Part shown: piece by piece, positions 1 to 64,000 of the stretch
How positions within the stretch are numbered: the first letter of the stretch is position 1
How the letters are laid out: each line of letters starts with the position of its first letter
Assembly (NCBI RefSeq): GCF_004331685.1
Contig: NZ_SJSM01000002.1
Coordinates: 372,001 to 436,000, forward strand
Origin: Pedobacter hiemivivus
GTDB lineage: Bacteria > Bacteroidota > Bacteroidia > Sphingobacteriales > Sphingobacteriaceae
Direction: 5' to 3'
Length of the DNA: 64,000 nt
Translations under genes and position numbers: made by a program
The notes under the pieces: model-generated
Seen by the model: only the letters and a program-made list of their open reading frames with translations
Databases searched by the model: none
What the model was told of the DNA's origin: nothing

Positions 1-1
1 A

Positions 2-838
2 ATGAATTTAATGAAGGAGATCCTGGATCGGGTGGAACGTGAAGGGCCATTAATGGTTGGGGATTTTGAGAACGACCGATTGGAAGCCAGTTCGGGCTGG
101 TGGGATTGGCGACCAGCCAAGGTTGCGCTCGAAAGGCTTTACCTTGATGGGACGCTGATGATTACCCGCACCAAAGCTTTCCAGAAAGTCTACGATGTGC
201 CGCTCAACTTAGTGCCGCAGGAAACAGACTTAACCATACCCACCGATGAAGAATACGCCAATTTTGTCATCTGCCGTACCTTAGGTGCATTGGGCATTGC
301 TTCCGTTAAGGAAATGGCCTGGCGCGCCCGTCGTGTGAAAAGTAACCTCGTCAAAAAGGAGCTGGAAAAAATGGCTCAGAGCGGCAAAGTAAAAATTGTA
401 GTTGTCGATGGCCTGAAAGGTCCGTTCTATATGCTCCACAATCAGGAAATTAACATTAAACTATCGAATGAAGTCTTCATCCTTTCGCCCTTCGATATCC
501 TCAACGTCTTCCGTCAGCGCTTAAAGGATTTTTTCAATTTTGATTACCAGATCGAATGCTTCGTGCCCGCTCCCAAACGCCTGTATGGTTATTTTTCACT
601 ACCTGTACTCGCAGGAGAAACTTTTATCGCAAGGATGGATGCCAAAGCCGACCGTAAACAAAAAGTACTGATCGTCCATAACATTCATTTTGAACCCATC
701 GATCTTGAGGAAATCATTATTGAAAAGTTTATTCAAGCCTTAAAAGCATTTGTCCAATTCAACCAATGCCAGGATATTATCTTCAAGCGATCCAATAATC
801 AAACTTACCTGGAAGCGATCAGTAAAAGTTTTTCCTAG
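2..838 (+). CDS. YcaQ-like winged-helix DNA glycosylase family protein (5' end outside window)
   Basis: This is the C-terminal part of a protein resembling the YcaQ/AlkX (HTH_42) family, whose characterised members unhook DNA interstrand crosslinks. Visible family features are the segment VEREGPLMVGDFE near the beginning, GWWDWRPAKVALERLYLDG with the conserved W-W-x-W and following helix, and FQKVYDVPLNLVP. The family is usually about 400 residues, and the reading frame is open to the window edge, so the ATG at position 2 is probably internal. The catalytic N-terminal part cannot be judged. It converges on a DinB-family gene, with an A+T-rich gap of about 37 bp. Family assignment is from recalled motifs; function in this strain is inferred. 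Confidence 0.72.
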   Translation: MNLMKEILDRVEREGPLMVGDFENDRLEASSGWWDWRPAKVALERLYLDGTLMITRTKAFQKVYDVPLNLVPQETDLTIPTDEEYANFVICRTLGALGIASVKEMAWRARRVKSNLVKKELEKMAQSGKVKIVVVDGLKGPFYMLHNQEINIKLSNEVFILSPFDILNVFRQRLKDFFNFDYQIECFVPAPKRLYGYFSLPVLAGETFIARMDAKADRKQKVLIVHNIHFEPIDLEEIIIEKFIQALKAFVQFNQCQDIIFKRSNNQTYLEAISKSFS

Positions 839-875
839 TTATGTTTATAATATGGATATCTATAATTATTTGATA

Positions 876-1403
876 TTAAAACAGTTTTTCCTGCGGAGGC
901 TTAACTCCGGCCAATCGAAGATATACTGTTGTTTGGCCCCTGTGATGTGTTTGGTGTTCAAAGTCTTTTTCTAAAGCCATTCCTTTAGTCATATCGAAAC
1001 GTCCAAACAATTTGATGGGTTCAGTCAGTTGTGCCTCTGTCATCTTTTTTATATTATCGATCACAAAATCATAGCTAGCCAGCACTAATGTACTCACATT
1101 AGATTTTGATTTATCGCCAGTTTTCTCCAGTTCACCCTGACCATATGGACTTTTCGTACCTATAGCTGCCGAAGCGAAACCGTAGTTGGCATCTGCCAGG
1201 TGCAATAGTTGTTCCGCGAAAGATCGCATTTCTGGAGTAGGCTTTAAAGCATAACCACTTTCGGGCATTGTCTCTAAGTATTCTTTAGTATAAGCCTTCG
1301 CTCTTTCCCATTCCTTTACGATATCTGCTACTTTTTCTTGTGCCTTTGCCAATTGACCACCTATGATTAAACATAGTACAAGTGCTAAACTTTTAAGTTT
1401 CAT
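876..1403 (-). CDS. DinB-family protein with signal peptide
   Basis: The 175-residue product has an N-terminal signal peptide (hydrophobic core about residues 5-17, cleavage near AKAQ), so it is exported. The rest is a DinB-like four-helix bundle. The expected metal-binding histidines are present: one in LLHLADANY (about residue 68) and two in FEHQTHHRGQ (about residues 149-156). DinB-fold proteins bind a divalent metal, and several are thiol-dependent S-transferases, but the substrate here is unknown. It is a single gene, convergent with the YcaQ-like gene. An exported DinB protein is common in Bacteroidetes but functionally uncharacterised. Confidence 0.8.
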   Translation of the reverse strand: MKLKSLALVLCLIIGGQLAKAQEKVADIVKEWERAKAYTKEYLETMPESGYALKPTPEMRSFAEQLLHLADANYGFASAAIGTKSPYGQGELEKTGDKSKSNVSTLVLASYDFVIDNIKKMTEAQLTEPIKLFGRFDMTKGMALEKDFEHQTHHRGQTTVYLRLAGVKPPQEKLF

Positions 1404-1603
1404 GTTTTTAGATTTTAAGGTTAGTATAATAAATTTAACGTTTTTCTATGGTTTTAAACCTTCATGTCTGGTTTATGTTTAGACAAATTTACAGAGAAAT
1501 TATGCTTCTAGGAGAGGTTGAAATAGACAATGTAGCGGGTCGATTTGGACGGTGTCTGGCGTATTGGCGTTTTTATTGTCCAAATCAATTATATTAGCAT
1601 ACT

Positions 1604-1916
1604 ATGGCAAATGAGATTGATGAAATGCTATCAAAGTACAAGCTAAGCAAAGAAACGAGCATTTTGCCCTTGCTGGATGATTTTAAAGATGAGGATGAAA
1701 TCAGGGAATACTGCTGGAGTATTGCGAACATTTCCTGATCTAAAGAAAGAAGACTGGTTTATTGGAATGGAAGGAGGGGATTATATTTACAGTTTTGAGG
1801 GTAATTATATTTTTATAACCGATGATATCTGGAGTTTTAATGTGATTGCCAGCGAGCCTGTACAGGAATTGTTGGTTGAAAAGATGAGTGCATTAAAAAA
1901 ATCAGATCACACTTAG
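1604..1916 (+). pseudogene. Small hypothetical gene, probably frameshifted
   Basis: Two overlapping frames look like halves of one small protein. From the ATG at 1604 one frame reads 44 codons (MANEIDEMLSKYKL and so on, ending ANIS) and stops at about 1736-1738. A second frame, whose nominal ATG is at 1677, gives LRTFPDLKKEDWFIGMEGG onward for about 65 convincing residues to 1916. The first half of the second frame (MILKMRMKSG) is low quality, and the first frame ends abruptly. A single-base indel around 1700-1735 would join them into a protein of about 100 residues. No family is recognised. Two separate tiny genes or a sequencing error are alternatives. Confidence 0.35.
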
Positions 1917-2118
1917 TCTAGGTCTGTGCGTATAATAGCTATTCAAAATTTTATATCCACAATTTTTAGCATCCACAACTTTTAGTCTTCAATTTCCTGG
2001 TCCAAAATAGCGGTAAAGAAATTAGTGAAACCTTAAAAATGTAAAAACTTTTATATATTCACCGCAGAATAATTATTAACGGCCAACATTCATCTTTGCT
2101 GTTTATCTCATTTTCTCC

Positions 2119-3141
2119 ATGAAGCTATCTCAATTATTTAATGAAATTAAGGTTTTAGAAGATGTATCTACATTTTCGAAACATGAACAACTGGTTCAAG
2201 GGATCATCAATGCGTTGAATCAAAAGATACTAGTGAGGGGTGACATATTGCCATCTGTAAACCAGATGATAAAAGAAATTGGTTTTGCGCGTGAAACAAT
2301 CTCAAGGGCTTATAAGGAACTTGTAAACAGGGGTATCATCGAATCTAAAAATAGAAAGGGATATTTTGTAGCTACAGAGGATACCGAACAGCATTTAAGG
2401 GTATGCCTGTTGTTATATGCATTTGATACCTTTCAGGAGACATTTTATCAGAGTTTCAGAAACAAAATAGGGGAAAACATTCAGCTGGATATTTTTTTTC
2501 ACCATAATAATTTTTCGGTATTTGAGAGTACTATAAATAACATTAAAGGTAAATACGGTATGTATGTTATCGCTCCGATTGATGTTCCTGAAGCAATACC
2601 TTTGGTAGAACAATTTCCTATGAATAAACTGTTGATTGTTGATCGGAAATTAGACCTAAATGAAGAGCATTCCTATATTGTACAGGAATTTAAACAATCA
2701 TCCTATAACGCCTTTGTGGAGCTTGCAGACCGTATTAAAGAGTTTGACCAATTTGTTTTCTTTTTTAAACAACAATCAGCAGAACCAAACGATGTACTGG
2801 ATTCGTTTCAACGTTTTATTAAGGATTATAAGGTTAACGGCATCATAAAGAACAAATATGAATCTGGTAGTATAGAATCAAATAAGGTATACTTTACAAT
2901 TCATAACCTGGAATTATGGGAAATTCTTAAGGATTCCAAACTTAAAGGATTGAAACCTGGGAAAGATTTGGGTATACTTTCCCATAATGATGATAATGTT
3001 AAGGAAATAATTTTTGATGGAATAACTACTTTTTCTATTGACTTTGAAAAAATGGGTGAAATGGCTGCAGAATTTGTATTGTCAAGAAAACCCATAAAAC
3101 ACATCATGAAGAATAAGCTGATCAGAAGAAATTCTTTATAA
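2119..3141 (+). CDS. GntR-family transcriptional regulator with sugar-binding-like C-terminal domain
   Basis: The N-terminal region (about residues 20-85) is a GntR winged helix: GDILPSVNQMIKEIGFARETISRAYKELVNRGIIESKNRKGYFV matches the family pattern of a PSV.. turn, the recognition helix with ..RETI.RAY.EL, and the wing with KGYFV. The remaining 250 residues have the length and pattern of a periplasmic-binding-protein (LacI-type) effector domain, for example YGMYVIAPIDVPEAIPLVEQ and PGKDLGILSHNDDNVKEIIFDGITTFSIDFEKMGEMAAEFVL. It lies directly upstream of the SusC gene on the same strand and is the only regulator of the polysaccharide locus, so it probably senses a sugar released by the locus. 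Bacteroidetes loci more often use hybrid two-component or SusR-type regulators. Confidence 0.88.
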   Translation: MKLSQLFNEIKVLEDVSTFSKHEQLVQGIINALNQKILVRGDILPSVNQMIKEIGFARETISRAYKELVNRGIIESKNRKGYFVATEDTEQHLRVCLLLYAFDTFQETFYQSFRNKIGENIQLDIFFHHNNFSVFESTINNIKGKYGMYVIAPIDVPEAIPLVEQFPMNKLLIVDRKLDLNEEHSYIVQEFKQSSYNAFVELADRIKEFDQFVFFFKQQSAEPNDVLDSFQRFIKDYKVNGIIKNKYESGSIESNKVYFTIHNLELWEILKDSKLKGLKPGKDLGILSHNDDNVKEIIFDGITTFSIDFEKMGEMAAEFVLSRKPIKHIMKNKLIRRNSL

Positions 3142-3201
3142 AACTAAGCGCTATCAATTTCTGGTTTTTTTTATAGCATTGATTTCCATCTGTTTATATA
3201 G

Positions 3202-3474
3202 ATGCGTCAATTAGGGGTGTTAATTCGCTATGAAAAATAATTCTGAAAAAATAAATTTTGGAATATAAAATATTTTCCTACTTTTGATAGTAGGATAGTG
3301 TAGTATAGTACAGGTGATTATACAAACTATTTCGAAACAACCAAACCAAATATAGATTATGAATGTGTTCGCATCTATGGGATCTAATGGCCCCACACCG
3401 CAAATCAACTATCAACTGTTATTTAAGTGTAATTCTTCCTGACAAATTTATTGTCAATAATGCAATTGACGCAT
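3202..3474. promoter_or_regulatory. 11-bp inverted repeat flanking the susC promoter (candidate operator pair)
   Basis: ATGCGTCAATT at 3202-3212 is repeated as its exact reverse complement AATTGACGCAT at 3464-3474. The arms lie on either side of the predicted promoter, one upstream and one in the leader. A second palindrome, TGACAA-attta-TTGTCA, sits at 3440-3456. The 400-bp stretch 3142-3542 has no gene. These are seen directly; a role as GntR-regulator operators is inference. Confidence 0.4.
3257..3286 (+). promoter_or_regulatory. Predicted Bacteroidetes-type promoter for the polysaccharide locus
   Basis: TTTG at 3257-3260 (the -33-type element) and TACTTTTG at 3279-3286 (matching the -7 consensus TAnnTTTG) are 18 bp apart. 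The implied start is near 3293, leaving a leader of about 250 nt before the SusC start codon. No other good pair lies closer to the gene. Confidence 0.55.
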
Positions 3475-3542
3475 TTGTTTAAATTATCACATTTAGAGTT
3501 TAATCTGTACAGAACTCATTTACTTTAAAAACTTAATAATTG

Positions 3543-6500
3543 ATGAAACATTTTTACTGGTTTTATAGGTGCTTTCTGGTACCTAAAAAGTTAAGTTGCC
3601 TGCATATACTTAGCTGTTTAATAATTTTCTTGACCATATTCAATACGTCTGAAGCTTTCGCTCAAACGGGTAGTAAAAAAACAATTACTGGTAAAGTTAC
3701 TGATGCGACCGGATTACCACTTCCGGGTGTTGTTGTTGCTACCATAAGTGGACCAAAACATGGTACGCAAACCGACAATAACGGAAGGTTTATAATTGAT
3801 GTAGACCCAGGTATAATACTGCGTTTCTCCTACGTCGGTTATATTGAACAAAGAGTAACCGTTGGGGCTAATACCAATGTGATCGATATCAAGTTACTTG
3901 AAAATAGTATTCAAGCTGATGAGGTTGTCATTACGGCAATGGGGCAGAAACAACGCAAGGAAGCAATTGTTGGAGCAGTATCAACCGTGCGTCCCGGAGA
4001 CCTGAAGGTTCCTTCCAGTAATCTAACCGGAGCAATGGCTGGTAAAATCTCTGGCGTTATTGCTTTTCAGCCAAGCGGACAGCCTGGACAGGACAATTCA
4101 AATTTCTTTATCAGAGGCGTGACCACATTCGGTTATAGAAGGGATCCTTTGATCTTGATTGATAATGTGGAGATGACTTCTTCTGATCTGGCACGTTTAC
4201 AGGTTGATGATATTGAAAGCTTTTCTATTCTAAAAGATGCAAGTGCAACGGCTTTATATGGGGCTAGGGGTGGAAATGGGGTGATCCTCGTTAAAACCAA
4301 AGAAGGAAAACCAGGAAAAGTTCAAATTAATTTCAGACTGGAAGGCTCAGCTTCTGAGGCGGTTAAATCCCTGGAAATTGCAGATCCAATTACTTACATG
4401 AAGCTTTATAATGAAGCCTTGACAACCAGAAATTCACCGGGAGCACTTTATACGCCGAATAAAATAATGAATACTCAGGCATCCATAAACGGCGCACCAG
4501 GTAGTAATCCTTATGTTTATCCTGCTGTTAACTGGATGGATATGCTGTTTAAAAAGCGTACAAGTACAGAAAGGGCTAACTTGAATGTTTCAGGTGGTGG
4601 GGGAGTTGCTCGTTATTATATTGCTGGTTCCTATTCAAATGATAATGGGATACTAAGAACAGACATTAGGAACAACAACAATAATAATGTAAGTTTTAAA
4701 AATTATCAACTTCGGTCAAACATTAATATCGACCTTACGAGCAGTACTGAACTGGTAGTTCGTTTGTCTGGTAATTTTAATGAATATACAGGGCCTATGA
4801 CCAATGACCCTTCTTTTGCGACAGATCTTTATAACATCGCGACGCATACCAGTCCGGTTGATTTTCCAGCTTATTATGAGCCAGATGCTGCTAATGCAGG
4901 TGTACAGCATATCCTTTTTGGTAACAATACAAGTGCTACTGTTCTGCCTGATGGGACTACGCCGCCTAGTTCTTCAACTGATGTGAAAAACATCAATCCT
5001 TATGCTGCCTTACTTAGAGGAAATAGAAGGTTTTCTGAATCAAGAATGCTTGCTCAGTTGGAGGTGAACCAAAAATTAGATTTCCTGACTAAAGGGTTAA
5101 ATTTTAAAGGGATATTCAGTACGAACAGGTACGCACGGTTTGAATCTCAATTGGCTTATGCGCCTTATTTTTATAATGTCCAGTCGTATGATAAAGCTTC
5201 AAATCAATACACTTTAAACTGGATTAATAATAAACCGGATCAGGCAAGGGAATATTTAAATTATTATGCGGGCAAAAGTACACTAAACACCTTTCTTTAT
5301 CTGCAAGGCGTGCTAGATTATTCTGCTGACCTTAACGAGAATCATAATGTAAGTGCAGCTTTAATTGGAACGCAGCAACAGCAGTTAAACGCAAATGCAG
5401 ATAATTTATTCAATTCATTACCATTTAGGAATTTAGGTTTGTCTGGACGTGCTACTTACGCCTATAAAAGTCGTTATTTCCTTGAGTTCAACTTTGGTTA
5501 CAATGGATCTGAGCGATTCTCTGAAAACCATAGATTTGGGTTCTTTCCAACCATTGGCGCTTCATGGATTGTATCTGGTGAGAAATTCTATGGAAACCTA
5601 GCCAATGTGATTGATCGAATGAAACTAAGGGCCAGTTATGGTCTTGTTGGTAACGATGCCATTAGTGACAGGAGGTTTTTCTATTTGTCAGATGTTAATT
5701 TAAATGGGGGGAATTCTGCTTCATTTGGAACAAATCTTGACTATTCACACAATGGTGTGAAGATTAATAATTATGAAAATAGAGATGTTACCTGGGAGGT
5801 ATCTAAGCAAATTAATTTGGGATTGGAACTTACCCTGCTTAAAAATATAAGATTCACCACAGAGGTTTATAAGAATTATAAATCTGATATTTTGCAAGAG
5901 AGAAAGGATATCCCTACTTCAATGGGCTTAGAATCAGGTATATCTGCAAATATCGGAAAAGTAGAGTCACAGGGGATAGAGTTCTCGCTGGATGGAAAGC
6001 AAAACTTTAGTAAAGATTTTTGGATAGCTTCAATGGCTAATTTTACTTTCGCCAAAAATAAATATACTCAATATGAAGAACCTGACTTTGATGAAAAATA
6101 TCGTCTTCATAATGGGGTGTCGCTTAACAGAAACTATGGCTATATAGCTGAACGGTTATTTGTTGACGATAATGAAGCTAGAAATTCACCGAAACAAATA
6201 TTTAGTAACAATGGTATCGCGCCAATGGGCGGAGATATTAAATATCGTGATTTAAATGGCGATGGCATAATAGATGGTAAAGATCAGACCTGGTTTGGCA
6301 ATCCATCAGTACCTGAGATAGTTTATGGATTTGGGATGTCTACTGGATACAAGAACTTTGATTTTAATGTGTTCTTTCAGGGACAAACTGGGGTTTCTTT
6401 TGTAATTGATCCAGGGAGGACAAGTCCGTTTATTAAAAGCCCTGACTCCTGGCTACCGGGCAATACGCAAGTAATTCAACAATTTGCAGATGACCATTGG

Positions 6501-6818
6501 TCGGAGGATAATCAAAATTTATATGCCTTGTATCCAAGGCTTGGAATAAATGGTGCGGTGATAGAAAACAACCGGCAAAATAGCTCATGGTGGTTGCGTG
6601 ACGGCAGTTTTCTGAGGATGAAGTCCATGGAAATAGGTTATACGCTTCCACGTACTTTGCTAAGCAAGATTAAGGTCAAAAACCTAAGGGTTTATTTCAG
6701 TGGACTTAATCTGATTACCTGGAGTCCTTTCACCATGTGGGATCCTGAAATAGGTGGGAATGGATTCTCTTATCCTTTGCAAAAGGTATATAATGTTGGA
6801 ATAAATATTAGTTTATAG
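3543..6818 (+). CDS. SusC/RagA-family TonB-dependent outer-membrane transporter
   Basis: This is the outer-membrane channel that imports glycan fragments with the lipoprotein lid encoded next. After a long signal peptide (cleavage near EAFAQ, about residue 40) comes a carboxypeptidase-regulatory-like beta domain starting ITGKVTDATGLPLPGVVV, a TonB-box-like stretch DEVVITAMG, then the plug with FFIRGVTTF and the hallmark DIESFSILKDASATALYGARG. The C-terminal beta barrel ends in VYNVGINISL with a terminal aromatic/hydrophobic strand. There is no STN domain, so it does not signal through an anti-sigma factor, which fits control by the upstream GntR gene. The ATG at 3543 is preferred over an upstream TTG codon. 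The SusD gene follows after 20 bp. Confidence 0.97.
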   Translation: MKHFYWFYRCFLVPKKLSCLHILSCLIIFLTIFNTSEAFAQTGSKKTITGKVTDATGLPLPGVVVATISGPKHGTQTDNNGRFIIDVDPGIILRFSYVGYIEQRVTVGANTNVIDIKLLENSIQADEVVITAMGQKQRKEAIVGAVSTVRPGDLKVPSSNLTGAMAGKISGVIAFQPSGQPGQDNSNFFIRGVTTFGYRRDPLILIDNVEMTSSDLARLQVDDIESFSILKDASATALYGARGGNGVILVKTKEGKPGKVQINFRLEGSASEAVKSLEIADPITYMKLYNEALTTRNSPGALYTPNKIMNTQASINGAPGSNPYVYPAVNWMDMLFKKRTSTERANLNVSGGGGVARYYIAGSYSNDNGILRTDIRNNNNNNVSFKNYQLRSNINIDLTSSTELVVRLSGNFNEYTGPMTNDPSFATDLYNIATHTSPVDFPAYYEPDAANAGVQHILFGNNTSATVLPDGTTPPSSSTDVKNINPYAALLRGNRRFSESRMLAQLEVNQKLDFLTKGLNFKGIFSTNRYARFESQLAYAPYFYNVQSYDKASNQYTLNWINNKPDQAREYLNYYAGKSTLNTFLYLQGVLDYSADLNENHNVSAALIGTQQQQLNANADNLFNSLPFRNLGLSGRATYAYKSRYFLEFNFGYNGSERFSENHRFGFFPTIGASWIVSGEKFYGNLANVIDRMKLRASYGLVGNDAISDRRFFYLSDVNLNGGNSASFGTNLDYSHNGVKINNYENRDVTWEVSKQINLGLELTLLKNIRFTTEVYKNYKSDILQERKDIPTSMGLESGISANIGKVESQGIEFSLDGKQNFSKDFWIASMANFTFAKNKYTQYEEPDFDEKYRLHNGVSLNRNYGYIAERLFVDDNEARNSPKQIFSNNGIAPMGGDIKYRDLNGDGIIDGKDQTWFGNPSVPEIVYGFGMSTGYKNFDFNVFFQGQTGVSFVIDPGRTSPFIKSPDSWLPGNTQVIQQFADDHWSEDNQNLYALYPRLGINGAVIENNRQNSSWWLRDGSFLRMKSMEIGYTLPRTLLSKIKVKNLRVYFSGLNLITWSPFTMWDPEIGGNGFSYPLQKVYNVGINISL

Positions 6819-6838
6819 TTAATATAAAGAATAAAGAC

Positions 6839-8776
6839 ATGAAGTCATTATATTCAAAATTTTTATACACAGTGATTCTGGGATTGTCCTTAACATCGTG
6901 TAAAAAGTATCTGAACGTTACACCAGATAACGTAGGTACCATAGATTATGCTTTTAGAAATCGTAATGAGGCTGAAAATTACTTGTTTAGTTGTTATTCT
7001 ACCTTACAGAAGATGCAGGAGCCATGGATGGATGCAGGATTCGCTACATCTGGAGAGTTGGTATTCCCGGGACCAAAAGAAATAGATGATACACAGAGTA
7101 TCAATGCTGTGGGCTTCAATATGATGAGAGGTACGCAAACTAGCGGCACGCCAGGATTAAATTATTGGGATGGCAATGAAGGAGGACAGGCTCTGTTTCA
7201 AGCCATAAGGCGTTGTAATACCATGCTTGAAAATATTGATAAACCTATTGATCTTGGAGAATCGGAAAAGAAGAGGTGGATTGCGGAAGTTAAGTTTTTA
7301 AAGGCTTACTACCATTTTTATTTGTTCAGGATGTACGGTCCTATACCGATTACTAATGTCAATCTGCCCATTAACAGTTCAATTGAGGAAACTCGAGTTA
7401 AAAGAAATCCTGTAGATTCAGTAGTTAATTACATGGTCCGTTTGATTGATGAAGCTACTCCGAATTTGCCTAATCAAATTCAAAATCAGGCGCAGGAACT
7501 GGGAAGAATAACGGGGCTCATTGCGCGTTCTGTAAAAGCTCAAATCCTGGTAACAGCAGCAAGCCCGCTATTTAATGGGAATTCTGATTATACTGGATTT
7601 ACTAATAAAGATGGACAGGTATTATTTAGTCAGGAAAAAGATCCTAAGAAATGGGATCGTGCAGCAGAAGCCTGTTCTGTAGCCTTAAACGCTTGCTTGG
7701 CTAGTGGTTTAAAGCTGCACACCTTTACGCCTACAGCAAATATGCCTGCAAATCTTCCACAGGAATTAGTAAATGTTTTAACGTTTCAAACAGCTATTAC
7801 TGAAAAGTGGGAATTAAATACAGAATTGATATGGGGAATGGCACCTAATTTTGGATTTGGAAGGCAAGAAAGATTTATACCACGTTTAACGGCAGCATCG
7901 GCGTTAAATATAGGTAGTGCTCAAGGTTTTTTTGCTGTACCAATTGCCGAACAGGAGCTGTTTTATACAAATAACGGACTTCCGATTGATGAAGATAAAA
8001 CCTGGGATTATAGAAATAGATATACCTTAAAAACCGGAACTTCTGAAGATCAGTATCACGTGCACAATGGTTATGAAACAGTCAAAGCACATTTTAAACG
8101 TGAACCAAGATTTTATGCTTCTATTGCATTTGACGGAGGTGTTTGGTATGGAAATGGTCAGTTATCAGATCCAGCGAATGCAAATTATATACAAGCAAGA
8201 GGTACTACAAGTTATGCCGGACCTAAAGATCAAAGTCATACCAATATTTCAGGATACTGGCCAAAGAAACTAGTGAATTATTTAACTGTTTATAATGACC
8301 GATTGACCTACGAAAATTTTCATTTTCCTTTAATGAGGCTTTCTGATCTCTATTTGTTATATGCAGAAGCATTGAATGAACAAGGGAAAAGTTATGGAGA
8401 GATATTGCCGTATATTGATGAAGTAAGAAAAAGAGCCAAAATTCCAACTGTAACTGAAGCATGGACCGCTCAGCTTTCTACAACTCCTTCAAAATATGCG
8501 AATCAGGTTGGTCTTCGTCAAATCATTCATCAGGAAAGAAGAATTGAACTTGCTTTTGAATGTATACCTGGATGGGACTTGCGTCGCTGGAAGGAATTAC
8601 AGACAGTAATGACTAAGCCGATGCAAGGATGGAGCATCTATGATGATCAGGCGCTGAATTATTACCGTCCACGTAATTTATTCGTTCCTGTATTTAATAC
8701 AAAAGACTATCTATGGCCTATTAAGGCTGATAATCTGGCAGTAAACCCGAATTTAGTTCAAAATCCTTTTTGGTAG
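6839..8776 (+). CDS. SusD/RagB-family glycan-binding lipoprotein
   Basis: This is the surface lipoprotein that caps the SusC channel and captures glycan. The lipobox is LTSC, with the lipidated Cys at about residue 21. It is followed by KKYLNVTPDN, typical of SusD N-termini. TPR-like helices carry the family segments RWIAEVKFLKAYYHFYLFRMYGPIP (about residues 142-166) and, near the end, HQERRIELAFECIPGWDLRRWK. At 645 residues it is within the range for large SusD proteins. The gene order SusC-SusD with 20-bp spacing defines the import complex. The binding specificity cannot be read from sequence. Confidence 0.97.
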   Translation: MKSLYSKFLYTVILGLSLTSCKKYLNVTPDNVGTIDYAFRNRNEAENYLFSCYSTLQKMQEPWMDAGFATSGELVFPGPKEIDDTQSINAVGFNMMRGTQTSGTPGLNYWDGNEGGQALFQAIRRCNTMLENIDKPIDLGESEKKRWIAEVKFLKAYYHFYLFRMYGPIPITNVNLPINSSIEETRVKRNPVDSVVNYMVRLIDEATPNLPNQIQNQAQELGRITGLIARSVKAQILVTAASPLFNGNSDYTGFTNKDGQVLFSQEKDPKKWDRAAEACSVALNACLASGLKLHTFTPTANMPANLPQELVNVLTFQTAITEKWELNTELIWGMAPNFGFGRQERFIPRLTAASALNIGSAQGFFAVPIAEQELFYTNNGLPIDEDKTWDYRNRYTLKTGTSEDQYHVHNGYETVKAHFKREPRFYASIAFDGGVWYGNGQLSDPANANYIQARGTTSYAGPKDQSHTNISGYWPKKLVNYLTVYNDRLTYENFHFPLMRLSDLYLLYAEALNEQGKSYGEILPYIDEVRKRAKIPTVTEAWTAQLSTTPSKYANQVGLRQIIHQERRIELAFECIPGWDLRRWKELQTVMTKPMQGWSIYDDQALNYYRPRNLFVPVFNTKDYLWPIKADNLAVNPNLVQNPFW

Positions 8777-8793
8777 TCCTATATAACGACAAT

Positions 8794-10020
8794 ATGATCA
8801 TGAACATAAAAAAATATATCTTGCCTTGTCTGATTGTGCTGATAGCCGGTATCACAGCATGCAAGAAAAATAATGGTTTCAATGCCATTATTTCCGAAGA
8901 TAAAACCAAACCGTTAGCCATTAGCAATATCAAAATAGATAATTTTAATGGCGGAGCGAATATTACTTATGACCTTCCTAATTCTCCAAATATTTTATAC
9001 GTATTGGCTAAATATAAAATCAATGACAATACAGCAAGAGAAACTAAATCCTCTTATTATCAGGATACAGTTGTGGTTGAAGGATTTGCAAAAGAAAAGC
9101 CTTATGAAGTAACCTTATATACGGTTTCAAGGGCAAATGTAATGTCTGATCCTGTAACGGTAACGGTTAATCCTTTAACACCAGTTTATCTTGCGGTAAG
9201 ACCATCAATAAGTTTGTCTCCTGATTTTGGTGGGGTAAGTGTAATCGCAGATAATCCGTTGAAGAAGCAAATTGGCATCGTAGTGATGAGTTACAATAAG
9301 AATACCCAGTCCATGGAGATTGAGGATCAGCATTTTACTAAGGATGCTAAGATTAATTATTCAGTTACGGGTTTTGCTTCTGTTGAACGTCAGTTTGGTG
9401 TATATATTACCGATAAATGGGGCAACATTTCAGATACACTGCAAAAGCCAATTATTCCTTTGTATGAAGAAACAATGGATAAAACTAAGTTCAATCTACT
9501 AAATCTTAGTACGGATAGTCAAATAGCTTATGATTGGTTTACACGTTATCTATGGGATGGAAAATTAGATGGGGACGGCTGGCATACTGCATCTGGAGTA
9601 CCCCTACCATATTCCTGCAGTTTTGGTATTGGCAAAACGTATAAACTGAGTAGATTTGTTGTATACGAAAGAATCGGAGATCGTTACACTTATAAATTTG
9701 GAAATCCAAAGGAATTTTCTTTATGGGGCACAAACTCATCCACTCCGGATAATATTAGGCTGCCCGTAAGGGCTGATGAAGGTGCTGTGATAGGAAACTG
9801 GGTAAATTTAGGGAACTTCCGCTTTCCTGATCCACCATCAGGTAATCTTCCTAGTGCAAGTAACTCCGCAGACGAGGATTTCGTGAAAAAAGGAGTGAGT
9901 TTTAAAGTTCCTTTTACTGCGCCTTCGGTTAAGTATTTAAGAATAGCCGTAGCAACTATATGGGGAAATGAGGCTGCTGCCCATCTTATAGAGGTTACTC
10001 CATATGGAATCCCTGAATAA
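8794..10020 (+). CDS. Surface lipoprotein with DUF4959/DUF5126-like and discoidin-like (DUF5000) domains
   Basis: The reading frame is open from 8770, but the ATGs at 8794 and 8800 give a clean lipoprotein signal (MNIKKYILPCLIVLIAG-ITAC), so one of these is preferred. The lipid Cys is followed by an Fn3-like beta domain (DKTKPLAISNIKIDNFNGGANITYDLP), a second beta domain beginning PLTPVYLAVRPSISLSPDFGG, and a C-terminal discoidin-like jelly roll with WHTASGVPLPYSCSFGIGKTYKLSRFVV and KYLRIAVATIWG. Proteins of this architecture often follow SusCD and are thought to be surface glycan-binding proteins. It shares its C-terminal fold with the next gene. Domain names are recalled from family patterns. 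Confidence 0.8.
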   Translation: MIMNIKKYILPCLIVLIAGITACKKNNGFNAIISEDKTKPLAISNIKIDNFNGGANITYDLPNSPNILYVLAKYKINDNTARETKSSYYQDTVVVEGFAKEKPYEVTLYTVSRANVMSDPVTVTVNPLTPVYLAVRPSISLSPDFGGVSVIADNPLKKQIGIVVMSYNKNTQSMEIEDQHFTKDAKINYSVTGFASVERQFGVYITDKWGNISDTLQKPIIPLYEETMDKTKFNLLNLSTDSQIAYDWFTRYLWDGKLDGDGWHTASGVPLPYSCSFGIGKTYKLSRFVVYERIGDRYTYKFGNPKEFSLWGTNSSTPDNIRLPVRADEGAVIGNWVNLGNFRFPDPPSGNLPSASNSADEDFVKKGVSFKVPFTAPSVKYLRIAVATIWGNEAAAHLIEVTPYGIPE

Positions 10021-10056
10021 AAATATCAATTGAACTAAATATCAAATTATATAAAG

Positions 10057-11271
10057 ATGAAAAATCTTATAATTTTTATTGGTCTTTTTCTGCTCGTTAT
10101 CGCGGCGGGCTGTGAAAAGCAACAAACCGATTTCCGTGACTTTCTTGATGGCCATGAAGTTACCTATACAGGTAGTGCAGGTGAAGTACTCAGCAGGGCT
10201 GGAAATTTAAGGACACAGTTAAAGTGGAAATCGAGCGCTGATCCAAGTATCATAAAGTATGTTATTTATTGGAATAATAAAGTAGATTCTCAGGTTGTAG
10301 CTATTAATGGTAAAACCGATAGCGTTTTTGTGACCATCCCGAACCTTCAGGAATTTGTGTACTCTTTTACCATTTATTCTTATGATGCAAAAGGTAATAA
10401 ATCTGTTCCTAAAGTCGTAAATGGTGTGAAAATTTATGGTCCAATATATAAAGCAGGCTTATTAAACAGAGCATATAATGCAGATGTACCGTATGTGACC
10501 ATGGAAAATGGAAATGTTGAGTTGAATTTTAACAAACCGGACACTGTAAATGTAACTACTAAGGTAAAGTATACGAATACTGCAAACATTATTAAAGAGG
10601 TTGATCTCGCTCCAGCCGACAACATTTTAAAATTGACGGACTATAAACCTGGAACAGAAGTGACCTATAGGTCTTCCTATAAGCCCACAAGTGGAGCTCT
10701 TGATGTTTTTACAACATCAGATTATTCCGTTTTTCCACAGATGTTATTATTTCCATGTGATAAATCATTATTCCGTGAACATCCGCTGCCTAATGATGTG
10801 GGTACATATGAATCTGGTACAAGTGTAAGTAAGCTTTGGGATAGAAGCGTTGGACCACAAGGTTATCCAAATATTTTCCATAGTAATGGAAGCGGTGGTA
10901 TGCCACATACACTTACGTTTGACTTGGGAAAAGTGTATCCCAATCTTGCTCAAGTAGAAGAAACAGGTAGGGATTGCTGCAATAATCCGGATAGTTTTGA
11001 GATATGGGGAATAGCTGACATTACAAACGCAGCTACCACGTTACCGGCAAATAATGGAGGATGGAAAGATGAGTCAATTGCAAAAGGCTGGACTTTATTA
11101 AAAGAAGTAACCAGAACTGACGATGGCAAAAATGCCTACAAAACTAACTTAGTTAGTAACCCTCCTCCAGTTAGGTATATTAGAATTAGAATTAAGCATG
11201 TAACAACGAATGATGGTAACTATAGTAACATGTCTGAAATTACTTTCTGGAATAAGCAAGTGTATAATTAA
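10057..11271 (+). CDS. DUF4998-domain surface lipoprotein with discoidin-like C-terminus
   Basis: The lipobox is VIAAGC (Cys about residue 19), followed by DFRDFLDGHEVTYTGSAGEV and GNLRTQLKWKSSADPSIIKYVIYWNN. This is the characteristic start of DUF4998 proteins: two Fn3-like modules in SusCD-linked lipoproteins. The C-terminal part (about residues 225-400) is a discoidin-like beta sandwich: KLWDRSVG, MPHTLTFDLGKVYPNLAQVEE, SFEIWGIADI, VRYIRIRIKHV. It probably sits on the cell surface next to the SusCD complex and binds glycan; no enzymatic residues are apparent. It follows the related lipoprotein after 36 bp and ends just before the first GH95 gene, so all appear co-transcribed. Confidence 0.82.
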   Translation: MKNLIIFIGLFLLVIAAGCEKQQTDFRDFLDGHEVTYTGSAGEVLSRAGNLRTQLKWKSSADPSIIKYVIYWNNKVDSQVVAINGKTDSVFVTIPNLQEFVYSFTIYSYDAKGNKSVPKVVNGVKIYGPIYKAGLLNRAYNADVPYVTMENGNVELNFNKPDTVNVTTKVKYTNTANIIKEVDLAPADNILKLTDYKPGTEVTYRSSYKPTSGALDVFTTSDYSVFPQMLLFPCDKSLFREHPLPNDVGTYESGTSVSKLWDRSVGPQGYPNIFHSNGSGGMPHTLTFDLGKVYPNLAQVEETGRDCCNNPDSFEIWGIADITNAATTLPANNGGWKDESIAKGWTLLKEVTRTDDGKNAYKTNLVSNPPPVRYIRIRIKHVTTNDGNYSNMSEITFWNKQVYN

Positions 11272-11278
11272 CTACTTG

Positions 11279-13462
11279 ATGATGAATTTTAAAAGAAAGA
11301 CCCTAAAACTATTTTTTGTTCTGTTGTTAACATATAGTTTCTCACAAGCTCAGATAAATAATAACTTAAGAATTTGGGACGACAAGCCAGCTAAAGATTG
11401 GATGACCCAGGCCTATCCGATTGGTAATGGTAAGCTGGGAGCAATGGTTTTTGCTGGAGTAGATGAAGAACACATTCAGTTTAACGAAAGCAGTTTGTGG
11501 ACTGGTGATGAACATGAAACCGGTGCTTACCAGGCCTTTGGTGATCTTTTTATTAAATTTAAAAATATTGACCCAAGTAAAGCAACACAATACAAGCGGG
11601 TTTTAGATTTAAGTAATGCGCTTCATAAAGTAGATTATCAATATGATAATCTACTTTATAGTAGGGAATATTTCTCAAGCTATCCAGATCAGCTTCTTGT
11701 TTTTAATTATACTTCAAAAGCAAAAAATGCGTATTCGATCACAATAAAGCTTAAAGATGCTCATGCCAGTAAAACACAAGGAAATGCAAACCGGCTGACC
11801 GTAAGTGGCGTTTTGGAAAATGGGCTTAAATACGCATCAACCTTACAAATAAAACATGATGGGGGCACCTTAACGATTGATAAAGATGCCGATGGAAATA
11901 GCCAGATACACTTGGAAAATGCGAATGCTTTTACGCTGTTTTTAGCTGCTGCAACTGATTATATCAATCAACGGGCGAAACATTGGAAGGGAGAAAATCC
12001 CGAACAAATTGTAGACAGAAATTTAGTAAACGCAACGGCTAAAAAATATGATGTTTTAAAAAATAACCATGTTAAGGATTATCAGAATTTGTTTAACCGG
12101 GTTGCTTTACAAATTGGAAAGAACAATTCAAAAACGGAAGTTCCCACGGTTCGGCGGATTCTTAACTATAAGAAAGACGAAGATACCGGTTTAGAAAATA
12201 CCTTGTTTCAGTACGGCAGATATTTGCTCATCAGTTCTTCGAGAAAAGGAGGACTGCCCGCTAATTTACAAGGCTTATGGAACAATAGTAACAATCCGCC
12301 ATGGCGTTCAGATTACCATTCAAATATTAATATTCAGATGAATTACTGGCCGGCAGAGCCTGCTAATTTAGCCGAGAGTAATATCCCGTATTTAGATTAT
12401 ATCAATAGCATGCGTGAGGTTAAAAAGGAAAACACGCAAAAGGAGTATCCCGGGGTACGTGGATGGACGGTGAAAACTGAAAATAATATTTTTGGCGGGG
12501 AGAGCTTTTTATGGAATACACCCGGTAGTGCCTGGTATGGACAAGCCCTTTGGGATCATTATGCTTTTAACCAAGATAAGACGTACTTGAAGGAATTTGC
12601 TTATCCTATTTTAAAAGAGATTTCTGAGTTTTGGGACGACCATTTAAAGCGCAGGGCTGATGGTGTAATTGTAGCGCCAAATGGCTGGTCGCCGGAGCAT
12701 GGGCCAAAAGAAGATGGTGTAAGTTACGATCAGCAAATTGTGTACGACTTGTTTACCAATTACATTGAGGCTGCGGATTCTTTAAAAATAGATACTGACT
12801 ATCGCAATCACATCGCAGCCCTTAAGGATCATCTTTTAAAACCTAAGATTGGTAAATGGGGGCAATTACAAGAGTGGGAGGAAGACAAGGACGATCAGAA
12901 TGATAAACACAGGCATGCCTCGCATTTATTTGCATTGCATCCAGGCAGGCAAATTAGCCTAAGCAAAACACCGGAACTAGCGCGGGCGGCAGAAGTAAGT
13001 TTAACTGCCAGGGGCGATGAATCCACGGGTTGGTCCATGGCCTGGAAGATGAATTTTTGGGCTAGGCTGCACGATGGAAACCATGCTTATAAAATCTTAA
13101 AAAACTTTATCACCCTTGTTGGTGGCGATGGAATTGATTACAATCAGGGCGGTGGTATTTATGCAAACCTACTTTGCGCCCACCCACCTTTTCAAATCGA
13201 CGGTAACTTTGGTTATACTGCCGGAGTTGCTGAGATGCTTTTACAAAGTCATGAAGGTTTTATAGAATTTTTGCCCGCGATTCCTGATCAATGGAAGAGT
13301 TATGGGGAGATTAAAGGTTTAAAAGCCAGGGGAAACATTACTGTAAGCTTTAAGTGGGAGAACGGTAAGGTTACCAGCTATAATTTAAGCGGCCCAAAAG
13401 CTTCAACAATGAAAATAAAAGTAAATGGTTCTTTTAAAGACGTGATCGTAAAGAAAAAATAA
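11279..13462 (+). CDS. GH95 family glycoside hydrolase (alpha-L-fucosidase type), first copy
   Basis: This is an exported GH95 enzyme. The first usable start is ATG-ATG at 11279/11282, followed by a signal peptide (TLKLFFVLLLTYSFSQAQ); the frame extends upstream into the previous gene but without a signal sequence. GH95 hallmarks are IGNGKLGAMVFAGV near the N-terminus, LPANLQGLWNN, NINIQMNYWPAEPANL (two Asn matching the catalytic pair of Bifidobacterium AfcA, N421/N423), WSPEHGP (the acid Glu) and FQIDGNFGYTAG (the Asp that assists the base). It has a short loop after SLWTGDEHE where longer GH95 proteins carry about 40 more residues. All expected catalytic residues are present. Activity on alpha-1,2-fucose or alpha-L-galactose is likely; which one cannot be told. 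Confidence 0.93.
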   Translation: MMNFKRKTLKLFFVLLLTYSFSQAQINNNLRIWDDKPAKDWMTQAYPIGNGKLGAMVFAGVDEEHIQFNESSLWTGDEHETGAYQAFGDLFIKFKNIDPSKATQYKRVLDLSNALHKVDYQYDNLLYSREYFSSYPDQLLVFNYTSKAKNAYSITIKLKDAHASKTQGNANRLTVSGVLENGLKYASTLQIKHDGGTLTIDKDADGNSQIHLENANAFTLFLAAATDYINQRAKHWKGENPEQIVDRNLVNATAKKYDVLKNNHVKDYQNLFNRVALQIGKNNSKTEVPTVRRILNYKKDEDTGLENTLFQYGRYLLISSSRKGGLPANLQGLWNNSNNPPWRSDYHSNINIQMNYWPAEPANLAESNIPYLDYINSMREVKKENTQKEYPGVRGWTVKTENNIFGGESFLWNTPGSAWYGQALWDHYAFNQDKTYLKEFAYPILKEISEFWDDHLKRRADGVIVAPNGWSPEHGPKEDGVSYDQQIVYDLFTNYIEAADSLKIDTDYRNHIAALKDHLLKPKIGKWGQLQEWEEDKDDQNDKHRHASHLFALHPGRQISLSKTPELARAAEVSLTARGDESTGWSMAWKMNFWARLHDGNHAYKILKNFITLVGGDGIDYNQGGGIYANLLCAHPPFQIDGNFGYTAGVAEMLLQSHEGFIEFLPAIPDQWKSYGEIKGLKARGNITVSFKWENGKVTSYNLSGPKASTMKIKVNGSFKDVIVKKK

Positions 13463-13464
13463 TA

Positions 13465-15804
13465 ATGACTATTAAACTCTTGAAAAATATTTTTACGCTG
13501 ATTTTAATGCTTTATGCAAACCATATGTTTGCACAACAGAAACTAAGATTATGGTATAATGAACCCGCAAAAATGTGGGAGGAGACACTTCCGTTAGGGA
13601 ATGGAAGTTTGGGGATGACCCCTGATGGAGGTGTATCAAAAGAGAAAATAGTGCTGAATGACATTACCCTGTGGTCCGGTGGGCCACAGGATGCCAACAA
13701 TTATGAAGCTTATAAAAGTTTGCCTAAAATAAGACAGCTCATTCTTGAGGGAAAAAATGAGGAGGCGCAGGATTTGGTAAACAGGGATTTTGTTTGTAAA
13801 GGCCCTGGTTCAGGGGGGGCGCAATGGGGTAAATACCAAACCCTGGGGGCTTTGGAACTTGAATTCAATTATAATGGTATCGGTTCAAACCAACCTGAAG
13901 CAAAACAATATCACCGGGAATTGTCATTGGAACAAGCTATCGCCGTTTGCAGCTTCAATGTAAATGGAGTAAACTATAAAAGGGAATACTTTACCAGTTT
14001 TGACGATGATGTAAGTGTGATCCGGTTAACTGCCGATCGGCCGGGCCAGCTGAATTGCAGAATTATGCTGAACAGACCTGAAAGATATGTGGTAAAAACA
14101 GAAGGCAATGAATTACAGATGTCAGGGCAGCTGGATAATGGGACAGATGGTAAAGGGATGCAGTACCTGGCCAGAGTTAATGCCAAACTAAAAGGTGGAA
14201 CACTGAGCACTGAAAACAATGCGCTGGTTGTTAAAAATGCTACTGAAATTATTATTTATGTTTCCGCGGCAACAGATTTCAAAAATCGCCCCTTTAAAGA
14301 GGAAACAAAACAGGTGTTGGCTGCAGCCATTAAAAAACCATATGAGTTACAGAAAAGTAAACACATTGCAAACTATGGCAAGCTGTTTAAACGGGTTAGC
14401 ATCAACCTCGGCGAAGGAGCATCTGCAAATCTTCCTACCAATATAAGGCTGGAAGGTTTTTATAAAAGTTTTGATAGAGACCCATCTCTTGTTCCACTGT
14501 TTTTTCAGTTCGGTAGGTATTTAAGCATCAGTAGTACCAGGATAGGGTTGCTGCCCCCAAATCTGCAAGGGTTATGGGCCAAAGAAATAAATACGCCTTG
14601 GAACGGGGACTACCATTTGGACGTAAATGTACAGATGAACCACTGGCCAATTGAAGTGGCCAATCTTTCTGAACTGAACCTGCCTTTGGCAGAACTAGTA
14701 AGGGGGTTGGTGAAACCAGGTGAAAGGACAGCGAAAGCCTATTACAATGCAGATGGCTGGATTGCGCATGTGATCACCAATGTTTGGGGTTTTACAGAGC
14801 CAGGAGAAAGTGCTTCCTGGGGAGCTTCCAATGCCGGATCGGGATGGTTGTGTAATAACCTATGGGAACATTATGAGTTTAGTCAGGATTTAAAATACCT
14901 TAAAAGTATCTATCCGATATTGAAGGGCTCTGCGGAATTTTACAAAAGCGCCCAGATCAAAGATCCGAAATCGGGATGGCTGGTTACCTCACCGTCGGTG
15001 TCGCCCGAGAATTCGTTTTATCTTCCCAATGGAAAAACCGCGAGTATTTCTATGGGACCAACTATTGACAACCAGATAGTAAGGGAACTATTCGGAAACG
15101 TGATCAAAGCATCAAAACTGTTAAATACCGATGCTGCATTTAGAGCAGAACTCCAGGAGAAATTAAAATCAGTACCACCTGCTGGGATCATCAGTAAAGA
15201 CGGACGCATTCAGGAATGGCTGGAAGATTACAAAGAAACTGATCTCCAACACAGACATATTTCTCATTTATATGGTTTGTATCCCGCCTCGCAGATCACA
15301 CCAACTGCTACACCAGAACTGGCTACAGCCGCGAAGAGAACGTTGGAGGTTAGGGGCGATGACGGACCAAGCTGGACAATAGCCTACAAGCTATTGTTCT
15401 GGGCAAGACTGCAGGATGGGAACCGTGCCTTTAAATTGTTGAAAGAGATTTTGAAACCAACATTAAGGACGGATATCAATTACGGCGCAGGCGGTGGGGT
15501 GTATCCCAACATGTTGTCGGCAGGTCCGCCTTTCCAGATTGACGGTAATTTTGGTGCTACTGCTGGTATTGCCGAAATGCTTTTGCAAAGCCATGACAGC
15601 TTTATCGAGCTGTTGCCGGCACTACCTGATGCGTGGAAAAGCTATGGAAATATAAAAGGCCTCAAAGCCAGGGGTAATTTTACAGTAGACATGACTTGGA
15701 AGGATGGCAAAATTGTGAACTACCGTATCGCTTCGCCAAAGCCACAAAAAGTAAAAATAAAAGTAAATGGCGAACTAAAAGAAATACTGGCTCAGCGTCT
15801 ATAA
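13465..15804 (+). CDS. GH95 family glycoside hydrolase, second copy with Asn-to-Asp change
   Basis: A 779-residue GH95 paralogue begins 2 bp after the first copy. A signal peptide (LILMLYANHMFAQQ) precedes the catalytic region. The shared C-terminal motif block (FQIDGNFGATAGIAEMLLQS and SYGNIKGLKARGN) is very close to the first copy, but the N-terminal half carries the longer helical insert (about residues 90-150). The acid Glu is in SPSVSPENS and the assisting Asp in QIDGNFG. The catalytic Asn motif reads HLDVNVQMNHWP, so the first of the two Asn seen in the paralogue is Asp here. That suggests a different subfamily and perhaps a different sugar or linkage, for example L-galactose. Confidence 0.92.
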   Translation: MTIKLLKNIFTLILMLYANHMFAQQKLRLWYNEPAKMWEETLPLGNGSLGMTPDGGVSKEKIVLNDITLWSGGPQDANNYEAYKSLPKIRQLILEGKNEEAQDLVNRDFVCKGPGSGGAQWGKYQTLGALELEFNYNGIGSNQPEAKQYHRELSLEQAIAVCSFNVNGVNYKREYFTSFDDDVSVIRLTADRPGQLNCRIMLNRPERYVVKTEGNELQMSGQLDNGTDGKGMQYLARVNAKLKGGTLSTENNALVVKNATEIIIYVSAATDFKNRPFKEETKQVLAAAIKKPYELQKSKHIANYGKLFKRVSINLGEGASANLPTNIRLEGFYKSFDRDPSLVPLFFQFGRYLSISSTRIGLLPPNLQGLWAKEINTPWNGDYHLDVNVQMNHWPIEVANLSELNLPLAELVRGLVKPGERTAKAYYNADGWIAHVITNVWGFTEPGESASWGASNAGSGWLCNNLWEHYEFSQDLKYLKSIYPILKGSAEFYKSAQIKDPKSGWLVTSPSVSPENSFYLPNGKTASISMGPTIDNQIVRELFGNVIKASKLLNTDAAFRAELQEKLKSVPPAGIISKDGRIQEWLEDYKETDLQHRHISHLYGLYPASQITPTATPELATAAKRTLEVRGDDGPSWTIAYKLLFWARLQDGNRAFKLLKEILKPTLRTDINYGAGGGVYPNMLSAGPPFQIDGNFGATAGIAEMLLQSHDSFIELLPALPDAWKSYGNIKGLKARGNFTVDMTWKDGKIVNYRIASPKPQKVKIKVNGELKEILAQRL

Positions 15805-15847
15805 TTGATAAGCAGCCTGCAAAAACACACACAAATGAAACCATAAA

Positions 15848-17863
15848 ATGATAAAAATTAAATTACTTTCATGTCTGTTCTTCCTGGTCTTTTTTCTGAG
15901 CCATGCCAATGCCATTACTTTTAAGTTTGGCAGGTCTGGAAAAATTATTTACGACCTGAAGTCCGGAACTTTTAGTGCCTATCTGAATTCCGACGAGTTT
16001 TTAAAAGACGGATTTTCAACCTTTAAAGAAAATAACAAACTCTACAGCTCAAAGGATTATTTACAGCGGAATTATTCCAGTACTAAGATTTCGGATCAAT
16101 TCGGAAAAGGTGTAAAGCACACTATTGAACTTAAGGGAGCTGGAAGACCTGATATGAAGCAGATATTTTATGCCTATGATCAGTTACCTTATTTTTTATG
16201 TGAAATTGAGATTGCAGGTGCTAGTGTCAGCAGCAATGAAATGATCCCTGTTCAGGGCGGGCTTCCTATTTTGAATGGGATCAAAGAGATCCGAAGTGTA
16301 TTTGTTCCTTTCGATAACGATACCTTTATCAGCTATAACTCGAAACAATTGTCAAAAAATGAGCAGCAGCTCAGCGCAGAGGTTGGTGTAATCTATGACA
16401 ACACTTCATTCAAAGGCGTAATTTCTGGCTCAGTAAATCATCGCGTATGGAAAACTGGCGTCACTACCGGGATTGATACCGGGGGTAACACTTTTATCAA
16501 AGTACAAGCCGGCTTCACGGAAAAAGATATTACAAGGGATGTCATCCCTCATGGGGCTTTAAAAGGTCATATTGTGAAGTCACCTATGATTTTTTATGGC
16601 TTATTTGAGGATTGGAGAATAGGGATGAACGCTTATGCAAAAGCAAACAGAATTGCAGAACCACCGATTGTTTTTAAGTGGAAGCATCCAACCCCTTTGG
16701 GATGGAACAGTTGGGGCGCTATGCAGGAAAAAATTTCCTTTGATAAAATTGTAAAGGTCACCGATTTTTTTGCTGACAGCCTGAAAGCTTTCAGAAGTGA
16801 GGGTACCATTTATATAGATTTAGATTCTTATTGGGACAATATGCTGAAAGGCGGATTGGAAGGTGATTATTCAAAGCTAAAAGAATTTGCGGATTATGTT
16901 AAAAAGCGGGGATTAAAACCTGGCATCTACTGGGCCCCTTTTACCGATTGGGGCTTTAAGTCGGGTGGAGATAGAAGAGCAGAAGGCGGGAATTACAAAT
17001 TTTCTCAACTCTGGACTAAAGTCGGGGCGGGTTACCATGATCTTGATGGGGCGAGGGCACTTGATCCAACGCATCCGGGTACACAACAAAGGATCGCATT
17101 GGTTATTGGAAAGCTAAAAGAATGCGGATATGAAATGATCAAAATCGATTTTCTGGGGCATGCTGCCATAGAATCAGATCATTTTTATGATCCGAAAATC
17201 AGTACGGGAATGCAGGCTTATGAAGTGGGGATGTCCTTTCTGCTCAAACAGCTTGATGATAAAATGCTGGTCTATGCGGCTATTTCTCCAACCATGGCCT
17301 CAGGCAGGTACATCCATATGAGAAGGATCGCGTGTGATGCCTTTAAATCTATAAAAGATACAAAGTATACACTCAACAGCCTTACCTATGGCTGGTGGCA
17401 AACCCATTTGTATGATTATATGGATGCAGATCATGTGGTGCTTGGTGCCGAAAGCATAGGTGCCAATAGAGCTAGGACACTTTCTGCAATTGTTACCGGT
17501 ACTTTTATAGTTGGCGATGATTTTTCAGCGAAAGGGGCTTGGACAGAACGTGCAGCAGAGCTGTTCCAAAATAAGGCTTTGTTAGCTGTAATCAGAGATG
17601 GAAAGTCCTTTATGCCAATTGAAGCAAATAAAGAGGCGTCAGAAATGTTTGTTAAACAATCAGGTAATACGCATTACCTGGCTATTTTCAATTATGGGGA
17701 TAAAGAAAAAAAGTTTGTGGTCAACGCAACTGCCATCGGGTTAAAATCTTTTATCGGGTATCAATTGGAAGATCTTTTTACACATAAATCAAGCGCTCCT
17801 GTTAGCGCCGCCGAATTTGTACTGGCAGCCGGTGACGCGACACTGATTAAAATAACGAAATAA
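15848..17863 (+). CDS. Clan GH-D (GH27/GH36-like) glycoside hydrolase, divergent
   Basis: The exported 671-residue protein has a signal peptide (LLSCLFFLVFFLSHANA). An N-terminal beta-sandwich of about 270 residues is followed by a (beta/alpha)8 barrel typical of alpha-galactosidase clan GH-D: PLGWNSWGAM, TIYIDLDSYWD, KPGIYWAPFTDWG, MIKIDFLGH (candidate nucleophile Asp) and MRRIACDAFKSI (candidate acid/base Asp), and a C-terminal beta domain ending DATLIKITK. It lacks the standard IDDGW and KWDxN signatures of the next gene, so it is a distant branch. Position between GH95 and GH36 genes supports a role in stripping terminal sugar from the same glycan. The sugar removed is uncertain; alpha-galactose is the default guess. 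Confidence 0.75.
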   Translation: MIKIKLLSCLFFLVFFLSHANAITFKFGRSGKIIYDLKSGTFSAYLNSDEFLKDGFSTFKENNKLYSSKDYLQRNYSSTKISDQFGKGVKHTIELKGAGRPDMKQIFYAYDQLPYFLCEIEIAGASVSSNEMIPVQGGLPILNGIKEIRSVFVPFDNDTFISYNSKQLSKNEQQLSAEVGVIYDNTSFKGVISGSVNHRVWKTGVTTGIDTGGNTFIKVQAGFTEKDITRDVIPHGALKGHIVKSPMIFYGLFEDWRIGMNAYAKANRIAEPPIVFKWKHPTPLGWNSWGAMQEKISFDKIVKVTDFFADSLKAFRSEGTIYIDLDSYWDNMLKGGLEGDYSKLKEFADYVKKRGLKPGIYWAPFTDWGFKSGGDRRAEGGNYKFSQLWTKVGAGYHDLDGARALDPTHPGTQQRIALVIGKLKECGYEMIKIDFLGHAAIESDHFYDPKISTGMQAYEVGMSFLLKQLDDKMLVYAAISPTMASGRYIHMRRIACDAFKSIKDTKYTLNSLTYGWWQTHLYDYMDADHVVLGAESIGANRARTLSAIVTGTFIVGDDFSAKGAWTERAAELFQNKALLAVIRDGKSFMPIEANKEASEMFVKQSGNTHYLAIFNYGDKEKKFVVNATAIGLKSFIGYQLEDLFTHKSSAPVSAAEFVLAAGDATLIKITK

Positions 17864-17891
17864 ATTATATAAGCTATAAAACCATTTTATA

Positions 17892-20102
17892 ATGTTTAAA
17901 GTCCGATTACATACTACCCTTATCCCTTTCTGTTTACTGTTGCTTTTCTCTGTTGCCATTTCTTTCAGGTCAGCGGCACAATCTGTTGTTATCCCTATAG
18001 AAACACAGCGTAATGCACTTGTACTGCAAGTCGATGTCAATAAGGATCTGGGGACTATTTATTTTGGTAAAAAATTAACAAACAACAGCGAATACTCGCA
18101 GGTTCCGGCCTTGTATAAGCAAACTTCAGATTATACGGGGATACTCAATTCTGCCTATACCCCATCTGGTTCCAGAAATTTGGTCGAACCTGCGCTCAGT
18201 CTGACCCATGCTGATGGTAACAATTCGCTGGATCTGAAATATGTAAGTCATACTTTAAAACAAATTGACGATAATGTTTCCCTGCTTAGCATTGTTTTAA
18301 AAGATCCTGTGTACGATTTCTCTGTAACACTCTACTATAAAACTTATTTTAAAGAAGACGTGGTAGAACAATGGTCATCCATTCAACATCAGGAAAATGG
18401 CAATGTTACCTTACATAAATTTGCTTCAGCAAACCTGTATGTAAAAAGTTCGGGTTATTGGTTAAACCAATATCATGGTGATTGGGCTAAAGAGATGCAA
18501 GCTGAAGAATCGAAACTCACACATGGCATTAAAACGTTGGACAGCAAATTGGGCACAAGGGCTAATTTGTTCCAGCCCCCAGTGTTTATGGTGTCACTAG
18601 GTAAACCTGCAACAGAAGACGAGGGGACTGTTTTATTTGGTTCATTGGAATGGAGCGGTAATTTTCGTACCGATCTGGAAGTTGATTACCAGGAAAACTT
18701 AAGGATCGTTTCGGGGATAAATAATTATGCTTCAACCTATACATTAAAACCAAATGAGGCTTTTGTAACTCCGGTATTCCTATATACGTTATCTACGGAT
18801 GGTAAAGGAGTGGCCAGCAGGAATCTGCAGCAATGGGCCAGAAACTACAAATTATTAGACGGAAAGGGTACACGTTTAACCCTTTTAAACAATTGGGAAG
18901 CTACTTATTTCGATTTTAATGAAAATAAGCTCGCAGGTCTTTTAAAAGACACAAAGAAACTGGGGGTAGATCTTTTTTTACTGGACGATGGCTGGTTTGC
19001 CAACAAATACCCTCGTAACGGTGATGTCGCGGGATTAGGCGACTGGCAGGAAAATAAAAAGAAATTGCCAAATGGTATCGCCTCCTTGGTAAAAGAGGCT
19101 CAAAATAACCAGGTTAAATTTGGTATCTGGATAGAGCCTGAAATGGTTAACCCCAAAAGTGAATTGTACGAAAAGCATCCCGACTGGGTAGTTAAACAGT
19201 CCAACAGAGCTGAGCATTATTTCAGGAACCAGCTGGTACTTGATCTGACCAATCCGGAAGTGCAAGATTTTGTGTATGGAGTGGTGGATGGACTTTTTTC
19301 AAAGAACCCCGATCTGGCCTACATCAAATGGGATTGTAATGCTGTAATTTTTAATGCCCATTCTGCGACAATTAAAGACCAATCCCATTTTTACATTGAA
19401 TATGTGAGGGGTTTGTATAAAGTATTAGAACGGATCAGGGCAAAGTACCCTAAGGTACCGATGATGCTTTGCTCAGGTGGTGGTGGCAGGGTTGACTATG
19501 CCGCATTGCAGTATTTTACAGAATTCTGGCCAAGTGACAACACAGATCCACTGGAGCGCATTTTTATGCAATGGGAATATTCTTATTTTTATCCGGCCAT
19601 AGCTACGTCAAACCACGTGACCGACTGGGGCAAACAACCTATAAAATTCAGGACAGATGTAGCTATGATGGGCAAACTGGGTTTTGATATTGTGGTGAGC
19701 AAACTAAGTGCTGCTGATCTTAAATATTGCCAGGAGGCGATAAAGAATTACAATAAACTCAAGGATGTCATTTGGCAGGGAGATCAATACCGCTTATCCA
19801 ATCCAAAAGAATCCAATGTTGCTTCGATGCTTTATCTTGATGAAAATAAATCATCCGGCGTAATCTTCAACTACCTTGTCAATTACAGGTATGGTGCGAA
19901 CAGCAGTTTTCCTATTCTTTTAAAGGGGCTTGATCCGGCAAAAAGATACAAGATCCAGGAAATAAACCTTTATCCTGGTACAAAATCCAGCATTAAAGAG
20001 GAAGCAAGTTATACTGGCGATTTCTTAATGAAAATAGGATTCAATCCTGATGTAAATTCATTGAGAACAAGTGTGATTTTAAAAATTGATGTCGTAAATT
20101 AA
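17892..20102 (+). CDS. GH36 alpha-galactosidase
   Basis: An exported GH36 enzyme of the usual length (736 residues). The signal peptide ends near SAAQS. An N-terminal beta-supersandwich (about residues 30-330) is followed by the barrel with LLDDGWF, GIWIEPEMVNPKSELYEKHPDW, IKWDCN (nucleophile Asp) and FWPSDNTDPLERI (acid/base Asp), and a C-terminal beta domain. These are the textbook GH36 signatures for retaining hydrolysis of terminal alpha-D-galactose. It follows the divergent clan GH-D gene after 28 bp, in the same orientation, within the polysaccharide locus. All catalytic residues are intact. Confidence 0.95.
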   Translation: MFKVRLHTTLIPFCLLLLFSVAISFRSAAQSVVIPIETQRNALVLQVDVNKDLGTIYFGKKLTNNSEYSQVPALYKQTSDYTGILNSAYTPSGSRNLVEPALSLTHADGNNSLDLKYVSHTLKQIDDNVSLLSIVLKDPVYDFSVTLYYKTYFKEDVVEQWSSIQHQENGNVTLHKFASANLYVKSSGYWLNQYHGDWAKEMQAEESKLTHGIKTLDSKLGTRANLFQPPVFMVSLGKPATEDEGTVLFGSLEWSGNFRTDLEVDYQENLRIVSGINNYASTYTLKPNEAFVTPVFLYTLSTDGKGVASRNLQQWARNYKLLDGKGTRLTLLNNWEATYFDFNENKLAGLLKDTKKLGVDLFLLDDGWFANKYPRNGDVAGLGDWQENKKKLPNGIASLVKEAQNNQVKFGIWIEPEMVNPKSELYEKHPDWVVKQSNRAEHYFRNQLVLDLTNPEVQDFVYGVVDGLFSKNPDLAYIKWDCNAVIFNAHSATIKDQSHFYIEYVRGLYKVLERIRAKYPKVPMMLCSGGGGRVDYAALQYFTEFWPSDNTDPLERIFMQWEYSYFYPAIATSNHVTDWGKQPIKFRTDVAMMGKLGFDIVVSKLSAADLKYCQEAIKNYNKLKDVIWQGDQYRLSNPKESNVASMLYLDENKSSGVIFNYLVNYRYGANSSFPILLKGLDPAKRYKIQEINLYPGTKSSIKEEASYTGDFLMKIGFNPDVNSLRTSVILKIDVVN

Positions 20103-20123
20103 ACAATATTCCAAATTCCTGTA

Positions 20124-22133
20124 ATGAACATGATGTTTAATCTTAAAATCAAAAAAGAACTTTTATCAGTTATAGCATTTGCCGTAATGCTTTGTATAAG
20201 CTGTGATGTGCTAGGCAAAGTAAAGTTGCCATCTGTATTTAGTGATAACATGGTTTTTCAGCAAAAAACCAAGGCTGCTGTTTGGGGTAAAGCTGATCCT
20301 GGCAAAACGATAACCATCAGCACAACCTGGAGCCGGGCACGTTATACATCAAAAGCCAATGAATTTGGTAACTGGAAGATCATGGTGGCTACGCCATCTT
20401 ACGGCGGACCATATGCGATGACGATTTCTGACGGAGAACCATTCATCTTAATGAATGTCCTGATTGGTGAAGTTTGGGTCTGTTCAGGACAATCTAATAT
20501 GGAGATGCCTTTGGCCGGATGGGGAAAGATCAACAATTATGAAAAAGAGGTTGCTGATGCAAAATATCCAGACATTAGGCTTTTGCAAGTTGAACATGTC
20601 ACCAGCAATTCGGCTTTGGAAGACGTTAAAGTAACGAACAATGGCTGGAAACCCTGCATTCCACAATATGTTGCCGAGTTTTCATCTGTGGCTTATTTTT
20701 TTGCCAGAGAAATTTATAATAAGACTAAAGTGCCGATTGGATTAATCCATACTTCATGGGGTGGCACTGTAGCTGAAGCATGGACTAGTGCGCCCACCCT
20801 TAAAACAATACCTGATTTTGTAGAGGCCGTAAATAAAATTGAAAATGCTGACAAGGATAAAACCGGCTCCAGCTTTGAGGAGCAATTAGCTTCGTGGCAA
20901 AAGTTAGTAATCAAAAAAGATGCAGGTATGGTACAGGGTAAACCGGCATGGAATGCAAATTCACTGGATGCTTCTTCATGGAAAGTCATGTCGTTGCCAA
21001 CGGTGTGGGAACAAGCAGGGATGCCAGAGTTTGATGGGGTGGTTTGGTTTCGAAAAAATATTACCATTCCGCAAGCCTGGGCTGGTAAAGCCTTAAAATT
21101 TAACCTAGGTCCTATTGATGATAATGACATTGCTTTTTTTGATGGTGAAATAATAGGACAAACAGAGGGTTACAACGTGCCACGTAATTATACTATTCCC
21201 GCAACTAAGGTAAAAGCAGGTACGTTTGCACTGGTTGTGAGGGTATTTGATAGTGGCGGTGGTGGCGGGATATATGGCGATAAGAATACAATGGCCCTTG
21301 TCGCTCCGGACGGAACGCGTCTTTCCCTGAACGGAGATTGGCAATATAAAACAGGCATGAACCTGAAAGATATTGCACCTATGCCGATGTCAGATAATGG
21401 CCCTAACAGACCTACAGTATTATACAATGCAATGATCCATCCATACTTGCAATTTCCAATCAAAGGGGCTATATGGTATCAGGGCGAGAGCAATGCAGGA
21501 AGGGCACATCAATACCGTACACTTTTTCCTGCAATGATCACTGATTGGAGAAAGCAATGGGGAGTTGGAGATTTTCCCTTCTATTTTGTACAGCTGGCTA
21601 ACTTTATGAAGGCAGATGCAGAACCTGGGGCTTCTGCATGGGCAGAATTAAGAGATGCACAATCTGGGGCGCTTTCATTACCAAATACAGGAATGGCAGT
21701 GGCTATTGATATTGGTGATGCGACAGACATTCATCCGAAAAACAAACAAGATGTAGGTAAAAGACTGGCTTTAATCGCACTAGCAAAAAACTATGGTGTT
21801 AAAACGCTTTACACTGGCCCTGTTTACCAATCTGCTAAAACAGAGGGTAATGTCATTAAGTTGAACTTTTATGCCACTCAAGGCTTAAAAACCAGTAATG
21901 GCGCAGAATTGAAAGGTTTCGCTATTGCCGGTGCTGATCAGAAATTTCACTGGGCCAAGGCAGAAATAAAAGGAAACCAGGTAGTGGTAAGTAGCACTGA
22001 GGTTCTTAACCCCGTTGCGGTAAGGTATGCCTGGGCCAATAACCCGGTTTGTAACCTGGTAAATGGAGCGGGTCTGCCTGCATCACCTTTTCGTACAGAT
22101 AAATGGGAAGATAGTACCTCCCCTTCAAAATAA
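20124..22133 (+). CDS. Sialate O-acetylesterase-like (SASA/CE20-type) carbohydrate esterase
   Basis: An exported 669-residue SGNH-fold esterase. VKLPSVFSDNMVFQQ and VWGKADPGKTI begin the N-terminal beta domain; VWVCSGQSNMEMPLAGW holds the nucleophile Ser; IWYQGESNAG is the second conserved block and GDATDIHPKNKQDVGKR carries the catalytic Asp/His. Between the SGNH halves (about residues 260-420) is an inserted jelly-roll-like domain: SLPTVWEQAGMPEFDGVVWFRKNI and FDGEIIGQTEGYN. That layout recalls CE20 acetylesterases associated with plant xyloglucan. In this locus it probably removes acetyl groups that would block the exo-glycosidases. True sialic-acid activity is unlikely because no sialidase is present. 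Confidence 0.9.
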   Translation: MNMMFNLKIKKELLSVIAFAVMLCISCDVLGKVKLPSVFSDNMVFQQKTKAAVWGKADPGKTITISTTWSRARYTSKANEFGNWKIMVATPSYGGPYAMTISDGEPFILMNVLIGEVWVCSGQSNMEMPLAGWGKINNYEKEVADAKYPDIRLLQVEHVTSNSALEDVKVTNNGWKPCIPQYVAEFSSVAYFFAREIYNKTKVPIGLIHTSWGGTVAEAWTSAPTLKTIPDFVEAVNKIENADKDKTGSSFEEQLASWQKLVIKKDAGMVQGKPAWNANSLDASSWKVMSLPTVWEQAGMPEFDGVVWFRKNITIPQAWAGKALKFNLGPIDDNDIAFFDGEIIGQTEGYNVPRNYTIPATKVKAGTFALVVRVFDSGGGGGIYGDKNTMALVAPDGTRLSLNGDWQYKTGMNLKDIAPMPMSDNGPNRPTVLYNAMIHPYLQFPIKGAIWYQGESNAGRAHQYRTLFPAMITDWRKQWGVGDFPFYFVQLANFMKADAEPGASAWAELRDAQSGALSLPNTGMAVAIDIGDATDIHPKNKQDVGKRLALIALAKNYGVKTLYTGPVYQSAKTEGNVIKLNFYATQGLKTSNGAELKGFAIAGADQKFHWAKAEIKGNQVVVSSTEVLNPVAVRYAWANNPVCNLVNGAGLPASPFRTDKWEDSTSPSK

Positions 22134-22142
22134 ATAACACAG

Positions 22143-23372
22143 ATGAAAAGAAGATTATACTATATATTGATACTATGCTGCCTGTTCAGTATTAAAATTT
22201 GTGCCCAGGTGAAATCTAAGGACGGGACCATTTTAGCCCTGACACCTCCGATGGGCTGGATGACCTGGAACTATTTCGCGGATAACATCAATGAGAAGGA
22301 TATCAAGGAGATGGCGGATGCCATGGTAAGTACTGGTATGCTAAGTGCAGGTTATAATTATGTTTTTATAGACGATGGGTGGCAGGGGGGAAGGGACAAC
22401 AGGAACAATATCATTGCCGATCCTCAAAAATTTCCTTCTGGGATTAAAGCCCTTGCTGATTATGTGCACAGTAAAGGACTAAAATTGGGTATCTATTCTG
22501 ATGCTGCCTTGCTTACCTGCGCAGGCTATACCGCCAGTCTGGGTTTTGAAGAGCAGGATGCGAAAGCATTTGCTAACTGGGGGATAGATTACCTGAAATA
22601 TGATTACTGTGGTGCTCCAGATGATGTGGAAATTGCTAAACAGCGGTATAAAACGATGGCTGATGCATTAAGGAACAGCGGTCGGGACATCGCTTTTGGG
22701 ATATGTGAATGGGGTGGACGTAAACCCTGGTTATGGGCCGCCCAGGCTGGTGGACAATTGTGGCGTACGACCAATGATGTAAGGGACAAATGGAAAAGAA
22801 GAAGTGTTGAAGAAGGTGGAGAGGGAATATTAAACATCATGGATTTAAATGCATCGCTTGATCAATACGCAGGCCCGGGACATTGGAACGATATGGATAT
22901 GCTTGTGGTTGGCTTAAATGGAAAAAAGGGACCTTCAGGTGATCTGGGTGGAAGCGGATGTACAAATACAGAATATCAAAGTCAGATGAGCTTATGGAGC
23001 ATTATGGTGTCGCCTTTGGCTGCTACTAATGATTTAAGAAATATGAATGCTGAAACCAAACGTATTTTATTAAATAAGGAGGTGATTGCCATTAATCAGG
23101 ATCCTTTGGGTAAGCAAGCTATCCGTAAAGTTGATAATGATACCTGGACTGTATTGCTGAAACCATTAGAAAATGGGGATTATGCACTGGCCATATTGAA
23201 CCGGGCAGGGACCACTCAAATTGCCGATTATGATTTTTCTGGATTTGGATTGAATGACCATTATCAGATCCGGGACTTATGGCAACATAAGGTCATCGGA
23301 AAAGGTAAAAAATGGCGGGGCAGTGTGGATGCACACGAAACCAAACTGTTCCGTTTAAGCAAAACCAAATAA
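22143..23372 (+). CDS. GH27 alpha-galactosidase
   Basis: A 409-residue exported GH27 enzyme, the last gene of the polysaccharide operon. Motifs in order: PPMGWMTWNYF (usual GWNSWN replaced by GWMTWN), VFIDDGWQGGRD (the paired Asp that binds galactose O4/O6 and distinguishes alpha-galactosidases from beta-L-arabinopyranosidases), KGLKLGIYSDAALLTCAGY, YLKYDYC (nucleophile Asp) and PGHWNDMDML (acid/base Asp), and a short C-terminal beta domain. Length and residues are complete. It starts 10 bp after the esterase gene. A second alpha-galactosidase alongside GH36 suggests two alpha-galactosyl linkages or sequential periplasmic steps. Confidence 0.95.
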   Translation: MKRRLYYILILCCLFSIKICAQVKSKDGTILALTPPMGWMTWNYFADNINEKDIKEMADAMVSTGMLSAGYNYVFIDDGWQGGRDNRNNIIADPQKFPSGIKALADYVHSKGLKLGIYSDAALLTCAGYTASLGFEEQDAKAFANWGIDYLKYDYCGAPDDVEIAKQRYKTMADALRNSGRDIAFGICEWGGRKPWLWAAQAGGQLWRTTNDVRDKWKRRSVEEGGEGILNIMDLNASLDQYAGPGHWNDMDMLVVGLNGKKGPSGDLGGSGCTNTEYQSQMSLWSIMVSPLAATNDLRNMNAETKRILLNKEVIAINQDPLGKQAIRKVDNDTWTVLLKPLENGDYALAILNRAGTTQIADYDFSGFGLNDHYQIRDLWQHKVIGKGKKWRGSVDAHETKLFRLSKTK

Positions 23373-23398
23373 AATTGCCCTTCCCGATCTTGCCGCTA

Positions 23399-25003
23399 TT
23401 AGGTTGTTGATGAAAGATAAATTGGAGAGAACAGCAGGAACAAAAGGATCATGATGAGTAAGAGGAGGCCGTTTACCCAATGGCGATTTTTCCAGGGTTT
23501 TAGATCAACAACCGATTTGTTCTGCGCTACATAAGGCATTTCCAGCGGGTATAGTTTTCCAATGATCAGCATAAGGGCTGAAGTGACTACAAAAAGAATA
23601 GCCAGTACGTGCAGGAAGTGGATGCCGGTATCAAAAACAATTTGTGTGAGTATATATCCGACAAAACAAAATGACAGGCCCACTTTTGCTGCAATAGGTG
23701 GAACTTTTTTGGTTACAAATCCAATAAACATGATGGTAAAGATGGGGATACTGAATGCAGCATTTATCTTTTGCATAAAGGTGTAAAAGCTATCAGTAGA
23801 AAAAATGAATAACGGAGCGATAAACATGGCCAGTAAGGAGGCGAACATTTCAAATCGTTTGGAGCTTTTGAGCAAATTTCCTTCGGTAAGCTGTACACCC
23901 TTTTTTTCTTTAAACGGCTGGTAAAGATTTAAGATGAACAGTGTGCTTGCGCTGTTAAGTCCGGGAGAGAAAGAGGTGATTGCCGCACCGAAGATAACAG
24001 CAGCAATAAAGCCGCTGAGCACAGGAGGGGAAACATCGCTCACTACCCTCGAAAATACTTCAGTAGTATTTTGCATATTGCTGTACATGTGAACGGCGAG
24101 AATCCCAGGTAAAATAAAAAGCAATGGGCCAAGTAGTTTTCCTGCGCAGGCGAGCGCAATGCCTTTCTGACTGGTCTCAAGATTGGACGAGGCCAGTGCC
24201 TGCTGCACAATGACCTGTTCTGTACCCCAGTAGAAAAGATTCATTAGGATCATACCCGTAAAAATGGTCGAAAAGGGAACAGCATCATTGGCCGTTCCTA
24301 TGGAATTGAAATGTTCCGTTTTTGAGTTAAGAATGGTATGTATGCCATTTTGAAAATCGCCGTTTCCGACGTGTCTTATTCCGAAGTAGGCCAGTAACAA
24401 CGCACCGGTAAACATGCAGATCCCTAATACGAGGTCTGAAATCACTATGGCTTTCAGTCCGCCAAGTATGGAGTATAAACTGCCGACAAGTCCAATACAC
24501 CAAACCAGGATCCAGATGCTGCTACCATAACTGATGTTCCAGATGTCTGAAAAATGAAACAGACCGTTTAATGCGATTGCACCGGTGTATAATACAATTG
24601 GCAAGAGGTTGACCATATAACCGATCAGGAAAAGAAGAGATACCAGTTTTTTTGTTTGTGGATCGTACCTGCTTTCCAAAAAATCAGGTGTGGTAGACAT
24701 GGCCCCCTTCAAATAAACAGGGATTACAAATTCAGACACTACAAGCATGGCAAATACAGAACTTACTCCCCAGGCCATTACGGTCATGTTATTGAGGTAT
24801 ACAGATTCGCTGCTGCCTACAAATTCCGCCGCACTGATATTTGTGAAAAATAGGGCGCTGCCGACTGCGGTGAAGCTCAGGTTGCGGTTAGCCAAAAACA
24901 GTCCTGCAGACGTGGTTATTTTATGTCTGCGGGTTTTAAACCAGGAAATCAGTGCAACCAAAAGGGTTACAATTATAAAGGTGACAAAGGCTGTAAAGTT
25001 CAC
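23399..25003 (-). CDS. Sodium/solute symporter (SSS/SLC5 family)
   Basis: A 534-residue inner-membrane protein with about 13-14 hydrophobic segments. Family features include RNLSFTAVGSALFFTNISAAEFVGSSESVYLNN near TM2 and FLESRYDPQTKKLVSLLFLIGYM, typical of SGLT-like sugar transporters. It lies convergent to the end of the polysaccharide operon (27 bp between stops) and is the only transporter there besides SusC, so it likely takes released monosaccharide, such as galactose or fucose, from periplasm to cytoplasm. It would be transcribed separately from its own promoter upstream of 25003. Confidence 0.92.
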   Translation of the reverse strand: MNFTAFVTFIIVTLLVALISWFKTRRHKITTSAGLFLANRNLSFTAVGSALFFTNISAAEFVGSSESVYLNNMTVMAWGVSSVFAMLVVSEFVIPVYLKGAMSTTPDFLESRYDPQTKKLVSLLFLIGYMVNLLPIVLYTGAIALNGLFHFSDIWNISYGSSIWILVWCIGLVGSLYSILGGLKAIVISDLVLGICMFTGALLLAYFGIRHVGNGDFQNGIHTILNSKTEHFNSIGTANDAVPFSTIFTGMILMNLFYWGTEQVIVQQALASSNLETSQKGIALACAGKLLGPLLFILPGILAVHMYSNMQNTTEVFSRVVSDVSPPVLSGFIAAVIFGAAITSFSPGLNSASTLFILNLYQPFKEKKGVQLTEGNLLKSSKRFEMFASLLAMFIAPLFIFSTDSFYTFMQKINAAFSIPIFTIMFIGFVTKKVPPIAAKVGLSFCFVGYILTQIVFDTGIHFLHVLAILFVVTSALMLIIGKLYPLEMPYVAQNKSVVDLKPWKNRHWVNGLLLLIMILLFLLFSPIYLSSTT

Positions 25004-25527
25004 TATAAGTTTAAATTCTTGCTGCTTTTTTTACAAGATAGTAAATTGTGTCCTAATGAGTGCTATAAAGATGGAAAGCACGATTTTTTCCACAAACGTT
25101 TCAGGGGCGAGCCAGTGGTGAACAGCTGGGATGTGGGTATTTTAATCTTTAAAGAGTATAATGTATCTATGTGGGTAATTGTTGTTTCTTTTAAAGATAA
25201 TAATGGGTCTTGTTTTATGTTGCGTTTCATTGCTGTTTTAGGTGTTAAATAAAAATAAACCCTATTTTTTGTGACTGATATTTCTTGTTTGTTTTGGTTT
25301 AACTTCTTAATTATCAATGATTTTTTGTTATTAATAATATTTGACTCCTGAAAATTTTTAGATTGGGTTAGATAGATGTGTGATTAAATTTTTTATCGAA
25401 TAATAAATTGATAGTTTAACTATTTATGTGTAGAATTTAACTATTATTTCGCTATTTTGTGTAAATCCAATTTTTTATTTGGATTTAAAAAATCTAACCC
25501 TATTTGTTAATTATTAATTAAATCATC
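25004..25527. other. Long A+T-rich divergent intergenic region
   Basis: 524 bp between the symporter and fibre genes with no convincing gene. It holds an inverted repeat AAATCCAA (25463-25470) / TTGGATTT (25479-25486) close to the fibre gene, and a 9-bp inverted pair GGGTTAGAT (25365-25373) / ATCTAACCC (25492-25500). These could be leader structures or operators. No standard promoter pair was identified with confidence. Confidence 0.4.
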
Positions 25528-26994
25528 ATGATAAAACTCTACTTCGTTTTCGCAATTTTATTTACTTTAAACACATGCTTAGTTAAAGGGCAGGCGGGCA
25601 TTGGCACGCTTACGCCTCATGCAAGCGCACAGCTTGAGATTGTTTCGACCAATAAAGGCCTGTTAATTCCCAGGATTGCGCTAGCCAGCAGGCCAGCTGC
25701 TCCGGCAACCGGCCTCATGATCTATCAAACTGATAGTACTCCCGGTTTTTATTACTACAACGGTACTGCATGGGTAAATATAAGCAGTATGAGTACGCTT
25801 ACATCCAATTTGAATACCAATACTCAGACGCTATCATTTGATGGTACAGCTAATGGGATGAAACTCCTGTCTGAAGGAGGAGTGGCTGTATATGGTGTAA
25901 GAAATTCTTCAATTTCTACTACTCCAGATTTAAACCTTCAGCTGGATAAGTCGGGGGGCTTCGTAGTTAAAGGGGTTCTTGGTACTGGTACTATACCAGC
26001 AAGCGGATCTGGTGAACGCATGATGTTCCATGCATATAAAGGTTCTTTCAGGGCAGGTGGTGTGGGAGTGGGCAGTGATAGCTGGGATGAGACTTATAAC
26101 GGTTTTTACTCCTTAGCTACCGGCTATAATACAAAAGCCGCTGGCAACTATACCGTAGCCCTTGGTTATCAATGTAGTGCGATGAGTGCTTATGGCATTG
26201 CAATGGGTTATACCAGTATTTCCCATGGTACTTCTGCTGTAGCAATAGGTTACAGGTGTACGGCAAACGCGGATTATTCTGTGGCGCTCGGACATCGGGC
26301 TTCTAATGGTGGAAGAACCGGATGTATGATAATGAATGATGCATCCAATACAGACAGTTTGTTATCTACACTTAATAATCAATTCAGCGCCAGATACGCA
26401 AACGGATATAGATTATTTACAAACACCACGAAAACCATAGGCGTTAGTTTGGCGGCTAATGGAAATGCATGGGCTTCAGTCTCAGATTCTACCAGGAAGG
26501 AAAATTACAGTAAACCAGATCATGAATATTTTTTAGCAAAGCTAGGCAAATTGCGCATCGGTTCATGGAACTATAAAGTTCAGGATAAAAGCATACGCCA
26601 TTATGGTCCGATGGCACAGGAAATTTTCTCAGCGTTCGGAAAAGACAAGTTAGGTACAATAGGAGCAGATACGACTTTGAATACAGCCGATATGGACGGT
26701 ATCATGATGATCATGCTGCAAGGCTTAGAGAAACGTTCTGCAGAACAATTGACGCTTACCAGGCAATTGACCTCAGAAATGGCCGGGCTGAAACTGGAAA
26801 ATTCAATACTGCAGGAGAAGGTTGCCAAAGGCGCCGACCCAAAAGCACTCAAAGAGATCATCCAAAATCAAACCATAGTAATTGATCAGCAATCTCAAAA
26901 AATTACACAGTTAACTGCCGAAGCTGCAGAATTAAGAAAGATCAAGCAGCGTCTCGACGCATTGGAGCAAGTCATGATAGCTACCGCGAGGTAA
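25528..26994 (+). CDS. Surface fibre protein with C-terminal S74-type chaperone domain
   Basis: The 488-residue product starts with a signal peptide ([18 protein letters not shown]) followed by [16 protein letters not shown], a motif that opens many Bacteroidetes fibre proteins. Residues about 185-260 are YadA-head-like repeats of about 14-17 residues with alternating pattern ([43 protein letters not shown]), expected to form a trimeric beta roll. Then [24 protein letters not shown] and [14 protein letters not shown] match the S74 intramolecular chaperone of phage tail spikes, with its usual Ser-Asp start. The last 90 residues form a coiled coil. It probably makes a trimeric adhesive surface fibre. 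It sits 81 bp before the large adhesin gene. Confidence 0.88.
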
Positions 26995-27075
26995 TACTTA
27001 AAGCAAACTCTCTTATTGAAAATCCATATATACTATGGCTCATTTGAGATGAGTAATTGATCACTATGTAATGAT

Positions 27076-30000
27076 ATGGGAATGAAAAAGTATTATAAAA
27101 TAATAGCTTTAGTCCTCTTAAGTCACTCCTTTATAACAGGCGCACGAGCACAGTTAAAAGCAGGAACAGAGGGCATATATATAAAAACGGGATCGATGTT
27201 CTCATCAGATGGTTTGGGATTAAAGCCTTCAGCTGATCTTACATTAATTGATCTGAGTTTAGAGAAATCAGCCACACCTGTTACGGGTGATGCGGGATCA
27301 GGAATAAACAGGGGCTATAAATTTAGTGTCCCGCTAACCTTTACGGGAAGCCTGGGCTTTAGTTATTTTACAGCAGAACTTAATAGCAACACTGAAAGCC
27401 TGCTGCAACTTTTCTATAAATCCGCTGAAGCCGACGTTACTTATACCGTTACAACGGGGACTTCAATAAATACTGTTGATAAGTATCTGGAAAACACCTT
27501 TACCAGTACCACTTTTTCTACATTGTCTGCAGCCGATCCGGTAATTTTTGTACCTCCTGCTTCGGCACCAATAACTACAACTGCTGCTGCTACTGTGATT
27601 ACCATTACAGAGGCAACATTAAATGGAACAGTAAATGCTAATTCTGCGAATACCACCATAACATTTGCCTATGGTACGGATGAATCTGTGGTTTCCGCCG
27701 GGGGAGGAACAATTATAGCTGCTACACCTGGTACGGCTTCAGGAATAAGTAATACAATTGTATCCGCGGCTTTAACAGGCTTAAGTGCATCTACTACTTA
27801 TTACTATAAAGTTAATGGATCCAATAGTGTTGGAGACAACTCTGGCTTGGTATTAAGCTTTACAACTAAGGCAGCGCCCTCTACCAATGCCAACCTATCT
27901 GCACTGTCGCTCAGCGAAGGTACTTTGTCGCCGGTTTTTGTTTCCGGGACCACCAGCTATTCAGCTACGGTTGGCAATAGTATAACCTTGGTTACGGTGA
28001 CCGCGGCTCTTGAGGAAGCTAATGCAACCATTATGGTGAACGGGGCTGCGGCAACAAGCGGCAGCGCATCGGGTGCTATCGCGCTGAATGTGGGCAGTAA
28101 TACACTGACCACGTTGGTCACTGCCCAGGACGGTACAACGACGAAAACCTATACGGTATCGATAATTCGTTTAGCTGCTCAAACGATTACCTTTAATGCA
28201 CCTTCGGCAACTATATATGGTGATGCTGACATAACTTTGCCTGCGACTGCAAGTTCCGGACTAACCATCAGCTATATATCTGACAATACATTAGTTGCTA
28301 CCATAAGCGGAAATACCGTAACGATAAAAAGTGCAGGCACAGCAAAAATAACAGCTAGTCAAGCTGGCGATGCTGATTATGATGCCGCCAGTCTGGTGGA
28401 ACAGAATCTTATTGTCAGCAAAAAACCCGTTACTATAACAGCAGATGCGAAAAGTAAGATCTATGGTGATGCTGACCCAGCATTGACTTATGCGGTTACT
28501 ATCGGTTCATTAGTTGGTTCTGATGCCTTCACGGGTGCACTGACCCGTACCCCGGGCGAGACCATCAACACCTATGCAATTACACAGGGTACAGTGGCCT
28601 TGAGCAGTAACTACGCGTTAACATATGAGGCTGTAAACCTTGCTATCACCCCAAAAGCGCTGACCATTGTTGCAAATAACCGCAGCAAAACTTACGGTGA
28701 TGCCCTAACCTTTACAGTTACGGAATTTACCACCATAGGGCTCATCAACGGAAATACCGTTACGGGTGTCAACTTAACCAGTACAGGTGCCATCGCAACC
28801 GCAACTGTGACCGCCGACCCATATCCTATTGTTCCGGCTGCCGGAACAGGAACGGGATTGGAAAACTATGCCATTACCTATGTAAATGGTGCGCTAAGCG
28901 TGGATAAAAAAGCCCTCAGCGTTGTCAATACCAATCGCTCAAAAGCCTATGGTGAGGTGCTAACCAATCTTGACTTTATCGGTTCAATCACCGGACTAGT
29001 GAACAATGACAATATCAGCTTAACCCGTAATAGTACAGGTGCTACGGCCAATGCTACTGCAGGAACCAACTATCCGATTGTCGCCACACTGACGGATCCG
29101 GACAGTAAACTCGCCAATTATACCTTAACCAATGCAGACGGGCTCCTTACTGTAGCTCAAAAAGTGCTGACCATTATTGCAAATAACCAAAGTAAAACTT
29201 ATGGTGATGCAGTAACCTTTACAGGAACTGAATTTACCACCATAGGACTCATCAATGGAAATGCCGTTACTGGTGTCAACTTAACCAGTACAGGTGCCAT
29301 CACAACTGCAACTGTGACCGTCGGCCCATATCCTATTGTTCCGGCTGCCGCGACAGGAACGGGATTGGAAAACTATGTCATTACTTATGTAAATGGTGTG
29401 CTAAGTGTGGATAAAAAAGCCCTCAGCGTTGTCAATACCAATCGCTCAAAAGCCTATGGTGAGGTGCTGACCAATCCTGACTTTATCGGTTCAATCACCG
29501 GACTAGTGAACAATGACAATATCAGCTCAACCCGTAATAGTACTGGCGCTATGGCCAATGCTACTGCAGGAGCCAACTATCCGATTGTCGCCACAATGAC
29601 AGATCCAGACAGTAAACTCGCCAATTATACCTTAACCAATGCAGACGGGCTCCTTACTGTAGATCAAAAAGTGCTGACCATTATTGCAACTAACCAAAGT
29701 AAAACTTATGGTGATGCAGTAACCTTTACAGTTACGGAATTTACCACCACAGGACTCATCAACGGAAATACCGTTACAGGTGTCAACTTGACCAGTACAG
29801 GTGCCATCACAACCGCAACTGTGATCGCCGGCCCATATCCTATTGTTCCGGCTGCCGCAACAGGAACGGGATTGGAAAACTATGCCATTACCTATGTAAA
29901 TGGTGTGCTAAATGTGGATAAAAAAGCCCTCAGCGTTGTCAATACCAATCGCTCAAAAGCCTATGGTGAGGTGCTGACCAATCTTGACTTTATCGGTTCA

Positions 30001-31797
30001 ATTACCGGACAAGTGAACAATGACAATATCAGCTTAACCCGTAATAGTACAGGCGCTACGGCTAATGCTACTGCAGGAACCAACTATCCGATTGTCGCCA
30101 CACTGACGGATCCGGACAGTAAACTCGCCAATTATACCTTAACCAATGCAGATGGGCTCCTTACTATAGCTCAAAAAGTGCTGACCATTATTGCAAATAA
30201 CCAAAGTAAAACTTATGGTGATGCTGTAACCTTTACAGGAACTGAATTTATCCCGGTAGGATTAGTTAACGGAAATACCGTTACGGGAGTTACCTTAACT
30301 AGTGGTGGTGCAGCGGCTACAGCGAGTGTAACAGGAGCCGCATATTCCATTACTCCCGCTGCAGCTACCGGAATAGGCCTCGATAATTATGCCATCACCT
30401 ATACCAACGGTGTGCTTAGCATTGGAAAAAAGGCACTTGTCGTTATAGCAGAAGACAAAGCGAAATTTTCAGGGAGGGACAATCCGATCTTAACAGCCAG
30501 ATATACCGGGTTTGCCAATGGTGAGGACAATTCGTCACTTTCGGTTCAGCCAGTGTTAAGTACCACCGCAACAACCAATAGTCCAATTGGCGATTATGCC
30601 ATTACGGTCTCAGGGGCTGCTGCTGCCAACTATAGCATTACTTATGCTCCTGGGGTACTGAAAATCAAACCGGCTGCGCCAAATGTGATTACATTAGCTG
30701 CGATACCTTTATTTGAAAACCAGTCTGCGGGAGCGGATGCAGGTACTTTTAGTAGTGTTTCCGAAGATCCAATGGATACCTTTACCTTCAGCCTGGTTGC
30801 TGGAACTGGTGATACAGACAATGGCTTGTTTGCAATCAGCGGAAACAAGATCAGCACAGTTGCCAGTCTTGATTTCGAGAATAAATCCAACTACAACATC
30901 AGGGTAAGATCAAACTCCGTCTATGGATTATGGTTGGAAAAGGAACTTAGCATTACCCTAAATGATGTCAATGAAGTACCAACGCTGGCTGCCATTGCCA
31001 GTCAGGCGATTTGCTATGCCACAACTACACAAGTCTTGCCACTGACCGGCATTTCTGCTGGTCCTGAGACCAATCAAAGTACGACTTTAAGCGTCAGCAG
31101 TAATTCTTCGCTATTTGAAAATCTGAATGTAAGCGGTAACGGAGCTACAGGAAACCTAACCTACCGCATTAAGGAGGGGGTAGGGTCCGGAACGGCAACC
31201 ATAACCGTAACGGTAAAAGACAGTGGTGGGACGGCTAATGGTGGAACAGATACCTTTAGCAGGTCATTTGTCATCACCGTCAACCCTCTTCCGGTTGCAT
31301 CCATCAGCAGTGATAAAGGGACACAGATGAGCAAGGGAGAAGTCGCTGTGTTGAGTGCGACAGGAGGAAGTAGCTATGTATGGGCAAATGCCTCAGGAAT
31401 TATTAGCGGGCACAACACTGCGGTCCTTACGGTCAGACCTTCACAAACCACGACGTACACCCTGACGGTAAGCAATGTAAGTGGTTGTACGCAGGTTCAG
31501 CAGTTTACCATTACCATTCTGGATGATTATGCTAAGGTTAAAGCACTCAATATCCTTTCACCAAACGGTGATGGTTATAATGACAAATGGTTGATCGATA
31601 ACCTTGATTATTATCCAAATAATGAGGTGAAAATCTTTGATCGATCCGGAAGACAAATTTATAGTAAGAAAAGCTACGACAACAGCTGGGATGGTATGTT
31701 AAATGGCGCCGTCCTGGAGGAAGGAACCTATTTCTATGTCATTGATTTTGGTAATGGCAGTCCAAAATTAAAAGGATTTATCACTATTTTAAGATAA
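27076..31797 (+). CDS. Giant MBG-repeat adhesin with CHU_C (T9SS type B) sorting domain
   Basis: A 1573-residue secreted protein; the second ATG (27082) gives the cleaner signal peptide MKKYYKIIALVLLSHSFITG. Domains in order: an N-terminal beta region (to about 165), an Fn3-like module (about 170-265, STTYYYKVNGSNSVGD), a cadherin-like beta sandwich (about 270-365, NANLSALSLSEGTLSP), an Ig-like and MBG modules beginning KSKIYGDADPALTYAV, then a run of seven alternating MBG units, a YDG-like unit, a cadherin-like domain (FENQSAGADAGTF), an Ig-like module (SSDKGTQMSKGEVAVLSATG) and the terminal gliding-associated CHU_C domain (LNILSPNGDGYNDKWLIDNL to FITILR). The CHU_C end predicts type IX secretion and surface anchoring. 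It is likely an adhesin or matrix protein. Confidence 0.93.
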   Translation: MGMKKYYKIIALVLLSHSFITGARAQLKAGTEGIYIKTGSMFSSDGLGLKPSADLTLIDLSLEKSATPVTGDAGSGINRGYKFSVPLTFTGSLGFSYFTAELNSNTESLLQLFYKSAEADVTYTVTTGTSINTVDKYLENTFTSTTFSTLSAADPVIFVPPASAPITTTAAATVITITEATLNGTVNANSANTTITFAYGTDESVVSAGGGTIIAATPGTASGISNTIVSAALTGLSASTTYYYKVNGSNSVGDNSGLVLSFTTKAAPSTNANLSALSLSEGTLSPVFVSGTTSYSATVGNSITLVTVTAALEEANATIMVNGAAATSGSASGAIALNVGSNTLTTLVTAQDGTTTKTYTVSIIRLAAQTITFNAPSATIYGDADITLPATASSGLTISYISDNTLVATISGNTVTIKSAGTAKITASQAGDADYDAASLVEQNLIVSKKPVTITADAKSKIYGDADPALTYAVTIGSLVGSDAFTGALTRTPGETINTYAITQGTVALSSNYALTYEAVNLAITPKALTIVANNRSKTYGDALTFTVTEFTTIGLINGNTVTGVNLTSTGAIATATVTADPYPIVPAAGTGTGLENYAITYVNGALSVDKKALSVVNTNRSKAYGEVLTNLDFIGSITGLVNNDNISLTRNSTGATANATAGTNYPIVATLTDPDSKLANYTLTNADGLLTVAQKVLTIIANNQSKTYGDAVTFTGTEFTTIGLINGNAVTGVNLTSTGAITTATVTVGPYPIVPAAATGTGLENYVITYVNGVLSVDKKALSVVNTNRSKAYGEVLTNPDFIGSITGLVNNDNISSTRNSTGAMANATAGANYPIVATMTDPDSKLANYTLTNADGLLTVDQKVLTIIATNQSKTYGDAVTFTVTEFTTTGLINGNTVTGVNLTSTGAITTATVIAGPYPIVPAAATGTGLENYAITYVNGVLNVDKKALSVVNTNRSKAYGEVLTNLDFIGSITGQVNNDNISLTRNSTGATANATAGTNYPIVATLTDPDSKLANYTLTNADGLLTIAQKVLTIIANNQSKTYGDAVTFTGTEFIPVGLVNGNTVTGVTLTSGGAAATASVTGAAYSITPAAATGIGLDNYAITYTNGVLSIGKKALVVIAEDKAKFSGRDNPILTARYTGFANGEDNSSLSVQPVLSTTATTNSPIGDYAITVSGAAAANYSITYAPGVLKIKPAAPNVITLAAIPLFENQSAGADAGTFSSVSEDPMDTFTFSLVAGTGDTDNGLFAISGNKISTVASLDFENKSNYNIRVRSNSVYGLWLEKELSITLNDVNEVPTLAAIASQAICYATTTQVLPLTGISAGPETNQSTTLSVSSNSSLFENLNVSGNGATGNLTYRIKEGVGSGTATITVTVKDSGGTANGGTDTFSRSFVITVNPLPVASISSDKGTQMSKGEVAVLSATGGSSYVWANASGIISGHNTAVLTVRPSQTTTYTLTVSNVSGCTQVQQFTITILDDYAKVKALNILSPNGDGYNDKWLIDNLDYYPNNEVKIFDRSGRQIYSKKSYDNSWDGMLNGAVLEEGTYFYVIDFGNGSPKLKGFITILR
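28654..30427 (+). repeat. 507-bp tandem repeats (3.5 copies) inside the MBG adhesin gene
   Basis: A 255-bp A unit (from the AAA codon at 28654, coding KALTIVANNRSKTYGDA) alternates with a 252-bp B unit (from 28909, KALSVVNTNRSKAYGEV). A units start at 28654, 29161, 29668 and 30175; B units at 28909, 29416 and 29923, so the period is exactly 507 bp. Most copies are nearly identical in DNA, including synonymous positions, while the last A unit (after about 30250) diverges. In-frame expansion or contraction by recombination is expected. Confidence 0.92.
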
Positions 31798-31828
31798 GAA
31801 TAATCGCTAAATTTAGTTCTATAGGGGA

Positions 31829-31874
31829 GTAAATGCAAAAAGCCTTAGAGAAATCTAAGGCTTTTTGCATTTAC
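31829..31874 (+). terminator. Rho-independent terminator with perfect 21-bp stem
   Basis: The arms 31829-31849 and 31854-31874 are exact reverse complements with a GAAA tetraloop (31850-31853). The inner stem has a T-rich descending side CTAAGGCTTTTTGC. It lies 31 bp after the adhesin stop and would work on either strand. Confidence 0.9.
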
Positions 31875-31933
31875 TTATCAAGTTTCTTCCGGTTGCCAAA
31901 TTTCGGACATTTTTCAGAACAAAGGATTTTCCT

Positions 31934-32065
31934 TTAAAGGTTGTCGAAGCTGTCTTGCGCTGACACAGGTTTTGCACTTAAATCCTGACTACCGGCCATT
32001 ACACCCGCTATTGCAATAGATGAACTGCGAATGAATGCTTTTCTTGTGATCGATTCTGAAACCAT
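31934..32065 (-). pseudogene. N-terminal remnant with Tat-like signal peptide
   Basis: A 43-codon ORF reads MVSESITRKAFIRSSSIAIA and continues to AQDSFDNL-stop. The TRKAFIRSSSIAIAG pattern resembles the start of Bacteroidetes secreted oxidoreductases or sugar-isomerase-like proteins with a twin-arginine-type leader, but here RK-x3-R replaces RR. Nothing that continues the protein is seen after the stop. It looks like the surviving 5' end of a deleted gene, though a small exported peptide is possible. Confidence 0.4.
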
Positions 32066-32204
32066 TGAATAGAAATTATGGATTACAAATTTAATATATA
32101 CAAGGGGTATTCTGGAAATATTAACTGCAGCCCCCGTTACTATGTGGGTTCACTCTGGCTATAGTAAAAAGTAATTTACTTTACCACTACTTAAGGAATA
32201 TTAA

Positions 32205-32302
32205 TCGGACACTGAGCGGCTCAGCCCGTTCAGTGTCCGATCAATGTCCGTTCATTGTCCGCTTAAATGCCGTTCAATAAAAGTTACCTTTAAGGTAACT
32301 TT
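32205..32302. repeat. Composite intergenic element: inverted arms, 11-nt tandem repeats, palindrome
   Basis: Inverted arms TCGGACACTGA (32205-32215) and TCAGTGTCCGA (32230-32240) are perfect. The right arm is the first of four 11-nt units: 32230 TCAGTGTCCGA, 32241 TCAATGTCCGT, 32252 TCATTGTCCGC, 32263 TTAAATGCCGT, plus a decayed fifth. A 23-bp palindrome with TTACCTT-T-AAGGTAA follows at 32280-32302. The gene-free stretch 31875-32470 otherwise holds only the remnant ORF. A similar element is at 57260-57361. Confidence 0.8.
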
Positions 32303-32470
32303 CTGGAGTTAGGTCAGCGTTTTTGGATGGTATTTAAGTATTTTGATAATATTTTTACAAATCGGATCCATCATGGACGGCTGCGGGTGATCTGTAATTA
32401 TTGAAAGGCAGGCTGTTTTTTTAATTTTCGTTCGCTAAATTTGGTAGCTCTCCTTAGGTGGATATAAAAT

Positions 32471-33334
32471 ATGAAAAAATTAAAGATAGGTTGGGCCGGA
32501 CTAGGCAATATGGGTACGCCAATGGCTTTTAACATCCTCAACTCTGGATATGAGCTGACGGTTTTTAACCGCAGTAAGGATAAAGAACAGGAATTAATTG
32601 CCGCAGGAGCGAGGTCAGCAAAAACTCTTCAGGACTTAGCATCGCATTGCGATGTAGTCTTTACAATGCTTTCGGATGATGTAGCCGTGAAATCTGTTTA
32701 CAATGAGACTGATGGCTTGCTTTCTGGAGGATCAGAGCCAGGAAAGCTATTCATAGACATGAGTACGGTTGCACCAGAGACCTCTCGCTATCTTTCTGCA
32801 CTTTGCAGAACTAAACAAGTGTCGTTTTTGGATGCTCCGGTCTCCGGTAGTGTGCAACCTGCAAGAGAGGGTAAATTGATCATTCTGGTCGGCGGTGAAG
32901 CGCAAGATTTCGAAAAGGCTAAGCCGGTTTTAGATGTATTGGGGAAACTTGCTTTGTATTTAGGTTCTGAGGGTGCAGGGAGTTCGGCAAAGTTGGCCAT
33001 TAATTACTTGTTGGGTATCAACATTCAGGCATTGGCTGAAACTGTTCTTTTTGCCGAGCAAAATGGCATTAGTAAAGAAAATATGTTAACCATTATCAAT
33101 GAAGGTGCTTGCGGAAATGGAATCATTAAATTGAAAACCCCATCTGTATTGGCTGATAGTTTTCCATCAGCATTTGCTTTAAAATACATTGTTAAAGATC
33201 TAAAACTGGCAAAAGAGGCCGGGTTAAACTCACCGCTTTCTGCTCCACTATTAAATACATTTGAAGCTGCGGCGGCAGATGGACTTGGAGAGGAAGATTT
33301 GATGGCCGTAATTAAATATTTGAGGCGGAGCTAA
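32471..33334 (+). CDS. NAD(P)-dependent beta-hydroxyacid dehydrogenase (3-hydroxyisobutyrate dehydrogenase family)
   Basis: A 287-residue cytoplasmic enzyme of normal family length. The Rossmann fold begins IGWAGLGNMGTPMAFNIL (GxGxxG), with FNRS at the end of beta2, where Asn-Arg favours NADP(H) in GLYR-type members. The substrate-binding motif is FLDAPVSGSVQPAREGKL, and the catalytic Lys lies in GSSAKLAINYLLG (about residue 173). Relatives reduce succinic semialdehyde, glyoxylate or tartronate semialdehyde, or oxidise 3-hydroxyisobutyrate. The specific substrate here is not determinable. It is a single gene, and its stop overlaps that of the convergent neighbour by 3-4 bp. Confidence 0.9.
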   Translation: MKKLKIGWAGLGNMGTPMAFNILNSGYELTVFNRSKDKEQELIAAGARSAKTLQDLASHCDVVFTMLSDDVAVKSVYNETDGLLSGGSEPGKLFIDMSTVAPETSRYLSALCRTKQVSFLDAPVSGSVQPAREGKLIILVGGEAQDFEKAKPVLDVLGKLALYLGSEGAGSSAKLAINYLLGINIQALAETVLFAEQNGISKENMLTIINEGACGNGIIKLKTPSVLADSFPSAFALKYIVKDLKLAKEAGLNSPLSAPLLNTFEAAAADGLGEEDLMAVIKYLRRS

Positions 33335-33798
33335 TCTTCCGCCACAAAATTATAATCCATACTTTGGCCATTACCTGAAATGGTTGCCTTTACCTTCTTC
33401 CCGTTGCGCTGGTAAGTTATTTTTTTAGGGAAGTCATGCTTTGGATTTTCGCAGGTAAAGCCATTAGCACTTAAAGCTGTCAGTTTAAAATAAGTTGGCA
33501 GCTTTTCACCTGTAACTAGCACTGAATAAAAAATATCTTTCCCCTTTACGATAAACTCAAGGTGCTCTAAGAAAATGGTTTCCTTTCCTTTTAGTGTTAC
33601 GCCCTTCCCACTAAGTTTTAAATCTGTTACTTTATTCCAGGTTTCATAACCGGCTTGTCCAGCTTCGGGATTGGTTCTAATCCATTTGCCCACCAGCCAT
33701 TCCAATTTTTTGAATTTCTGTTTGTTGGTTTCCTGTGCATAAGCAGCGGACATCATTAGTAAGATTGCGATGATAATAAGTAGCTTTTTTGTTCTCAT
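33331..33798 (-). CDS. Exported DUF6265-like protein
   Basis: A 155-residue protein with a signal peptide (LLIIIAILLMMSAAYAQ). The mature part has FKKLEWLVGKWIRTNPEAG at its start and CENPKHDFPKKITYQRNGKKV near the end, patterns seen in DUF6265 proteins: lipocalin-like beta barrels of unknown role, periplasmic in Bacteroidetes. The C-terminal stop overlaps the stop of the convergent dehydrogenase gene. No catalytic residues are known for the family. Confidence 0.75.
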   Translation of the reverse strand: MRTKKLLIIIAILLMMSAAYAQETNKQKFKKLEWLVGKWIRTNPEAGQAGYETWNKVTDLKLSGKGVTLKGKETIFLEHLEFIVKGKDIFYSVLVTGEKLPTYFKLTALSANGFTCENPKHDFPKKITYQRNGKKVKATISGNGQSMDYNFVAED

Positions 33799-33865
33799 AA
33801 TGTTTTTTTAACCAAATATAAGTATGGTCAATTCAGTAGTATTGTACAAAACCGACTCGGTTCAT

Positions 33866-34663
33866 TTACTTGTTTAAGAAAAAATTAGCCATGTTTTTCT
33901 CTTCAAAGAAATAGGAGGAAGGGTCTTCACCTGTAAAAGCTTTGAAGTTGCGGATAAAGTGTGATTGGTCGTAATAACCAGATTGGTAAACAATTTCCGC
34001 CCAGCTGCTATTTTTTAATTTGATCAATTGAAAAATGTAATTGAACCGAATGATGCGGGCATAATATTTCGGCGAAAGTCCGATGTGTTTTTTAAACAAG
34101 CGTTCCAATTGGCGTTCACCAAACCTTGCAACTGCAGTCATCTCAGCTACAGAGATCATTCCATTTGAATTAAATATGAGGTCTAGTGTATCTTTTAGCG
34201 GATTTTCGGGTACGTTTTTATTGAGTTCAATAAAGTAATTATCTAAAACAAGTTTAAGCTGGTCCTCATTTTCGAATGGAAGCACTTTGTCTTTTAAGGT
34301 AGAGAGCTGTTGATTGGGGAAAGTATCTAGATCAACTATTTTATCCAGATACTGCTGCATGTTTAGGTTAAATAGCTGAGTTAATGCAGCCGGTTTCAGT
34401 TTGATAGCAAAAGATCCTGTAGGTCCGGTGTTTTCGAGGTAAAAATAGCTGCTGATCTGCCCGGCTAATAAGTTTGGGCTTTGTACATGCCACTCTTTAT
34501 CTGTTTTTGCTTTATAGACACTTCCATAATTGAAGATCAGCTCGGTAAAGCCATCTGGAATGATCTTTTCTATCCTGGGAGTTGGATCATCGCTTTGCAT
34601 CATCCAATAACATTCAATGAGCTGTGTTAGATTGGGATGTGGGGCGATTCTAATGAACTTCAT
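33866..34663 (-). CDS. AraC-family transcriptional regulator
   Basis: The frame is open from 34687, but the ATG at 34663 begins the conserved N-terminus MKFIRIAPHPNLTQLIECYW (DUF6597-like), so it is preferred. The C-terminal 100 residues form an AraC HTH: MISVAEMTAVARFGERQLERLFKKHIGLSPKYYARIIRFNYIF, then WAEIVYQSGYYDQSHFIRNFKAFTGEDPSSYF, with the family's typical YYDQSHFIRxFKxxxG recognition-helix region. The ligand is unknown. It is divergent from the cyclophilin gene, with about 85 bp between them that must carry both promoters. Confidence 0.9.
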   Translation of the reverse strand: MKFIRIAPHPNLTQLIECYWMMQSDDPTPRIEKIIPDGFTELIFNYGSVYKAKTDKEWHVQSPNLLAGQISSYFYLENTGPTGSFAIKLKPAALTQLFNLNMQQYLDKIVDLDTFPNQQLSTLKDKVLPFENEDQLKLVLDNYFIELNKNVPENPLKDTLDLIFNSNGMISVAEMTAVARFGERQLERLFKKHIGLSPKYYARIIRFNYIFQLIKLKNSSWAEIVYQSGYYDQSHFIRNFKAFTGEDPSSYFFEEKNMANFFLNK

Positions 34664-34749
34664 CTTGCAAATTAGACAATCATCCAAAGAATACTATATT
34701 TACTTTACAATAAAAAATTAGAACGGAAAAAATACACATCTACATACCA

Positions 34750-35424
34750 ATGAAAAAACTATTACTCTCCCTTTCCCTTATTCTGCTTGTTACGTTAACA
34801 AAAGCGCAATCTACATTTGTACGTTTTGTAACCAATAAAGGTGACATCACGATTATGCTGTACGATGAAACGCCAAAGCATCGTGATATGTTTTTAAACG
34901 GCATTAAAATAGGATTGTATAAAGACGCCGAATTTAATCGGGTTATAAAATCCTTTGTAAGTCAAGGTGGCGAATTGGATGATACCATTTTGAATAGAGA
35001 GAAACAACATCCTGAGCTAGGTACAAAGCGGTTCCCGGCGGAGATTAAACCTATGCTATTTCATAAAAAGGGAGCTTTGGGGGCTGGAAGAGATGACAAT
35101 TCTGATAAAGCATCATACTTTACACAGATTTATCTGGTAGTAGGCAAAAAACAAAATGATGCACAATTGGATGCCATTGAGCAGAAGAAAAACAGAAAGA
35201 TCCCGGAAGCGCAAAGAACAGTTTATAAAACAATAGGAGGCACACCAAATCTGGATCAGGATTATACCATTTTTGGAGAAATAGTAGGCGGAATGGAAGT
35301 AGCAGATGCGATTAATCAGATGGCCACAGATAAAAATGATGTACCGCTTAGTGCCATTGTTTTTAACCCGGTAGTGCTTTCTAAAGCAGAAGCGGCAAAA
35401 CTTAGGCGGCAATTGAAATACTAG
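34750..35424 (+). CDS. Exported cyclophilin-type peptidyl-prolyl isomerase
   Basis: A 224-residue cyclophilin with a signal peptide (LLLSLSLILLVTLTKAQ), so periplasmic. Recognisable blocks are FVTNKGDITIMLYDETPKHRDMF, FNRVIKSFVSQGGELDD (active-site region; the canonical FHRVI-F-QGG arginine is kept) and LGAGRDDNSDKASYFTQIYLVVG. An insertion of about 25 residues follows (KKQNDAQLDAIEQKKNRKIPEAQ), as seen in Bacteroidetes members. It would assist folding of exported or outer-membrane proteins. A strong terminator follows directly. Confidence 0.9.
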   Translation: MKKLLLSLSLILLVTLTKAQSTFVRFVTNKGDITIMLYDETPKHRDMFLNGIKIGLYKDAEFNRVIKSFVSQGGELDDTILNREKQHPELGTKRFPAEIKPMLFHKKGALGAGRDDNSDKASYFTQIYLVVGKKQNDAQLDAIEQKKNRKIPEAQRTVYKTIGGTPNLDQDYTIFGEIVGGMEVADAINQMATDKNDVPLSAIVFNPVVLSKAEAAKLRRQLKY

Positions 35425-35430
35425 AAAAAG

Positions 35431-35462
35431 AAACGGCTAAGAACATCCGTTCTTAGCCGTTT
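35431..35462. terminator. Bidirectional rho-independent terminator
   Basis: Arms 35431-35444 (AAACGGCTAAGAAC) and 35449-35462 are a perfect 14-bp stem with loop ATCC. It lies between the convergent cyclophilin and thioredoxin-like genes and serves both. Confidence 0.9.
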
Positions 35463-35479
35463 TCAGTTGTGTTACTTTA

Positions 35480-36004
35480 CTATTTCAGCAATTTCTCAAT
35501 TGCGGCAAGCATACCTTTAAATTCCTCTTCATTGTATAACCGTGTCAGGTAGGCAATTTTGCCCTGCTGATCGATTACTACATTTCTGGTCACGCCGCTT
35601 TTTTTATCTGCAAAGCGACCAAAAATATCTGCAGCAGGATCAAGTGCCAATGGGTAAGTGATTTTCATGTCCTTTGCAAATTTTTGCACAACCTTTAGGG
35701 GTTCATCACGATCTACACCAATTAGCATTAGTCCTTTATCCTTATACGCTTGCCAAACATCTTTTTCCAGATGTGGCATTTCTTCGCGACATACTTCGCA
35801 CCAGCTAGCCGTAAACTGTAGAACAACTACTTTTCCTTTCAATTTGGATAGGCTAGTGGTTTCCCCGTTGGATAAAACCAGTTTAAAATCATTGGGGGCC
35901 TGATCACCCAGCTTTACTTTGTACCCTCTATCATCAGGATTGCTATCCTGAGCCATTAAAATGGCAGGGAATAAGCAGATTAGGTAAACTAATAGTGTTT
36001 TCAT
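35480..36004 (-). CDS. TlpA-like thioredoxin-fold lipid/periplasmic oxidoreductase
   Basis: A 174-residue exported thiol-redox protein. A signal peptide (TLLVYLICLFPAILMAQ) precedes the AhpC/TlpA fold: KLGDQAPNDFKLVLSNGETTSLSKLKGKVVVLQFTASWCEVC, where the active-site C69-x-x-C72 is CEVC. DRDEPLKVVQKFAKDMKITYPLALDP and GVTRNVVIDQQGKIAY complete the fold with the cis-Pro replaced by Thr (GVTRN). TlpA/ResA-type proteins reduce disulfides in the periplasm. It follows the SusD gene by only 8 bp and is the last gene of the sigma/FecR/SusCD operon, so it is likely co-expressed with it. Confidence 0.9.
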   Translation of the reverse strand: MKTLLVYLICLFPAILMAQDSNPDDRGYKVKLGDQAPNDFKLVLSNGETTSLSKLKGKVVVLQFTASWCEVCREEMPHLEKDVWQAYKDKGLMLIGVDRDEPLKVVQKFAKDMKITYPLALDPAADIFGRFADKKSGVTRNVVIDQQGKIAYLTRLYNEEEFKGMLAAIEKLLK

Positions 36005-36012
36005 AGCTGTAT

Positions 36013-37560
36013 TTATTTATTCCACCAGATGGGAGTCGTAATCACATCATCTCCTTGGGCAGCAAGCGCCTGCTGGTAGTTGTTTTTGTTAACACTTTGT
36101 TCTTTTATTGGATAATAGATGCGTTTAGGTATGCCATTTCCAAACACTGGTTTGAAAACGTAATTAAAGGTTTCTGTAGGGGTAACCCTTGTCCATACCA
36201 CATCGTTTGGTTTAACCAAAAAGTTAGGGAAGCCAGTGCGGCGAATTTCCGACCAGGATTCAAGTCCTTGGGTATAAAGGGCAAAGTATTTTTGTGTTAA
36301 CACCCTCTCTTTAGTTGCTGCAGGTAGATTGTTTGCATAAGTCTGTGCGGTTGGTTCTGCAATGCCCCAGCGGGTTAGGGAAGCTACGACCCCTTTTTTG
36401 TATTCGCTATCGCTCCAGTTTTGATATTCAGAGATTAGAAATGCTACCTCTGCATACTCCTGAAGTACTTCACTAAAATCAGCCGCATTAACCAACGTAC
36501 CTGGTAAACTGATGTCGGCAGGTTTATTAATCCCGGCAGCTTCTAATGGTAAACCATAAGGCTGACCTACATACTCATTGTTTTTATTAGGCCTTGCATA
36601 GATCGGTAAACGAGGATCTAAAGTGTTAAAAGGGCCCAATTCTCCTTTTAAGGAATTGATGAGGATGTGTGATACCGCAAAATCCTGACGGTTGGCGGTA
36701 ATCGTTGCTTTATAAAGCGGAGCTTCGTTTGGCGCCGATGTACTGTATTTAAAAGCAGCAGTATGTATATTGGATGTAAATACACCTTGTGCTAATGCTT
36801 CTGCAAAATGTTGCTGCGAAAGCGTAGGTAATTTAGTACGGATTCTGGTAGCCAGGCGTAGACGTAATGAGTTGGCAAATCTTGCCCAGTTTTCATTCTT
36901 GCCTTTGTATATAATATCCGAAGCGCCAAAAGTATTGGCTGTCGAATATTTCCATAAGGTATCCGCCGCCTGTTTCAGTTCGTTCAGCAGGTCCGTATAA
37001 ATTTTTTCCTGAGTAGCATACTTCGGGGTATAATTGTCAGGGTTTTGCTGCAAAGCTTCAAATGAAGGATCTGCGTTACCGAACGATTGGTAAGGTATAT
37101 CGCCAAAAGCATCACTTAGGGAATGGAAGGTAAAGGCCTTTAGCACACGACAAATCGCAATCTGATTGGCATTTGTACCCGCAACAGTGCCAGCAGCGGC
37201 AATGGCTTTAGTGGCTGGATTGGTGTTGAGCTTAATGATCTCATTTAAGTTGTTTAAAGCTTTAAACCCATCAGCCCAATAGCGATCCGAAGTGCTCTTT
37301 GGAAGATCGTAACGACTTTGATCTGTATAAATATTCTGGCTGTAGTACTGTGCAAACAGCATGGTGCCATTCAAGGAGAAATCCAGATTCCTTACATTGT
37401 CCATGACTTGTTTTTCAGCAGATAAAATTAAGGTAGGAGTAGTCACATTGCCCGGTCTGTTGGGATCTATATTGATTTCGGCCAGGTTCTCATCCTTGCA
37501 TGAAATAAATGCAGTAAGAGACAAGAGTGCAATGGCTGATATTTTGTTATAAAAGTTCAT
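36013..37560 (-). CDS. SusD/RagB-family lipoprotein (SusD-like type 2)
   Basis: A 515-residue surface lipoprotein. The lipobox is TAFISC (Cys about residue 21), followed by KDENLAEINIDPNRPGNVTTPTLILSAEKQVMDNV, which matches the SusD-like-2 subgroup usually coupled to STN-type SusC proteins. NGTMLFAQYYSQNIY and SDRYWADGFKALNNLNEII follow, and the C-terminus has AALAAQGDDVITTPIWW. It starts 17 bp after the SusC stop and would form the lid of that transporter. Ligands of this subgroup are often not polysaccharides (peptides, small glycans). Confidence 0.93.
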   Translation of the reverse strand: MNFYNKISAIALLSLTAFISCKDENLAEINIDPNRPGNVTTPTLILSAEKQVMDNVRNLDFSLNGTMLFAQYYSQNIYTDQSRYDLPKSTSDRYWADGFKALNNLNEIIKLNTNPATKAIAAAGTVAGTNANQIAICRVLKAFTFHSLSDAFGDIPYQSFGNADPSFEALQQNPDNYTPKYATQEKIYTDLLNELKQAADTLWKYSTANTFGASDIIYKGKNENWARFANSLRLRLATRIRTKLPTLSQQHFAEALAQGVFTSNIHTAAFKYSTSAPNEAPLYKATITANRQDFAVSHILINSLKGELGPFNTLDPRLPIYARPNKNNEYVGQPYGLPLEAAGINKPADISLPGTLVNAADFSEVLQEYAEVAFLISEYQNWSDSEYKKGVVASLTRWGIAEPTAQTYANNLPAATKERVLTQKYFALYTQGLESWSEIRRTGFPNFLVKPNDVVWTRVTPTETFNYVFKPVFGNGIPKRIYYPIKEQSVNKNNYQQALAAQGDDVITTPIWWNK

Positions 37561-37577
37561 CTCAGTAATTTTTAGGG

Positions 37578-40500
37578 TTAAAACTTAACACTTACATTTA
37601 AACCATAGGTAATAGGGACTGGAATATTACCGCCCTCTATGCCCTGTACATTTCCGCCACTATTGGTGAATTCTGGATCAATGTATTTACTTTTGGTATA
37701 GATGTTCCAAAGGTTTCTTCCGTAGGCAGTAAGACCAAGGGAGCGAATTGCGCTGTTCTTTTTCAGGTCGAAAGTATAGCCCAGGGTAAGCTCTCTTAGC
37801 TTAATATATGAAGCATCAAACACACTAAAAGTAGTTGGTCCATTGTACTCATTCCTTGCCCAGGCCAGTGCCGATATATTAGTGTCGTTTTTACGGGTAT
37901 TGGTCACTGTATACGAACCATCAGGATGGAAAGCTACATCGGCTTTTACGCCATCTACAACAATGCCAGTTTCCCTGATGCCATTTGCTGCAGTTTTATC
38001 CAATACGCCCGCATACATGCCTACTTTATAGGTCTGGGAGAAGAAACTTCCTCCCATTCTCCCATCTATGAGGAAGCTGAGGCGCATTTTTTTATAAGTG
38101 AAAGTATTTTGAAAACCAAACAAATAATCGGGTAGCACACTTCCTAATGCTACTTGTTGTGAGGTTTTAAGGTAAGTGCCGTCTGCCTGTACCACGCGTT
38201 GTCCATCTGGCGCATACACAAAGTCATTCCCCATTATCTGTCCGTAAGGTTTGCCTTCCTGTGCTACCAAAGTTACCAGCAGGTTGCTGAGTTCAAGAGT
38301 GTTTACACCTTTGTCTAAGGAAACCACTTTGTTCCGGTTTCTAGACCAATTCAGTGTACTGTTCCATTCAAAGTTGCTACTTTTTATCGGTGTGCCATTT
38401 AAGGTCACCTCTATACCTTTATTGTTTATTTTTCCCGCGTTTAGTATTTTGTTGTCATATCCAAAGGCGGCAGACATCGGTACAGGAAGAATTTGGTTGC
38501 GACTGTTGTTGTTGTAATACGTTACATCAAGCCCTAAACGATTCTTAAACATCTGTACATTTATCCCTGTTTCTACAGAACTGGTAATCTCAGGTTTTAA
38601 CAACGGATTATTTAGTGTAACTGGCAAACGATAATTCGCAGTTCCATTAAATGGTTGTTGCGCTTCAAAAACGGGGAGTAGTTGATATGGGTCCGTATCA
38701 TTACCAACCTGTGCCCAGCCTAAACGTACTTTGGCAAAATCAAGCCATTCTTGTTTTTTTAAACCTGCAAGTTCACTAAATACAAAACTTCCGGTAAGTG
38801 ATGGGTAAATGAATGAATTGTTGTCTACAGGAAGGGTCGAAGACCAGTCGTTACGCAAAGTTCCATCGAGGTAAAGCATTCCTTTCCATCCGGCCGAGAA
38901 ACTGCCGTATAAAGAATAGACTTTTTTGTGGAAAAAGTTATTGTTGTTTAGCACGATAGGTGCATTTTTAAGGTTGTAGTATTGCGGGATAATGAGACCC
39001 CCTTGAGTTAATCCATCACTAATACGGCGTTTTTGATCTCTGATGTTTCCCCCAATATTACCCGATAGGGAAAAATCTGCCCAGCTTTTCTTTGCTGAAG
39101 CCAGGAACTCGTAATTGAATTCGTTAAAATGATTGGTATACTCCTGATATTGTGATTGAGAACGTGAATATACCGCTATGCGGTCTTGGTACTCAGAAGT
39201 GTAGATGTCGGCATGTACTTTTCCAGTTAGTTTAAGCCAGCTATTGGCATCCACTGTGAAGCCCATATTTCCATAAATTCTATCGCGATTTTCTTCCATG
39301 TAACTTTCGTAGGCAGACCAGTATGGGTTGTCAATAAATCGGGTTGCTTCGTCAGTAGCTGTATTCTGATATCCTGTTCTGTTCCATGGGCGCGCAGTAC
39401 CATCGGCTCTTTTGTATTCGCTTAGTTTTTTGTAATCCACCTGTACTCCGCCCCATTGGAAGGCTTCGAGCATGATGTTCCGGTTGGATGCCCCAGTCCA
39501 GGGTCTGCCCAGCGTGTTGTTTTTGACATAGTTCAGGTTGCTGAATACATTTACAATGCCTAGTTGTGTAGAACCTGAAAAGTTTACGGCATTACGTCCT
39601 AAACTGGAATTTGGAATTGTACCACGTACATTTTTATTGGTATAGGATAAACGGTAATTGGTTTGGCCGCTAGATCCACTAACCGCAATGTTATTGGTAT
39701 TGGCAATACCGGTGCGGAAAAAGTAGTTGACATCATTCTTAGGATAAACCCATGGCTGTGGATTTAGATAATCGGCAGGATATTCTGGATCCAGGTTATA
39801 CCAATGTAATACAGGCGTTCCATCCAATTTTGGCCCCCAGCTTTCATCAGCAGCATAATCTACGATATTATATTCCTTTCCGTTAATTGTGGCCTTAGCA
39901 AAGGTATTGGCATAGCCTTGTCCGTATAGATGCTGTCTTGTAGGTAGTCGGATAATGTTCTCTAAATCAATTCCGGTATTTAGGGTAATCTCGAATTTTT
40001 CGTTCTTACTTCCTTTTTTAGTCGTAATTAAAATTACTCCGTTGGCAGCTCTCGAGCCATATAGTGCGGCAGCAGAAGGTCCTTTTAGGACTGAAATGTT
40101 TTCTATGTCATCAGGATTCAGATCCTGTATCATGTTCCCTACATCTTTACCAGCACTTCCATTTACGGTGGAAGAGGTGTTCAGGTCTGAGTTGTCTATC
40201 GGTGTGCCATCAATTACATATAAAGGTTGGTTACTGCCAGTTATAGAATTGATACCGCGGAGTAAGACACGTGTTGAACCACCCATATTACCTCCAGAGG
40301 AAATGACTTGCAGGCCAGATACCTTACCGGAAATGGCACTCAAAGCATTAGTTGGACGAGTGGTCAGCTCTTCCGCCTTTACTTCTTGTACCGCATAGCC
40401 TAGTGCTTTTTTCTCTCTGGATATGCCCATTGCGGTGACTACAACTTCATTTAATCCTGATTGTGCAACCTGTAAAATAATCTTACCGATGTTGGCTGTG

Positions 40501-41081
40501 GCTTTTATTTCCCGGGTTATAAAACCTAAATAAGAAATTTCCAGGATCGAATTTTCTTTCACATCCTTTAAAATAAATGTGCCACTAGCATCAGTTATGG
40601 TCACTTTAGTACTACCTTTTACCCTTACTGTGGCACCCGGTAAAGGCAGCCCGGTGGTATCAACTACCTTTCCAGTAATGGATTCTTGTACAAGTGTTGT
40701 ATGCGTAGGTGCAGCTTCTTCTTTTTCCATAATGATTACCATTTTGTCGGTAATACGGTAAGTAAATGTTTGATTCGCAAAGCATTTTTGTAGCGCTTCA
40801 TCGAGCGATACATTTCTAACATGAATAGATACCGGTCTTGCTTTTACAATTAGCGCATTGTTATAAAAGAAGTCGTATCCACTTTGTGCGCGAATCTCTT
40901 TTATAATTTTGTTAAGGCTGGTATTGGTTTTATCCAGCGTAATTTTTTGTGCGAATGCATCCCTGGCCGATACTTGGATCATGGCTAGTAAGATGAAAAA
41001 TATGGATAAGTTGATCCGCATGATGAGTTTTCGTATAATACTGTGGCTTCCACCACGTTTAACGTTTAGGTAAAAAATCAT
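37578..41081 (-). CDS. SusC-family TonB-dependent transporter with N-terminal STN signalling domain
   Basis: This long (1167-residue) SusC has a signal sequence (the likely start is MRINLSIFFILLAMIQVSA at residue 21, coordinate 41021, though the first ATG is also possible). An STN domain follows (about 45-120): LNKIIKEIRAQSGYDFFYNNALI and NVSLDEALQKCFANQTFTYRI. Then come the carboxypeptidase-regulatory domain (ITGKVVDTTGLPLPGATVRVKG), a TonB box (NEVVVTAMG), plug (VLLRGINSITG, IENISVLKGPSAAALYGSRA) and barrel. The STN contacts a FecR-type anti-sigma factor in the periplasm, and the FecR and sigma genes lie just upstream. Ligand binding would thus induce this operon. Confidence 0.96.
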   Translation of the reverse strand: MIFYLNVKRGGSHSIIRKLIMRINLSIFFILLAMIQVSARDAFAQKITLDKTNTSLNKIIKEIRAQSGYDFFYNNALIVKARPVSIHVRNVSLDEALQKCFANQTFTYRITDKMVIIMEKEEAAPTHTTLVQESITGKVVDTTGLPLPGATVRVKGSTKVTITDASGTFILKDVKENSILEISYLGFITREIKATANIGKIILQVAQSGLNEVVVTAMGISREKKALGYAVQEVKAEELTTRPTNALSAISGKVSGLQVISSGGNMGGSTRVLLRGINSITGSNQPLYVIDGTPIDNSDLNTSSTVNGSAGKDVGNMIQDLNPDDIENISVLKGPSAAALYGSRAANGVILITTKKGSKNEKFEITLNTGIDLENIIRLPTRQHLYGQGYANTFAKATINGKEYNIVDYAADESWGPKLDGTPVLHWYNLDPEYPADYLNPQPWVYPKNDVNYFFRTGIANTNNIAVSGSSGQTNYRLSYTNKNVRGTIPNSSLGRNAVNFSGSTQLGIVNVFSNLNYVKNNTLGRPWTGASNRNIMLEAFQWGGVQVDYKKLSEYKRADGTARPWNRTGYQNTATDEATRFIDNPYWSAYESYMEENRDRIYGNMGFTVDANSWLKLTGKVHADIYTSEYQDRIAVYSRSQSQYQEYTNHFNEFNYEFLASAKKSWADFSLSGNIGGNIRDQKRRISDGLTQGGLIIPQYYNLKNAPIVLNNNNFFHKKVYSLYGSFSAGWKGMLYLDGTLRNDWSSTLPVDNNSFIYPSLTGSFVFSELAGLKKQEWLDFAKVRLGWAQVGNDTDPYQLLPVFEAQQPFNGTANYRLPVTLNNPLLKPEITSSVETGINVQMFKNRLGLDVTYYNNNSRNQILPVPMSAAFGYDNKILNAGKINNKGIEVTLNGTPIKSSNFEWNSTLNWSRNRNKVVSLDKGVNTLELSNLLVTLVAQEGKPYGQIMGNDFVYAPDGQRVVQADGTYLKTSQQVALGSVLPDYLFGFQNTFTYKKMRLSFLIDGRMGGSFFSQTYKVGMYAGVLDKTAANGIRETGIVVDGVKADVAFHPDGSYTVTNTRKNDTNISALAWARNEYNGPTTFSVFDASYIKLRELTLGYTFDLKKNSAIRSLGLTAYGRNLWNIYTKSKYIDPEFTNSGGNVQGIEGGNIPVPITYGLNVSVKF

Positions 41082-41165
41082 ACATTTGATAGTTAGGGTT
41101 TAGATAATTGTCAATTCAATAATAATCCCGCTTAAGCCGCGGTTTTTAGAGCCCTTACAATTCTG

Positions 41166-41191
41166 CCGGGGATGAGTCCAATCATTCCCGG
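41166..41191. repeat. Hairpin in the fecR-susC spacer, related to the 11-nt elements
   Basis: Arms 41166-41175 (CCGGGGATGA) and 41182-41191 (TCATTCCCGG) pair over 10 bp with one G-T. The right arm resembles the TCATTGTCCG unit at 32252. Three 11-nt units with a C-rich end fit 41159-41191. It may be an intercistronic structure that tunes SusC expression, or a decayed repeat. Confidence 0.4.
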
Positions 41192-41222
41192 TTTCTTTTT
41201 AAGGTCATCTTTATGTGTAGTT

Positions 41223-42335
41223 TTATGGCATAACGATGATCCTCCTTCCTTCAATTTTAAAGTTTACATTTCCGGTTAGTTCCATCACCTTTAGTAGGGC
41301 AGACACATTTCTGGTTTTAGAGACTTCACCTGAAAAGGTTTGGTTTAAATCTACTCCAGGCTTGTATACTACGTCTATATCGTACCATCTGGCAATTTTA
41401 TTCATGATGCTTTTAATGTCTTCATTAAACTTGAAATACCCATTTTTCCAGGAAACGACTTCCTCTAAATCGACATGATTGGCAATTGTAATGTGCTGTC
41501 CAGCTACCTGAGCCTGTTGTCCTGGAACGAGGTATTTAGCGGCTGATTGGTTGCTTACTTTTACTGATCCTTCGAGTAGTGTTGTTTTTATGGCCTGTTC
41601 ATTTTCGTAAGCCATTACATTAAAATGAGTGCCCAATACTTCTACAGTTTGACCTTTAGTCATCACTTTAAAAGGCATAGCTTTATTTTGTGCAACTTCA
41701 AAATAAGCTTCGCCCGCAATTTCTACTTTCCGTTCTTTACCCATAAAGCTGGTCGGGTAGCTTAATGATGAAGCCGAATTAAGCCAAACTTTAGTCCCAT
41801 CTTGCAAAATGATCTGATATTGTCCGCCTACCGGGGTACTGATGATGTTGTGTGCTGCAGCTTTAGCATTAAGCGCATTGGTGCTAATTTGGGTGCCATC
41901 ATTGTAGACTAGTTCATCGGCTTTAATGATAATTCCTTTTTTATCGCCGCTTAAATTAATAGTTTGACCATTTGCCAGCCTAAGTACTGCTTTATTTCTT
42001 CCGGGTTGGACATCCGTTTTTGCCACTGCTGTATGGTGCTGTCCAGGTTTATTTTTGTCCAGATAAGTATATAGTCCAAAGCTGACGAATGCGAATACCA
42101 CAGCTGCTACAGCCGCTATTTTTGGCCAAAAGACAATTTGTTTTACAGGTGCAATACTTTGTTCAAGTGCTGCAAGTATTTGCTGCTTGTCTTCTAAGCG
42201 CTCTTCAACATTCATATCCGGATAAATATCCGGGGTATGTTGGAGGTACCATGATTCAAGAAGCGCTTTTTCTGCTTCAGTACAATTACCTGCTATATAT
42301 TTTTGAAACAGTGCTTGTGCCTTTTTTTCTTCCAT
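41223..42335 (-). CDS. FecR-family anti-sigma factor
   Basis: A 370-residue inner-membrane protein. The cytoplasmic N-terminus (about 1-85) binds the sigma factor. A transmembrane segment (about 88-108, KIAAVAAVVFAFVSFGLYTYL) precedes the periplasmic FecR domain, with LRLANGQTINLSGDKKGI, VPVG-type segment STPVGGQYQIILQDGTKVWLNSASSLSYPTSF and VAQNKAMPFKVMTKGQTVEVLGTHFNV. A C-terminal DUF4974-like domain follows (FKFNEDIKSIMNKIARWYDIDVVY). It relays the STN signal of the neighbouring SusC to the sigma factor encoded 76 bp upstream. Confidence 0.94.
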   Translation of the reverse strand: MEEKKAQALFQKYIAGNCTEAEKALLESWYLQHTPDIYPDMNVEERLEDKQQILAALEQSIAPVKQIVFWPKIAAVAAVVFAFVSFGLYTYLDKNKPGQHHTAVAKTDVQPGRNKAVLRLANGQTINLSGDKKGIIIKADELVYNDGTQISTNALNAKAAAHNIISTPVGGQYQIILQDGTKVWLNSASSLSYPTSFMGKERKVEIAGEAYFEVAQNKAMPFKVMTKGQTVEVLGTHFNVMAYENEQAIKTTLLEGSVKVSNQSAAKYLVPGQQAQVAGQHITIANHVDLEEVVSWKNGYFKFNEDIKSIMNKIARWYDIDVVYKPGVDLNQTFSGEVSKTRNVSALLKVMELTGNVNFKIEGRRIIVMP

Positions 42336-42411
42336 ATTCGACCAGACATTTAATGCCTTATAAAGAGATACAGTTGAACACTGTGGAGGGGGTAAATAAA
42401 AATGAAAAAAA

Positions 42412-42990
42412 TTAAATACCGATCAGCAGGGATAGAATCAGGTAGATTCCGATTTTGAAGCGTAAGATTTTTAAGGCATGTTGAACGTGCTTCCTTACGG
42501 TTAATTCGGAGATGTTAAGCTGACCAGCAATGGCTTTATGGCTTAGGTTCTCTTTTCTGCTTAATTGAAAAACCTCACGCATTTTTCCCGGCATACCTGC
42601 AATTTCATTTTCAATGAGTGCAGTCATTTGTTTTTCTCTAACCAAGTGGTCTGTAACACAGTTGTCTTCATTTGAAAAGGTTTCCAGTGTGGTTAAGTAG
42701 GCTGACTCAATACGTTTATGAGATAGTAGATTAAATATACGGTTCCTTACAGCTGCCGAGAGGTAGCTGAGCAGGCTAGGCTCAAAAGATAAAGTTTCCC
42801 GTTTTTCCCAAAGGGCCAAAAAAAGCTCGTGGATAATGTCTTTGGTTTCTTCCCGGTTGCGCATCCATTTATAAGCGTGGGCATGGAGTTGCCAGAAATA
42901 CCTGTCGTATATTTCAGTAAAGGCCATACGATCACCATCCTTTAATAGGGTGGTTAGTTCGTAATCACTTAACTTACTGTATGTTGACAT
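42412..42990 (-). CDS. ECF RNA polymerase sigma factor (FecI-like)
   Basis: A 192-residue ECF sigma factor of the Bacteroidetes sigma-70 family. Region 2 covers about residues 20-90: FTEIYDRYFWQLHAHAYKWMRNREETKDIIHELFLALWEKRE. Region 4 is near the C-terminus (about 130-180): MPGKMREVFQLSRKENLSHKAIAGQLNISELTVRKHVQHAL, an HTH for -35 recognition. A short hydrophobic tail (GIYLILSLLIGI) is common in this group. It is the first gene of the operon sigma-FecR-SusC-SusD-thioredoxin. Confidence 0.95.
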   Translation of the reverse strand: MSTYSKLSDYELTTLLKDGDRMAFTEIYDRYFWQLHAHAYKWMRNREETKDIIHELFLALWEKRETLSFEPSLLSYLSAAVRNRIFNLLSHKRIESAYLTTLETFSNEDNCVTDHLVREKQMTALIENEIAGMPGKMREVFQLSRKENLSHKAIAGQLNISELTVRKHVQHALKILRFKIGIYLILSLLIGI

Positions 42991-43011
42991 ATTTGTATAT
43001 ATTATCTATGG

Positions 43012-43042
43012 CGAAGGTAGATATTTTTGTTTTAATTTGAAA
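43012..43042 (-). promoter_or_regulatory. Predicted promoter of the sigma/FecR operon
   Basis: On the minus strand TTTC (43042-43039) and TACCTTCG (43019-43012) are 19 bp apart, each one base from the Bacteroidetes pair TTTG / TAnnTTTG. The start codon at 42990 would have a short leader. Confidence 0.45.
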
Positions 43043-43180
43043 TATATGTATTAAAATGAGGCTTTGATGACTTGAAATATAAAGCTCCTTTCATAATGAA
43101 TGTTAGATGAGATACTTGATTAATACCCAGAATCGACTTCAGTATTTTGCAAAAAAATAAATATAGTAAATTAATAATTA

Positions 43181-43188
43181 TATATTTG
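43181..43188 (+). promoter_or_regulatory. TAnnTTTG promoter element upstream of adk
   Basis: TATATTTG matches the -7 consensus exactly. No matching -33 TTTG lies at the normal distance. It would give an adk leader of about 240 nt that contains a short ORF and a terminator. Confidence 0.4.
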
Positions 43189-43294
43189 CAGCCTCAAAAC
43201 TAACCACCTTATTTTTCGAATTCAGCGATTTAATGGATTGAAAATGGATGTGTTATAATGATTGGATTGAATAGGTAAAATTAAAATATTTTCA

Positions 43295-43372
43295 ATGGTG
43301 AAGTCAAAGTTTGTAACAATAGGTATTATTAAATCTTCCTTGAGTTGCATCTTGTCCACTTTGAAAGCTTAA
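43295..43372 (+). CDS. Candidate 25-codon leader peptide upstream of adk
   Basis: ATG at 43295 opens 25 codons (MVKSKFVTIGIIKSSLSCIL and five more, ending TLKA) ending 9 bp before a strong terminator hairpin. The ORF/terminator arrangement recalls a leader peptide or a small separate transcript. No family match is known, and such a short ORF can occur by chance. Confidence 0.25.
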   Translation: MVKSKFVTIGIIKSSLSCILSTLKA

Positions 43373-43381
43373 ATAACAACC

Positions 43382-43414
43382 AAAAGCCTTATGCCACGCT
43401 GGCAGAAGGCTTTT
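43382..43414 (+). terminator. Terminator hairpin 20 bp upstream of adk
   Basis: AAAAGCCTT-A-TGCCA (43382-43396) pairs with TGGCA-G-AAGGCTTTT (43400-43414) with one A-G mismatch and loop CGC, followed by TAACTTT. It ends transcription arriving from about 43190 or attenuates adk. Confidence 0.8.
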
Positions 43415-43434
43415 TAACTTTAAAGACAACCCAA

Positions 43435-44004
43435 ATGCTGAATTTTGTTCTCTTTGGCCCACCGGGTGCAGGCAAAGGCACCCAATCTGAAAAATTGATC
43501 GAAAAATATCAATTGATCCACATCTCAACAGGTGATCTTTTCAGGGCACACATTAAAAATCAATCACCACTTGGACAACAAGTGAGTGCTTTAATTGCTG
43601 AAGGTCAATTGGTTCCTGATGAAATTACCATCGCTATGTTGGAAGAGGAAGTGGATAAAAACCCACAGGCCAAAGGATTTATATTTGATGGTTTTCCTCG
43701 CACAGTGCCTCAAGCACAAGCACTAGATGAGTTTTTAGTGAGCAAAGGCAGTAGCATTGCGGGTGTAATTGCACTTGATGTAGATCAGGATGAACTGACT
43801 AAACGTATTGCACAACGCCAGATTGAAACCGGTCGTGTTGATGATCAGGCAGATAAGCTGCAAAAACGTATTGAAGAATATTTTAGCAAAACGATCCACG
43901 TTTTGCCTTATTACGAAGCACAAAATAAATTGAGCAAAGTAAATGGTATCGGTAAAATCGATAACATCTTTGCTGATTTAAGCGCAGTAATAGACAAATA
44001 CTAG
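43435..44004 (+). CDS. adk: Adenylate kinase
   Basis: Catalyses ATP + AMP to 2 ADP in the cytoplasm. The ATG at 43435 (protein MLNFVLFGPPGAGKGTQSEKL) is chosen over upstream codons because the P-loop GPPGAGKGTQ must be near residue 8, and because the longer frame runs through the terminator hairpin. AMP-site motifs are HISTGDLFRAH and IFDGFPRTVPQAQALDEF; the LID region has RIAQRQIETGRVDDQADKLQKRIEEY, a short lid without a zinc finger. At 190 residues it is the short bacterial form. obgE follows 75 bp later. Confidence 0.97.
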   Translation: MLNFVLFGPPGAGKGTQSEKLIEKYQLIHISTGDLFRAHIKNQSPLGQQVSALIAEGQLVPDEITIAMLEEEVDKNPQAKGFIFDGFPRTVPQAQALDEFLVSKGSSIAGVIALDVDQDELTKRIAQRQIETGRVDDQADKLQKRIEEYFSKTIHVLPYYEAQNKLSKVNGIGKIDNIFADLSAVIDKY

Positions 44005-44020
44005 TACAAAAACATTATTG

Positions 44021-44052
44021 ATAGCGGGACAGAACTTAATGCTGCCCGCTAT
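44021..44052 (+). terminator. Hairpin between adk and obgE
   Basis: ATAGCGGG (44021-44028) pairs with CCCGCTAT (44045-44052), followed by TGTTATTT. It may be a weak terminator after adk. The 16-nt loop makes it less certain. Confidence 0.5.
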
Positions 44053-44078
44053 TGTTATTTATAAAAAAAACAGAAATT

Positions 44079-45080
44079 ATGTCGCAAGGTTCCAATTTTG
44101 TAGATTATGTTAAAATATGCTGCCGTTCTGGTAAAGGAGGGGCAGGTTCTGCACATTTGCACCGTGATATAAGAACAGCTACAGGAGGTCCAGATGGTGG
44201 TGATGGTGGTCGCGGTGGTCACATCATCCTTAGAGGTAACACTCAGTTCTGGACACTACTTCACTTAAAATATCGTAAACACATTATTGCTCCTGATGGT
44301 TTATCTGGTTCAAGCGGAACATCTACTGGTAAGTCTGGTAAAGATGAAATTCTTGACGTGCCCCTGGGTACGATCGCTAAAGATGCGGAGACAGGAGAAG
44401 TGCTATTTGAAATTACGGAAGAAGGAGAAACTAAAATTCTAACGGCCGGTGGCCGTGGTGGATTGGGTAACTGGCATTTTAAAACGCCTACGCTACAAAC
44501 ACCTCGTTTTGCGCAGCCAGGTGAGGCAGGAAGAGAAGAGTGGATTGTACTGGAGCTTAAGGTGCTTGCCGACGTGGGATTAGTAGGCTTCCCTAATGCA
44601 GGTAAATCAACTTTGCTATCTGTGGTTTCGGCAGCTAAGCCAGAAATTGCTGATTATCCTTTTACTACCTTGGTGCCAAACCTGGGTATCGTATCTTACC
44701 GTGATAGCAAGTCGTTTGTAATGGCCGATATTCCGGGTATTATAGAGGGCGCTTCTAAAGGTAAAGGTTTAGGTTATCGTTTTCTACGTCACATAGAACG
44801 TAATTCAGTATTGTTGTTTATGGTTCCGGCGGATACGCACAGAAGCATAACAGAGGAATACGAGATATTAAAATCTGAACTTAAGGATTACAATTCTGAA
44901 CTGATGCAAAAGCCACATTTGTTGGCGATTACTAAATCAGATATGCTGGACGATGAGTTGATGGCGGAAATGAAAAAGGAACTTCCTAAAAATATTCCAT
45001 CCATATTTATCTCATCTGTAGCCCAAAAGGGATTGGTACAGTTGAAAGATATGATCTGGGAAGCTATTAATGCTAAATAA
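44079..45080 (+). CDS. obgE: GTPase ObgE
   Basis: Ribosome-associated Obg GTPase (333 residues). The ATG at 44079 is preferred; the frame extends upstream to a TTG at 44052, inside the hairpin. The glycine-rich Obg fold spans about 1-158 ([41 protein letters not shown]). The G domain has [14 protein letters not shown] (G1), [10 protein letters not shown] (G2), [17 protein letters not shown] (G3), ITKSDMLDD (G4, TKSD) and ISSVAQKG (G5). It lacks the variable OCT tail, as most Bacteroidetes Obg do. It works in 50S assembly and stress control. Confidence 0.97.
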
Positions 45081-45098
45081 GTCGATCGTCATTAATAA

Positions 45099-45129
45099 TT
45101 CAGGATGACGACCGCTTCAGGATAACGAC
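45099..45129 (+). repeat. 17-nt imperfect direct repeat after obgE
   Basis: TTCAGGATGACGAC at 45099-45112 recurs as TTCAGGATAACGAC at 45116-45129. The TCAGGATGACG core resembles short intergenic repeats common in many bacterial genomes. No function is suggested. Confidence 0.45.
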
Positions 45130-45145
45130 AGTGATAAAATAAAAC

Positions 45146-45186
45146 TGAAATGGGCTGTATCATGTAAAATGATACAGCCCATTTCA
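45146..45186. terminator. Bidirectional terminator, 18-bp stem
   Basis: Arms 45146-45163 (TGAAATGGGCTGTATCAT) and 45169-45186 are perfect complements with loop GTAAA; flanking A- and T-runs extend the stem with one mismatch. It separates convergent obgE and the AHSA1-like gene. Confidence 0.9.
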
Positions 45187-45208
45187 ATTTTATTACGCTA
45201 CGAAGTTT

Positions 45209-45637
45209 CTACTGCTCTACGAAATTCTTAAGGTTCTTACCTATGATTTCTGTCCATCCGGCAGCAAAGCTTTCCTTGGCAAAATTAGGGTCATCTTTGC
45301 TTGGGAAGCTCTCCAAGCCACTATGTGTTAATTTTACCCTGGTATCTGTACCCGCTTCAAAAAGTTCGAATTTAACCCATGATTGCCCCGGGTAATTGTC
45401 ATAACACCAGGAATACGTTAATTTTTTACCTTCTTCTACCTCAGTAACCTTACAGATATGGAGGTACTTTTTGGTGTCACTACCTGCTAGAAATTGAAAT
45501 TTAAAGCCTACTTCCGGTTTAAATGCTTCAAGGTTAAAATACCATTGCTTCATTTTTTTTGTATCAGTTATAGCTTCCCATACTTTAGCTGGGGCTGCGC
45601 TAAAGGTTCTTTCTATTACAAATGGATCTGTTTTCAT
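45209..45637 (-). CDS. SRPBCC/AHSA1-family protein
   Basis: A 142-residue cytoplasmic START-like protein. Family signatures are VIERTFSAAPAKVWEAITDTKKMKQWYF at the N-terminus and PGQSWVKFELFEAGTDTRVKLTHSGLESFP in the middle, ending with AAGWTEIIGKNLKNFVEQ. Proteins of this Activator-of-Hsp90-ATPase-like group bind hydrophobic ligands, but most have no proven role. It is a single gene bounded by terminators or promoters. Confidence 0.88.
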   Translation of the reverse strand: MKTDPFVIERTFSAAPAKVWEAITDTKKMKQWYFNLEAFKPEVGFKFQFLAGSDTKKYLHICKVTEVEEGKKLTYSWCYDNYPGQSWVKFELFEAGTDTRVKLTHSGLESFPSKDDPNFAKESFAAGWTEIIGKNLKNFVEQ

Positions 45638-45729
45638 TGGCTATTATTTATTTTACAGAAAACGGTTTACTTATTCTAAAACTATCAGAAGGGGCAAACA
45701 GTTTTTAATATTATCATAAAGCCATTATT

Positions 45730-47895
45730 TTATGTTCTGGTTAACAATTCGGGCATTTGCATTTTCCATAAATTGGCATAAGCCGAATTTGCGTTGAACA
45801 ATAGTTCATTGTGTGTGCCTTGCTCTACAACAGCCCCCTTATCCAATACAATGATCTTATCGGCTTGGTTTAAGGTGCTTAGTCGGTGCGCAATTACAAT
45901 CACCGTTTTGTGATTCGCTTTTAAAAGATCAATTGTCTTTTGGACGTATTGTTCGGAGGCAGAATCCAATGAAGAGGTAGCCTCATCCAAAATTAGAATT
46001 TCTGGCTTGCGGTATAGCGCTCTGGCAATGGCAATGCGCTGTCTTTGTCCGCCTGAAAGTGTAGTGCCATTCTCACCTAGATAAGTTTGAAATCCCTTGG
46101 ATAAGGTTTCTATAAAATCGATGATCCCAAGTTGCTCTGAAATATCTAATATTCGCTGCATATCTGGTTCATCATCGCCAATGGCGATATTGTCGATCAC
46201 ATTGCCGGCAAATAAGTCAATTTTTTGAGGTACAACAGATACTGCGCGGCGGAGGGAGTTCATCCGTATGTATTTTAGATCGTATTTCCCGATGCTCACA
46301 TTGCCCTTTTGTATGGGGTAAATACTTTGGAGTATGGACATGAGTGTGGACTTTCCTGATCCACTTTCGCCAACAATTGCCGTGAATTTTCCTTGAGGGA
46401 TGGTTAGACTTAAATCTTCAAACACAGGAGCCCTTGTTCCATAGCGGAAGTAAACATGTTCAAAGTGTATATCGCCAATTTTATCTGCGGTAAGTTCAAT
46501 CTGGTTTTCATCGTTCTCCCGTTCAAGATCCATGATCTCGAAGAGCCTGTCGGCAGCAATAACAGCATCCTGTACAGTCTTGTTCATGCCGATCAAGGAG
46601 GAAACTGGCCCGGTAAAATAACCGATAAGGGTATAAAATGAGAGCAGTTCACCTGGAGTAATGTTATTGTCGAGCACAAAACCAGCGCCAACCCAAAGTA
46701 AAACAATACTGAGCAATCGTGAAATTAACTCAGCGGATGTTGCTGAGAATAGGGAGTTCATGTTAGAGGTAAAACCGGTTTGTAACAGCTTTACAAATCT
46801 GGTTTCAGTTTTTTCGTTGGCATGGTTCTCTAACCCGAAGCGCTTGATGGTACCTATGGAATTTAAACTCTCCACCAGTTGAGATTCCAGTTCGGCAGAG
46901 TTTTCCATCAGCTTACGTTGTGCTTTTTTATTTAGTTTATTGGTTACGATGTAAATCAGAAGGTATATCGGGATAACGGCAAGCATCAATAGGGCCAGTT
47001 TCCAGTAATAGGTAAACATGACGATAAAAGAAAAGAAGACAATGAAAATGTTGACCAGAAAGTTAATGCTGACATCGTTTAAGAATGTTCGGATCTTTAC
47101 CGCGTCATTGATCCTTGAAATAATTTCACCGACACGCATGGTGTCGAAAAACTGTTGTGGTAGTTTGAGCAGGTGTTTGTAATAACCCAATATGAGTTGG
47201 GTATCTATCATTTGCCCTGTTTTTAACGTGAAAATGGTTTTTGCTGTGCCTATAAAAAGCTGCACGGTCAAGATCACCACCATGGCCATACTCATAAGAT
47301 TGAGTAGATTCCTGTTGCCATCTACCAATACAAAATCGACTAGTTTTTGTACAAAAATGGAAGTGGATAGCCCCAAAATAGTATAGACAATGGCTCCAAA
47401 TAAGGCTTGTATTAAAATGCTCTTATGAGGTTTTATCAGATTCCAGAAACGCCCATGCAAGGAGGTTTTTGCATCTGCGGGTTCAAATGTTTCCGCAGGT
47501 AATAAGAGGACTAAGGTGCCGGTCCATTCTTTTTCAAACTCATCATGGGTTTTGCGCTGCATTTGCCCATCAATGGGATCCATAACCTGGATAAACTTGC
47601 TACTGACTTTGTAAATGACTACATAATGCTGTAAAACCTGGTCTACAAGTACATGGGCTATAGCAGGGGTAGGTATTTTAAAAAGACTTTCGAAAGGGCT
47701 TTTAACGCCTTTTGCTTCAAAACCTAATTTTTGTGCAGCCTCTACAAGGCCTAATATGGTGGTGCCTTTTTTATCGGTGCCTGCGAGTTGTCTGATTCGG
47801 GCAACTGGTAAATTTAATTTATAGTGTGTAGCTACAGAAGCGAGACAAGCTGCTCCGCAATCAGTAATGTCACGTTGTTTTACTTTAATGCTCAT
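45730..47895 (-). CDS. Peptidase-containing ABC exporter (C39, bacteriocin-type)
   Basis: A 721-residue inner-membrane transporter that cleaves and exports double-glycine peptides. The N-terminal C39 peptidase (about 1-130) has the catalytic Cys13 in RDITDCGAACLA, then ARIRQLAGTDKKGTTILGL, the His in LQHYVVIYKV (about residue 90) and the Asp in VMDPIDG. The transmembrane domain (about 155-440) has the cytoplasmic-loop pattern MRVGEIISRINDAVKIRTFLNDV. The ATPase (about 480-721) carries Walker A GESGSGKSTL, signature LSGGQRQRIAIARAL, Walker B ILILDEATSSLD and switch His AHRLST. All catalytic residues are intact. It begins 8 bp after the HlyD-type gene, and a precursor peptide gene lies upstream. 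Confidence 0.95.
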   Translation of the reverse strand: MSIKVKQRDITDCGAACLASVATHYKLNLPVARIRQLAGTDKKGTTILGLVEAAQKLGFEAKGVKSPFESLFKIPTPAIAHVLVDQVLQHYVVIYKVSSKFIQVMDPIDGQMQRKTHDEFEKEWTGTLVLLLPAETFEPADAKTSLHGRFWNLIKPHKSILIQALFGAIVYTILGLSTSIFVQKLVDFVLVDGNRNLLNLMSMAMVVILTVQLFIGTAKTIFTLKTGQMIDTQLILGYYKHLLKLPQQFFDTMRVGEIISRINDAVKIRTFLNDVSINFLVNIFIVFFSFIVMFTYYWKLALLMLAVIPIYLLIYIVTNKLNKKAQRKLMENSAELESQLVESLNSIGTIKRFGLENHANEKTETRFVKLLQTGFTSNMNSLFSATSAELISRLLSIVLLWVGAGFVLDNNITPGELLSFYTLIGYFTGPVSSLIGMNKTVQDAVIAADRLFEIMDLERENDENQIELTADKIGDIHFEHVYFRYGTRAPVFEDLSLTIPQGKFTAIVGESGSGKSTLMSILQSIYPIQKGNVSIGKYDLKYIRMNSLRRAVSVVPQKIDLFAGNVIDNIAIGDDEPDMQRILDISEQLGIIDFIETLSKGFQTYLGENGTTLSGGQRQRIAIARALYRKPEILILDEATSSLDSASEQYVQKTIDLLKANHKTVIVIAHRLSTLNQADKIIVLDKGAVVEQGTHNELLFNANSAYANLWKMQMPELLTRT

Positions 47896-47903
47896 AGCCT
47901 TTT

Positions 47904-49073
47904 TTATATCTTTCCGCTTACGTTTGGATTCACCCAGTCATCTACTTTGTCGTACAGCAACTGGTATAAACTGCGTTCGGCAACGGTAAAACGAGCTGTA
48001 AAGCTCATGCCTTTTTTTAAGTAGCCTTTGTAGCCGTTTTTTAATTCCAGATAGCCTTTTGTAAAATCGCACCTGACTTTAAATACGGGTTGATTATCGA
48101 TGACAATGATGTCATCCGAAATGTCGAGGACCTTGCCAGTTGCCAGTCCCCATTGATTATAGTTAAAAGCGTCGACCTGAAAACGGACATCCTGTCCTTT
48201 TTTGATCAATCCTATATCAGCTGGTTTAACATAGCAAAATGCAGTTATAGCCGCGTTTGGTGATATTTCGCCTATCTTTTGACTTGCAAATACGTATGCA
48301 CCCACTTGTAGTCCGGTTAGGTTTTGTATCGAACCATCAATTGGCGCTTTTAAGGTATATTGCTTTTTTTGCTCATTCAATTCAACCTGTTGCCCACTTA
48401 ACTGTTGTAGTTCGGTGCGAAGGTTGTTCGCTTCGGTTTGCCATTGCGTTTTATAGCGGTTGATGATCATTTTATAAGCCGATTGCGATTGTGCAAATTC
48501 GAATTTGTAGCGTTCATATTCTGATTCGGTAATTGCCTTATTCTGGTATAATTTATTGTAGCGGTCGTAAGTATTTTCGGCTTGATTTTTAGCGATACGC
48601 GCATTTTCCAGTTCCTGAGCAAATTGCTGCCAGGAAGCGGTATATTGTCCGGTTTGTAATGGGGGATAGCTGAAACCATGACGGTTGATATATACCATCA
48701 AGATGCGGATATCTTGTAAAAAGGCTGCGGTTTGACCTTGTCGGTTTTGTACGATGCTGCCTTGTTGTTTGGCTAATGTAGCATCTATAATTAATAAGGT
48801 TTCTCCCTGCTTAACCTTTTTGTTGTCCGTTAATTGCATTTTTATCAAACGGCCATTTACAGGCACGGTAAGTTCTGTTTTTTCAATAGAAGATTGCAAT
48901 AATCCATTGCTCTTTACACTGATGGGTATTTTGATAAAGGGTAGGGCTGCAATTGTAAGCAGGATAGTGAGTACGGTTACCAGGTAAATAATTTGGGTAG
49001 ACCTGTTGATTTTGGAGCGATAAACAAGGGAAGTATTGGAAATGGCTGCTGAAGAATAAGTGGATAGCGACAT
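47904..49073 (-). CDS. HlyD-family periplasmic adaptor (membrane fusion protein)
   Basis: A 389-residue adaptor with an N-terminal transmembrane helix (about 29-49, IYLVTVLTILLTIAALPFI). The biotinyl-lipoyl-like halves flank a coiled-coil hairpin: VNGRLIKMQLTDNKKVKQGETLLIID, then about 110 residues rich in Gln, Glu and Lys (AQELENARIAKNQAENTYDRY), then KKQYTLKAPIDGSIQNLTGLQVGAYV. PADIGLIKKGQDVRFQVDAF and CDFTKGYLELKNGYKGYLKKGMSFTARF complete the beta-barrel region. It would link the ABC exporter to an outer-membrane channel of TolC type, which is not encoded here. It lies between precursor and exporter. Confidence 0.93.
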   Translation of the reverse strand: MSLSTYSSAAISNTSLVYRSKINRSTQIIYLVTVLTILLTIAALPFIKIPISVKSNGLLQSSIEKTELTVPVNGRLIKMQLTDNKKVKQGETLLIIDATLAKQQGSIVQNRQGQTAAFLQDIRILMVYINRHGFSYPPLQTGQYTASWQQFAQELENARIAKNQAENTYDRYNKLYQNKAITESEYERYKFEFAQSQSAYKMIINRYKTQWQTEANNLRTELQQLSGQQVELNEQKKQYTLKAPIDGSIQNLTGLQVGAYVFASQKIGEISPNAAITAFCYVKPADIGLIKKGQDVRFQVDAFNYNQWGLATGKVLDISDDIIVIDNQPVFKVRCDFTKGYLELKNGYKGYLKKGMSFTARFTVAERSLYQLLYDKVDDWVNPNVSGKI

Positions 49074-49090
49074 GTGAGCGGTGATATTGA

Positions 49091-49127
49091 AATAGCCGTT
49101 AACTGGGAGGATTAGTTAACAGCTATT
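49091..49127 (-). promoter_or_regulatory. Intercistronic hairpin between precursor and HlyD genes
   Basis: Arms 49091-49103 and 49115-49127 form a 13-bp stem (one G-U pair) with an 11-nt loop, in the 72-bp spacer. No long T-run follows on the minus strand, so partial termination or RNA protection is more likely than full stop. Confidence 0.5.
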
Positions 49128-49145
49128 TATTAGTTTATTTGTTTT

Positions 49146-49382
49146 TTACAAGCCGCCTAGGGCTCCTAAAACAGTCTGCAGTTGTTTGGTAGTAAACGAA
49201 AAAGTGTCGGTGAATATACTTTTTACAGCCCCTGTTACTGGAGCTGTTGCGCCCCCTAAATTGCCTAAGCCTAATCCATTAAGAAAGCCAAGTCCGCTTA
49301 GCAGACCACCACCTTCTACTGTTGTCATTTCAACAGTGTTCAGTTCTTGAACACCAAGATTGTTTAAATCTAGTTTTTTCAT
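49146..49382 (-). CDS. Double-glycine leader peptide precursor (bacteriocin-like)
   Basis: A 78-residue peptide with a typical Bacteroidetes double-glycine leader: MKKLDLNNLGVQELNTVEM, then TTVEGG, with leader positions L9, V11, L14 and M19 hydrophobic as C39 peptidases require. Cleavage after Gly24-Gly25 gives a Cys-free mature peptide of about 53 residues, starting GLLSGLGFLNGLGLGNLGG. This contains several GxxxG or GxG motifs, then TAPVTGAVKSIFTDTFSFTTKQL and ends LGALGGL. No Cys means no lanthionine or disulfide ring. The adjacent HlyD and C39-ABC genes make it the expected cargo. Function (bacteriocin, signal, surface peptide) is unknown; no immunity gene is recognised. Confidence 0.85.
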   Translation of the reverse strand: MKKLDLNNLGVQELNTVEMTTVEGGGLLSGLGFLNGLGLGNLGGATAPVTGAVKSIFTDTFSFTTKQLQTVLGALGGL

Positions 49383-49466
49383 GGTTTTAAAATTTGTTTT
49401 TAGGAATGATGTAATTCTATGTTTTTATTTCTTCCTTACTCGTATAAGGCTTTTCAGGATACGCCT

Positions 49467-49480
49467 ATGTTGGCCAACAT
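49467..49480. promoter_or_regulatory. Perfect 14-bp palindrome upstream of the peptide operon
   Basis: ATGTTGGCCAACAT is its own reverse complement. It lies 85-98 bp before the precursor start codon, next to TACTTTCG (minus strand), a near match to the -7 consensus. A dimeric repressor or activator site is possible; chance palindromes of this length also occur. Confidence 0.35.
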
Positions 49481-49644
49481 TACAAACGAAAGTAATAAAG
49501 CTGGCTGTTCGGTGGTTTATTCAGTTTGTTCAATTCGTTAGTGCTTAGCGGATTACTGAACATCGGTATTGATTTTGTCCTGTTTTGTCACAATTGTCAA
49601 TTGAAGATTGTCTTGTGTTCAGATAAATCATTAAAAAAAGAATT

Positions 49645-49941
49645 ATGAAGAGCGTTAAAGTAACTTATACCGTAAAAGCATCATTTGTGGCTAAAAACAA
49701 AGAGAACATTAGCATATTTATAAATGACTTGCAAAAAATGAATAACGATGGCATTCGTTATAGTATTTACCTGGGGGAAGATGGAAAGACATTTACACAC
49801 CTATCCTTATATAAGGATGAAATAGCACAACAAACTTTTCTCGAAATGGATTCGTTTAAGGCTTTTCAGGAACAAAGGGATGCCAGTGGACTGGAAGTCG
49901 AACCAAATATTGAGCTGATGAACTTGGTTGCGTCCTATTAA
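49645..49941 (+). CDS. Small protein resembling antibiotic-biosynthesis-monooxygenase (ABM) fold
   Basis: A 98-residue cytoplasmic protein divergent from the peptide precursor. The order of strands and helices (VTYTVKASFVAKNKENISIFINDLQKM; RYSIYLGEDGKTFTHLSLYKDEIAQQTFLEMDSFKAFQEQ) suggests a dimeric ferredoxin-like ABM fold, in which a strand-helix-strand-strand-helix-strand order is usual and the second helix follows a THLSLY-type strand. No catalytic residues are defined in this family, so an enzymatic role is not claimed. Linkage to the peptide operon is by position only. Confidence 0.5.
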   Translation: MKSVKVTYTVKASFVAKNKENISIFINDLQKMNNDGIRYSIYLGEDGKTFTHLSLYKDEIAQQTFLEMDSFKAFQEQRDASGLEVEPNIELMNLVASY

Positions 49942-50043
49942 AATCAATAAGAAAATACTGGAATTTATGGTTTTTTAATGGTTTCTTTGCTTAATAGCAG
50001 GTATTCGTAATGGATTCGTTTGCCTGGATAAGCATTTTTTTAA

Positions 50044-52848
50044 ATGGAAATAGGGAAACTTTTAGAAGATATTTTACCGAAAGAACGCATTAAGGTACGA
50101 TTGATAGATCTTGTTGCTTATGCATCGGATGCTGGATTTTACTATTTACGGCCTAAAGCTGTAGTGCGGCCAATTGCTGAATCGGAGATTATAGCACTAT
50201 TCCGCTTTTCACATCAGCATCAGGTGCCTTTAACTTTTAGAACGGGGGGGACTAGTCTTTCAGGTCAGGCGATAACGGATGGAATTCTTGTAGATTTAAG
50301 TCAATACTGGAATAAGGTAGCGATTGAAGAGAATGGAGATCTGGTAAGGGTGCAGCCTGGAATTACAGGAAGCGTGGTAAATGGCCATTTAAAACGATAT
50401 AAAAGAAAGATTGGACCTGATCCATCCAGTATAGATGCTGCGATGATGGGCGGAATTCTATCGAACAACTCGAGTGGCATGTGCTGTGGGGTGAAGTTAA
50501 ACTCTTACCATACCACCAAACACATCCGTTTCATTTTGCCTGATGGTAAAACTTTTACCACAGAAAAGGTGGCTGATTACGAGCGGTTTGAAAAGGAATG
50601 CGGCCATATTTATGAGGCGATAAGGGGGATGCAGGATCAGCTTAGAGACAATACTGCACTTTATGATCTTGTCCGCAGAAAATACGAGACTAAAAATACG
50701 GTAGGCTATTCCTTAAATGCCTTTATTGATCATCAGCATCCGCTGGATGTGTTGGCACATCTTTTAATAGGTGCCGAAGGAACGCTAGGCTTTATTGCTG
50801 AGGCAGTAATGGCAACTGTTCCCGATTATCCTTATAAAACCACGGCCTTTTTATATTTCCCTGATATATATGCGGCCTGTCAGGCCATCATTCCTTTAAC
50901 AGTTTCGGGTGCCGAGGCTGTTGAATTGATGGATAGAGCTTCTTTAAGGTCTATCGATAGTTTGAAAGGAGTGCCATTAAGATTAAAAACTTTGCCGGAA
51001 ACGGCTGCCGCTTTGTTGGTCGAATTTCAAGCCAATACCTTAGAAGAGTTGCATGCTAAGAAAAATGTATTTCTCGCTTCTGCTTCTTTCTTATCTATGC
51101 TTGAAGCGCCTTTGTTTACTGAAGATGTAAAAGAACAAGCTTTTTTCTGGAAACTAAGGAAAGGGATGTTCCCTGCTGTTGGTGCAGTACGGGCTAGCGG
51201 GACTACCGTTATTCTGGAAGATATTGCTTTCCCTGTCGCAAAACTTGGGGATGCTATTCTTGATCTTCAACAATTGTTTAAAAAATACAAATACCATGAA
51301 GCCATCATCTTTGGTCATGCCAAGGATGGTAATATCCACTTTGTGGTGACACAGGCTTTTCATACCGCCGCGGAAATTGAGCGTTACGATTTGTTTTTGC
51401 AAGAGGTAGTAACGTTGGTGGTTGAGACCTATGATGGGACTTTAAAAGCAGAGCACGGTACTGGTCGTAATATGGCCCCTTTTATTGAAACGGAATGGGG
51501 AGGAGAGGCTTATCAGATCATGAAGCAGTTGAAGTCTGTCATTGATCCGCAGAATTTGCTCAACCCCGGAGTCATCATTAACGAAAATAAAAAAGCACAC
51601 ATTACCAATTTAAAGCCTTTGCCTTCAGTAGAACATGAGGTAGATAAGTGCATTGAATGTGGCTATTGCGAGCATAAATGCCCAAGCCGAAACATTACCA
51701 CTACACCGCGTCAAAGGATTGTGATTCGACGGGAACTGGCCATATTAAAGGCAAAGGGCAATAAGCGGGATTTTGATCAGTTGGTTGGCGAATACCAATA
51801 CGATGGATTGGATACCTGCGCGGTTGATGGTTTATGCGCTACAGCTTGTCCTGTTGATATCAATACTGGTGATTTGGTGAAACGTTTAAGAAGAGAGAGC
51901 CATAGCAAAACTGCTAATGGCCTGGCTTTGACGGTTGCAAAGAACTTTGGTGCCACGGCCTTTACAGTAGGCTTGGCGGTGAAAGCTGGTGATGGTATGA
52001 ACAGACTTTTTGGTGAATCCACCATGAGAAACATTACAGGTGGTTTGAAAAAGATGATCCCTGCTATGCCTTTGTGGAGTAATCAGTTGCAGCCTACAAA
52101 AGGTAAAATCGAAGGAAGTCGCAATGGATCTGTAGTCTATTTTCCTACCTGTATCAACCGGATGATGGGGGGAGCTAAGGACAACAAGAAGAGTGTGCCA
52201 CAAACCTTTATGAGTGTTTCTGCTAAGGCTGGAATCGAAATTGTTGTTCCTGATGACATTAACAGTACTTGCTGTGGACAGTTATTCTCCTCTAAAGGTT
52301 ATCAGGATGCTTATGTTTATACTTCAAACGAAACGGTTAGGAAGCTTTGGAAATGGACTGAAGGTGGTAAATTACCTATAGTGCTTGATGTTAGTTCTTG
52401 TACGCATACTTTACAGCATTGTCGCACAGTTCTTTCTGATGAAAATAAAGCTTATTTTGATCAAATGAGCATCATCGACAGTATAGATTATTTACATGAT
52501 CTTGTGTTGCCTAAGTTGAATGTGGTACATAAAAAAGATAGTATCGTTTTACATCCTGTTTGTACGTTAAAGAAAATGGGACTGGAAGGCAAGTTGTTTC
52601 AAATTGCAGACCGGTTTGCGCATGAAGTAGAAGTACCTTTGATGGCTGGTTGTTGCGGAATGGCAGGGGATAGGGGGTTTCTTTTCCCTGAGCTTACTGC
52701 TGCGGCTACTGCCCCAGAGGCTAATGAGGTGAAAAGTGCTGAATACTCAGGGTATTATTCTACTGCTAAGACTTGCGAAATGGCGATGTCTGATGCGGTA
52801 AGTAAAAATTATGAGTCAATTCTGTATCTGGTTGACGAGTGTTTGTAA
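50044..52848 (+). CDS. FAD-linked oxidase/Fe-S fusion, D-lactate or D-2-hydroxyacid dehydrogenase type
   Basis: A 934-residue fusion. The FAD-binding domain (about 35-235) contains PLTFRTGGTSLSGQAITDGILVDLS and GPDPSSIDAAMMGGILSNNSSGM, with GAEGTLGFIAEAVM. The FAD-linked oxidase C-domain (about 240-520) ends with LKAEHGTGRNMAPF and LNPGVIIN. Then come two 4Fe-4S motifs, CIECGYCEHKCPS (about 537) and CAVDGLCATACPVD (about 600), and two CCG domains (TCCGQLFSSKG, GCCGMAGDRGF). This layout is that of Dld-II/YdiJ-type enzymes that oxidise D-lactate or D-2-hydroxyglutarate and pass electrons to the quinone pool or cytochromes. The precise substrate is not clear. It is a single gene of full length. 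Confidence 0.9.
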   Translation: MEIGKLLEDILPKERIKVRLIDLVAYASDAGFYYLRPKAVVRPIAESEIIALFRFSHQHQVPLTFRTGGTSLSGQAITDGILVDLSQYWNKVAIEENGDLVRVQPGITGSVVNGHLKRYKRKIGPDPSSIDAAMMGGILSNNSSGMCCGVKLNSYHTTKHIRFILPDGKTFTTEKVADYERFEKECGHIYEAIRGMQDQLRDNTALYDLVRRKYETKNTVGYSLNAFIDHQHPLDVLAHLLIGAEGTLGFIAEAVMATVPDYPYKTTAFLYFPDIYAACQAIIPLTVSGAEAVELMDRASLRSIDSLKGVPLRLKTLPETAAALLVEFQANTLEELHAKKNVFLASASFLSMLEAPLFTEDVKEQAFFWKLRKGMFPAVGAVRASGTTVILEDIAFPVAKLGDAILDLQQLFKKYKYHEAIIFGHAKDGNIHFVVTQAFHTAAEIERYDLFLQEVVTLVVETYDGTLKAEHGTGRNMAPFIETEWGGEAYQIMKQLKSVIDPQNLLNPGVIINENKKAHITNLKPLPSVEHEVDKCIECGYCEHKCPSRNITTTPRQRIVIRRELAILKAKGNKRDFDQLVGEYQYDGLDTCAVDGLCATACPVDINTGDLVKRLRRESHSKTANGLALTVAKNFGATAFTVGLAVKAGDGMNRLFGESTMRNITGGLKKMIPAMPLWSNQLQPTKGKIEGSRNGSVVYFPTCINRMMGGAKDNKKSVPQTFMSVSAKAGIEIVVPDDINSTCCGQLFSSKGYQDAYVYTSNETVRKLWKWTEGGKLPIVLDVSSCTHTLQHCRTVLSDENKAYFDQMSIIDSIDYLHDLVLPKLNVVHKKDSIVLHPVCTLKKMGLEGKLFQIADRFAHEVEVPLMAGCCGMAGDRGFLFPELTAAATAPEANEVKSAEYSGYYSTAKTCEMAMSDAVSKNYESILYLVDECL

Positions 52849-52917
52849 AATAGCCATTATAATTCTATTCCACATACGGATAATCTGAGATGAATGTAAT
52901 CTCTAAAAGAACCTTTC

Positions 52918-53235
52918 TTATTGCATCAATTTGTATACTTCTTTCATAAAAATAGCTTCATCAATTGCTGCTTTGCACAACTCAAATTCTTCTTCAGCAA
53001 AAGCAAAACTAATGTCATCGTGTGGCGTATGTAGAATTATCCTTTCTTCTCCGCCGGGAAAGGGGAGGCACCTGTCTTCGAAAGAAAGGCTATGGAGCAC
53101 TTCTTTAAAAGATATAAATGCCTCCTCTGTAAAACTCAACATCAGGTTGTCGTGCCAGATGTAAAATCTTTTGCAACCTATACAGCTACTAATTATCGTT
53201 TGTCCTTTTTGACTTAATATTTTGTTAATACACAT
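52918..53235 (-). CDS. Small cysteine-containing protein, DUF6686-like
   Basis: A 105-residue cytoplasmic protein with CIGCKRFYIWHDNLMLSFTEEAFISFKEVLHSL. The CxxC-x-x-F and following beta-strand and helix resemble DUF6686, a Bacteroidetes family of unknown function. It has a second Cys in MCINK and an acidic C-terminal part (FAEEEFELCKAAIDEAIF). It converges on the dehydrogenase gene. Confidence 0.6.
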   Translation of the reverse strand: MCINKILSQKGQTIISSCIGCKRFYIWHDNLMLSFTEEAFISFKEVLHSLSFEDRCLPFPGGEERIILHTPHDDISFAFAEEEFELCKAAIDEAIFMKEVYKLMQ

Positions 53236-53443
53236 CGCAATTAATTTTTAGTCATTAGATGATTGTCGCGAGATTTTGCCCCCTGAATTGAATTATTTTG
53301 TGTTTAAATCAATACTTCCTGATTTGGCTATAAATATAGTGTCTATTATTTATATTCATTCTAAATAGTTGAATTAAAATAAATTTGGTCTCCGTTGTGT
53401 CGCCTCTATATAGGCCTGGGGCATTATGTTACAGCTTTATACT

Positions 53444-53451
53444 TATCTTTG
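53444..53451 (+). promoter_or_regulatory. TAnnTTTG element 5 bp before helicase start
   Basis: TATCTTTG matches the -7 consensus exactly and ends at 53451. The transcript would begin near the ATG at 53457, so the mRNA may be leaderless. No upstream -33 element at normal spacing is visible. Confidence 0.45.
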
Positions 53452-53456
53452 CGCGA

Positions 53457-55367
53457 ATGCCATATTTTAAAAAACTGCTTGATCTTCTAAAAACGGAACG
53501 TGAGGAAGATTTACAAAGCTATATCAAACAGAAAGAAACGCTTTCAGTTGCAGAACGTAGAGCGAACGGGTTAACCTGGTATCCTATTGCCATCCGTGGA
53601 TCGGAAATGAGTAGGGGAGACTATCTGACTGTTGAAGTAGAGCGGACAACACATCAGGATTTGCCACATCAGTTAAGGTTTGGTATGCCTGCGGTATTGT
53701 TTTCGAATCATGACCCGAAAAACGACCGGGTTGAGGGCGTAATTGCTTACCAGGGCGGTAGTCGCTTAAAAATTACTTTACGTACAGATGAATTACCTGA
53801 TTGGGCCAGAGATGGTAAATTGGGAATTGATGTGCTTTTTGATGATCACACTTATGATGAAATGCAGGGAGCGCTTAAACGGGCTTCCTTACGGAATGAG
53901 CAGGGTGATGATCATCAGTTGATAAAAGTGTTAACGGGAGCAGATACCCCTTCTTTTGCGACTGATATTTTTCATTATCCAATTGCTAAGTTAAATGAGG
54001 TACAGCAATTGGCTGTAAACCGTATTGTTGCCGCAGAGCAATTGGCGATTGTGCATGGCCCGCCAGGTACTGGTAAGACTACTACGCTTGTACAGGCGAT
54101 TAAGGCATTAATTAAAGATAAAGGCAGACAGATTTTAGTGGTAGCCCCCAGTAATACTGCTGTAGATTTGTTGACTGAAAAGCTGTCTTACGAGGGCTTG
54201 AATGTACTTCGCATTGGGAATCCTGCAAGGGTCTCGGAAAAACTGTTTTCTTTAACTTTAGATGGTAAAATGGCTAACCATGGCACTATAAAAGAGGTTA
54301 AAGACTTGAAAAAGCAGGCTGCGGAGTATAAAAATATGGCTCATAAATACAAAAGGAATTTTGGTAGAGCTGAAAAGGAGCAACGTAAGGCCCTTTTTGA
54401 TGAGGCGCATAAAATCATGAAAGCCGTTGCCAATACCGAGCAATATATCATGGACGATCTGTTAGATAAGGCTCAGGTGATTACAGCAACATTGGTTGGT
54501 GCCAGCCATTATACCGTTAGAGACCGTATGTTTGATACGGTTGTAATTGACGAGGCTGGGCAGGCTTTGGAGCCTGCTTGCTGGATTCCAATTTTGAAAG
54601 CACAAAAACTTGTATTGGCGGGAGATCACTGCCAGTTATCACCTACTATAAAATCTAATGCAGCTGCTAAGGCCGGTCTAAGTATGACTTTACTGGAAAA
54701 ATGTGTGGCATTGCACCCAGAGGCTGTTGTTTTGCTGGAAGAACAATATCGGATGAATGAGAAGATCATGAATTATTCTTCTTCGGTGTTTTATGAAGGG
54801 AAGCTAAAGGCGAATGGCTCTGTAGCTAGTCATTTGTTATTTGAAGGGGATGCGCCATTGGCTTTTATTGATACTGCTGGTTGTGGATTTGAGGAGAAAA
54901 CGGAAGGCACCAGTACCTATAATCCAGAAGAGGCTGTGTTTTTATTGAAGCATATGACGCAGTTATTTACCCAGCTAAGTGCCGTTTATACCGTTGAAAA
55001 TTTTCCTACTGTAGCTGTGATCTCACCCTATAAGCAGCAGATTCATGTGTTAAAAGACTTGTTGATCAATCATCCTACTTTGCAGGAATATGCCAGTAAG
55101 ATTTCAGTGAATACCATTGATAGTTTTCAGGGGCAGGAAAGGGATATTGTTTATATCGGCATGACCAGAAGTAATGATGAAGGAGCGATAGGCTTTTTAT
55201 CGGATATTCGCCGGATGAATGTGGCTATGACCAGGGCAAGGAAAAAGCTCGTTGTAATTGGAGATAGTGCAACCTTATCGAGATTACCTTTTTATGCCGA
55301 TTTTATCAATTATGCGGAGCAGATGGATGCTTATCAGAGTGCATGGGAGTTTGCTGATGTGGATTAG
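53457..55367 (+). CDS. UPF1-like SF1 helicase (IGHMBP2/SMUBP-2 type AAA protein)
   Basis: A 636-residue DNA/RNA helicase. The ATG at 53457 (MPYFKKLLDLL) is chosen because the preceding frame is unlike protein. An N-terminal beta region (about 1-190) has FGMPAVLFSNHDPKNDRVEGVIAY and LKITLRTDELPDW. Helicase motifs follow: Q-motif LNEVQQLAVNRI, motif I GPPGTGKTTTLVQ, VVAPSNTAVD, Walker B VIDEAGQALEPA, LAGDHCQLSPT (motif III), LEEQYRMNEKI (IV), NTIDSFQGQERDIVYIG (V) and MNVAMTRARKKLVVIGD (VI). An inserted helical stalk between motif Ia and II (KEVKDLKKQAAEYKNMAHKY) matches the SF1B UPF1-like subgroup. Bacterial members' roles are unknown. Confidence 0.92.
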   Translation: MPYFKKLLDLLKTEREEDLQSYIKQKETLSVAERRANGLTWYPIAIRGSEMSRGDYLTVEVERTTHQDLPHQLRFGMPAVLFSNHDPKNDRVEGVIAYQGGSRLKITLRTDELPDWARDGKLGIDVLFDDHTYDEMQGALKRASLRNEQGDDHQLIKVLTGADTPSFATDIFHYPIAKLNEVQQLAVNRIVAAEQLAIVHGPPGTGKTTTLVQAIKALIKDKGRQILVVAPSNTAVDLLTEKLSYEGLNVLRIGNPARVSEKLFSLTLDGKMANHGTIKEVKDLKKQAAEYKNMAHKYKRNFGRAEKEQRKALFDEAHKIMKAVANTEQYIMDDLLDKAQVITATLVGASHYTVRDRMFDTVVIDEAGQALEPACWIPILKAQKLVLAGDHCQLSPTIKSNAAAKAGLSMTLLEKCVALHPEAVVLLEEQYRMNEKIMNYSSSVFYEGKLKANGSVASHLLFEGDAPLAFIDTAGCGFEEKTEGTSTYNPEEAVFLLKHMTQLFTQLSAVYTVENFPTVAVISPYKQQIHVLKDLLINHPTLQEYASKISVNTIDSFQGQERDIVYIGMTRSNDEGAIGFLSDIRRMNVAMTRARKKLVVIGDSATLSRLPFYADFINYAEQMDAYQSAWEFADVD

Positions 55368-55368
55368 C

Positions 55369-55563
55369 TTAGTCGGAATCTTCATCCGATTGGTCTCCAC
55401 TTCCATATTTTTCTGAATAATCTCTGGCGTTTTCATCTGCTAATGAATTGCCTTCTCTTTCGCTTTCCAGGTTGCGGTCTAAACGGTCATTCCATTTATC
55501 CAATCCATCTGGATGGTTGTGTTTTTTAATGAGGTTGGCGTTTTGTTTTTTAGGGGTTTTCAT
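55369..55563 (-). CDS. Small hydrophilic hypothetical protein
   Basis: A 64-residue, highly charged peptide with Lys/Asn-rich start (MKTPKKQNANLIKKHNHPDG) and acidic end (SGDQSDEDSD), expected to be disordered. Its stop lies 1 bp from the helicase stop, in convergent orientation. Small Bacteroidetes proteins of this kind are common; no function is known. Confidence 0.6.
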   Translation of the reverse strand: MKTPKKQNANLIKKHNHPDGLDKWNDRLDRNLESEREGNSLADENARDYSEKYGSGDQSDEDSD

Positions 55564-55671
55564 TGCTGTATGTTTTTTGGTTCATCTTAATAAACAGCGT
55601 CAGGCCGGAATAGGTTTTGATTAATCCATCATAAAAATTATTATCTTTCGTACGAAAAACAACATTTACCG

Positions 55672-57252
55672 ATGAAAAAATACATTACCATTGTTCTTAT
55701 TTTTTTTAGCTCAATAGTTTTTGCACAAGAAAAATATTGGCAGCAGCATGTAAGTTACAAAATAGATGTCGCATTAAACGACCAGGAAAAGTCATTGAAA
55801 GGCTTTGAAACAATTGTGTATAAAAACAATTCGCCTTCTACGCTTAACTTTATCTGGTTTCATATCTGGCCTAATGCCTATAAAAATGAAAATACGGCCT
55901 TGTTTCAGCAATTGAAAAATGATACCGCCAGAGCTGCAAAGCTGGAGAAATATACTCATGGGAGTATAGAGGGCTTGAATTTTAAAGTCGATGGCAAAGT
56001 TGCGACTACCGAAGCGCATCCAAATCCACAATATATTGATGTGATTAAACTGAAATTGCCGAAGCCGTTAAAGCCTGGCGATTCTGTAAGTATTACTACT
56101 GATTTTAAAGTGAAGTTGCCTTCGTATTTCTCTAGATCTGGCTTTGCAGATGGTGAATTTATGGTTTGTCAGTGGTACCCAAAACCGGCGGTATTTGATA
56201 AGAATGGCTGGCATGAGTTTCCTTATCTGGATATGGGAGAGTATTATAGTGACTATGCTTCTTTTAATGTAAATATTACGGTGCCTGCTGATTATGTAGT
56301 TGGGGCAACAGGTATGCTACAAAACGTGGACGAGCTGGCTACCTATAAAAAGGTAGGTGCTAAGAATGTTGCTGATCGCAATGCCAAGCCTGCGCTTTAT
56401 GTTGCAAAAAATAAAAACGGCGTTAAAAAATTGAATTATAAGATCAATAATGTACCTGATTTTGCCTGGTTTGCAGATAAGGACTTTGTGATTCAATACG
56501 ATACTTTAAAACTAGAGTCGGGTAAAATAGTTGATGCTTTTACCTATTATCACAATAAGGACAGCACTTTGTGGAATTATAGCATTGACTATGCAAAGGA
56601 CGCGACTAAGCGTTATAGTAAATGGATTGGGGAATATGAATATCCTGTAGTGCAGGTAGTAGAAGGGCCTAAAAATAATTCCAGTGGTGGGATGGAATAT
56701 CCAACAATTACGCTAATCACCAGTCCCGATGCTAAAAAAGAATCATTAGATGCAGTGATTGCACATGAGGTTGGACACAATTGGTTTATGAGTATGTTGG
56801 GGAGTAATGAAAGACAACATGCCTGGCAGGATGAAGGATTGAATACTTATTTCCAGTTCAGATATGAAGCCGAAAAGTACCGGTCCAATTCTATATTTGG
56901 CGATGGCATCCCTGTTGAAGTTCAGGCTTTGCCGGTTAAAGAATTTTTGGCCTCGATTTATGGTGCTTTGAGTGGAGCGCCTATGACCTCAGCTATTGAT
57001 ATCCCTTCGGACAAGTTTCCTTCGTCTGATCAGTATAGCGAAGCTTCGTACTTAAAAACGGCTTTGTGGTTGTATATTCTGGAAGATGGAGTAGGGCGTG
57101 AAAAGATGGATAATGCTTTTAAGCTTTATTTTAACTTGTGGAAAGGAAAACACCCACAACCAGAAGATTTAAAGGCTGCATTTGAGCAATCGCTCGGCAT
57201 CAATTTAGATAAGTATTTCGAATTGCTGAAGAAAGAAGGAAAGTTTCAATAG
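55672..57252 (+). CDS. Exported M1-family (gluzincin) aminopeptidase
   Basis: A 526-residue zinc metallopeptidase with a signal peptide (YITIVLIFFSSIVFAQ). The N-terminal beta domain has YKIDVALNDQEKSLKGFETIVYKNNSP and FMVCQWYPKPAVFDKNGWHEFPYLDMGEYYSDY. The catalytic zinc site is HEVGHNW (His365 to His369), with Glu in WQDEGLNTYFQFRYE about 18 residues later. The family's exopeptidase motif GxMEN appears as SGGMEYPTI. It probably trims peptides in the periplasm. The C-terminal domain is short compared with full aminopeptidase N. A composite repeat element follows. Confidence 0.93.
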   Translation: MKKYITIVLIFFSSIVFAQEKYWQQHVSYKIDVALNDQEKSLKGFETIVYKNNSPSTLNFIWFHIWPNAYKNENTALFQQLKNDTARAAKLEKYTHGSIEGLNFKVDGKVATTEAHPNPQYIDVIKLKLPKPLKPGDSVSITTDFKVKLPSYFSRSGFADGEFMVCQWYPKPAVFDKNGWHEFPYLDMGEYYSDYASFNVNITVPADYVVGATGMLQNVDELATYKKVGAKNVADRNAKPALYVAKNKNGVKKLNYKINNVPDFAWFADKDFVIQYDTLKLESGKIVDAFTYYHNKDSTLWNYSIDYAKDATKRYSKWIGEYEYPVVQVVEGPKNNSSGGMEYPTITLITSPDAKKESLDAVIAHEVGHNWFMSMLGSNERQHAWQDEGLNTYFQFRYEAEKYRSNSIFGDGIPVEVQALPVKEFLASIYGALSGAPMTSAIDIPSDKFPSSDQYSEASYLKTALWLYILEDGVGREKMDNAFKLYFNLWKGKHPQPEDLKAAFEQSLGINLDKYFELLKKEGKFQ

Positions 57253-57259
57253 CATCTGG

Positions 57260-57361
57260 TACCTTCAAGGTATATTAGCCAATATTTGGAGGGGTGTTGA
57301 GCAGGCCGCTGGCCCCAGCAATGCCTCGTCAACACCCCGGTAAGGCCCCAACAACGTCCCC
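57260..57361. repeat. Second composite 11-nt repeat element
   Basis: A palindrome TACCTT-C-AAGGTA sits at 57260-57272. Inverted arms GGGGTGTTGA (57291-57300) and TCAACACCCC (57329-57338) are perfect. From 57307 five 11-nt units follow: CGCTGGCCCCA, GCAATGCCTCG, TCAACACCCCG, GTAAGGCCCCA, ACAACGTCCCC. Architecture matches the element at 32205-32302, though sequence differs and the palindrome is on the other side. Confidence 0.75.
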
Positions 57362-57439
57362 GCAATTATAGGTTGTTTTTTGAACTCGATTACGATTTTT
57401 TTAGGAATTGATAGCTGTTGTCCTGGTACTAAGGTTGTC

Positions 57440-57955
57440 TCAGGAATTAACCCATATATAGCTTATGAATAGAATTGCAATATACAAAACCGCATTGAAA
57501 ATGTCGTGGTGATTGACAGAAAGCATGGTTATTTTTGGATTGTAAAATAAAGAGATCAGTATCAAGCGGCATAGATTCATGCTTAAAATTAGACTTAGTC
57601 CGACGCAAATAAAGGTAAGGCGTGAGCGAAGTGGTTTTGGGAAGGCAAGGACAAAGGCCGAGAAACAGCTCATGATTCCATAGCCAAGGCAGGAGTAGAC
57701 GAGTCTGAATCCTGAATGGCTTTCAACTTTTAAACTGATGTTGGTTGTGTAAACCACATAACCCATGAGTTCTAGTATTTTTGCTGCGGCAGCAATATAT
57801 AGGTTACGCCACAGTTCTATATAATTCAAATGATCATCTAAAAATGGGAAGTATAGTCCTCCAGGGCTTGTGATCCCAATATACCCTATGTTAAAGCCAT
57901 AAAAGGTAACAAAGAGTATCAGGAAATTTATTGAAAATCGGACTCCACCCAGCAT
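57440..57955 (-). CDS. Exosortase/archaeosortase-family membrane protein (XrtX/XrtY-like)
   Basis: A 171-residue membrane protein with about five or six hydrophobic helices. The exosortase catalytic triad seems present: Cys89 in VYSCLGYGIMSCF, Arg130 in SMNLCRLILISLF and His149/His150 in VNHHDIFNAVLY. Exosortases cleave C-terminal sorting signals of surface proteins and often work with exopolysaccharide genes. None of those, nor a PEP-CTERM-type target, is near. The protein is at the short end of the family, and the active-site Cys context (SCLG rather than CSG) fits Bacteroidetes subtypes. The subtype name is uncertain. It is a monocistronic gene. Confidence 0.75.
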   Translation of the reverse strand: MLGGVRFSINFLILFVTFYGFNIGYIGITSPGGLYFPFLDDHLNYIELWRNLYIAAAAKILELMGYVVYTTNISLKVESHSGFRLVYSCLGYGIMSCFSAFVLAFPKPLRSRLTFICVGLSLILSMNLCRLILISLFYNPKITMLSVNHHDIFNAVLYIAILFISYIWVNS

Positions 57956-58069
57956 ATATTTTTTAGTAAAGTTTATTTTTTTAGGTGAATTAAAAAAAGC
58001 TATGGCTTTGTTTACCTAAAACAAAGCTCCTTTCCATTTGTCTTATATAATCATAGATAGACAAAGCGT

Positions 58070-58672
58070 ATGGAAAAGATAATTCAAGCAGTATTTGACA
58101 ATGAGGCGGATGCATTTACCGGTTTAAAGGCATTACAGGAATTGGATTTGATCCATGATTTATCTTTAGGAGAGTCGTACTTGCTAACTAAGAGTAAGAC
58201 AGGTGAAACCTCAATTAAATCAGCAACTGATAAGGCTGCGGGTTCTGGAGTGGCGGGAGGAGCCTTAGTTGGTGGATTGGTTGGACTTTTAGCTGGGCCT
58301 CTGGGATTTATTATTGGTGTAGCTGGGGGGATGATTGCGGGCTCTGCAGGGGAGACTTTGAGGGCGGAAGATCGGTCTGACTATCTTGATGTGGTATCAA
58401 AGCAAATCCCCAACGGGAAATCAGTGTTAATTGCCCATGTTTGGGAAGACTGGAAAACACCTGTTGATACAGTGTTGGAGCCTTTAGCTACCTTGATTAC
58501 TCGTTATGAAGTGCATAATAAGGTGTTTGATGCTGATTATCAGGCTAAACAATATGAAGCCTGGATTAATAGTGATCAGCAGGCAGGGACAGGCTTGGAT
58601 GAAGAAAAACAGAAGAGAATTGAGAGTAGGCTAAAAAGTCAGAAAAAGAGACTTACGGAGATTAAAAAATAA
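58070..58672 (+). CDS. DUF1269-like glycine-zipper stress protein
   Basis: A 200-residue protein. An N-terminal ferredoxin-like part (IIQAVFDNEADAFTGLKALQEL) is followed by a central glycine-zipper hairpin (about 62-102, GSGVAGGALVGGLVGLLAGPLG) that probably inserts in a membrane, then a second soluble domain with SVLIAHVWEDWKTPVDTVLEPL, and a basic coiled tail (EEKQKRIESRLKSQKKRLTEI). DUF1269-type proteins are often stress-induced, but the role is unknown. Confidence 0.75.
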   Translation: MEKIIQAVFDNEADAFTGLKALQELDLIHDLSLGESYLLTKSKTGETSIKSATDKAAGSGVAGGALVGGLVGLLAGPLGFIIGVAGGMIAGSAGETLRAEDRSDYLDVVSKQIPNGKSVLIAHVWEDWKTPVDTVLEPLATLITRYEVHNKVFDADYQAKQYEAWINSDQQAGTGLDEEKQKRIESRLKSQKKRLTEIKK

Positions 58673-58784
58673 TTTAACATCGATGCTGACCTATAGACCG
58701 GGTAGTTGATGTTAGTTGGCTTCATGACAGTGTTAGTGAATAGTAAATAAACAATAAAACTACCACTACGTTAAAGAATATAGG

Positions 58785-58792
58785 TACTTTTG
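58785..58792 (+). promoter_or_regulatory. TAnnTTTG element upstream of gap
   Basis: TACTTTTG matches the -7 consensus and ends 22 bp before the gap ATG at 58814. A -33 TTTG at the normal distance is not seen. It likely starts the gap-GNAT-pgk transcript. Confidence 0.5.
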
Positions 58793-58813
58793 CGCCCATA
58801 TTTATACGAGCAA

Positions 58814-59809
58814 ATGAAATTAGCGATTAATGGTTTTGGAAGAATTGGACGTATTTTTTTACGCAGTGCAATAGAAAGAAACATCAATGTTGTTGCCATA
58901 AATGATCTTGGCGATCCAGCTACTTTAGCTCACCTTTTTAAGTACGATACCGTTCATAGGGGATTTAAAGGAAAGGTGAGTTATGAGGATGATGGCTTGG
59001 TCATCAATGGAAAGAAAATTCTAGTATATAATATAAAGAAACCTGAAGATTTGCCTTGGGCTACTTTAGGGATTGACCTTGTTTTGGAGTCGACCGGTAA
59101 GTTTACCACAAAGGCCGGCGCTGAACTTCATTTGAAAGCTGGTGCGAAACAGGTATTGATATCTGCACCATCACCTGATAAAGAAGTGCCGATGGTGGTG
59201 TTGGGGGTGAACGATGCAGAAATAGATTTGAGTTCGCCTATCCTGTCAAACGCATCTTGTACAACTAACAATGTTGCACCAATGGTAAAGATATTGGACG
59301 ACAATTGGGGGATACTAGATGGTTATATTACTACGATACATTCTATGACGGGTGATCAGAATCTACATGATTCGCCTCATAAAGATTTAAGAAGAGCTCG
59401 CGCGGCTTCTGCTTCTATTATTCCTACAAGTACAGGAGCAGCTAAAGCCATCACTAATATTTTTCCGCATTTGGAAGGTAAGCTAGGTGGTGCTGGGATA
59501 AGGGTGCCTGTATTGAATGGATCATTGACCGATTTTACTTGTATTTTAAAAAGTCCTACTACCAAAGAAGATATTAATGCTGCCTTTAAAAAGGCTTCTG
59601 AGAATGAATTGAGTGCTATTGTGGAGTATACCGAAGATCCGATTGTTTCGGTGGATATTTTGGATAATCCGCATTCTTGCATTTTTGATGCACAGTTGAC
59701 TTCTATTGTTGGCGATCTGGTAAAAGTTGTAGGCTGGTATGACAATGAATCTGGTTATTCTTCCAGATTGGCTGATTTAGTTCAGAAAATAGAAAAGCAT
59801 CATGATTAA
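58814..59809 (+). CDS. gap: Type I glyceraldehyde-3-phosphate dehydrogenase
   Basis: A 331-residue glycolytic enzyme, full length. The ATG at 58814 gives MKLAINGFGRIGRIFLRSAI, the standard start; an upstream in-frame ATG at 58790 lies in the promoter. The NAD motif is GFGRIG. The active-site Cys is in SNASCTTNNVAP (about residue 150), the catalytic His in YITTIHSMTGDQNLHDSPHKDLRRARAAS (TIHSMT), and the C-terminal WYDNESGYSSRLADL is typical. Its stop overlaps the GNAT start, and pgk follows, so the three probably form one operon. Confidence 0.97.
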   Translation: MKLAINGFGRIGRIFLRSAIERNINVVAINDLGDPATLAHLFKYDTVHRGFKGKVSYEDDGLVINGKKILVYNIKKPEDLPWATLGIDLVLESTGKFTTKAGAELHLKAGAKQVLISAPSPDKEVPMVVLGVNDAEIDLSSPILSNASCTTNNVAPMVKILDDNWGILDGYITTIHSMTGDQNLHDSPHKDLRRARAASASIIPTSTGAAKAITNIFPHLEGKLGGAGIRVPVLNGSLTDFTCILKSPTTKEDINAAFKKASENELSAIVEYTEDPIVSVDILDNPHSCIFDAQLTSIVGDLVKVVGWYDNESGYSSRLADLVQKIEKHHD

Positions 59810-60233
59810 ATACATTACAACGACAGAAACGCTTGGATTAAGAAATCTTGTCTTGCGGAACAATGCTGGGCTGGATAAATGCATTTTTCCGACTGACGAA
59901 ACTGAGGGTAATTTTCATTTGGGATGTTTTGTGGAAGATAGATTGGCCTCAATAGCTACTTTTTTTCCAGAAGATTGTGAGGGTAGAGGTGCTGGAGGCT
60001 TTAGATTGCGAGGTATGGCTACAGATCCTGCTTTTTCAGGTAAAGGTTGTGGCTCGGATCTTATAAAATTTGCAATTAATGAGCTGAGATCTGCTAATGC
60101 TTCTTATATTTGGTGTCATGCGCGTAGTTCTGCTGTCGGTTTTTATGAAAAACTGGGCTTTGAGGTAATTTCGGAAGAATATGAGGTGCCAGAGATAGGT
60201 CCTCATTTTAATATGATTAAAATTATCTCATAA
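59802..60233 (+). CDS. GNAT-family N-acetyltransferase
   Basis: A 143-residue GNAT enzyme. The acetyl-CoA motif A is GGFRLRGMATDPAFSGKGCGSDLIKFAI, with the Q/RxxGxG/A loop as SGKGCGSDL; motif B has YIWCHARSSAVGFYEKLGFEVI. Its ATG lies inside the gap coding sequence (8-bp overlap), so translation is coupled. It lies between gap and pgk in the same orientation, suggesting co-expression with glycolysis. The acceptor substrate is unknown. Confidence 0.88.
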   Translation: MIKYITTTETLGLRNLVLRNNAGLDKCIFPTDETEGNFHLGCFVEDRLASIATFFPEDCEGRGAGGFRLRGMATDPAFSGKGCGSDLIKFAINELRSANASYIWCHARSSAVGFYEKLGFEVISEEYEVPEIGPHFNMIKIIS

Positions 60234-60275
60234 AATACACGCAAACCAACCTTAATCGAAAACAAAATATTTAAA

Positions 60276-61469
60276 ATGAAAACAATAGATCAATGCAATT
60301 TTAAAGACAAGAAGGCTTTAGTTAGAGTAGATTTTAACGTTCCTTTTGATAGTGATTTTAATATTACTGATGATAAAAGGATGCGTGCTGCATTGCCAAC
60401 TATTCAAAAAATACTGAATGATGGTGGTGCTGTAATTTTGATGTCGCATTTAGGTAGACCTAAAGGTGGACCAGATGATAAAAACTCTTTAAAGCATATT
60501 TTAGGTGATCTTTCGAGGATGCTTGATTTGCAGGTGAAGTTTGCTGATGATTGTATTGGTGCTGATGCTGTAGAAAAAGCAAAGAACTTAGAACCTGGTC
60601 AGGTTTTGCTTTTGGAGAATTTACGTTTTCATAAAGAAGAAGAAAAAGGTGATCGTGACTTTGCTGGAAAATTAGCGAAGTTAGGTGATGTATATGTAAA
60701 TGATGCTTTCGGAACAGCGCACCGTGCGCATGCATCGACAGCTATTGTTGCTGAGTTTTTTCCTACTGAAAAATACTTCGGTTATTTAATGGCTGAAGAA
60801 TTGAAAAATGCTGAAAAGGTAAATGTAGGTGCTGCTAAGCCTTTTACTGCAATTATGGGTGGCGCGAAAGTGTCGGATAAAATTTTACTGATTGAGAGTT
60901 TGCTAGATAAAGTAGATAACTTAATTATTGGTGGCGGTATGGCTTATACTTTTGCAAAAGCACAAGGTGGTGAAATCGGAACATCTTTACTAGAAGCAGA
61001 TAGAATGGCTTTGTGTTTAGAATTGTTAGAGCAGGCTAAAGCTAAGGGTGTTAATTTATATTTGCCTTTAGATACGGTTATTGCTGATAAGTTTGATAAT
61101 GAGGCAAGTAAGGGTACGGTGGATACAGGACAGATTCCTGCAGATTGGATGGGCTTAGATATTGGTCCAAAAACAGTCGCTTTGTTTTCTGAAGTGATCG
61201 CTAACTCTAAGACTTTGTTGTGGAATGGCCCAATGGGTGTATTTGAAATGGCAAATTTTGAGCAAGGTACACGTGCGGTTGCGGATGCTGTTGTTGCTGC
61301 AACACAGAAAAACGGTGCTTTCTCTTTAATTGGCGGTGGTGATTCGGCTGCGGCGATTGCTAAATTCAATTTAGAAGATAAGGTTAGTTATGTGTCTACT
61401 GGTGGTGGTGCATTGCTGGAATATATGGAAGGTAAGGAGTTGCCTGGTGTTAAGGCAATTAATGACTAA
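60276..61469 (+). CDS. pgk: Phosphoglycerate kinase
   Basis: A 397-residue glycolytic kinase of normal length. Characteristic motifs are [95 protein letters not shown] and [13 protein letters not shown], the nucleotide-binding end. It follows the GNAT gene after 42 bp, and a strong terminator lies 21 bp downstream. It makes 3-phosphoglycerate and ATP from 1,3-bisphosphoglycerate. Confidence 0.97.
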
Positions 61470-61489
61470 CGCTAAGGATATTTTTTAGG

Positions 61490-61519
61490 ACAGGCGTTTC
61501 GTTTTTACGAAACGCCTGT
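61490..61519 (+). terminator. Rho-independent terminator after pgk
   Basis: ACAGGCGTTTCGT (61490-61502) pairs perfectly with 61507-61519, loop TTTT, followed by TTTTTGTTT. It ends the gap-GNAT-pgk transcript. Confidence 0.92.
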
Positions 61520-61601
61520 TTTTGTTTACCACCATATTTTCTGCGTTTTTGATGGTTTAAAGGCAGAAAAATATTGGTATGAAATATGTTGATAATTTTT
61601 T

Positions 61602-61627
61602 GTGGTAGAATGTGGTAAAAAGTGGTA
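61602..61627 (+). promoter_or_regulatory. MraZ-binding box array upstream of mraZ
   Basis: GTGGTA occurs at 61602, 61612 and 61622, exactly 10 bp apart. MraZ in other bacteria binds 5-nt direct repeats spaced 5 nt apart in the mra promoter, so the period matches. The repeat is GTGGTA rather than TGGGN. A TATTTTTA near-consensus -7 element follows at 61636. Autoregulation by MraZ is inferred. Confidence 0.7.
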
Positions 61628-61670
61628 GAAATATCTATTTTTACACTACATAAAAAGTGCACATAGAGAA

Positions 61671-62144
61671 ATGGTACAGCTATTAGGAGAGTTTGATTGT
61701 AAATTAGATGCGAAAGGCCGCTTGATGGTCCCTTCGAGTCTAAAAAAACAATTGCCTAATGTTGAGGATGAGGGACTTGTGATTAACCGGGGCTTTGAGA
61801 AGCATTTGGTTATTTATCCCAAAAAAGTTTGGGAAAGCATGGTGGAGGAGATGAGTAAGTTGAACCAGTACGAACCAAAAACAAGAGCGTTTATTCGTTA
61901 TTTCACTCGCGGCGCGACGTCTTTGACGTTGGATGCTGCCGGAAGAGTGAATTTACCGAAGTCTTTATTGGAATCTGTGGGTATTGAAATTAGTGAAGAT
62001 CTTGTTTTAGCTTGTCAGTTTGATAAGGTGGAAGTTTGGTCGAAAAAGGCTTATGAAGCTTTGTTTGATGAGGAGCCTGAGAACTTTGCTTTTCTTGCTC
62101 AGGAAGTAATGGGAAATAAAAACAGGGGGGAAGATGGAAAATAG
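61671..62144 (+). CDS. mraZ: Transcriptional regulator MraZ
   Basis: A 157-residue regulator of the division and cell-wall (dcw) cluster. Two AbrB/MazE-like modules each carry a DxxGR motif: CKLDAKGRLMVPSSLKKQL (about residues 10-28) and TLDAAGRVNLPKSLLESVG (about 86-105). MraZ forms a ring that binds direct repeats in its own promoter, and such repeats are visible upstream. Its stop overlaps the start of rsmH by 11 bp, so the two are translationally coupled. Length and location are standard. Confidence 0.96.
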   Translation: MVQLLGEFDCKLDAKGRLMVPSSLKKQLPNVEDEGLVINRGFEKHLVIYPKKVWESMVEEMSKLNQYEPKTRAFIRYFTRGATSLTLDAAGRVNLPKSLLESVGIEISEDLVLACQFDKVEVWSKKAYEALFDEEPENFAFLAQEVMGNKNRGEDGK

Positions 62145-63039
62145 TTATCATGTTCCTGTTTTGTTGAAGGAGTGTATGGAAGGCTTGGATATTAAGCCGG
62201 ATGGAGTGTATGTGGATGTGACTTTTGGTGGTGGTGGACACTCTCGTGAGATCCTTAAAAAATTAGGTAAAGACGGAGTTTTAATTGCGTTTGATCAGGA
62301 TCCTGATGCGCAAAGAAATAAGATCGATGATCCCCGTTTTCATTTTGTAGATCAGAATTTTGCTTTTCTTAAAAATAACCTGCGTTTGTTGGGTTATAAA
62401 ACTGTAGATGGTATTTTGGCTGATTTGGGAGTTTCTTCTCATCAGTTTAACGAGCCAGAAAGAGGTTTCTCTACCAGGTTTGATGCTGCCTTAGATATGC
62501 GTATGGATAAACAAGGTAAGTTGACAGCTGCCGATGTTTTGAATACGTATACTGAAGATCAGTTACATAAAATTTTTGGTATTTATGGTGAGGTTAAAAA
62601 TGCAAAATCTTTAGCTAGGGTTATTGTTACTGGTCGTGTTGATCGTCCGGTTTTAACCTTGGCTGACTTTAAGGTGGTTGCTGCAGCGCACATTCCTAAA
62701 GGTAAAGAGCATAAATATATGGCGCAGGTTTTTCAAGCTTTACGCATTGAGGTGAACGCCGAGATGAAAGTGTTGGAAGATTTTCTGTTGCAAACTGCTG
62801 ATGTTTTAAAACCAGGAGGTCGTTTGGTGGTGATGTCATATCATTCATTAGAAGATAGGCCGGTTAAGAATTTCCTTGCAAAAGGAAAGTTTAGAGGTGA
62901 AGTAGATAAAGATTTTTTTGGTAACGAGCAAAAACCGTTTAAAGCGATTACGAGGAAAGCTATTGTGGCTGATGAGGCTGAGTTGGAACGTAATAGTCGG
63001 TCGCGGAGTGCTAAGTTAAGAGTGGGAGAGCGGTTATGA
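62134..63039 (+). CDS. rsmH: 16S rRNA (cytosine(1402)-N(4))-methyltransferase RsmH
   Basis: A 301-residue SAM-dependent methyltransferase that modifies C1402 in the ribosomal P site. Visible motifs are VPVLLKECMEGLDIKPDGVYVDVTFGGGGHSREIL (SAM-binding GGGGHS), IAFDQDPDA, DGILADLGVSSHQFNEPERGFS, LDMRMD, AQVFQALRIEVNAEM and SYHSLEDRPVKNFL. It starts within the end of mraZ and its last 4 bases overlap the next start, the normal dcw order. Confidence 0.97.
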   Translation: MENSYHVPVLLKECMEGLDIKPDGVYVDVTFGGGGHSREILKKLGKDGVLIAFDQDPDAQRNKIDDPRFHFVDQNFAFLKNNLRLLGYKTVDGILADLGVSSHQFNEPERGFSTRFDAALDMRMDKQGKLTAADVLNTYTEDQLHKIFGIYGEVKNAKSLARVIVTGRVDRPVLTLADFKVVAAAHIPKGKEHKYMAQVFQALRIEVNAEMKVLEDFLLQTADVLKPGGRLVVMSYHSLEDRPVKNFLAKGKFRGEVDKDFFGNEQKPFKAITRKAIVADEAELERNSRSRSAKLRVGERL

Positions 63040-63458
63040 ACAACAGGTTTAGGGAACATCTAGATGAAGAACCGGAATTAGAAGAGGAGATCGATGTTAA
63101 GGTTAAACCTAAACCGAAACAAAAAGAGCCTGAAAGTAGTAATGCTTTTTTTAAAAAGCTGTTTACTGAGGGGGTAGTAAGTAAAGAGGCTGCAACGGAG
63201 ATGTTGCCGTTTTTGATATTTCTTTCGGTTTTATGTATGCTATACATAGCCAATAGCCATATGGCTGTTAAGAATATCAGGAGTATTGATAAGTTAAATA
63301 AAGAAGTAAAAGAGCTGAGTTGGGAATATAAGTCGCTAAAGGCCGACCTGATGTTTAAGAGTAAACTGACGGAAGTAGCAAAAAAAGTAGACACTTTAGG
63401 GATAAAAGAACTGACTGAGCCACCTAAAAAAATTGTAATAAACACTAATGAATATTAG
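63036..63458 (+). CDS. ftsL: FtsL-like division protein
   Basis: A 140-residue bitopic membrane protein. A charged N-terminus (about 1-60, EEPELEEEIDVKVKPKPK) precedes a single transmembrane segment (about 67-84, FLIFLSVLCMLYIANSHM). A coiled-coil periplasmic part follows with KNIRSIDKLNKEVKELSWEYKSL. The Bacteroidetes FtsL-like protein is recognised by its place between rsmH and ftsI, since sequence conservation is low. Its start overlaps rsmH by 4 bp and its end overlaps ftsI by 11 bp. Confidence 0.85.
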   Translation: MNNRFREHLDEEPELEEEIDVKVKPKPKQKEPESSNAFFKKLFTEGVVSKEAATEMLPFLIFLSVLCMLYIANSHMAVKNIRSIDKLNKEVKELSWEYKSLKADLMFKSKLTEVAKKVDTLGIKELTEPPKKIVINTNEY

Positions 63459-64000
63459 AGATAACATCTTATTGCGTGTTTATCTGTCCTTCGGGCTGAT
63501 TGTACTGCTTGCCGTGGCGGTATTGGTCAGACTGTGCGATGTACAGTTTGTGGAGGGACATAAATGGCGTGCCATGGCCGATAGTCTCTCTACAAAGTAT
63601 ATCAATATTGAAGCTGCAAGGGGTAATATTTATTCAGTAGATGGTAGTCTGCTGGCAACCTCTATTCCTGAGTATGAATTGAGGATGGATTTGTTTGCTG
63701 GTGGAATACAGGATAAGGATGTTTTTAATGAAAAAGTAGATTCATTAGCATTTAGCTTGTCTCAGTTTTTTAAAGATAAATCACCTAAAGAGTATTCGCG
63801 TTACCTGCGTGCTGCACGTAGGGATAGTGTTCGTTACTTGTTGATTAAGCGTAAAGTTGGTTATCAGGAATTGAAGACCATCAGAACTTTCCCTTTGTTT
63901 AATATCGGAAAATATACTGGGGGTTTGATTGCTGTTCAGCAAAATAAAAGAATCAGACCGTTTAAGTTTTTAGCGGCTAGAACCATTGGTTATAAGAACG
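63448..64000 (+). CDS. ftsI: Penicillin-binding protein FtsI (partial, runs off the window)
   Basis: The ATG at 63448 lies inside the end of ftsL. The frame stays open for 184 codons to the window end: MNIRDNILLRVYLSFGLIVL then a transmembrane segment LLAVAVLVRL and the division PBP start EGHKWRAMADSL, KYINIEAARGNIYSVDGSLLATSIPEYEL, where ARGNIYS-DG-LLA is the conserved PBP dimerisation-domain motif. The later part (RTFPLFNIGKYTGGLIAVQQ) is also typical. The transpeptidase domain lies beyond the window. Assigned from the motif and the dcw gene order. Confidence 0.9.
   Translation, partial: MNIRDNILLRVYLSFGLIVLLAVAVLVRLCDVQFVEGHKWRAMADSLSTKYINIEAARGNIYSVDGSLLATSIPEYELRMDLFAGGIQDKDVFNEKVDSLAFSLSQFFKDKSPKEYSRYLRAARRDSVRYLLIKRKVGYQELKTIRTFPLFNIGKYTGGLIAVQQNKRIRPFKFLAARTIGYKN

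Follow-up and report, generated by a model that had tools for sequence, protein, structure and literature searches.

What kind of element is the compact arrangement of 11-nt units, inverted arms and palindrome at 32205-32302 of the window, the 64,000-nt stretch of Pedobacter hiemivivus DNA analyzed here (C12:372001-436000 of the genome designated G000)? The analysis identifies it as one copy of a dispersed hairpin repeat family in Pedobacter, which we call family 1. With moderate confidence, we read it as a fold-back repeat, standing alone here and dispersed elsewhere, whose hairpin would be recognized and disseminated by a trans-acting protein, DUF6266 being the leading candidate for the protein or for the cargo.

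Anatomy of the window copy

The four 11-nt units in register that the initial annotation had singled out are present (Table 1), and the perfect 11-bp inverted repeat that it described as sharing the first unit (TCGGACACTGA/TCAGTGTCCGA) lies inside a 14-bp stem with one G.T pair. The 23-bp palindrome at 32280-32302, which it had listed as an adjoining part, does exist and is the window's sole palindrome with 11-bp arms and a loop of 0-1; in the alignment of copies, however, it corresponds to the conserved right end as found in the window copy and does not count as a part of its own. The lag-11 identity maximum at the window copy was 28/40, compared with at most 26 in simulated windows (n = 60) and up to 27 at the best other lags of the real window.

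We rejected a chance origin of the window copy because a genome search with the window element returned four further copies at E values from 9e-24 to 4e-6 and because 25 copies have ends in common. The earlier judgment that the layout lies beyond chance therefore stands, and the case that it had set against itself, an element with no further copies in the genome above the chance level, does not apply. Matches to CGGACATTGAACGG with up to two mismatches showed no excess (38 vs. 35 for the control), and all 12 matches with no or one mismatch fell inside the five family-1 elements from the genome search. Elsewhere in the window, positions 27076-31797 hold a 1573-aa ORF with many similar repeats around SKTYGDA, surface-protein-like by eye.

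Table 1. Positions in the window of the parts of the family-1 and family-2 elements
Feature	Position	Strand	Remark
Left-end region, family-1 element	32164-32205	+	AT-rich, AGTAATTTACTTTACC...TTAA...ATTAAT; outer limit approximate; aligned with 24 other copies from four genomes
Stem left arm CGGACACTGAGCGG, inverted units	32206-32219	+	RNA fold of 32190-32305, z = -10.1
Stem right arm CCGTTCAGTGTCCG, holds unit 1	32226-32239	+	
Four 11-nt units in register: TTCAGTGTCCG / ATCAATGTCCG / TTCATTGTCCG / CTTAAATGCCG	32229-32272	+	
Degenerate fifth 11-nt step after the four units	32273-32283	+	
Right-end motif, window copy TTACCTTTAAGGTAACTT, consensus TTAACTATAAGGAAACTT	32284-32301	+	3 mismatches to consensus; from the alignment
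Family-2 element: stem GGGGTGTTGA...TCAACACCCC, 11-nt units CAAnnCCCCrG, then CAATTATAGG	57291-57372	+	
TACCTTCAAGGTA, coincidental palindrome outside family 2	57260-57272	+	

Family 1 is dispersed in intergenic DNA

Family-1 copies consist of a left end, a stem-loop whose arms carry 11-nt units in opposite orientation, two to five direct units in 11-nt register, and a conserved right end resembling TTAACTATAAGGAAACTT. Nine copies were read in G000: the window copy, the four from the genome search, and four more to which the best matches to the right end led and which have the same ends with the unit GGGTAATGTCC replacing TTCAATGTCCG. The family-1 alignment comprises 25 copies from four genomes (9 in G000, 10 in G301, 2 in G239 and 4 in G209), one copy of G226 (L191), one of G209 (L186/L195) and the places for which no sequence was retrieved being absent from it. 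The aligned elements measure ~130-220 nt and stand at many unrelated intergenic sites. Conservation covers both ends, the stem and a CCG that recurs every 11 nt; relative to each other, the ends are only weakly inverted.

Family 1 was found in 5 of 144 Pedobacter genomes among the best 6 candidates per genome, which overturned its apparent restriction to G000 in a survey of 201 genomes of the taxonomic family that used another query and sample. The right-end consensus with up to three mismatches was not enriched overall in four genomes, and the majority of its matches are probably due to chance since their number, 89, does not exceed the 118 of a backward control. For matches with at most two mismatches, where the surroundings were read, array elements account for 7 of the 8 in G000 and for 6 of the 7 in G301; the remaining two loci, L224 and L246, show no array.

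A second family at 57290

The initial annotation had placed a second element with the same parts at 57260. An 11-nt array and a stem are indeed found there, but they have another unit and belong to another family (family 2), and the supposed link through the palindrome did not hold. Because TACCTTNAAGGTA occurs at two places in the genome, those of the two window elements, which is no more than a control pattern, and is absent from other family-2 copies, the TACCTT palindrome at 57260 is a coincidence.

Besides the element at 57290, G000 contains three further family-2 copies. The family was found in 3 of 145 genomes (best 6 candidates per genome) and also in P. nyackensis, and 7 of the 13 stretches matched in a further search are from Pedobacter. 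Eighteen copies were aligned. G000 shares three orthologous pairs with G209 and one with G274, which makes these copies old at their sites. G274 is Pedobacter sp. MC2016-24 or its twin, a 3,066-base locus of it being identical in every letter to part of a record of that strain. In G274, copies L063, L059, L070, L072, L076 and L085 carry a GATACGA-like second unit type that continues the 11-nt register after the C-rich units.

A wider class of 11-nt arrays

The 11-nt register, to which the initial annotation had drawn attention as a notable property, was borne out well outside the two families. Element-blind samples of 400 kb each contained six strong lag-11 noncoding arrays in two related species, five of them with new units, and none in a third. 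Four were in G209 (L177, L181, L184, and L186 of family 1) and two in G211 (L133, L145); between lags 6 and 23, no other lag yielded more than one array in these genomes, except for three at lag 22 in G209, and the excess in G211 taken alone, 2 vs. 1, is weak. The sample of the third species, the Pedobacter genome G218, had 0 arrays at lag 11, with 17, 8, 12, 6, 4, 3, 11 and 3 arrays at lags 7, 8, 14, 15, 16, 17, 21 and 22, respectively. In 380 kb of another genus (G091), two lag-11 runs were found, which are A/T-rich, of low complexity, and no more numerous than those at several other lags. Stretches chosen partly around known elements contain more lag-11 arrays than these element-blind samples.

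Ten unit sequences show no mutual BLAST matches at E 1e-3 for the queries tested, namely those of families 1 and 2 and of L094, L095, L107, L133, L145, L177, L181 and L184; we did not count the L178 family, whose period is unclear. Several array types combine a clear inverted repeat with the array, and L145, L184 and some family-2 copies have poor ones. In L107, GG recurs at 11-nt intervals on the left side of the dyad and CC likewise on the right side, with little repetition between. The L095 family has three copies in G209. A class of dispersed fold-back repeats with an 11-nt unit is established.

Two sets of sequences near these samples and arrays were recorded separately. Loci L147-L166 of G218 (e.g. 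L149:13205-13460, L154:643) hold many degenerate tandem arrays of 7, 8 and 15 nt, some of which adjoin TTCATCCGATGACT ends, inverted on the opposite side in two cases. A ~180-nt noncoding sequence (L107:345-525; L106:1613-1790; L087:2876-3056), 86% identical between G000 and G209, lies in each case ~200-600 nt from an 11-nt array and has no Rfam match at the gathering threshold.

Some elements lie in fixed geometry to DUF6266 genes

The genes to the left of several elements encode DUF6266 (Pfam PF19781; 10 neighbor proteins scanned). In this Pfam scan no cognate Y1 transposase appeared beside the repeats, and the recurring neighbor, DUF6266, carried no transposase domain. We set DUF6266 positions from seven genomes against right-end matches with up to three mismatches from four genomes. 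In those four, 10 of 63 DUF6266 genes are accompanied by a family-1 right-end match, where 0.03 would be expected within 300 nt by chance (5/15 in G000, 4/15 in G301, 1/15 in G239 and 0/18 in G209). All ten pairs have one relative orientation, and in each the edge of the DUF6266 profile match is separated by 245-281 nt from the motif's far edge. The paired motifs have no mismatch once, one once, two five times and three three times; an array was read or matched at five pairs (L232, L218, L194, L192 and, through a 135-bp match, G301 C23), the other five showing the motif alone, and the remaining 53 of 63 genes have no family-1 end.

Family 2 keeps the same geometry at L048, L071, L072 and L074, as does the L181 array from the element-blind scan, located just 5' of a DUF6266 gene; L087 has a DUF6266 gene with the array ~870 nt distant. 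Some copies of the families form a larger unit with a DUF6266 gene, in which distance and orientation are fixed. Furthermore, DUF6266 subgroups pair with the array families: for four genes each, identity is 58-81% within and 30-34% between subgroups (58-81% to L232 for family-1-linked and 58-70% to L074 for family-2-linked proteins), the eight genes not being independent cases since L048/L071 and L192/L194 are orthologous loci. At L197 the leader and the first DUF6266 codons are present with no gene, and at L199 part of the leader.

The DUF6266 gene is much wider in distribution than the two array families, because it occurs in 103 of 144 Pedobacter genomes (with up to at least 20 matches per genome) vs. 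5 of 144 for family 1 and 3 of 145 for family 2. It is absent from G218, whose sample has no 11-nt arrays, and numbers 7-18 in six other genomes, all with 11-nt arrays; the six genomes having family 1 or 2 are all among the 37 of 144 with at least 10 DUF6266 matches (hypergeometric p 2e-4, kinship ignored).

DUF6266 has no other Pfam domain. Neither PHROGs nor NCBIfam gave a credible match, a PDB profile search found no credible relative (best matches E 0.97 and 1.3), and the AlphaFold single-sequence model of one DUF6266 was worthless (pLDDT 32). A plasmid or phage origin was rejected: at E 0.01, tblastn with one DUF6266 protein matched none of 72,556 plasmid records and none of 50,697 phage records, one family-1 element had no match in the plasmid records, and IMG/VR contained one distant DUF6266 relative (29%). 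In a literature covering a minority of subscription journals, titles and the beginnings of abstracts yielded no paper under the name DUF6266 and no description of an 11-nt hairpin-repeat class.

Units change at orthologous sites

The L006 site has two units in G000, four in G209 and is empty in G301; the orthologous copies of G000 and G209 differ by 22 nt in unit number, and in G301 the flanks join at TTATAGCA/TAAAGG. The G000 copy at this site is flanked by imperfect 7-nt direct repeats (TATAGCA/TATAACA), which are not clean and only suggestive of a target-site duplication. Since G000 and G209 are both occupied and the G301 flanks are nearer to G000 (86-90%, vs. 82%), the empty site may reflect deletion of the element.

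L002 (TTCA type) and L217 (GGGT type) stand at one orthologous locus with 89% identity across 1,662 nt, yet their stems and most of their units show concerted differences between the species. The G301 copies L215-L218 repeat copy-specific units along the array. The arms of the family-2 orthologues L058 and L067 are wholly different (the L067 stem measures ~27 bp by eye), which suggests that they were replaced by template switching. At L218 (G301) and L232 (G000), DUF6266 and the element stand on opposite sides of a common neighboring stretch that is 70% identical, as if they had been moved or duplicated.

A proposed disseminated hairpin compared with known mobile repeats

In the explanation that we favor, the hairpin with its 11-nt units would be the recognition site of a trans-acting protein, which would disseminate the element as a non-autonomous repeat in a REP/RAYT-like or MITE-like manner, and DUF6266 is the foremost candidate, either as this protein or as cargo of the element. 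The units would expand, contract and homogenize via slippage and template switching in steps of 11. None of the copies compared was caught moving; we infer the function of DUF6266 and, from the copy distribution, the one occupied/empty site, the fixed geometry and the matching subgroups, the mobility of the element and the action of DUF6266 on it.

We could assign the element to no known family, the closest being REP/RAYT systems and BrickBuilt MITEs. RAYT subgroups match repeat subgroups. According to the accessible parts of the reports, REP/REPIN sequences with RAYT (TnpA-REP) are dispersed palindromes tied to a gene family (PMC2817692, PMC8266576, PMC3116915, PMC3733652), and REPs carry a GTAG/CGTC tag at one end (PMC3733652). 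The Pedobacter arrays are likewise palindromic repeats dispersed in intergenic DNA, and are tied to a gene family whose subgroups pair with repeat subgroups; unlike REP/RAYT as far as those accounts go, their partner is DUF6266, by Pfam not a Y1 transposase, they measure ~130-220 nt with 11-nt arrays, and their copy number is low. The Drosophila foldback transposon Tetris, in the available part of its description (PMC4079207), resembles the element in having terminal inverted repeats that contain tandem repeats and in being apparently non-autonomous, but it is eukaryotic, its repeats are of ~220 bp, and DUF6266 does not figure there.

Among other explanations, the one that survives best is an ordinary MITE with a minisatellite, moved by an unrelated IS transposase, with DUF6266 as a passenger; we consider it unlikely. 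Its model would be BrickBuilt of Porphyromonas gingivalis, which in the part of the report available (PMC4596501) has 23-nt units, 1 to 22.8 per element and of one unit family, and IS5-like TIRs. Both are intergenic elements of Bacteroidetes with a leader, internal tandem units (of 11 nt here) and a tail, variable unit number and predicted long stem-loops, and conserved ends on dispersed copies also fit a MITE. The Pedobacter element differs from BrickBuilt, so described, in that its 11-nt units have many unrelated sequences, stand two to five per family-1 copy beside a central stem, and are linked to DUF6266. In addition, right ends with at most two mismatches, where their surroundings were read, belong mostly to array elements, no IS bearing these ends happened to be encountered, and a passenger does not predict unrelated array families with a common 11-nt period and DUF6266 side.

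Hairpins and gene context

A cis-regulatory array, serving DUF6266 and other genes as operator or RNA leader and dispersed as a by-product, was weighed on RNA folding and gene context. The hairpins are strong: RNA fold z values are -10.1 and -8.3 on the two strands of the window copy, -8.4/-6.4 for L217, -6.5/-5.9 for L226, -10.0 for L133 and -3.2 for L107; the strands of L003 differ (-2.7 and +0.2), and folding is weak in the window's family-2 copy (-2.6 and -2.0). G.U exceeded A.C mismatches in the family-1 stem by 34:11 (25 copies; two rows misplaced), by 25:11 without orthologues (p 0.03; L190, which would add 14 matched pairs only, left out, and L202 misplaced) and by 11:6 when distinct types were counted (p 0.33). 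Family 2 showed the reverse, 23:46, and RNAalifold found just 3 pairs in that family. The RNA structure proposed in the initial annotation has mixed support, with strong hairpins in its favor and wobble pairs that lean in opposite directions in the two families; a putative protein array on one helical face is possible. A known RNA family was rejected after Rfam searches, which gave four weak matches over 9 loci (E 0.26-4.9), far below the gathering score and none over an element, and no match for 5 sources, the window among them.

At 15 of 19 unique family-1 loci (the 25 copies minus six orthologues; two-sided p 0.019), the right end points toward the beginning of the following gene, and DUF6266 starts at a fixed distance on the opposite side, both as expected of regulation in cis. 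Against this, the neighbor genes look unrelated, divergent flanks at 10 of 19 family-1 loci are not above a 40% background (gaps of 200-900 nt), and ~5 of 14 family-2 loci, one of them ambiguous, lie between convergent genes, vs. 11% of gaps of 200-900 nt (p 0.012; 4/13, p 0.04, with the ambiguous locus not counted as convergent and an undetermined one omitted). With the wobble test also disagreeing between families, we judge cis-regulation improbable as the main explanation.

The helical phasing itself raises a further alternative, that of phased bendable DNA wrapping a type II topoisomerase at a strong gyrase site. GC peaks recur each 11 nt around the dyad in unrelated elements, and the preferred motif of E. 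coli gyrase, which also binds BIME-2 repeats, spans 130 bp with GC phased at ~10.75 bp, as stated in the accessible part of the report (PMC6379681); BIME-2 shares with our elements their nature as intergenic palindromic repeats, and the gyrase motif the helical GC phasing. The Pedobacter elements, known here from sequence alone, differ from those sites, in so far as that part covers them, in strand asymmetry and conserved ends. By reasoning, bending alone should ignore the strand of G, whereas GG lies left and CC right of the dyad; gyrase also leaves the ends, the dispersal and the DUF6266 linkage unexplained, which makes this reading very unlikely.

Rho loads at regularly spaced C-rich RNA sites, and the 11-nt spacing of CC dinucleotides along one strand, the stem-loops and the frequent position of family 2 between convergent genes could suit a terminator or Rho-loading site; yet at the window copy a simple scan gave no site resembling a terminator, hairpins that look by eye like terminators, with T runs, stand beside elements (window 31837-31870, L058, L061), and orientation toward upstream genes is inconsistent, so that we find this hardly credible. 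Just as hard to credit is a neutral quasi-palindrome growing by slippage without function or dedicated protein, for which the differing L058/L067 arms and the 22-nt change at one site speak, but which would not lead one to expect the same period in ~10 unrelated units, conserved ends or a fixed geometry with DUF6266.

Implications

The fixed-distance tie of some copies to DUF6266 suggests that we are dealing with a small element, mobile or regulatory, of an undescribed kind. It is possible, though we put it forward only tentatively, that DUF6266 and 11-nt hairpin arrays constitute an undescribed self-disseminating system of Bacteroidetes, in which each subgroup would recognize its own array family and in which conservation across families would concern the 11-nt period of one turn and the arrangement of stem plus array, not the sequence. 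The natural variants found here, the unit switch, the empty site and the orthologous length change, make the mechanism directly testable. The arrays thus offer a first lead on DUF6266, a multi-copy family, and represent a class of repeats that retain their period while their sequence is replaced.
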